Origin: Actinomycetota bacterium | Lineage (GTDB): Bacteria; Actinomycetota; Actinomycetes; Actinomycetales; Kineosporiaceae | Assembly: GCA_030837505.1 (NCBI GenBank) | Contig: JAUPKJ010000126.1 | Coordinates: 1-36,783, forward strand | Direction: 5' to 3' | DNA length: 36,783 nucleotides | Shown here: piece after piece, positions 1-36,783 of the stretch | Layout: every line of letters starts with the position of its first letter | How positions within the stretch are numbered: position 1 is the stretch's first letter | Position numbers and translations under genes: made by a program | Notes under the pieces: generated by a model | The model's database searches: none | What the model was told of the DNA's origin: nothing | What the model saw: the letters and a program-made list of their open reading frames with translations, nothing else

Positions 1-1
1 A

Positions 2-1186
2 GCCGTCCGGCCGGACGCGCTGATCGTTCCCACGCGCAGGGAGCCCGGGGCCGCCCTCCAGGGCTGTCTGCGCCTGGCCTCAGCCCTCGGCTGTCCCGCC
101 GTGTTCCTGTGCACGGGACGGGCCGACCCCGCCGTGATCCTGCGGCTGCTGGACGGTCCGGGCAGCCTCCCCGAGGTCGTCCTGGTCGACCTGAACGACC
201 TCGGGGAGGCTGTCCGGACCAGGCCCCTGGCCGTCGATCAGCACCCAGAGGTGCTGCGGGGCGAACATCGCGCGGTGGCGGCCAAGCGCAACCTCGCCCT
301 GGCCCTCGCCCACGTCCTGGGGTGGTCCGTCCTGCTCTTCCACGACGACGACGTCCACGGCCTGAACGTGGTCCGCGTGCGCAGGGCCGCCCGTCGACTC
401 GACACCCGGTCCACGGGGACCGTGGCCCTCGCCTGGCGGATGGTCCCCGTCTCCCCCCGGAACCTTCGTGACCCCTGGAGGGTGGGGATCCGGGGGACCC
501 CCACCCTCCAGGGACCCGCCGGGGAGGGGGGCCCCCGACCGGCCTCGGCTCTCACCGTCCTGGACAACTCGGTGATCTGTCACGCCCGCCGGCGGCTGGA
601 CCTGTGGCAGGACACCTTCCTGGGGGCCGGGGCGCTTCTGGTGGACGTACGCCGGTACCGCAGCCTGTTCCCGGGGATCTACAACGACGACTGGCTCTAC
701 CTCCTGGGGGCCGTGGCCTCCCGGGAACTCGCCGTCGGCGGGCACGCCCATCAGGAGCCGTACGACCCGTTCGCGGACCCGCGGCGGGCCGAGGCCGAGG
801 AGTTCGGGGACCTGCTGGGAGAGGGGCTCTTCCGCCTGCTGCACCTGGGGGTGCGCAGGCCCCTGGAGGTCACGGACCCCGGGTACTGGCACGAGGTTCT
901 GCTGGGCCGCCGACAGCTCCACGAGGACCTGCTGCGGCGGTTGGAGGACCGCGGGGGCAACGACCGGATCCGCGACTGCCTGCTGGCGGGCCTGGTCCGC
1001 TGCCGGCAGATCACCCCCGGTTCCGTGACGGCCTTCCTGCGCCTGTGGGGGCAGGACCTGCGGTCCTGGGGAGAATGGTCCCACCAGCTGCCGCGCGTCG
1101 GCGGCGTCGGGCGGGCCCTGGACGTCCTGGGAGTGCCGACGTCGAGCGTGCAGTGCTTCACGGACACCCCGCCCGGCCGGGGTTGA
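2..1186 (+). CDS. Glycosyltransferase-like protein, 5' end missing
   Basis: The frame is open from base 2, so the start lies outside the window; 394 codons are visible, and the GTG at 101 is internal. The visible N-terminus reads IVPTRREPGAAL and is followed by a segment resembling the first Rossmann-like half of a GT-A fold. Further on come KRNLALALAHVLGW and then LLFHDDDV, an acidic cluster placed like the DxD nucleotide-sugar/metal motif of GT-A enzymes. Near 680-700 is an NDDWLYLL motif, which could supply an acidic catalytic residue. No signal peptide or membrane segment is visible. It resembles conserved actinobacterial glycosyltransferase-like proteins, but donor and acceptor cannot be named. 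A palindromic element at 473-513 is translated as part of the protein. The gene converges with the aminotransferase gene. Confidence 0.75.
   Translation, partial: AVRPDALIVPTRREPGAALQGCLRLASALGCPAVFLCTGRADPAVILRLLDGPGSLPEVVLVDLNDLGEAVRTRPLAVDQHPEVLRGEHRAVAAKRNLALALAHVLGWSVLLFHDDDVHGLNVVRVRRAARRLDTRSTGTVALAWRMVPVSPRNLRDPWRVGIRGTPTLQGPAGEGGPRPASALTVLDNSVICHARRRLDLWQDTFLGAGALLVDVRRYRSLFPGIYNDDWLYLLGAVASRELAVGGHAHQEPYDPFADPRRAEAEEFGDLLGEGLFRLLHLGVRRPLEVTDPGYWHEVLLGRRQLHEDLLRRLEDRGGNDRIRDCLLAGLVRCRQITPGSVTAFLRLWGQDLRSWGEWSHQLPRVGGVGRALDVLGVPTSSVQCFTDTPPGRG
473..513. repeat. Perfect 15-bp inverted repeat embedded in a coding sequence
   Basis: The arms are CCCTGGAGGGTGGGG (473-487) and CCCCACCCTCCAGGG (499-513), separated by 11 nt. 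The element lies in frame in the glycosyltransferase-like gene and adds a segment reading roughly PWRVGIRGTPTLQG. Read in one antisense frame, it also gives PWRVGVPRIPTLQG, which follows from the dyad symmetry. It looks like an inserted palindromic element tolerated in a surface loop, as known for Rickettsia palindromic elements. An intragenic RNA hairpin is the alternative. Confidence 0.75.
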
Positions 1187-1214
1187 CCGTCGGCAGAACC
1201 CGCCGGAGAGAATC

Positions 1215-1239
1215 GCCCGGGGACCGACGGGCCCCGGGC
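1215..1239. terminator. Possible bidirectional terminator between convergent genes
   Basis: GCCCGGGG (1215-1222) pairs with CCCCGGGC (1232-1239) across a 9-nt loop. It sits in the 81-bp gap between the ends of two convergent genes. There is no T-tract on either side, so termination is inferred from position and stem strength only. Confidence 0.4.
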
Positions 1240-1267
1240 CTCGTCGAACGGTCAGGGCTTTCCGGGC

Positions 1268-2557
1268 TCAGTCCACATCGCGCAGGAGATCCCGGACCCG
1301 GGTCACACCCTCGACGAGGTCCTCGTCGCCCAGGGCGTACGAGAACCGCAAATATCCGCCGCGCCCGAAGGCCTCCCCCGGGACGACGGCGACCTCCGCC
1401 TCGTCCAGGATCAGCCCTGCCAGCTCTGCCGAGGTGCGCGGGGTCCTGCCGCGGATCGTTCGGCCCAGGACACCGGCGACGCTCGGGTAGGCGTAGAAGG
1501 CGCCCTGCGGCATCGGACACGTGAATCCCTCGAGGCCGTCGAGCATCTCCACGATTGTTCGGCGACGCCGGTCGAAGGCCTCCCTCATCATGTCGACGGC
1601 GGTCAGATCGCCGCTGACGGCTGCGAGGGCCGCGCACTGGCTGACATTCGCGACGTTGCTGGTCAGATGTGATTGGAGATTGGCGGCGGCCTTGACGACG
1701 TCCTTCGGACCGATCATCCAGCCGACCCGCCAGCCGGGCATGGCGTAGGTCTTGGCCACCCCGTTGAGCACGATGCAGCGGTCGGCGAGCTCCGGGACCT
1801 CGACCGGGATCGACGTCGCGCGCACTCCGTCGTACACCAGGTGCTCGTAGATCTCGTCCGTGATCACCCAGAGGCCGTGCTCGGCGGCCCACCGCCCGAT
1901 CCGCGCGATGGACTCCTTCGGGTGGACGGCGCCCGTGGGGTTGGAGGGCGAACACATCAACAGGGCGCGGGTCCGGGGGGTCCTGGCGGCCTCCAGCTGC
2001 TCGAGGGTGACCAGGTAGCCCTGGTCCTCCCCGGCGAAGACCTCCACGGGGGTCGCGCCGGCCAGACGGATGGCCTCGGGGTAGGTCGTCCAGTAGGGGG
2101 TGGGCAGGAGGACCTCGTCGCCGGGGTCGAGCACTGTCGCGAAGGCCTGATAGACGGCCTGCTTGCCGCCGTTGGTGATGAGCACCTGATCGGGTTCGAC
2201 GTTCAGCCCGGAGTCCCGGGCCGTCTTGGCCGCCACGGCCGACCGCAGGGCCGGCAGGCCGGCGGCCGGGGTGTACCGGTGGTTGGCGGGCCGGGCGCAG
2301 GCTTCGATCGCGGCCTGCACGATGTAGTCGGGGGTCGGGAAGTCCGGCTCGCCCGCACCGAATCCGATCACGGGTCGGCCCTGCGCCTTGAGAGCCTTGG
2401 CCTTCGCATCCACGGCCAGGGTGGCCGATTCCGTGATGGATCCGACCCGGGCGGAGACCCGCCGGGGGACATTCGCGCCGTCGGGAGCGCCGTCGGTGGG
2501 AGGACTGTCGGGGGTGGCAGGGGGCAGCTGCTCGGTCACGGTTCCCCATCTTGTCAT
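1268..2557 (-). CDS. aspC: Pyridoxal-phosphate aminotransferase, aspartate aminotransferase type
   Basis: This 429-aa class I/II (fold type I) PLP aminotransferase probably moves the amino group between aspartate and 2-oxoglutarate. Visible motifs are the [14 protein letters not shown]-terminal substrate segment (about 67-79), ITNGGKQA (about 127-134), Asn206 in SPSNPTGA, Asp234/Tyr237 in TDEIYEHL, the Schiff-base Lys269 in [12 protein letters not shown], and a C-terminal YLRFSYAL carrying the expected carboxylate-binding Arg. The ATG at 2557 has AAAGGG about 8 nt upstream. A GTG seven codons in, starting MTEQ, is an alternative. The first 30 residues are Pro/Gly-rich and not part of the fold. 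An aminotransferase divergent from trnW-secE is the usual actinobacterial arrangement. Substrate specificity is inferred from the family. Confidence 0.93.
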
Positions 2558-2661
2558 CGTCCGGCCCTTTCATGGTCGATCACGAAGGAGTTCTTCGCCG
2601 GTGGCAGCCGGGTTTTTGCGTGGGCCGCCGTGCGGCGGGGAACAGGAACCGAGGCGTACGG

Positions 2662-2691
2662 TTCGACCTGGGAGCGTCGGTTGCGTACACT
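2662..2691 (+). promoter_or_regulatory. Promoter for tRNA-Trp / secE-nusG
   Basis: TTCGAC (2662-2667) and TACACT (2686-2691) are 18 nt apart, a good match to the TTGACN/TANNNT housekeeping consensus of actinobacteria. It points toward trnW, about 200 nt downstream, and is the best promoter-like pair in the gap after the aminotransferase start. Confidence 0.55.
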
Positions 2692-2724
2692 CGGCCCGTG
2701 GCGGTCGCCAGCCGCTCATCTCAA

Positions 2725-2853
2725 GCTTGTCCAGGACGGTCTCAGGCTTGTGTCGACGTACGATCGTCGTTGACGCACGCTTGTCGCCCTCGCAGATCTG
2801 TCTCGATCGTCGGCTTGCCCCGATCGCAGGCTCGTCTCGATCGCAGATCTGTC
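2725..2853. repeat. Degenerate short repeats upstream of tRNA-Trp
   Basis: GCAGATCTGTC occurs at 2792-2802 and 2843-2853, and TCTCGATCG at 2801-2809 and 2835-2843. Variants of GGCTTGTC recur between 2725 and 2870. The array fills the leader between the promoter and trnW. I see no gene in 2558-2889. Confidence 0.5.
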
Positions 2854-2889
2854 CCGGGCTTCGGCTCGGGAGGGGCTGCGGTGGTCCCA

Positions 2890-2962
2890 AGGGCAGTGGC
2901 GCAACTGGCAGCGCTCCGGTCTCCAAAACCGGCGGTTGGGGGTTCGAGTCCCTCCTGCCCTG
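2890..2962 (+). tRNA. trnW: tRNA-Trp (anticodon CCA)
   Basis: A complete cloverleaf of 73 nt. The acceptor stem is AGGGCAG/CTGCCCT, the D stem GCGC/GCGC, and the anticodon stem CCGGT/ACCGG with loop CTCCAAA (anticodon 2923-2925). The variable loop has 5 nt and the T arm is GGGGG-TTCGAGT-CCCTC with one G-T pair. The discriminator is G2962. The following bases are CGA, so the 3' CCA is not encoded and must be added enzymatically. A tRNA-Trp directly before secE is typical of actinobacteria. Confidence 0.97.
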
Positions 2963-3015
2963 CGAATCGCGTTCTGTCGTCCTCCTCGGAGGGCGGTCGG
3001 ACGCGAGTTTCACAG

Positions 3016-3110
3016 CACGACCATCTTCACGGCACGACCTTTCACGGCACGACCACCGCACCGATGACACGACCACCGCACCGATGAACTGCATCGCACC
3101 GATGAACTGC
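3016..3110. repeat. Short tandem repeats between tRNA-Trp and secE
   Basis: CACGACCACCGCACCGATGA is present twice with no spacer (3048-3067, 3068-3087). GCACCGATGAACTGC is at 3078-3092 and 3096-3110. The core CACGACC occurs four times (3016, 3033, 3048, 3068). It looks like slippage-type expansion in an untranslated leader. No gene is seen in 2963-3186. Confidence 0.8.
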
Positions 3111-3186
3111 ACCAGAAGGAACGAAACGTCTCGCGAGTCCTCAGCGCACCGCACCGTAACGTCAATCCGACTGATCAGGTGAGACC

Positions 3187-3426
3187 GTGACCACTTCCTC
3201 TGTGGCGAGGAGCAGCCGGGAGCCGAAACGACTCGGCCTCGTCTCGCGTGTTCGCCTGTTCCTGCGCCAGGTCGTCTCCGAGCTGAAAAAGGTCGTTCGT
3301 CCGACGAGGAACGATTTGATCACGTACACGACGGTCGTGATGGTCTTCGTGTTGGCTGTGATGACGTACGTCTCGGTGCTGGACTTCGGGTTCGGCAAAC
3401 TCGTGCTGTGGGTTTTCGGCGGCTGA
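3187..3426 (+). CDS. secE: Preprotein translocase subunit SecE
   Basis: This 79-aa protein has a basic, amphipathic N-terminal half (FLRQVVSELKKVVRPTRND) and a single membrane helix at about 45-66, the minimal one-helix SecE form. SecE clamps the two halves of SecY in the plasma membrane; SecY itself is encoded at 32070. The start is a GTG with AGGTGAG a few bases upstream. The gene follows tRNA-Trp and precedes nusG by 151 nt, in which GGCCAGCC (3506-3513) and GGTTGGCC (3519-3526) form a short hairpin. Confidence 0.97.
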   Translation: MTTSSVARSSREPKRLGLVSRVRLFLRQVVSELKKVVRPTRNDLITYTTVVMVFVLAVMTYVSVLDFGFGKLVLWVFGG

Positions 3427-3577
3427 TCCCCAGAGGTCGCCAGGCCCCGCCGGGGGACGGCACTGAGCGAGCGACGGTCCGGCGCGCGGTCGGACCACCC
3501 ACCCAGGCCAGCCCTTCGGGTTGGCCGGTCGGCAACAACGTCGGCCGGCTGGAGCACAGAGGAAGTAGGACGACAGC

Positions 3578-4333
3578 GTGTCCGAGCAGACCCCGTACTT
3601 CGACGCGGACGCCGACCTCAAGCAGGTTGCGGACGACGGCGACGAGGGCGGTGCCGCCCAGCCCGAATCCGAGGGCGAGCCGACCCCTTCCGAGCCGGCC
3701 CCGGCCGTGGCCCACGAGGAAGAGACCGCTGACGAGGGGGAGGACGGCGACAACCCGGCCGAGGAGTTCAAGGCCCAGCTGCGCCGGTCCCCCGGGGACT
3801 GGTATGTGATCCACTCCTACGCCGGGTACGAGAACCGGGTGAAGGCCAATCTGGAGAACCGGATCTCCAGCCTCAACATGGAGGACTACATCTTCCAGGT
3901 CGAGGTGCCCATGGAGGAGATCACCGAGATCAAGAACGGCCAGCGCAAGCAGGTCCGTCGGGTCAGGATCCCCGGATACGTGCTGGTGCGGATGGATCTC
4001 ACGGACGAGTCCTGGGGAGCCGTGCGTCACACCCCCGGGGTGACCGGGTTCGTCGGCCACACCCACCAGCCGGTCCCGCTCAGCGTCGACGAGGTCTTCT
4101 CGATGCTCGCCTCCTCGCTGCAGCAGGCCGAGCCCAAGACCCGCCCGTCCGAGATCAAGGTCGTCGACTTCGAGGTCGGCGAGTCCGTGACCGTCATGGA
4201 AGGGCCTTTCGAGACCCTGCCCGCCACGATCTCCGAGATCAACCCGGACGCGCAGAAGCTCAAGGTCCTGGTTTCGATCTTCGGTCGCGAGACCCCGGTC
4301 GAGCTCTCCTTCAACCAGGTCTCCAAGATCTGA
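3578..4333 (+). CDS. nusG: Transcription termination/antitermination factor NusG
   Basis: 251 aa. Residues 1-70 form an acidic, disordered extension typical of actinobacterial NusG. The NGN domain starts near 74 ([19 protein letters not shown]) and binds the RNA polymerase clamp and beta protrusion. The C-terminal KOW domain (about 190-250) contains [13 protein letters not shown] and ends FNQVSKI; it contacts S10 or Rho. The GTG start has AGGA about 8 nt upstream. The secE-nusG pairing is conserved in most bacteria. Confidence 0.98.
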
Positions 4334-4570
4334 CCGCTCGCGTCGCAGCAGCTTCCCGAGGGAGGACCTCGGCGAGACAGATCGCGTCGCCGCGTGTCCG
4401 GTCCTCCCCCGGACCGCCCGCTCGCGGGGGATCTGAGAAAATGCCGAGTTGAACGCAGAAGGCCGCACGGCCCCCTGCGTGCCCGGCCCGATCGTCGGAC
4501 CGGGACGGCCCACCGGCGGGCCGACCGAACGGTCGGTCCGTTCCACCATCACCATCGTAAGGACCCGGAC

Positions 4571-5008
4571 ATGCCCCCCAAGAAGAAGAAAAAGGTCGCA
4601 GCGGTCATCAAGCTGCAGATCAATGCCGGTCAGGCGACTCCTGCCCCGCCGATCGGCCCGGCGCTGGGTCAGCACAGCGTCAACATCATGGAGTTCTGCA
4701 AGGCCTACAACGCCCAGACCGAGGCCCAGCGCGGCTTCGTCATTCCCGTGGAGATCACGGTCTACGAGGACCGTTCCTTCACCTTCATCACCAAGACCCC
4801 CCCGGCCGCCGAGCTGATCAAGAAAGCGGCCGGTGTGCCCAAGGGCTCCGGCGAGCCCCACACGAACAAGGTCGGCACCGTCACGGCCGCACAGGTCCGG
4901 GAGATCGCCTCGACCAAGTTCGAGGACCTGAACGCCAACGACCTGGACCAGGCTTCCAAGATCATCGCAGGGACCGCCCGCTCGATGGGGATCGTCGTCC
5001 AGGGCTGA
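4571..5008 (+). CDS. rplK: 50S ribosomal protein L11
   Basis: 145 aa. The start is ATG at 4571 with AAGGA upstream, not the longer in-frame extension from 4394. After a lysine run comes the N-terminal domain with the proline-rich [13 protein letters not shown] segment, the site where thiazole antibiotics and EF-G contact L11; the prolines are wild type. The C-terminal 23S-binding domain ends [11 protein letters not shown]11 forms the GTPase-associated centre with 23S helices 43/44 and L10. The 237-bp leader contains CCGACC(GAAC)GGTCGG at 4521-4536, just before the ribosome binding site. Confidence 0.98.
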
Positions 5009-5139
5009 CCTGAGGGACCTGAGAGACCAGTCACCACCGAGGTGGTGATGACGCCCGAACGCGCCGAACAGCGCGACGGGTACGGGTGGCAGGGCGAGAG
5101 CCCGTGGACCACGACTGTGAACCACGACAGGAGAGCATC

Positions 5140-5856
5140 ATGAAGCGCAGCAAGGCGTACCGGGCCGCGGCCCAGAAGATCGACCCGAGTCGGTTCTACG
5201 CCCCGCTGGAGGCCGTGCGTCTGGCCCAGCAGACCTCCGCGACCAAGTTCGACGCGACCGTCGAGATCGCCTTCCGCCTCGGGGTCGATCCCCGCAAGGC
5301 CGACCAGATGGTGCGTGGCACCGTCAACCTGCCTCACGGCACCGGCAAGACCGCCCGGGTCCTGGTCTTCGCCAACGGCGACCGTGCGCAGCAGGCGCAG
5401 GAGGCCGGAGCCGACTACGTGGGCTCCGACGACCTCATCGCCCGCATCCAGGGAGGGTGGCTCGACTTCGACTCCGTTGTCGCCACCCCCGACCTCATGG
5501 GCAAAGTGGGCCGCCTGGGCAAGATCCTCGGTCCCAGGGGTCTGATGCCCAACCCGAAGACCGGCACCGTGACCATGGACGTCGCCAAGGCCGTTCAGGA
5601 GATCAAGGGCGGGAAGATCGAGTTCAGGGTCGACAAGCACTCGAACCTGCACTTCATCATCGGCAAGTCCTCCTTCTCCGACACCGCGCTCGTGCAGAAC
5701 TACGCTGCGGCCCTCGACGAGATCCTGCGGCTCAAGCCCGCTGCCACCAAGGGCCGCTACCTGCGCAAGGCCACCCTCACCACGAGCATGGGCCCCGCCA
5801 TCCCGCTCGATGTGAACCGCACCCGCGACCTCGAGACCGAGGACGCCGAAGTCTGA
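5140..5856 (+). CDS. rplA: 50S ribosomal protein L1
   Basis: 238 aa with ATG at 5140 preceded by AGGAG at 7 nt; an in-frame upstream ATG at 5086 is not needed. L1 forms the mobile L1 stalk that guides deacylated tRNA from the E site. The hallmark [20 protein letters not shown] segment lies near residues 120-140. In many bacteria L1 represses its own operon by binding the mRNA. The 131-nt leader holds a TCACCAC(CGAG)GTGGTGA hairpin at 5031-5048, but I cannot show that it is an L1 site. The stop codon lies inside a 19-nt tandem duplication. Confidence 0.98.
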
Positions 5857-5889
5857 TCTTCGCGAGTACCACTGATCTTCGCCAGTACC
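5853..5889. repeat. 19-nt tandem duplication across the rplA stop codon
   Basis: CTGATCTTCGCGAGTACC (5853-5870) and CTGATCTTCGCCAGTACC (5872-5889) differ at one base. The first copy contains the rplA TGA. It lies just before the operon terminator. Confidence 0.8.
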
Positions 5890-5904
5890 CCTCGCTGTAA
5901 CTCT

Positions 5905-5950
5905 CGCTCGGGCCGATCCTGCTGTTCGGATCGGCCCGAGCGTCGTTTTC
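5905..5950 (+). terminator. Rho-independent terminator after rplA
   Basis: A perfect 15-bp stem: CGCTCGGGCCGATCC (5905-5919) with its complement at 5928-5942, and an 8-nt loop. It is followed by TCGTTTTC. It closes the secE-nusG-rplK-rplA unit and is the most canonical intrinsic terminator in the window. Confidence 0.88.
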
Positions 5951-6087
5951 CCCTCGTGATCCGCGAGAATTCCCCCTCGGACGGGGGCGGGCATGTTCCC
6001 ACCGGTTCGTGACGGATCGCTTTCCTTTGCGGTGACTGTAGTCTGCGGGACTGTCCTGATCGCTCCGGCTGCCGCAGGGGTTCTCCG

Positions 6088-6930
6088 ATGACTGTCGTCC
6101 GTCCCAGTGCCCGACACCGCGTGGCCCTCTGCGCCGTTTGTCTGGCTCTTCTCCCTCTCGCCGGCTGTAGTTCCGGCTCTTCCCCCTCGGAGGAGAAGAC
6201 CCCCACGGGCCCTGTCCGCCAGGACCTCAGCAAGGCCGGCAGCAAGAACAAGGTCGACGCCAAGGAATTCGCCCGCACCATCGACACCGCGGTCAAGGGC
6301 AAGCGGACCGCCAAGATCACTTTGACCGGGAGCGGCGGGGTCAAGGGAACCGGTTCTGTCCTGTACGAGGCCGACAGCATCAGCCTGAGTCTGGATCTGA
6401 CCTCCGACAAACAGGAGCTGAAGATCCGTCTGCTGCCCGAGGCCCTCTACGTGACCCTGCCGACCCTGGAGAACGGCAAACCCTGGCTGAAGATCGAGAA
6501 AGGGGCGGACGCGCCTCTCGCCCAGCGCTACGCCTCGCTGTTCGCCTCCGTCCTGTCCAGCGCCGACCTCTCCACCGTCGGTGACAGGCTCGGGGACTTC
6601 CTGATCGTCACCTCGGGGACCGAGAAGATCGGCAAGGTCGAGGCCACGCGGTACGTCATGGAACTGGACCGCGACCAGATCCTGGCCTCGATCCCCGCGC
6701 GCCTGAGGGACGTCGCCAAGACCCCCCTGACCAAGCAGCTGAAGGACGCCGTCCAGCACATCGAACTCTATGTGGGCCCGGACGGGCTGCCCCAGCGCAA
6801 TGTCGCCGTGACCATGGTCAAGGACGGGACGGCTTCCACGGTGATCGATTGGAGTGCCTGGGGCCAGAAGGTCTCGATCGCCCCGCCGCCCGCCCAGCAG
6901 ATCACTCCGCTGAAGGACATCGCCTCCTGA
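6088..6930 (+). CDS. Lipoprotein of the LppX/LprAFG type
   Basis: 280 aa. Residues 1-26 are a lipoprotein signal peptide with a hydrophobic stretch and lipobox LAGC, so Cys27 would be lipidated and the protein anchored outside the membrane. A Ser/Gly/Lys-rich linker follows. The rest looks like the LprG/LppX single-domain fold, whose mycobacterial members carry lipids or lipoglycans in a hydrophobic cavity; the ligand here is unknown. The gene stands alone between two hairpins (5905-5950 and 6982-7013), so it is probably its own transcription unit. A lipoprotein gene at this point of the rplA-rplJ interval also occurs in Streptomyces. Confidence 0.88.
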   Translation: MTVVRPSARHRVALCAVCLALLPLAGCSSGSSPSEEKTPTGPVRQDLSKAGSKNKVDAKEFARTIDTAVKGKRTAKITLTGSGGVKGTGSVLYEADSISLSLDLTSDKQELKIRLLPEALYVTLPTLENGKPWLKIEKGADAPLAQRYASLFASVLSSADLSTVGDRLGDFLIVTSGTEKIGKVEATRYVMELDRDQILASIPARLRDVAKTPLTKQLKDAVQHIELYVGPDGLPQRNVAVTMVKDGTASTVIDWSAWGQKVSIAPPPAQQITPLKDIAS

Positions 6931-6981
6931 GCGAAGCCCCCTCCCACCGGTCGCTCGTGCTTCCGGCGTGCTTCCTGCGCG

Positions 6982-7013
6982 CTTCCGGCGTGCTCCGCGG
7001 AGCACGCCGGAAG
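6982..7013. terminator. 32-nt perfect palindrome after the lipoprotein gene
   Basis: The 16-nt half is CTTCCGGCGTGCTCCG, and the whole 32 nt equals its reverse complement. CTTCCGGCGTGCT also occurs as a direct repeat at 6960-6972. The RNA would form a very stable hairpin. There is no T-tract, so a terminator or mRNA-stabilising role is inferred from position; a protein-binding site is possible. Confidence 0.5.
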
Positions 7014-7043
7014 GGGCGCAACACACGGTCGACGGATCGCGAT

Positions 7044-7073
7044 TTGGTCATCGATCGCCGGCAAGGGTACGGT
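7044..7073 (+). promoter_or_regulatory. Promoter for rplJL
   Basis: TTGGTC (7044-7049) and TACGGT (7068-7073) are separated by 18 nt. The predicted start near 7080 coincides with the first bases of the L10-type leader, which supports the call. Confidence 0.5.
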
Positions 7074-7079
7074 CACCTT

Positions 7080-7200
7080 GCCGAAGACCGCCGGTCGCCA
7101 CCTTCGGGTGGTCGAAGGTCCCGCATTTCTGCGGGCGGCCCGCGCAGGTGACACAGGAGAGACGAGCCCATGGGCCCGTCCGGACTGCCTCGGGCAGACC
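7080..7200 (+). promoter_or_regulatory. L10-type autoregulatory mRNA leader
   Basis: The leader begins CCGAAGACCGCCGGTC and contains two clear hairpins: CCACC(TTCG)GGTGG at 7098-7111 and CCCGCA(TTTC)TGCGGG at 7120-7135. GCGCAGGTGACAC follows. This order resembles the conserved rplJ leader bound by the L10(L12)4 complex, recalled by pattern rather than aligned. A further small hairpin, CTGCC(TCG)GGCAG, is at 7185-7197. Confidence 0.65.
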
Positions 7201-7236
7201 ACGTCCCGTGCGCCTGCGCCGGGACGTTCGTGTTTT
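7201..7236 (+). terminator. Attenuator-like terminator in the rplJ leader
   Basis: ACGTCCCG (7201-7208) pairs with CGGGACGT (7220-7227), and the inner GCG/CGC extends the stem past a single bulged T. TCGTGTTTT follows. The structure sits 48 nt before rplJ, inside the leader rather than at the end of a gene, which suits conditional termination of rplJL. Confidence 0.6.
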
Positions 7237-7283
7237 GCGTGGCCCTTCGGATCCGCCGGCATCATCCCGGAGGAAGGAGGGCC

Positions 7284-7844
7284 ATGGCGAGACCAGACAA
7301 GGCAGCAAAGGTCGCGACGATCGCGGAGCGTTTCCGCGCCTCGAACGCTGCTGTGCTGACCGAGTATCGCGGACTCACCGTGGCGCAGCTGACGACGCTC
7401 CGCAAGAGCCTCGCAGCGAATGCCACGTACGTCGTGGCGAAGAACACCCTGACCTCGATCGCAGCCAAGGAAGCCGGTGTCACGGCCTTCGACGGCCAGT
7501 ACTCGGGTCCGACCGCGATCGCGTTCGTCACCGGGGATCCGGTGGAGGCCGCCAAGGGTCTGCGTGACTTCGCCCGTTCCAACCCGTCGCTGGTCATCAA
7601 GGGCGGTGTCCTCGACGGCAAGTCCCTGTCCGCCGACGAGGTCAAGCAGCTCGCGGATCTGGAGTCCCGCGAGGTTCTGCTGTCCAAGATGGCCGGCGCG
7701 ATGAAGGCGTCCCTCACCAAGGCCGCCTACCTCTTCGCAGCTCCTCTGTCGCAGGCCGTCCGCACCGTGGACGCGTTGCGCCAGAAGGTCGAAGAGAACG
7801 CCCCTGCCGCTGCCGAACCGGCGGCGGAACCCACCGAGGGCTGA
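7284..7844 (+). CDS. rplJ: 50S ribosomal protein L10
   Basis: 186 aa with ATG at 7284 and an excellent AGGAAGGAGG ribosome binding site. L10 is the base of the flexible L7/L12 stalk. The N-terminal rRNA-binding domain ([20 protein letters not shown]) is followed by a C-terminal helix ([14 protein letters not shown]) that docks L7/L12 dimers; the tail is Ala/Pro/Glu-rich. A hairpin with a 10-bp stem (7843-7873) starts at its stop codon and separates it from rplL, whose product is needed in several copies per L10. Confidence 0.98.
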
Positions 7845-7934
7845 CAGCCCGCCCATCAGCGCTGGCGGGTGTCGGCGATGCATTCGGATCGCGTCGGACA
7901 ACCCCGCGTGAACGACACGGAAGGAACCGCCACC

Positions 7935-8321
7935 ATGGCGAAGCTCAGCACCGACGAGCTGCTCGACGCGTTCAAGGACATGACGCTGATCGAGCTGTCG
8001 GAGTTCGTCAAGAAGTTCGAGGACACCTTCGACGTGACCGCAGCCGCCCCAGTGGCGGTCGGTATCGCGGCCCCTGCGGCCGGCGAGGCCGCGGCGGTCG
8101 AGGAGAAGGACGAGTTCGACGTCGTTCTCGAGGCCGCGGGTGACAAGAAGATCCAGGTCATCAAGGTGGTCCGCGAGCACGTCGCCGGACTGGGGCTGAA
8201 AGAGGCCAAGGACCTGGTCGACAGCGCTCCCAAGCCGATCGTGGAGAAGGCCAACAAGGAGACCGCCGAGAAGGTCAAGGCGGCTCTCGAGGGCGCAGGC
8301 GCCACCGTCTCCCTCAAGTGA
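7935..8321 (+). CDS. rplL: 50S ribosomal protein L7/L12
   Basis: 128 aa with ATG at 7935 and AAGGAA upstream. Residues 1-35 are the dimerisation and L10-binding domain. An Ala/Val/Pro-rich hinge follows (about 37-55). The C-terminal domain, with [25 protein letters not shown], recruits EF-Tu, EF-G and IF2. It is cotranscribed with rplJ at a gap of 90 nt, and two strong hairpins follow it, so most transcripts probably end here. Confidence 0.98.
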
Positions 8322-8326
8322 CGCGC

Positions 8327-8366
8327 GGGCCGCTGCCGGCCGCGCTCCGGCGCACGGCAGCGGCCC
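8327..8366 (+). terminator. First hairpin after rplL
   Basis: GGGCCGCTGCCG (8327-8338) pairs perfectly with CGGCAGCGGCCC (8355-8366) around a 16-nt loop. There is no T-tract. It begins 6 nt after the rplL stop and probably protects or terminates the mRNA. Confidence 0.5.
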
Positions 8367-8385
8367 CACCGATCGATCAGATCGG

Positions 8386-8431
8386 GGCGCGGTCCAGGAA
8401 CCCAGGTTCCCGGACCGCGCCTTCGTCGTTC
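8386..8431 (+). terminator. Second hairpin after rplL, probable terminator
   Basis: GGCGCGGTCC (8386-8395) pairs with GGACCGCGCC (8412-8421). One A-C mismatch later, the stem continues with GGAACC/GGTTCC. The tail is TTCGTCGTT. It separates rplJL from rpoBC, which has its own promoter. Confidence 0.7.
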
Positions 8432-8517
8432 GCGGACCGGGGAGATCGGTTCGGGAGGACGCCGCGCCGTATCCGCTCGGCGTGGCGGCGTGGATACCCC
8501 GCGCCTCACGCCTGTTT

Positions 8518-8556
8518 CACGTAAAGTAATCACGTAGTGGCGCGACGTAGTGATGG
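8518..8556. repeat. Three 13-nt direct repeats (operator-like) before rpoB
   Basis: CACGTAAAGTAAT, CACGTAGTGGCGC and GACGTAGTGATGG start at 8518, 8531 and 8544, with exact 13-nt spacing and a shared ACGTA core. They lie about 85 nt upstream of the rpoB -10 box. I infer a regulator-binding array; no regulator is identified. Confidence 0.45.
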
Positions 8557-8638
8557 GTGGGTGTTCCACCCGGCCTGGTACCCCTACTGCTCGCGGGGGA
8601 ATGTCGGGGGTCTGGGGATCCCGGAATCGACCTCACTC

Positions 8639-8667
8639 TTGACGTTCGGGGGGCTGGGAGCCATGCT
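8639..8667 (+). promoter_or_regulatory. rpoB promoter
   Basis: TTGACG (8639-8644) is a near-consensus -35. CATGCT (8662-8667), 17 nt later, is a weaker -10. Transcription would start near 8674, leaving a leader of roughly 365 nt before the TTG of rpoB. Confidence 0.55.
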
Positions 8668-8776
8668 CGTATTGTCCTTGGTGCGCAGGGCGCGGGCAGC
8701 GCAGCGCTACAGAGACGAGCAGCACAGCGTGACAGTGGCACGGTGAAGCAGGAGATGTGACAACTGATTGTTACTA

Positions 8777-8921
8777 CCGAATCACGTTTTGTGATCGGTT
8801 TGTAATGATCAAGGAATTGGTCCTCCGAGCATGGTGATGGCCGGTCCGTTCCGAGGGCCGTGGCCGTCGCTCTTCCCGTGTCGCATCGTCGGCGGTCGAA
8901 TCGATGACATGTCGATTCGAC
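8777..8921 (+). other. Structured rpoB leader with two hairpins
   Basis: CCG-A-ATCAC(GTTTT)GTGATCGG spans 8777-8798 in an unusually AT-rich patch. GTCGAATCGA (8895-8904) pairs with TCGATTCGAC (8912-8921) around TGACATG. No convincing coding frame fills 8322-9040, so the stretch holds terminators, the promoter and this leader. Confidence 0.55.
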
Positions 8922-9040
8922 AAGTCAAGGTCCTCTGAGTAACCTGACGCTTTGCGCTGCCCTGTGCCCCGCCCGTGGGTTTTTCCTCGGGACACTTGGC
9001 GTGCGCACGAAACGCTCGCAGGCCCGTGGAAGGACCCCTC

Positions 9041-12526
<3,486 letters not shown>

Positions 12527-12531
12527 CGCCC

Positions 12532-12564
12532 CACCGGCCGGCCGTCCCTGCCCGCCGGCCGGTG
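12532..12564 (+). other. Hairpin in the rpoB-rpoC gap
   Basis: CACCGGCCGGC (12532-12542) pairs perfectly with GCCGGCCGGTG (12554-12564) around an 11-nt loop. There is no T-tract. It is possibly an RNA processing or pausing site between the beta and beta' cistrons. Confidence 0.5.
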
Positions 12565-12616
12565 ACCGCCTCCCCAGTCCACACTGAATCACCCACGCGA
12601 GAAAGCAGGCAGCGTC

Positions 12617-16489
<3,873 letters not shown>

Positions 16490-16516
16490 CCATGGGAGTT
16501 CCACGGCCGCTGCGTT

Positions 16517-16544
16517 CCCGTCGGCCCCTCGGGGGGCCGACGGG
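16517..16544 (+). terminator. Hairpin after rpoC, probable terminator
   Basis: CCCGTCGGCCCC (16517-16528) pairs perfectly with GGGGCCGACGGG (16533-16544) around a TCGG tetraloop. There is no T-tract. It starts 28 nt after the rpoC stop and precedes the str operon promoter. Confidence 0.6.
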
Positions 16545-16585
16545 GCGGCTGTGCGCCCTTCCGGAGGTCACCGAGCCGGTCCGTT

Positions 16586-16615
16586 TTGACGCTCCGCTCA
16601 CAGGCCGGGTAATCT
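16586..16615 (+). promoter_or_regulatory. str operon promoter (rpsL)
   Basis: TTGACG (16586-16591) and TAATCT (16610-16615) have an 18-nt spacer; this is the best sigma-70-type promoter in the window. The start would fall near 16622, giving a leader of about 475 nt before rpsL. Confidence 0.65.
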
Positions 16616-16701
16616 CGGCGTCCGTGCCTGGCTTACTCCCGGGCCGTTCTGTCTGCACGACGACGGCGTACCACTCGGCCGGGGTCGGGCAGCCTTCGTG
16701 G

Positions 16702-16782
16702 CACGGTGTCGAATCTGACACGGTGCTGAACGTCGTGGCACGGTGTTGAACTCCGTGCCACGGTGCCGGACACGGTGTCCGG
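16702..16782. repeat. Five CACGGTG repeats in the str leader
   Basis: CACGGTG starts at 16702, 16719, 16739, 16759 and 16771. The cluster also forms an inverted repeat, CGTGGCACGG (16734-16743) with CCGTGCCACG (16753-16762), and a second one, CCGGACAC/GTGTCCGG (16766-16782). It lies 80-160 nt after the predicted transcription start. Confidence 0.7.
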
Positions 16783-16867
16783 GCCTGTTGTGGGGCGCTG
16801 CGTCGGAGCAGTCCGGTGCCCATGGACTCACCGGGTACTTCCCGGGGAGATCGGGCAGGGGACTGCA

Positions 16868-17004
16868 CGTAGGGCGACACGCCCGACTACGGGGGGCGGA
16901 CTCGGGGGAGAACGACGAGTGGCCCGTCACTCGGGCCACAGGTGTAGAACGAAACTCATAACAGAACCGACAGAGCCACCCACGTGCCGCTCCCCAGCGG
17001 CACG
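16868..17004 (+). other. Structured leader of rpsL
   Basis: Three short hairpins: one at 16868-16891 (CGTAG...CTACG), GGCCCG(TCACT)CGGGCC at 16921-16937, and CGTGCCGCT(CCCC)AGCGGCACG at 16983-17004. No credible gene is present between rpoC and rpsL (16490-17097). Confidence 0.5.
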
Positions 17005-17097
17005 CACCACCCGGTACGAATCGCAAGGGCGTCGCCAAGGACTCCCGTGCCTGACGTACTGCCATGCGAACCGATACGCCAAGACAACGGAGATCCG

Positions 17098-17472
17098 GTG
17101 CCCACGATCCAGCAGCTGGTCCGCAAGGGCCGCCAGGACAAGGTCGGAAAGACCAAGACTCCTGCCCTCAAGGGGTGCCCGCAGCGGCGCGGCGTGTGCA
17201 CCCGCGTCTACACCACGACCCCGAAGAAGCCGAACTCCGCGCTGCGCAAGGTCGCGCGTGTCAGGCTCACGAGCCAGATCGAGATCACCGCCTACATCCC
17301 GGGTGTGGGACACAACCTGCAGGAGCACTCGATCGTGCTCGTGCGGGGCGGTCGAGTGAGGGACCTGCCCGGTGTCCGCTACAAGATTATCCGTGGGTCC
17401 CTGGACACCCAGGGCGTGAAGAACCGTCGGCAGGCTCGCAGCCGGTACGGCGCGAAGAAGGAGAAGAGCTGA
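17098..17472 (+). CDS. rpsL: 30S ribosomal protein S12
   Basis: 124 aa from GTG at 17098 with GGAG at about 5 nt. S12 lies at the decoding centre and controls accuracy. The [13 protein letters not shown] loop keeps Lys43. In the second loop the sequence is [12 protein letters not shown], so residue 88 (codon AGG, 17359-17361) is Arg where most bacteria have Lys. This is the residue altered in streptomycin-resistant K87R (E. coli) and K88R (mycobacterial) mutants. The stop overlaps the rpsG ATG by one base. The leader upstream is long and repeat-rich. Confidence 0.98.
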
Positions 17473-17942
17473 TGCCCCGCAAGGGCCCGGCCCCGAAGCG
17501 GCCGCTCATCATCGACCCGGTCTACAGCTCCCCGCTGGTCACCCAGCTGGTGAACAAGGTACTGCTCGACGGCAAGAAGGCCGCTGCCGAGCGCATTGTG
17601 TACTCGGCCATGGAGGGCTGCCGCGAGAAGACCGGTGGTGACCCGGTCATCACCCTCAAGCGCGCTCTGGACAACGTCAAGCCCACCCTCGAGGTCCGCT
17701 CGCGTCGGGTCGGCGGTGCCACCTACCAGGTCCCCGTCGAGGTCCGCGCCGGGCGCTCCACCACGTTGGCCCTGCGGTGGCTGGTCAGCTTCTCCCGGCA
17801 GCGCCGCGAGAAGACCATGACCGAGCGTCTGATGAACGAGATCCTCGATGCCAGCAACGGTCTCGGCGCTGCGGTCAAGCGACGCGAGGACACGCACAAG
17901 ATGGCCGAATCCAACAGGGCATTCGCTCACTACCGTTGGTGA
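17472..17942 (+). CDS. rpsG: 30S ribosomal protein S7
   Basis: 156 aa. It starts with [18 protein letters not shown] and carries the conserved [15 protein letters not shown] beta hairpin and RWLVSF helix, ending HYRW. S7 nucleates the 30S head and contacts E-site tRNA. The ATG shares its A with the rpsL TGA, so translation is probably coupled. The E. coli homologue autoregulates the str operon, but the E. coli target is the rpsL-rpsG gap, which is absent here. Confidence 0.98.
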
Positions 17943-18011
17943 GGTGGCCGGCGTGGCAACGCGCCGGTGACCCGCAGCGGTGACCATTGATCACGAGGCG
18001 AGGCAGGAACC

Positions 18012-20114
18012 GTGGCACAGGACGTGCTGACGGACCTCACGAAGGTCCGCAATATCGGCATCATGGCGCACATTGACGCCGGTAAGACGACGACGACCGA
18101 GCGGATCCTGTTCTACACCGGGATCAACTACAAGATCGGTGAAGTCCACGACGGCGCAGCCACCATGGACTGGATGGAGCAGGAGCAGGAGCGGGGGATC
18201 ACCATTACCTCCGCGGCCACCACCTGCTTCTGGGACGGGAACCAGATCAACATCCTGGACACCCCCGGCCACGTGGACTTCACCGTCGAGGTCGAGCGCT
18301 CCCTGCGGGTGCTGGACGGCGCAGTGGCGGTCTTCGACGGCAAGGAGGGCGTCGAGCCCCAGTCGGAGACCGTGTGGCGCCAGGCGGACAAGTACAGCGT
18401 CCCCCGCATCTGCTTCGTCAACAAGATGGACAAGCTCGGTGCGGACTTCTACTTCACCGTGCGCACCATCGTGGAGCGGCTGGGCGCCAAGCCGATTCCC
18501 CTGCAGCTGCCCATCGGTGCGGAGAACGACTTCGTCGGCGTCGTCGACCTGCTCACCATGCAGGCCCTGACCTGGCGGGGCAACGTCAACAAGGGCGAGA
18601 GTTTCGAGACCGAGCCGATCCCCGCGGACCTCGTCGAGAAGGCCAAGGAGTACCGGAGCCAGCTGGTCGAGGTCGCTGCCGAGAACGACGAGGCCCTCCT
18701 GGAGAAGTACCTCAACGGTGAGGAACTCACCATCGAGGAGATCAAGGGCTCGATCCGTCGGATGACGATCGCCGGGGAGATCTACCCGGTCCTGTGCGGT
18801 TCGGCCTTCAAGAACAAGGGCGTGCAGCCGATGCTGGACGCCGTCGTCGACTACCTGCCCTCGCCCCTGGAGGTCCCCGCTATCGAGGGACACGCCGTCG
18901 GCGACGAGGACAAACCGTTGACCAGGCACGCCTCGGCCGACGAGCCCTTCTCCGCGCTGGCCTTCAAGGTGGTCGCCCACCCGTTCTTCGGGCGTCTGAC
19001 CTACGTCCGGGTGTATTCGGGCAAGGTCTCCACCGGCAACCAGGTCATCAACGCGACCAGGAGCCGCAAGGAGCGCATCGGCAAGCTCTTCCAGATGCAC
19101 TCCAACAAGGAGAACCCGGTCGACAGCGCGTCGGCCGGCCACATCTACGCCTTCATCGGTCTCAAGGACACCAGCACGGGGGACACCCTGTGCGATGTCC
19201 AGAAGCCGATCGTCCTGGAATCGATGACCTTCCCCGAGCCCGTTCTGAAGGTCGCGATCGAGCCCAAGACCAAGGGCGACCAGGAGAAGCTGGGCACGGC
19301 CATCCAGAAGCTCGCCGAGGAGGACCCGACCTTCCAGGTCCAACACGACGAGGAGACCGGCCAGACCATCATCGCCGGCATGGGTGAGCTGCACCTGGAC
19401 ATCCTGGTCGACCGCATGCGCCGCGAGTTCAAGGTCGAGGCCAACGTCGGCAAGCCGCAGGTCGCCTACCGCGAGACCATTCGCCGCAAGGTCGAGAAGT
19501 TCGACTACACCCACAAGAAGCAGACGGGTGGGTCCGGCCAGTACGCGAAGATCCAGATCAGTCTGGAGCCGCTGGAGACGACGGACGGCACCTTCTACGA
19601 GTTCGCCAACAAGGTCACCGGCGGCCGTGTCCCGCGTGAGTACATTCCGAGTGTCGACCACGGGATCCAGGACGCCATGCAGTTCGGCATCCTGGCCGGC
19701 TACCCGCTGGTGGGCCTCAAGGCGACTCTGCTCGACGGTGCCGCCCACGACGTCGACTCCTCGGAGATGGCCTTCAAGATCGCTGGCTCCATGGCGTTGA
19801 AAGAGGCTGCCCGTCGGGCCGACCCCGCGCTGCTGGAGCCGGTCATGGCCGTCGAGGTCCGTACCCCTGAGGAATACATGGGGGAGGTCATCGGGGACCT
19901 CAACTCCCGCCGGGGGCAGATCCAGGCGATGGAGGAGGTCAGCGGCGCTAAGGTGATCCGCGCCAACGTTCCGCTGTCGGAGATGTTCGGGTATGTCGGC
20001 GACCTGCGAAGCAAGACCCAGGGTCGTGCGGTGTATTCGATGCAGTTCGACTCCTATGCGGAGGTTCCGCGCACCGTCGCGGAAGAGATCATCAAGAAGA
20101 CCCGCGGCGAGTGA
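18012..20114 (+). CDS. fusA: Elongation factor G
   Basis: 700 aa from GTG at 18012 with AGGAA upstream. GTPase motifs are [12 protein letters not shown] (P-loop), [10 protein letters not shown] (switch I end), DTPGHVDF (switch II) and NKMD. Domains II-V follow, with [15 protein letters not shown] in domain IV and the tip loop [12 protein letters not shown] drives translocation and, with RRF, ribosome recycling. The fusidic-acid positions I can place (Phe in DTPGHVDF, His in [12 protein letters not shown]) are the sensitive type. It is third in the str operon. Confidence 0.99.
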
Positions 20115-20245
20115 TCTCGACCGGGTATTGCAGCACCTGACAGAACCATCCGGAACCCTCTCGGGGGATCCAGTCCGAGACATCCCGTCCGACCCTCGGT
20201 CCCGACCACCGGACGGCGACATTAACAGTCCTGAGGAGGACCATC

Positions 20246-21439
<1,194 letters not shown>

Positions 21440-21443
21440 CCCT

Positions 21444-21482
21444 CAGGTCGGGCCGGTGGCCGAGAGCCACCGGCCCGACCTG
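21444..21482 (+). terminator. Terminator-like hairpin after tuf
   Basis: CAGGTCGGGCCGGTGGC (21444-21460) pairs perfectly over 17 bp with 21466-21482 around CGAGA. There is no T-tract. It starts 5 nt after the tuf stop and ends the str operon. Confidence 0.7.
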
Positions 21483-21530
21483 CACGGCCGGGTGAGCCCA
21501 CCGGTAGTTCCCCCCGTCACAGACCGTGAA

Positions 21531-21561
21531 TTGGTCAAGTGAGGGGCGGGTCTGGCAGACT
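21531..21561 (+). promoter_or_regulatory. Candidate S10 operon promoter
   Basis: TTGGTC (21531-21536) and CAGACT (21556-21561) are 19 nt apart. The -10 is imperfect and the spacer long, but this is the best pair in the tuf-rpsJ gap. A promoter is expected here because a strong hairpin closes the previous operon. Confidence 0.38.
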
Positions 21562-21740
21562 AGGCAAGTTGCTCGACGCAGGTCGGGCGGTGGGACGCGG
21601 CAGGCACTCGGACAGCGCCGACGGACGATGGCGCAGCCGTCGACAGTACGGCGTCGAATTGTGCAGCGACCGTTCCATCACCGGCAGAGGCCGGGACAAG
21701 TACTCATCGAGGGGGCATCCACCTGGATGTCAAGGGGTAA

Positions 21741-21780
21741 TCACATCGCAGGATGTGACACTCCCGACCTCGGGGGTCGG
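21741..21780 (+). other. Hairpins in the rpsJ leader
   Basis: TCACATC(GCAG)GATGTGA at 21741-21758 is followed by CCGACC(TCGGG)GGTCGG at 21764-21780. They lie in the roughly 300-nt leader of the S10 operon. In E. coli the S10 leader is bound by L4; no homology to that leader is visible. No gene is supported in 21440-21874. Confidence 0.4.
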
Positions 21781-21874
21781 CCCCGGCCGGCGGAAGAGAC
21801 ATCAGGCAGCAGCGGTACCAGGGCAAACCGGCCCATGTGCAGTACCGGTCCGAGGAAGAGAGCTCAGAGGAGCC

Positions 21875-22183
21875 ATGGCGGGACAGAAGATCCGCATCCG
21901 GCTGAAGGCCTACGACCATGAGGTCATCGACAGCTCGGCGCGCAAGATTGTCGACACGGTGGTCCGCACGGGTGCGAGTGTGGCCGGCCCGGTGCCGCTG
22001 CCCACGGAGAAAAACGTGTACTGCGTTATCCGTTCGCCGCACAAGTACAAGGACAGCCGCGAGCACTTCGAGATGCGCACGCACAAGCGGCTGATCGACA
22101 TCATCAACCCCACGCCGAAGACGGTCGATTCGCTCATGCGACTCGACCTCCCGGCAGGGGTCGACATCGAGATCAAGCTCTGA
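21875..22183 (+). CDS. rpsJ: 30S ribosomal protein S10
   Basis: 102 aa starting [19 protein letters not shown] at ATG 21875. GAGGAG lies only 2-3 nt upstream, a short spacing. S10 sits in the 30S head and, as NusE, also binds NusB and the NusG KOW domain in antitermination. The tRNA-binding loop region ([19 protein letters not shown]) is present. First gene of the S10 operon; rplC follows after 15 nt. Confidence 0.98.
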
Positions 22184-22198
22184 AGGACCGGCTGAACC

Positions 22199-22843
22199 AT
22201 GACGAAACAGATCAAGGGAATTCTGGGCTCCAAGCTCGGGATGACCCAGGTGTGGGATGCGGACAATCGGCTGGTGCCGGTGACCGTGGTGCAGGCCGGA
22301 CCGTGTGTGGTGACCCAGGTGCGCAGCGCCGGCAAGGACGGGTACGACGCGGTGCAGATTGCCTTCGGCACCATCGACCCTCGCAAGGTCACGCAGCCGA
22401 TGAAGGGACACTTCGCCTCGGCGGGTGTCACTCCTCGGCGGCACTTGGCCGAACTGCGTACCCCCGATGCGGGTGAGTACGCACCCGGCCAGGAACTGAC
22501 CGCTGCGACCTTCGAAGCCGGCCAGACGGTCGACGTCATCGGTCGCACCAAGGGCAAGGGCACGGCCGGCGTCATGAAGCGGCACGGCTTCCACGGCCTG
22601 GGAGCAGGCCACGGAACCCAGCGTAAGCACCGCGCGCCCGGATCCATCGGGGCCTGCGCCACTCCGGGACGGGTCTTCAAAGGCCTGCGGATGGCCGGCC
22701 GGATGGGTGCCGTGCGCCAGACCACGCAGAACCTCACCGTCCACGCTGTGGACACCGAGCGCGGCCTGCTGCTCATCAAGGGTGCCGTCCCCGGTCCCAA
22801 GGGCGCCGTCGTGCTGGTGAAGACCGCGGCGAAGGGGGCCTGA
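22199..22843 (+). CDS. rplC: 50S ribosomal protein L3
   Basis: 214 aa, [20 protein letters not shown]3 is an early 23S assembly protein whose central loop reaches the peptidyl transferase centre. The loop segment [20 protein letters not shown] is of the usual actinobacterial type. An AAGGA motif lies about 11 nt upstream of the ATG. The C-terminus ([18 protein letters not shown]) matches the family. rplD begins 4 nt after the stop. Confidence 0.98.
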
Positions 22844-22847
22844 ACCC

Positions 22848-23531
22848 ATGTCCGGCATCATGATCGACGTCCTGGACCCGGCCGGCAAGACGGCGGGTAC
22901 CGCCGAACTTCCGGCAGAGGTCTTCGACGTCCAGACCAACGTGCCTCTCATCCACCAGGTGGTCGTGGCCCAGTTGGCCGCGGCCCGCCAGGGGACGCAC
23001 TCCACCAAAACCCGGGGCGAGGTCAGCGGCGGTGGCCGCAAGCCCTACAAACAGAAGGGCACCGGTCGCGCCCGCCAGGGTTCGATCCGGGCTCCCCAGT
23101 TCACCGGCGGTGGGGTCGTTCACGGCCCGACCCCGCGGGACTACACCCAGCGCACCCCCAAGAAGATGAAGGCCGCCGCTCTGCGCGGGGCCCTCTCCGA
23201 CCGGGCGCGCCACGGTCGCATCCACGTCCTGAGCTCCGTGACCGACGGCGACAAGCCCTCCGCGCGCAACGCGGCCGGCCTGCTGGTCAAGGTGAGCGAC
23301 CGCAAGAATCTTCTGGTCGTCGTGGAGCGCGAGGACGAGTTGGCCCTCATGAGCCTGCGTAACCTCCCGCAGGTCCACCTGCTCGTGGCCGACCAGTTGA
23401 ACACCTACGACGTGCTGTGTTCCGACGACGTGGTCTTCACCCAGGGTGCCCTCGAGGCGTTCCTGGACCGGCAGCCGCCCCGCAGTCGCAAGGTCGCAGC
23501 TCAGGACAGCGGCGAGGAGGCCACCCAGTGA
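22848..23531 (+). CDS. rplD: 50S ribosomal protein L4
   Basis: 227 aa. The [21 protein letters not shown] segment is the extended loop that lines the peptide exit tunnel near macrolide sites; no known resistance change is apparent. In E. coli L4 also represses the S10 operon by binding its leader. The C-terminus has a short acidic/basic tail. The TGA overlaps the rplW GTG by 4 nt (GTGA), implying translational coupling. Confidence 0.98.
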
Positions 23532-23836
23532 GCACCGTCGGCAACATGCACCGCGATCCGCGCGACATCCTGCTCGCCCCCGTCGTCTCCGAGAAGAGCT
23601 ACGGCCTCCTCGACGAGGGCAAGTACACGTTCATCGTCGATCCTCGGGCGAACAAGACCGAGATCAAGATTGCGGTGGAACAGGTCTTCGGCGTCAGGGT
23701 CAGTTCGGTGAACACGATCAACCGCCAGGGTAAGACGCGCCGGACCCGTTTCGGTACGGGCAAGCGCAAGGACACCAAGCGCGCGATCGTGACCCTCAAG
23801 GAAGGCACCATTGACATCTTCGGCGGGATCGCCTGA
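23528..23836 (+). CDS. rplW: 50S ribosomal protein L23
   Basis: 102 aa from the GTG at 23528, which overlaps the rplD stop; a second start ([13 protein letters not shown]) lies six codons downstream. The motifs [18 protein letters not shown] and [20 protein letters not shown] identify L23, which sits at the tunnel exit and docks trigger factor and SRP. The frame continues open upstream inside rplD, but that extension is not L23. Confidence 0.97.
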
Positions 23837-23874
23837 CGGCGGCACGCCAGATCTGACGCGAGGACAGACACGTC

Positions 23875-24711
23875 ATGGGAATCCGTAAGTACAAGCCGAC
23901 GACGCCGGGCCGCCGCGGCTCGTCGGTCGCCGACTTCGTCGAGATCACCCGGTCGGAGCCGGAGAAGTCGCTGGTCCGTCCCTTGAGCAAGAGGGGCGGC
24001 CGGAACAACTCCGGTCGGGTGACCACCCGCCATCAGGGCGGTGGACACAAGCGTGCGTACCGGGTGATCGACTTCCGCCGGCACGACAAGGATGGTGTGC
24101 CGGCGAAGGTCGCGCACATCGAGTACGACCCGAACCGCACGGCCCGCATCGCGCTGCTGCACTACGTGGACGGCGAGAAGCGCTACATCCTGGCCCCCAA
24201 CCGCCTGCAGCAGGGCGACCGGATCGAGAACGGTCCTGGGGCCGACATCAAGCCCGGGAACAGCCTTCCCCTGCGCAACATCCCCGTGGGCACGGTGATC
24301 CACGCCATCGAGCTTCGGCCCGGTGGCGGGGCGAAGATCGCTCGCTCTGCGGGGGCCTCGGTGCAGCTGGTCGCCAAGGAAGGACCCATGGCGCAGCTGC
24401 GGATGCCCTCCGGCGAGATCCGCAACGTCGACGTCCGCTGCCGCGCGACGGTCGGCGAGGTCGGCAACGCCGAACAGTCGAACATCAACTGGGGCAAGGC
24501 CGGGCGCATGCGCTGGAAGGGCAAGCGTCCCACGGTGCGTGGTGTGGCGATGAACCCGATCGACCACCCGCACGGCGGCGGTGAGGGCAAGACCTCGGGA
24601 GGCCGGCATCCGGTCAGTCCCTGGGGCCAGCCCGAGGGCCGTACCCGCAGGCCGAACAAGGCCAGCGACAAACTCATCGTCCGTCGCCGGCGTACCGGCA
24701 AGAAGCGCTGA
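23875..24711 (+). CDS. rplB: 50S ribosomal protein L2
   Basis: 278 aa. It contains the RNA-binding OB and SH3-like domains and the [20 protein letters not shown] loop that approaches the peptidyl transferase centre, including the conserved His in HPHGGG. L2 helps join the subunits. The ATG at 23875 follows rplW by 38 nt. The C-terminus is strongly basic ([13 protein letters not shown]). Confidence 0.98.
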
Positions 24712-24725
24712 CAGGAGCCTGGACC

Positions 24726-25007
24726 ATGCCACGGAGCCTGAAGAAGGGGCCCTTCGTGGACGACCACCTGATCAAAAAGGTGGACGTCCAGAACGAGAAG
24801 GGCACGAAGAACGTCATCAAGACGTGGTCCCGCCGCTCGATGATCGTGCCCGACATGCTCGGTCACACGATCGCGGTGCACGACGGTCGAAAGCACGTCC
24901 CGGTATTCATCACCGAGTCGATGGTCGGCCACAAGCTGGGGGAGTTCGCGCCGACGCGCACCTTCCGCGGCCACGAGAAGGACGACCGCAAGGGCCGTCG
25001 CCGCTGA
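24726..25007 (+). CDS. rpsS: 30S ribosomal protein S19
   Basis: 93 aa, [19 protein letters not shown], with the [18 protein letters not shown] core and the [14 protein letters not shown] tail. S19 lies in the 30S head and contacts S13 and, in the 70S, A-site tRNA. It starts 15 nt after rplB. The gap to rplV holds a small hairpin, GGTCCCG/CGGGACC (25015-25038). Confidence 0.98.
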
Positions 25008-25080
25008 TGCGGCCGGTCCCGACCCATCGGCCGGGACCATCTCCAGATCGAGTGCACCCCGAAGAGAGCAAGGGACAGCG

Positions 25081-25476
25081 ATGGAAGCCAAGGCGCAGGC
25101 ACGGTACGTCCGTGTCACGCCCACCAAGGCCCGCCGCGTCGTGGACCTGATCCGTGGCAAACAGGCAATGCAGGCCGTTGCGGTGCTTCAGTTCGCGCCG
25201 CAGGCGGCCGGTGAGCCGGTTCTGAAGGTCGTGCAGAGCGCGATCGCCAATGCCAGGGACAAGGCCGAGAAGGCGTCGCAGCCGTTCGACGAGCGTTTGC
25301 TCGTCGTGTCTGCCGCCTACGTCGACGAGGGCCCGACCATGAAGCGGATCCGGCCCAGGGCACAGGGCAGGGCGTTTCGGATCAACAAGCGGACCTGCCA
25401 CATCACCGTGGAGGTCGCGCCCCGTGAGACGGCGCGAACCGGGTCTGAGGCCAGCACGAAGGGGAGGACCCGCTAG
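25081..25476 (+). CDS. rplV: 50S ribosomal protein L22
   Basis: 131 aa with ATG at 25081 and AAGGGA upstream. It opens [21 protein letters not shown]; the beta-hairpin tip [19 protein letters not shown] lines the exit tunnel where macrolide-resistance changes map, and it looks unaltered. The C-terminal tail (about 117-131) is a polar extension. The stop TAG shares its last base with the rpsC GTG. Confidence 0.98.
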
Positions 25477-26327
25477 TGGGCCAGAAGGTGCACCCGAACG
25501 GGTTCCGACTGGGTATCACCACCGACCACAAGAGCCGGTGGTTCGCTGACAGCACGAAGTCCGGTCAGCGCTACCGGGACTACGTCAAAGAAGATGTCTC
25601 GATCCGCCGTCTGATGTCCAAGGGCCTCGAACGGGCCGGGATCAGCCGGGTGGAGATCGAGCGCACACGTGATCGGGTCCGGGTGGACATCCACACGGCC
25701 CGTCCGGGCATCGTGATCGGCCGCCGCGGCGCCGAGGCGGACCGCATCCGCGGCGAGCTCGAGAAGCTCACCCACAAGCAGGTCCAGCTGAACATCCTCG
25801 AGGTCAAGAACCCCGAGATCGATGCCCAGCTGGTTGCCCAGGGGATCGCGGAGCAGCTCGCCAGCCGTGTCTCCTTCCGCCGGGCCATGCGCAAGGGAAT
25901 GCAGTCCTCCCTGCGCGCCGGTGCCAAGGGGATCCGGGTGCAGTGCTCCGGGCGGCTGGGCGGCGCCGAGATGAGCCGGTCGGAGTTCTACCGCGAGGGC
26001 CGTGTGCCGCTGCACACGCTCCGCGCGAACATCGACTTCGGTTTCTACGAGGCCCGCACGACCTTCGGCCGCATCGGCGTGAAGGTCTGGATCTACAAGG
26101 GCGACATCACCAGCAAGGAGCTCGCCCGCGAGCAGGCCGCAGCGCCGTCGCGTCCCCCCCGCCGGGGAGAGAGCGGTCCGCGCAGGGGCCAGGGCGGCGG
26201 TCGGCGTCGTCAGGAGTCCGCCCCCCAGAGGTCCTCGGCCTCGGAGCAACCGGCGGCCGCTGCCGCGGCCCCCGCTGCCGAGAAGCCTGCGGCCGGTGGC
26301 GAGCAGCGCACCGGAACGGAGGCCTGA
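25476..26327 (+). CDS. rpsC: 30S ribosomal protein S3
   Basis: 283 aa from GTG at 25476, overlapping rplV by one base. The N-terminal type II KH domain carries [15 protein letters not shown], and the C-terminal domain [20 protein letters not shown]; both contribute to the mRNA entry helicase. After about residue 215 there is a 65-70-residue low-complexity tail rich in Arg, Gly, Gln, Ala and Pro, longer than in E. coli S3 but usual in actinobacteria. Confidence 0.98.
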
Positions 26328-26330
26328 GCC

Positions 26331-26750
26331 ATGCTCATCCCCCGTCGGGTGAAGCACCGCAAGCAGCATCACCCGGATCGCTCGGGTGCCGCCAAGGGCG
26401 GTACCACGGTGACCTTCGGTGAATGGGGCATCCAGGCGCTGGAGCCCGCGTACGTGACGAACAGGCAGATCGAGTCCGCTCGTATCGCCATCACGCGGCA
26501 CATCCGCCGTGGTGGCAAGGTGTGGATCAACATCTACCCCGACCGTCCTCTGACCAAGAAGCCCGCCGAGACCCGGATGGGGTCCGGTAAGGGCTCCCCC
26601 GAGTGGTGGATCGCGAACGTGAAGCCGGGACGAGTCATGTTCGAACTGTCGTTCCCCAACGAGAAGGTGGCCAAGGATGCGCTGACCCGCGCCATCCACA
26701 AGCTGCCGATGAAGTGCCGGATCGTCCGGCGCGAGGGCGGTGAGTCGTGA
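26331..26750 (+). CDS. rplP: 50S ribosomal protein L16
   Basis: 139 aa, [20 protein letters not shown]16 contacts the tRNA elbow and the A site, and is the target region for orthosomycin resistance. The core ([41 protein letters not shown]) is complete. It starts 3 nt after rpsC, and its TGA overlaps the rpmC start (GTGATG). Confidence 0.98.
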
Positions 26751-26983
26751 TGGCGGTCGGATCCAAGGATCTGGCACCGGCCAACCTGCGCTCCTTCGAC
26801 GACGAACGCCTGAACGAGGAGCTCCGCAAGGCCAAGGAGGAGCTCTTCAACCTGCGTTTCCAGTCGGCGACCGGGCAGCTGGAGAGCCATGGCCGGCTGC
26901 GTGCGGTCCGGCGTGACATCGCCAGGATCTACACGATCATGCGCGAGCGCGAGCTCGGCATCACGGCCGGGCCGGAGGCATGA
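26750..26983 (+). CDS. rpmC: 50S ribosomal protein L29
   Basis: 77 aa from ATG at 26750, or 78 aa from the adjacent GTG at 26747; both overlap the rplP stop. The two-helix protein shows [23 protein letters not shown] and [20 protein letters not shown], the family signature. It binds next to L23 at the tunnel exit. GGTGAG just upstream serves as ribosome binding site. Confidence 0.97.
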
Positions 26984-26987
26984 CCAG

Positions 26988-27305
26988 ATGAGCGAGAAGG
27001 TAGCTGTGAGCAGCACCCCAGGGTCCGAGGACCAGAAGAACACCTCCGAGCAAGCTCGTGGATACCGGAAGATCCGCCGGGGTTACGTCGTCAGTGACAA
27101 GATGGACAAGACCGTGGTGGTGGAGGTCGAGGACCGAGCCAAGCACCCCCTCTACGGCAAGGTCATCCGTCGCACCAAGAAGGTCAAGGCGCACGACGAG
27201 AACAACGAAGCCGGTGTCGGCGATCTGGTGCAGATCATGGAGACCCGGCCCCTCTCCGCAACGAAGCGGTGGCGGGTTCTGGAAATCATGGAGAAGGCCA
27301 AGTAA
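26988..27305 (+). CDS. rpsQ: 30S ribosomal protein S17
   Basis: 105 aa starting at ATG 26988, 4 nt after rpmC. The first 25 residues are a polar extension. The OB-fold core shows [20 protein letters not shown] and [19 protein letters not shown], with [18 protein letters not shown]17 is a primary 16S-binding protein. A 126-nt gap with a strong AGGAGGAG follows before rplN, and is the main break between the S10-type and spc-type blocks. Confidence 0.98.
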
Positions 27306-27411
27306 CCGGCGACCACTGCGGTCGCGCAGGGGCGTTCCGCGCCCCCGAACGACCCATCTGTCCTGGCCGTCCGGCCACCCTGTTCCGCAAGGCTCCAGGA
27401 GGAGAACCAGC

Positions 27412-27435
27412 GTGACGAACGGAGTACTGAAGTGA
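27412..27435 (+). CDS. Possible 7-codon leader ORF before rplN
   Basis: GTG ACG AAC GGA GTA CTG AAG TGA encodes MTNGVLK. The strongest Shine-Dalgarno in the gap (AGGAGGAG, about 27397-27404) is placed for this GTG. Its TGA overlaps the rplN GTG by 3 of 4 bases (GTGA). rplN also has its own GGAG at 27421-27424. It may be a coupling peptide or a fortuitous frame. Confidence 0.25.
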
Positions 27436-27800
27436 TCCAGCAGGAGTCGCGGCTGCGCGTCGCCGACAACACGGGTGCCAAAGAAATCCTGTGCATCCGG
27501 GTGCTCGGCGGGTCGGGTCGTCGCTACGCCGGTATCGGCGACATCATCGTGGCGACCGTCAAGGACGCGATCCCCGGTGGCAACGTGAAAAAGGGCGACG
27601 TGGTCAAGGCCGTCGTGGTCCGCACCGTCAAGGAGCGCCGTCGTCCGGACGGGTCCTACATCCGGTTCGACGAGAACGCCGCCGTGATCCTCAAGAGCGA
27701 CGGCGATCCTCGGGGAACCCGCATCTTCGGCCCTGTCGGTCGGGAGCTGCGCGAGAAGAAGTTTATGAAGATCATCTCGCTGGCCCCGGAGGTGCTCTGA
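27432..27800 (+). CDS. rplN: 50S ribosomal protein L14
   Basis: 122 aa, [19 protein letters not shown], complete to [11 protein letters not shown]14 forms bridge B8 with 16S rRNA and is where RsfS silencing factor binds. The start is GTG at 27432, with GGAG 7 nt upstream. It is the first gene of the spc-like block, followed by rplX after 1 nt. Confidence 0.98.
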
Positions 27801-27801
27801 G

Positions 27802-28155
27802 ATGGCGAAGATCCGTATCAAGAAGGGCGACACCGTCCAGGTGATCGCTGGTTCCTCGGACGACCGGGGCAGGACCGGCAAGGTGGTCTCCGTCGATCGG
27901 GATCGCAATCGCGTCCTGGTCGAGGGCATCAACCGGATCAAGAAGCACACGAAGACCGGAACCAGCGGTCGCGGTGCGAAGACCGGCGGGATCATCACCC
28001 AGGAAGCCCCGATCCACATCAGCAACGTGATGTTGGTGGACCCGGAGACCAAGAAGCCGACCCGGGTGGGAATCCGGGTGGAGACCGTGGAGCGGGACGG
28101 TGTCATCAAACGGACACGCGTTCGCGTCGCCAAGCGTTCGGGTAAGGACATCTGA
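27802..28155 (+). CDS. rplX: 50S ribosomal protein L24
   Basis: 117 aa with the KOW motif near the N-terminus ([20 protein letters not shown]) and the [10 protein letters not shown] segment. L24 is an assembly initiator at the 5' end of 23S rRNA. The ATG follows the rplN stop by one base; GGAGGTG in the end of rplN serves as ribosome binding site. rplE follows by 1 nt. Confidence 0.98.
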
Positions 28156-28156
28156 C

Positions 28157-28735
28157 ATGACCACCACCGTCGAGCAGACGGCCGAGAACGTGCCGCCTCG
28201 CCTGAAGCTGCGTTACCGCGGCGAGATCGCTGTCGCGATGCGCGAGCAGTTCGGGTACGCCAACGTGATGCAGGTTCCGCGCCTGGTCAAGGTCGTCGTC
28301 AACATGGGGGTCGGGGAAGCAGCCCGGGACTCCAAACTGATCGAGGGCGCCCTCCGCGACCTCGCGTCCATCACGGGCCAGAAACCTCAGGTGACCAAGG
28401 CCCGCAAATCGATCGCCCAGTTCAAGCTCCGCGAGGGCATGCCCATCGGCGCGCACGTCACCCTGCGCGGCGACCGGATGTGGGAGTTCCTCGATCGCCT
28501 GCTGAGCCTTGCGCTGCCCCGGATCCGCGACTTCCGGGGGCTTTCGCCCAAGCAGTTCGACGGGCGGGGCAACTACACGTTCGGGTTGACCGAGCAGTCG
28601 ATGTTCCACGAGATCGATCAGGACCGCATCGACCGGGTCCGCGGCATGGACATCACGGTGGTCACCACGGCCCCGACAGACGACGAGGGCCGGGCCCTAC
28701 TGCGCCAGCTCGGCTTCCCCTTCAAGGAGAACTGA
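28157..28735 (+). CDS. rplE: 50S ribosomal protein L5
   Basis: 192 aa from ATG 28157; the open frame reaches further upstream, into rplX, but without family support. The motif [15 protein letters not shown] and the region [21 protein letters not shown] are diagnostic. L5 binds 5S rRNA and forms bridge B1b with S13, which is encoded at 35705. It ends KEN-TGA directly before the rpsN GTG. Confidence 0.98.
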
Positions 28736-28736
28736 C

Positions 28737-28922
28737 GTGGCGAAGACAGCGCTGGTAAACAAAGCGAACAGGAAGCCCAAGTTCGCCGTCCGCTCCTACA
28801 CCCGGTGCCAGAGGTGCGGACGTCCGCACTCCGTGTACCGCAAGTTCGGCCTGTGCAGGATCTGCCTGCGCGAGATGGTGCACCGGGGCGAGCTGCCCGG
28901 CCTGACCAAGAGCAGTTGGTGA
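28737..28922 (+). CDS. rpsN: 30S ribosomal protein S14, zinc-binding type
   Basis: 61 aa from GTG 28737, one base after rplE, with AAGGAGA upstream. Two CxxC pairs (Cys24/Cys27 and Cys40/Cys43 in [23 protein letters not shown]) form the zinc ribbon, so this is the C+ paralogue. Many actinobacteria keep a zinc-free S14 elsewhere for zinc starvation, under Zur. The end SSW is typical. Confidence 0.98.
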
Positions 28923-28932
28923 CGAGGCGATC

Positions 28933-29181
28933 ATGGCAACTCTCGAAATGGTCCCTCTGCGTTCATCCCTGCCCACGGGATTGCTGACGCTGAGGAACGC
29001 GACCCCTGCGATGAATCCCGCCGGGCGCTTGGAACTGTTGCTGGACGACGCCCAGAGCGCGTTCCCGCAGGAGGCAACCGCCTCCGAGACCGGCACTACG
29101 CCGAAGGTCCCGGCGTCCGTGGAGTCCTGCTCCGCGGTCGAAGGCGAAACCACGGCGAGGAAGGGCGGTGAAGCCCGATGA
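28933..29181 (+). CDS. Unrecognised 82-aa small protein between rpsN and rpsH
   Basis: An open frame that fills the unusually wide rpsN-rpsH gap. Its ATG is 10 nt after the rpsN stop, with GAGG about 7 nt upstream. Its TGA overlaps the rpsH ATG by 4 nt (ATGA), like real neighbours in this cluster. The N-terminal half is moderately hydrophobic ([23 protein letters not shown]); the C-terminal half is Thr/Ser/Glu/Ala-rich and polar. There is no signal peptide, membrane helix or motif I recognise. About four in five codons end in G or C by my count, less biased than the flanking ribosomal genes. It may be a real lineage-specific protein or an open spacer. Confidence 0.35.
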
Positions 29182-29576
29182 CGATGACTGACCCTATTGC
29201 AGACATGCTCACGCGTCTGCGCAACGCCAACTCCGCATACCACGACATCGTGGCGATGCCTTACAGCAAGCTCAAGGCTCACATCGCGGAGATCCTCCAG
29301 CAGGAGGGCTACATCGCCTCCTGGGAGGTGGCCGATGCCGAGGTGGGCAAGACCCTGACGATCAACCTGAAGTTCGGTCCGAACAGGGAACGGTCGATTG
29401 CCGGCCTGCGCCGTGTGAGCAAGCCGGGTCTGCGGGTGTACGCGAAGTCGACCAACCTGCCCCGGGTCCTCGGCGGCTTGGGCGTCGCGATTCTCTCGAC
29501 GTCCTCGGGGCTGCTGACCGACCGTCAGGCGAACAAGAAAGGCGTGGGTGGGGAAGTCCTCGCCTACGTCTGGTGA
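29178..29576 (+). CDS. rpsH: 30S ribosomal protein S8
   Basis: 132 aa, [23 protein letters not shown], as in Streptomyces; a second ATG lies two codons in. The C-terminal signature [18 protein letters not shown] binds 16S helix 21. In E. coli S8 represses the spc operon through an rRNA-like site in the mRNA. No such site could be assigned here. rplF starts 18 nt downstream. Confidence 0.98.
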
Positions 29577-29594
29577 GGCGAGGGGAGTCCAGGC

Positions 29595-30134
29595 ATGTCC
29601 CGTATCGGTAGATTGCCCATCCCGGTGCCCGCCGGCGTCGACGTGAAGATCGAGGGCAGCGAGGTCACGGTCAAGGGCCCCAAGGGAACCCTGCAGCACG
29701 TGGTCCCCGAGGCCATCGAGGTCTCCCGCGCGGAGACCGATCTCGTGGTCACCCGCAGGAACGACGAACGCCAGTCCCGCGCTCTGCACGGGCTCAATCG
29801 CACGCTCATCGCGAACATGGTCACCGGCGTCACCGAGGGCTTCAGCAAACAGCTGGAGATCAAGGGGACCGGTTACCGCGTCGTGGCCAAGGGATCGAAC
29901 CTTGAGTTCGCCCTCGGATTCAGCCACCCGATCGTGATCAGTCCGCCCGAGGGAGTGACCTTCTCGGTCCAGACCACGACCCGTTTCACGGTGGTGGGGA
30001 TCGACAAACAGAAGGTCGGCGAGGTCGCCGCTAACCTGCGCAAGCTGCGCAAGCCCGATCCCTACCGCGGGAAGGGCGTGAGCTACGCCGGGGAGCAGAT
30101 CCGGCGTAAGGCCGGGAAGGCTGGTAAGAAGTAA
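29595..30134 (+). CDS. rplF: 50S ribosomal protein L6
   Basis: 179 aa, [19 protein letters not shown]. The two repeated domains are visible, with [18 protein letters not shown] starting the second, and [19 protein letters not shown] near the C-terminus. L6 lies near the factor-binding site. The stop TAATG overlaps the start of rplR by one base. Confidence 0.98.
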
Positions 30135-30523
30135 TGGCGATCGGTGTGAAGCGCAGTGGGGGCGGCGCCGGCAAGGGCAGCGATTCTGCCCGTCGTCGGC
30201 GGCACCTGCGGGTGCGCAAAAAGGTTCAGGGCACCGCCGAGAGGCCGCGGCTGGTTGTCAGCCGTTCCACCCGGCACATGGTGGCCCAGGTGGTGGACGA
30301 TGGCGTGGGTCGTACCCTGGCCTCCGTCTCCACCATGGAAGCAGACTTGCGCGCCCTCGAGGGCGACAAGACTGCCAAGGCCAAGAAAGTCGGTGTGATC
30401 CTCGCCGAGCGCGCTCGGGCCGCCGGCATCGAGGCGGTCGTCTTCGACCGCGGCGGTAACCGTTACCACGGCCGGGTCGCGGCCGTGGCGGACGGTGCCC
30501 GCGAGGGTGGTCTGCTGCTGTGA
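30134..30523 (+). CDS. rplR: 50S ribosomal protein L18
   Basis: 129 aa with an Arg/Lys-rich N-terminus ([20 protein letters not shown]), the segment that binds 5S rRNA, and the core [14 protein letters not shown] and [21 protein letters not shown]. With L5 it ties 5S rRNA into the central protuberance. It overlaps rplF by one base, and rpsE follows after 52 nt. Confidence 0.98.
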
Positions 30524-30575
30524 CCACTCCGAGTGTGACGACGCCCAACGAGCAGATCGAGAGAAGGAACGTCTG

Positions 30576-31202
30576 ATGGCTGGACCCCAGCGCCGCTCAG
30601 GTTCCGGCGGCGGCGGCGGCGAGAACTCCGGACGTCGTGACCGCCGGGACCGCGACAACCGCCGCGACCGCGACGGCGGGGCCGACAAGACCGCGTTCGT
30701 CGAGCGCGTCGTGGCCATCAACCGTGTTGCCAAGGTCGTCAAGGGCGGTCGTCGTTTCAGCTTCACCGCGCTGGTCGTGGTGGGCGACGGAGACGGCACC
30801 GTCGGCATCGGCTACGGCAAGGCCAAGGAGGTGCCCGCGGCCATCGCCAAGGGCGTCGAAGAGGCCAAGAAGCACTTCTTCAAGGTGCCCCGCATCCAGG
30901 GCACGATCCCTCACCCGATCCAGGGAGAGGCCGCGGCCGGCGTCGTCATGCTGCGTCCGGCTTCCCCGGGTACCGGGGTCATCGCCGGTGGCCCGGTGCG
31001 CGCCGTCCTGGAGTGCGCCGGAATCCACGACGTGCTGAGCAAGTCGCTCGGCTCGGACAACGCGATCAATGTCGTGCACGCGACGGCTGCGGCCCTGCGG
31101 GGCCTGGAGCGGCCCGAGTCGGTCGCCGCCCGCCGGGGCCTGCCCCTGGAGGATGTCGCGCCTGCGGCACTGCTGAGGGCGCGGGCGGGGGTGACCTCCT
31201 GA
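30576..31202 (+). CDS. rpsE: 30S ribosomal protein S5
   Basis: 208 aa from ATG 30576 with AAGGAA upstream. Residues 6-36 are a Gly/Arg/Asp-rich low-complexity extension. The RNA-binding domain follows ([22 protein letters not shown]), including the spectinomycin-contacting loop with wild-type KGG, then the second domain ([20 protein letters not shown]). S5 affects fidelity. The TGA shares its A with the rpmD ATG. Confidence 0.98.
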
Positions 31203-31384
31203 TGGCGCAGCTGAAGATCGTTCAGATCAAGTCCCGGATCGGGACCTTGAACAATCACCGGGAGACCCTGCGTTCCCTGGGTCTGAAGAAGATCGGGGAC
31301 ACAGTCGTGAAGGAGGACCGTCCCGAGATCCGCGGGATGGTCAAGATGGTGCGACACCTGGTCACCGTCGAGGAGGTGGAGTGA
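31202..31384 (+). CDS. rpmD: 50S ribosomal protein L30
   Basis: 60 aa, [21 protein letters not shown], the normal bacterial length, with the conserved [19 protein letters not shown] segment. The ATG overlaps the rpsE stop by one base, and rplO begins one base after its TGA. L30 binds 23S rRNA near 5S. Confidence 0.97.
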
Positions 31385-31385
31385 G

Positions 31386-31859
31386 ATGTCGAGCGGTACA
31401 GGCGCGGGGCGCGAGGTCCCGCTGAAGGTTCACCACCTGCGTCCTGCCCCCGGCGCCAAGAAGGCGAAGATCCGGGTCGGACGCGGTGAGGCCGGCAGCA
31501 AGGGCAAGACCGCCGGCCGGGGTACGAAGGGCACCAAGGCCCGGTACTCCGTCTCCGCCGCCTTCGAAGGTGGCCAGACCCCGATCCACATGCGGCTGCC
31601 GAAGCTGCGGGGTTTCACGAACCGTTTTCGGGTCGAGTACCAGGTCGTGAACCTGGACAGGCTGCAGGAACTCTTCCCGGAGGGCGGTGAGGTCACGGTG
31701 GTCGATCTCGTCGCTCGCGGTGCCGTGCGTTCGGGCTCCCCTGTCAAGGTGCTCGGAACCGGCGAGGTCACAGCGGCCTTGCAGGTCACGGTCAACGCGT
31801 TCTCCGCGTCCGCTCGCGACAAGATCGTCGCGGCCGGGGGCACCGCCACCACACTCTGA
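31386..31859 (+). CDS. rplO: 50S ribosomal protein L15
   Basis: 157 aa. The long N-terminal extension ([21 protein letters not shown], then [17 protein letters not shown]) threads into 23S rRNA, and the globular C-terminal domain carries [19 protein letters not shown]. It is the last gene of the tight spc block; a 10-bp hairpin begins 10 nt after the stop, and secY starts 210 nt downstream. Confidence 0.98.
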
Positions 31860-31868
31860 CGTCGGCGT

Positions 31869-31892
31869 GGCCCGGTCCCCGCGGACCGGGCC
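31869..31892 (+). terminator. Hairpin after rplO
   Basis: GGCCCGGTCC (31869-31878) pairs perfectly with GGACCGGGCC (31883-31892) around CCGC. There is no T-tract. It may terminate part of the ribosomal mRNA before secY. Confidence 0.5.
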
Positions 31893-31949
31893 CGCGACCG
31901 ACGGCCGCTGCGGCGGCGCCCGAGCGGAGCGGTTATCCCTGAGTGGGCA

Positions 31950-31979
31950 CGCCGAATTTCGGCGTCGGGGTGTTATCGT
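31950..31979 (+). promoter_or_regulatory. Palindrome and -10-like box upstream of secY
   Basis: CGCCGAA-T-TTCGGCG (31950-31964) is a 7+7 palindrome. TATCGT (31974-31979), preceded by TG at 31971, fits TANNNT. No -35 is evident at the usual distance, because the palindrome occupies that place. It could be an activator or repressor site for a secY-adk-map promoter. Confidence 0.3.
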
Positions 31980-32069
31980 CACCGGACCGGGCAAGCCTGG
32001 CGGTCCGCCGCACGGGCCGCCCCGAAGAGACGACGAGCCGCCCGATGAAGGCGGCGCGCAGGAGGATCC

Positions 32070-33371
32070 GTGCTCACCGCGTTCGCCCGGGCATTCCGCA
32101 CACCGGACCTGCGGAAGAAACTGCTCTTCAGCATTTTGATCATGGCCCTGTTCCGGCTGGGCTCCTTCATCCCGACCCCCGGCGTCAGCTACCCCGCCGT
32201 TCGTGAATGCGTGGGGAACAACGACGCCAACGCCGGTCTGGGTCTCATCAACCTCTTCAGCGGCGGGGCGCTGCTGCAGCTCTCCGTGTTCGCCCTGGGG
32301 ATCATGCCCTACATCACGGCGAGCATCATCGTGCAGCTGCTGACCGTGGTCATCCCCCGCTTCGAGTTGTTGAAGCAGGAGGGGCAGAGCGGGACCGCCA
32401 AGCTCACCCAGTACACGCGGTACCTGACCATCGGGTTGGCCGTTCTGCAGTCCACGACTCTCGTGGCGATCGCGCGCAACCCCGGCGGGCTCTTCCAGAG
32501 CTGCCAGGCGGACCTCGTGCCCAGCGACAGCTACGTGACGATCATCATCATGGTGATCACGCTGACCGCGGGCACCGGCATGGTCATGTGGCTCGGTGAG
32601 CTCGTGACCGAACGCGGTATCGGCAACGGGATGTCGCTGCTCATCTTCACCTCCATCGCTGCGGGCTTCCCCGGCAGCATGTGGTCGATCAAGCAGCAGA
32701 ACAGCTGGGACACGATGCTCATCGTGATCGCGATCGGTGTCTGCATCATGGGAATGGTCATCTTCGTCGAGCAGAGCCAGCGGCGGATCCCCGTGCAGTA
32801 CGCCAAGCGGATGATCGGTCGGAAGATGTTCGGCGGCAGCAGCACCTACATCCCGATCAAGGTCAACATGGCGGGCGTCATCCCGGTCATCTTCGCCTCG
32901 TCGCTGCTGTACCTGCCGGCGCTGATCACTCAGTTCCAGCGGAACAGCACGGCCGAGTGGGTGCGCTGGATCAACATGTACCTGGTCCGCGGCGACCACC
33001 CGATCTACATGCTCTGCTACTTCCTGCTCATCATTTTCTTCACGTACTTCTACGTCTCCATCACGTTCAATCCCGACGAGGTGGCCGACAACATGAAGAA
33101 GTACGGCGGATTCATCCCCGGGATCCGTGCGGGCCGTCCGACCGCGGACTACCTGAACTACGTGCTGTCCCGGATCACGCTGCCCGGCTCTCTGTACCTG
33201 GGCGTCGTCTCCATGATCCCTCTGGTCGCCCTGGCCCTCCTGCATGCCAACACCGCCAACTTCCCGTTCGGGGGGACCTCGATCCTCATCGTGGTCGGTG
33301 TCGGTCTTGAGACCGTCAAACAAATCGAGTCCCAGTTGCAGCAGCGGCACTACGAAGGGTTCCTGCGATGA
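32070..33371 (+). CDS. secY: Preprotein translocase subunit SecY
   Basis: 433 aa from GTG 32070 with AGGAGG. It is a polytopic protein with about ten membrane helices and forms the Sec channel together with SecE (3187). TM1 (LLFSILIMALFRLGSFIPTP), the plug region after it, and the signature LSVFALGIMPYITASIIVQL are present. The last cytosolic part (GVGLETVKQIESQLQQRHYE) binds SecA and ribosomes. Its TGA overlaps the adk ATG by 4 nt. Confidence 0.99.
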   Translation: MLTAFARAFRTPDLRKKLLFSILIMALFRLGSFIPTPGVSYPAVRECVGNNDANAGLGLINLFSGGALLQLSVFALGIMPYITASIIVQLLTVVIPRFELLKQEGQSGTAKLTQYTRYLTIGLAVLQSTTLVAIARNPGGLFQSCQADLVPSDSYVTIIIMVITLTAGTGMVMWLGELVTERGIGNGMSLLIFTSIAAGFPGSMWSIKQQNSWDTMLIVIAIGVCIMGMVIFVEQSQRRIPVQYAKRMIGRKMFGGSSTYIPIKVNMAGVIPVIFASSLLYLPALITQFQRNSTAEWVRWINMYLVRGDHPIYMLCYFLLIIFFTYFYVSITFNPDEVADNMKKYGGFIPGIRAGRPTADYLNYVLSRITLPGSLYLGVVSMIPLVALALLHANTANFPFGGTSILIVVGVGLETVKQIESQLQQRHYEGFLR

Positions 33372-33940
33372 GATCGGTTCTGTTGGGTCCTCCCGGCGCC
33401 GGCAAGGGCACACAGGCGGTCCGTCTGGCACAGCGTTTGGACGTCCCCGCCATCTCCACCGGTGACATCTTCCGCGCCAACATCGCCGGGGACACGCCCC
33501 TCGGGCGCACGGCGCGCAGCTACACCGACGTCGGCAAACTCGTCCCCGACGAGGTCACCAACGACATGGTGCGCTCCCGTCTGGCCGAGCCCGACGTCGC
33601 GAAGGGCTTCCTCCTCGACGGCTACCCGCGCAACACCGCGCAGGCCTGCGAGCTGGAGAAGATGCTCGAAGCCCTCGGGACCAAACTGGACGTCGTCGTC
33701 GAGATCACTGCGGACACCGACGAGGTGGTCGCGCGGCTGCTCGGCCGCGCGAAGATCGAAGGTCGGGTGGACGACACCGAAGAGGTCATCCGTCACCGCC
33801 TGGAGGTGTACGCGCGCAGCACTGCTCCGCTCACGGACTTCTACGCCGAACGCGGACAGCTCGTGCGGGTCGACGGCATGGGCACGGTCGACGACGTGGC
33901 CGAGCGTCTCGCGGCAGCACTGCCGACCCCCGGGGTCTGA
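33368..33940 (+). CDS. adk: Adenylate kinase
   Basis: 190 aa. It catalyses ATP + AMP = 2 ADP. The P-loop GPPGAGKGTQ is at 7-16, the AMP-binding region STGDIFRANIAG follows, and LLDGYPRNTAQA precedes the lid. The lid is the short form without zinc cysteines (LLGRAKIEGRVDDTEEVI), normal for actinobacteria. It overlaps secY by 4 nt; secY-adk-map is a common cluster. Confidence 0.98.
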   Translation: MRSVLLGPPGAGKGTQAVRLAQRLDVPAISTGDIFRANIAGDTPLGRTARSYTDVGKLVPDEVTNDMVRSRLAEPDVAKGFLLDGYPRNTAQACELEKMLEALGTKLDVVVEITADTDEVVARLLGRAKIEGRVDDTEEVIRHRLEVYARSTAPLTDFYAERGQLVRVDGMGTVDDVAERLAAALPTPGV

Positions 33941-33950
33941 GCGTGACGGC

Positions 33951-33981
33951 ACTGCTGAGCACGGCGGAACTGCTGAGCACG
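33951..33981. repeat. 18-nt tandem duplication between adk and map
   Basis: ACTGCTGAGCACG occurs at 33951-33963 and 33969-33981, in the 79-nt gap between adk and map. GACGGCAC occurs beside both copies. It is a small slippage-type repeat. Confidence 0.6.
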
Positions 33982-34019
33982 ACGGCACGGTGCAGCTGGT
34001 CAGGGGAGTTCGACCGGTG

Positions 34020-34847
34020 ATGGGTCGGGAACGCATCGAGTACAAGACGGCCGACCAGATCCGCCTCATGCGGGCTGCCGGACTCGTCGTGGCCGAGGCG
34101 CTGGACGCGGTGGCCGAGCTGATCGTTGAGGGAACGACAACGGCCCAGCTCGACGCAGTCGCCGAGCAGGTCATTCGCGGGGCGGGTGCGATCCCCTCCT
34201 TCATCGGAGTGGGCCACCCGCCCTTCCCCTCGACCCTGTGTGTCTCGGTCAACGAAGAGGTCGTGCACGGGATCCCCGGCCCCCGCGTTCTGCGGGCCGG
34301 GGACGTCGTCTCCGTGGACTGCGGTGCAGTGCTGAAGGGCTGGCACGGGGACGCGGCCTTCAGCGCCGTCGTCCCGGGACCGCCGGACACGGTCGACCCG
34401 GACGACCTGGCCCTGAACGAGGCCACGCGCGAGGGTCTCTGGCACGGGATCGCAGCCCTGGCGGTCGGGGAGCGTCTGAACGTCGTCGGCGCGGCGGTCC
34501 AGGACAGTGTGGGCGACCGCTACAGCCTGGTCGAGGACTACGGCGGCCACGGCATCGGCACGAGCATGCATCAGCCGCCGCACGTGTTGAACTACAGGAC
34601 CAGGGACGCCGGCCCCCGGCTCAAAGCAGGGATCTGCCTGGCCATCGAGCCGATGCTCACGCGGGGAAGCCCTGCGACGCTCCTGGGCGAGGACCGGTGG
34701 ACGGTCGTGACCCAGGACGGCACGAACGCCGCCCACTGGGAGCACACGGTGGCTCTCACCAAGGCGGGGCTGTGGGTCCTCACGGCGCGCGACGGCGGCG
34801 AGGCCGAACTCGCGCGCCTCTCGGCTCCCTTCGCCCCGCTGGACTGA
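34020..34847 (+). CDS. map: Methionine aminopeptidase, type I
   Basis: 275 aa from ATG 34020; the GTG directly before it is also possible, with AGGGGAG upstream. It removes the initiator Met from nascent proteins. The five metal ligands can be placed: Asp100 (VDCGA), Asp111 (GDAAF), His177 (GGHGIG), Glu210 (AIEPM) and Glu241 (HWEHTVAL). His83 (VVHGIPG) and His184 are the substrate histidines. There is no N-terminal SH3-binding or zinc extension, so it is type Ia. Confidence 0.97.
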   Translation: MGRERIEYKTADQIRLMRAAGLVVAEALDAVAELIVEGTTTAQLDAVAEQVIRGAGAIPSFIGVGHPPFPSTLCVSVNEEVVHGIPGPRVLRAGDVVSVDCGAVLKGWHGDAAFSAVVPGPPDTVDPDDLALNEATREGLWHGIAALAVGERLNVVGAAVQDSVGDRYSLVEDYGGHGIGTSMHQPPHVLNYRTRDAGPRLKAGICLAIEPMLTRGSPATLLGEDRWTVVTQDGTNAAHWEHTVALTKAGLWVLTARDGGEAELARLSAPFAPLD

Positions 34848-34968
34848 CCCTCCCGAAGGCCCGGCCCCCGGTGGGTCCGCCGAGGGCGGGCAGACCGCGC
34901 AAGGCGGTTCGGAACGGGCAGCGGTACGGCGCGGGAAAGTCGGGCTCGCCCCGTGGTGGGGACCCGAT

Positions 34969-34998
34969 TTCAACATGACCGGGGTTCTGCCGTAAACT
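34969..34998 (+). promoter_or_regulatory. Promoter for infA-rpmJ-rpsM-rpsK
   Basis: TTCAAC (34969-34974) and TAAACT (34993-34998) are 18 nt apart. The -10 is near consensus. The start near 35005 gives a leader of about 117 nt for infA. The 274-bp gap 34848-35121 contains no gene. Confidence 0.5.
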
Positions 34999-35121
34999 CG
35001 CCAGTCGGCTCGTGAATGTCTGTCCCCGTCACCCCGCGGCTGGTCTGGTGGCGGTGGATGCCGTCAGTTCAGGGCCATCCGGCAACCACGGCCGAACCAG
35101 GCCAGAAGGAACGCGGAGGAC

Positions 35122-35343
35122 ATGCCCAAGAAGGACGGGGTCATCGAGATCGAGGGCACCGTGGTCGAAGCTCTCCCGAACGCCATGTTCAGGGTCGAGC
35201 TGTCGAACGGCCACCGGGTGCTCGCCCACATCTCGGGCAAGATGCGCCAGCACTACATTCGGATCCTCCCCGAGGACCGCGTCGTGGTGGAGTTGAGCCC
35301 GTACGACCTGTCCCGTGGGCGCATCGTCTATCGCTACAAGTAA
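35122..35343 (+). CDS. infA: Translation initiation factor IF-1
   Basis: 73 aa, [20 protein letters not shown], an S1-like OB fold covering the whole length ([36 protein letters not shown]). IF-1 occupies the A site during initiation. GGAGG lies just before the ATG. The gene has its own promoter-like sequence and leads the distal ribosomal cluster. Confidence 0.98.
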
Positions 35344-35418
35344 TAGCCACCTGACGCACGCCCTCCCCGGAGGCCTCGCCCCGGCTCACCGGACTGCGTC
35401 TCGATCGAGAAGACACCG

Positions 35419-35532
35419 ATGAAGGTCAAGCCGAGCGTCAAGAAGATCTGCGACAAGTGCAAGGTGATCCGGCGGAACGGCCGGGTCATGGTGATCTGCG
35501 AGAACCCGCGTCACAAGCAGCGTCAGGGCTGA
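35419..35532 (+). CDS. rpmJ: 50S ribosomal protein L36
   Basis: 37 aa, [20 protein letters not shown]. The zinc ligands Cys11, Cys14, Cys27 and His32 are present, so this is the zinc-dependent (C+) form. It lies between infA and rpsM, as in most bacteria. The upstream region has only a weak GAGAAG ribosome binding site. Confidence 0.96.
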
Positions 35533-35592
35533 CAGGGCCCTCTGGCTTATCACCTGGCCGTCGCAGGACCCCAGGCAGCGCCCGTCCCCCGA

Positions 35593-35659
35593 CGGTCCCT
35601 TCGGACCGCCGGACGCCACCCCCGGAACCGAAGGCCGGGGACCCCGATGTCGATCGGGG
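35593..35659 (+). other. Hairpins in the rpmJ-rpsM gap
   Basis: CGGTCC(CTTC)GGACCG at 35593-35608 and CCCCGAT(GTCG)ATCGGGG at 35642-35659 lie in the 172-nt gap before rpsM. In E. coli, S4 represses this operon at a leader near rpsM; whether these hairpins play that role is unknown. Confidence 0.4.
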
Positions 35660-35704
35660 AACGGTGCTGCTCCCGACACCTTCGGTCTACGGAAGGTTTC
35701 ATCC

Positions 35705-36085
35705 ATGGCACGCCTTTCCGGCGTTGACCTCCCACGCGAGAAGCGACTCGAAGTCGCTCTCACCTACATCTACGGCATCGGTCGTACTCGGGCCAACGAG
35801 ACCCTGGCCGCTACCGGTATCAGCCCCGACCGCCGAGTGCGTGACCTCACGGACGAGGAGCTCGTGCAGCTCCGCGATCACATCGAGGGGCACTTCAAGG
35901 TCGAGGGCGATCTTCGCCGCGAGGTTGCAGCAGACATCCGCCGCAAGGTCGAGATCGGCTGCTACGAGGGCCTGCGGCACCGTCGCGGGCTGCCCGTGCG
36001 GGGACAGCGCACCAAGACGAACGCGCGTACCCGCAAGGGGCCCAAGCGCACCGTGGCCGGCAAGAAGAAGCCGGGTCGCAAGTAG
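35705..36085 (+). CDS. rpsM: 30S ribosomal protein S13
   Basis: 126 aa, [28 protein letters not shown]. The helix-two-turn-helix motif and the Arg/Lys-rich tail ([17 protein letters not shown]) are present; the tail reaches the P-site tRNA. S13 forms bridges B1a/B1b with L5. A perfect 13-bp hairpin follows 7 nt after the stop, before rpsK. Confidence 0.98.
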
Positions 36086-36092
36086 CCCCGCT

Positions 36093-36123
36093 GGTCCGCT
36101 GCCTCGGCATGAGGCAGCGGACC
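36093..36123 (+). terminator. Strong hairpin between rpsM and rpsK
   Basis: GGTCCGCTGCCTC (36093-36105) pairs perfectly over 13 bp with GAGGCAGCGGACC (36111-36123) around GGCAT. There is no T-tract. It lies inside a normally continuous operon, so partial termination, processing or stabilisation are the options. Confidence 0.45.
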
Positions 36124-36202
36124 GCCGGTCGATCACGACACAGGACCGCCAGGCGTGTTCGTTTCACAACGGACATGACGACCAGCCAGGAGTATCAGGC
36201 AG

Positions 36203-36610
36203 ATGCCTCCCCAGAAGCGAGCCACGAGCTCAGCGCGCAAGCCGCGGCGTAAAGAGAAAAAGAACATCTCCCACGGCCACGCGCACATCAAGAGCACCTT
36301 CAACAACACCATCGTCTCGATCACCGACCCCACGGGGAACGTGATCGCGTGGGCCTCCGCCGGCCAGGTCGGCTTCAAGGGCTCGCGCAAGTCGACCCCC
36401 TTCGCCGCGCAGATGGCCGCGGAGGCCGCAGCGCGCCGTGCCCAGGAGCACGGGATGCGCAAGGTTGACGTCTTCGTCAAGGGACCGGGGTCGGGCAGGG
36501 AGACCGCGATCCGTTCGCTGCAGGCCACCGGCCTGGAAGTGGGCTCGATCCAGGACGTGACCCCCACCCCCCACAACGGCTGTCGGCCCCCCAAGCGCCG
36601 CCGCGTCTGA
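36203..36610 (+). CDS. rpsK: 30S ribosomal protein S11
   Basis: 135 aa, [21 protein letters not shown], with [20 protein letters not shown] and the C-terminal [12 protein letters not shown] signature. S11 lies on the 30S platform near the mRNA exit. It follows rpsM by 117 nt. The conserved [18 protein letters not shown] segment includes the helix next to 16S h23/24. Confidence 0.98.
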
Positions 36611-36652
36611 CGCGCCAGCCACTGACGAATACGAGAGGAGAGGCGAGCCCCC

Positions 36653-36783
36653 ATGGCGCGTTACACCGGTCCCGACTGCAAGCGCTGCCGGCGCGAGAAG
36701 ACCAAACTGTTCCTCAAGGGGTCCAAGTGCGACTCCCCGAAGTGCCCGATCGAGATCCGGCCCTACCCCCCGGGTGAGCACGG
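36653..36783 (+). CDS. rpsD: 30S ribosomal protein S4, 3' end missing
   Basis: Only the first 43 codons are inside the window: [20 protein letters not shown] and on. Cys9, Cys12, Cys26 and Cys31 make the zinc-binding (C+) N-terminal motif. S4 is a primary 16S-binding protein and, in E. coli, the repressor of this operon. GAGAGGAGAGG lies upstream of the ATG. The gene runs off the right edge. Confidence 0.95.

Follow-up and report, generated by a model that had tools for sequence, protein, structure and literature searches.

How rplJL, the operon of ribosomal proteins L10 and L7/L12, is regulated by its leader has been described in several forms. In E. coli, L10(L12)4 represses translation of rplJL (PMC10931766), and a paper citing E. 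coli work describes autogenous control of rplJL transcription, exerted by the pentamer on the rplJ leader (PMC2904383). In B. subtilis, rplJL is preceded by an attenuator, an antiterminator/terminator leader with an L10(L12)4 site (Yakhnin 2015, PMC4538822). According to a 2024 review, over half of the Actinobacteria sequenced may have an L10(L12)4 site on the mRNA; beyond E. coli and Bacillus, it adds, the mechanisms could be different and deserve experimental work (PMC10931766). A preliminary description of the DNA analysed here, a 36,783-nt stretch from a member of the Kineosporiaceae (hereafter the window), raised the question of whether rplJL there may be controlled by termination and not only by translation. 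Its author knew of no demonstration of this in actinobacteria, and our search of the open-licence PubMed Central literature likewise turned up no description of rplJ attenuation in these bacteria, the occurrence of the site itself being already stated in the review (PMC10931766). Here, we propose, with a probability of roughly three in four, that the region before rplJ acts in cis as an RNA switch of rplJL, in the manner of the B. subtilis attenuator.

The window carries rplK (ORF 4394-5008), rplA (5086-5856), an ORF without a Pfam family (6088-6930), rplJ (7284-7844, + strand; PF00466, 8e-26), rplL (7935-8321, + strand; PF00542 and PF16320), rpoB (8975-12526) and rpoC (12617-16489). The start of rplL is set at 7935 by our own reading, the listed ORF opening at 7869. 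Among named relatives, the most similar L10 proteins are those of an actinomycete MAG and of Kineosporia sp. A_224, at 80% identity each. An Rfam scan of the window at gathering thresholds returned tRNA only. Three further hairpins lie nearby. A terminator-like hairpin of 15 bp is located 3' of rplA (5905-5942), with a tail, TCGTTTTCCC, similar to that of the attenuator. A GC-rich, almost perfect palindrome that lacks a T tail (6976-7020) separates the 6088-6930 ORF from the rplJ promoter, and its mir-4520 match in an Rfam search at E<=10 was rejected as chance level. Between rplL and rpoB, a strong hairpin, GGCGCGGUCC/GGACCGCGCC, is followed by TTCGTCGTT (8386-8421) and is likely either a terminator of rplJL or an element of an rpoB leader; for rpoB of M. 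tuberculosis, the 5' UTR is said to suggest attenuation (PMC3207917).

Anatomy of the rplJ leader

The window leader was compared with those of other loci. A first set of 110 leaders (the window and 109 loci), of which 102 could be parsed, has the AGACCG..GG core before rplJ in every case (110/110). The addition of 60 loci from the order and class gave 170 leaders, 164 of them distinct and 160 parsed; of the unparsed leaders, L142 (truncated by a contig end) and L169 lack the core, and L095 and L149 lack the 3' strand. Alignment A1 comprises 96 of the 160 leaders, after a near-duplicate filter by 5-mer similarity and the removal of seven rows in which the choice of antiterminator and terminator was inconsistent (L140, L150, L154, L156, L161, L030 and L111). 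Given that these rows were removed before counting, the covariation counts favour leaders with the pattern. Another 40 loci from other classes of the phylum served as an outgroup.

The promoter-like boxes that had been described at 7044-7073 are present. We place the rplJL promoter at 7041-7073 (+ strand), with the -35 region GATTTGGTC at 7041-7049, in which TTGGTC at 7044, within GATTTGG (7041), is the -35-like box, and with the -10 box TACGGT at 7068-7073; a generic sigma-70 scan of the window called no promoter. Across the class, the box counts are above those of shuffles: a TAnnnT box stands 4-16 nt 5' of the aptamer in 91 of the 96 aligned leaders (6.0 expected), and 71 of those 91 also carry an upstream TTTG or TTG box (4.6 expected). 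Hence, the transcript probably starts directly before the L10-leader-type domain and, judging from the -10 box, would do so near 7080 in the window.

The L10-leader-type domain (7081-7150, + strand), delimited by A1, RNAalifold and pair counts, is the proposed L10(L12)4 site and anti-antiterminator. It consists of a C-stem (7081-7082/7147-7148), a kink-turn-like strand (7083-7088), P1 (7089-7096/7137-7144), P2 (7097-7102/7107-7112), a CGAAGG loop (7113-7118) and P3 (7120-7124/7131-7135), all on the + strand. The ordered leader structure thus lies where the preliminary description had put it and belongs to an L10-leader-type RNA; the whole window leader folds better than 200/200 shuffles (z = -3.62). 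The usual kink-turn consensus has a second G-A pair. In a sequence-level comparison, the motif here, CC-N3-GA / CA-GG, is near-invariant in A1 and has an A-C opposition where that pair is expected. The loop presents two adenines, as GAA at 7114-7116 in the window and as UAA in the relative L006, the second A being at least 90% conserved in A1. The likeness of the aptamer to the L10 site of 23S rRNA is suggestive only: a two-block match covers 16/20 bases, with 4/2000 shuffles as good, and 22/96 leaders reach 16 compared with 8/1920 shuffles. A standard local alignment between aptamer and 23S rRNA was without significance, and a 23S match was found neither in the window's genome nor in genome G005.

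The last bases of the domain form the switching strand S1 (GCGCAGGUG, 7142-7150, + strand). S1 pairs in part within P1 and the C-stem, or along its full length with S2 (CGCCUGCGC, 7211-7219, + strand), its complement in the terminator's top and loop. The spacer between S1 and S2 (7151-7200, + strand), inside the antiterminator helix, is variable in A1. Anti-antiterminator, antiterminator and terminator overlap in the window through S1 and S2. The terminator (7201-7227, + strand) has an 8-bp lower and a 3-bp upper stem, with arms ACGUCCCG (7201-7208) and CGGGACGU (7220-7227), GCG/CGC within, and a predicted energy of -18.5 kcal/mol. Its tail, TCGUGUUUU (7228-7236, + strand), corresponds to T-rich columns 3' of the stem in A1; the T-rich stretch, TCGTGTTTT, runs to 7236, 47 nt from the ATG at 7284. 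The previously described 8-bp stem with inner GCG/CGC pairs and a T-rich tail at 7201-7236 is therefore confirmed in the sequence. In a scan for eight perfect pairs followed by at least five T in ten bases, it is the single + strand site of the whole window (7201), next to one - strand site (16939) and none in each of five shuffles. The built-in terminator scan of the window missed the 7201-7227 hairpin, probably because its loop limit is at most 8 nt and the hairpin loop is read as 11 nt. An Rfam match to Scr3202 over the terminator, from the search at E<=10, was discarded as chance level (19 bits, the cut-off being 52).

Conservation and covariation of the two pairings

The preliminary description held that a lack of conservation of the terminator stem in relatives would speak against it, and named compensatory changes and an alternative antiterminator pairing as the things to look for. 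The stem is kept: every pair varies in A1, 91.9% of cells still pair, and all eight pairs of the lower stem (8/8) have changed on both sides. A tail with at least four T of nine is found in 138/160 leaders, a count that is biased upward by the hairpin picker, which scores T in the tail positively; the other 22/160, including the relatives L002 and L003, have poor tails (2-3 T of 9). For the 26 pairs of domain and terminator together, 91.1% of the cells in A1 are paired, compared with 82.9% when shuffled, and 19 of the pairs have double-sided changes. None of 500 shuffles reaches these values, which are not probabilities given that shuffles ignore relatedness. Sliding the partners by one to three columns preserves relatedness, and pairing then drops to about 40-47%.

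The alternative pairing between S1 and S2 exists and is conserved. At least seven contiguous pairs are possible in 140/160 parsed class leaders and all nine in 102/160. Against 50 dinucleotide shuffles each, the complementarity is at or below 0.02 in 111/160 leaders, and in 30/160 over 10% of the shuffles contain an equally good complement of S1. In the alignment, 95.6% of 824 cells pair, double changes occur at 4/9 pairs and 0/500 shuffles are as high, while sliding the partners by one column reduces pairing to 6-8%. With right-justified counting, 6/1000 row shuffles reach the paired fraction and 2/1000 the double changes. Covariation of the antiterminator is modest because S1 hardly varies; a C-G to U-A replacement is seen in leaders L134 and L135, which are one family. 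In 149/160 leaders, S2 falls at least partly within the loop or the 3' arm of the top-ranked terminator hairpin. At the same loci, the S2 motif is in the loop of 41/45 attenuator hairpins (loop plus 3-4 bases; 30/45 for the strict loop) compared with 2/45 hairpins 3' of rplL, a control set of 45 loci, with 3 missed, that was collected with a looser pattern. The motif is not general to the terminators of these genomes.

The two folds are of near-equal predicted stability. For the window leader, the antiterminator fold is the free minimum at -80.2 kcal/mol, and the anti-antiterminator plus terminator reaches -76.2 kcal/mol. For 71 of 96 leaders, the antiterminator fold has the lower energy; the median difference is -2.8 kcal/mol, and the two folds lie within 6 kcal/mol of each other in 71/96. 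Such a modelled near-balance would be a requirement of a ligand-driven switch and is not proof of one.

Distribution in the class and relation to Rfam L10_leader

A covariance model of domain and terminator (R1) matches 111/118 genomes of the class, and the matches with compared coordinates sit just 5' of rplJ. In the window's genome it gives one strong match of 117 bits, with the window among the training rows, and the next match has 14.8 bits. By our own count, the training rows came from 38 of the 118 genomes, and 73 of the 80 genomes outside training match, as do 13/13 class loci outside training. R1 also matches all four unparsed leaders and six of the seven removed rows, those six (all but L030) being the ones searched. 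Of the seven genomes missed, five are without an rplJ match (G063, G064, G098, G099 and G135) and one has rplJ cut at a contig edge (G084). The seventh, G081 (leader L140), has rplJ and an L10-leader-type domain without a clear terminator, and is a candidate for loss of attenuation. One contig, G168:C1, holds three equal-scoring leader copies with extra rplJ pieces (10688-10838, 7710153-7710303 and 7710605-7710754), either a duplication or an assembly artefact.

The L10_leader family of Rfam (RF00557) had been suggested as a check on the leader assignment, and the search came out negative within the class and positive outside it. Matches to RF00557 are absent from the window at E<=10, from 19 relatives at E<=5 and from the 118 class genomes at E<=0.001, whereas all positive controls match (B. 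subtilis, Synechococcus, Thermotoga and Lactococcus). At the equivalent place in other classes of the phylum, 10/20 loci match at E<=0.1, four of them over the family cut-off of 44 bits. This occurrence at the same position makes the class form look like a diverged L10 leader. The class leaders share with RF00557 the position before rplJ, the AGAC..GG core, the AA loop, the 3' strand and the terminator with a U run (the RF00557 model contains its own terminator), but the window, its 19 relatives and the 118 class genomes fall outside what the model recognizes. A leader with an attenuator layout is found in nearly all actinomycete genomes examined, where Rfam does not see it. Outside the class, an S1-type antiterminator was detected at p<=0.02 in 1/39 loci with a crude strand finder that often takes the wrong strand, and the other classes may use a different antiterminator.

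The proposed switch and its alternatives

The anatomy, its conservation and covariation, the near-equal fold stability and the class-wide, rplJ-specific distribution are established, and from these we infer L10(L12)4 as the ligand, the direction of the switch and termination in the cell. The transcript would start near 7080, and its first ~70 nt would fold into the L10-leader-type domain with its kink-turn-like junction and AA loop. Excess free L10(L12)4 would bind and stabilize the domain, S1 would be kept in P1 and the C-stem, the 7201-7227 hairpin would close and transcription would terminate around 7236. When L10(L12)4 is scarce, S1 would pair with S2 once the latter is made, the terminator would be blocked and rplJL would be transcribed. 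The earlier idea that termination may control rplJL is well supported by anatomy and comparison.

The proposed switch has the promoter, the L10(L12)4 site (here proposed) in the anti-antiterminator, the overlapping antiterminator and terminator and the leader of ~200 nt in common with B. subtilis. It differs in its diverged sequence and architecture, with S2 in the terminator loop region, in the CGAAGG of most leaders instead of a UAA loop and in having no conserved leader peptide. Intrinsic attenuation in an actinomycete is also described for M. tuberculosis ilvB1 (PMC13236596); that terminator/antiterminator leader is similar in kind but differs in gene and signal and in being ribosome mediated with a uORF.

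An L10(L12)4 operator that acts on translation only, as in E. coli, with the hairpin as a structural or stability element, is an unlikely explanation. It would be served by the ordinary promoter and Shine-Dalgarno sequence and by a possible Shine-Dalgarno/start-codon hairpin of rplJ in the window (7238-7248/7276-7286, + strand), in which 11 contiguous pairs (0/100 shuffles) can join both elements to 7238-7248. However, such pairing reaches p<=0.05 in just 13/95 leaders and p<=0.01 in 4, and we rejected Shine-Dalgarno sequestration as a class-wide feature. By contrast, S1-S2 and the hairpin with its T tail extend across the class, and the hairpin ends ~50 nt from the ATG. An rplJ leader with a kink-turn target is thus shared with E. 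coli, but conserved sequestration was not found here. Given the strong Shine-Dalgarno hairpin, translational control could be added to termination in the window's genome.

Mutual exclusivity of anti-antiterminator, antiterminator and terminator is backed by complementarity, covariation and energies, although in the window S1-S2 and the terminator could coexist as a pseudoknot, S2 lying in the upper stem and 11-nt loop and leaving the 8-bp lower stem free. That the terminator still closes on such a pseudoknot, with the opposite switch direction or polymerase pausing only, has a slim chance of being correct. The folding program cannot score pseudoknots. In other lineages, such as those of leaders L004, L006 and L009, the hairpin picker assigns bases of S2 to the stem's 3' arm, which makes the pairings exclusive there. 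When the window transcript is cut at 7219, with the 3' arm yet to be made, S1-S2 is already paired in the predicted fold.

A leader peptide that couples ribosome movement to termination is scarcely probable here. The B. subtilis rplJL leader does encode a leader peptide (PMC4538822), and an ATG at 7170 in the window follows AGGAG and opens a frame (7170-7844) continuous with rplJ, extending it by 38 codons. This ATG is probably fortuitous because, across seven leaders compared, the length of the open stretch ranges between 3 and 133 codons. Frames preceded by a Shine-Dalgarno sequence in the spacer or terminator occur in 19/96 leaders compared with 15.7 in shuffles, with none in L002, L082 and L088, and the spacer is not conserved; a leader peptide was rejected as a class-wide feature. 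Least credible of all is a hairpin that marks an upstream transcript end or processing site unrelated to L10, to which some weak tails might point. The hairpin is flanked by the rplJ promoter and rplJ itself, the loop of the hairpin matches S1, and R1 recognizes domain and hairpin together in 111/118 genomes.

The proposed switch is a mechanism of a known kind; what is new is a class-wide form, invisible to Rfam, with an antiterminator that captures a loop. The mutually exclusive pairing and the spread through the class go beyond the preliminary description. We consider it fairly probable that nearly the whole class, to which Streptomyces, Mycobacterium and Corynebacterium belong, has rplJL, and perhaps part of the rpoBC supply, under one conserved L10(L12)4-responsive intrinsic attenuator, in which the antiterminator captures the terminator's own loop and which represents a divergent L10-leader family absent from Rfam. 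If true, transcription termination would be the ancestral mode of L10(L12)4 feedback in the class. The attenuator would supply the missing branch of the L10 leader in Rfam and exemplify intrinsic attenuation with short, GC-rich and often weakly U-tailed terminators, and it would offer a testable mechanism for the homeostasis of stalk proteins in antibiotic producers and mycobacteria.
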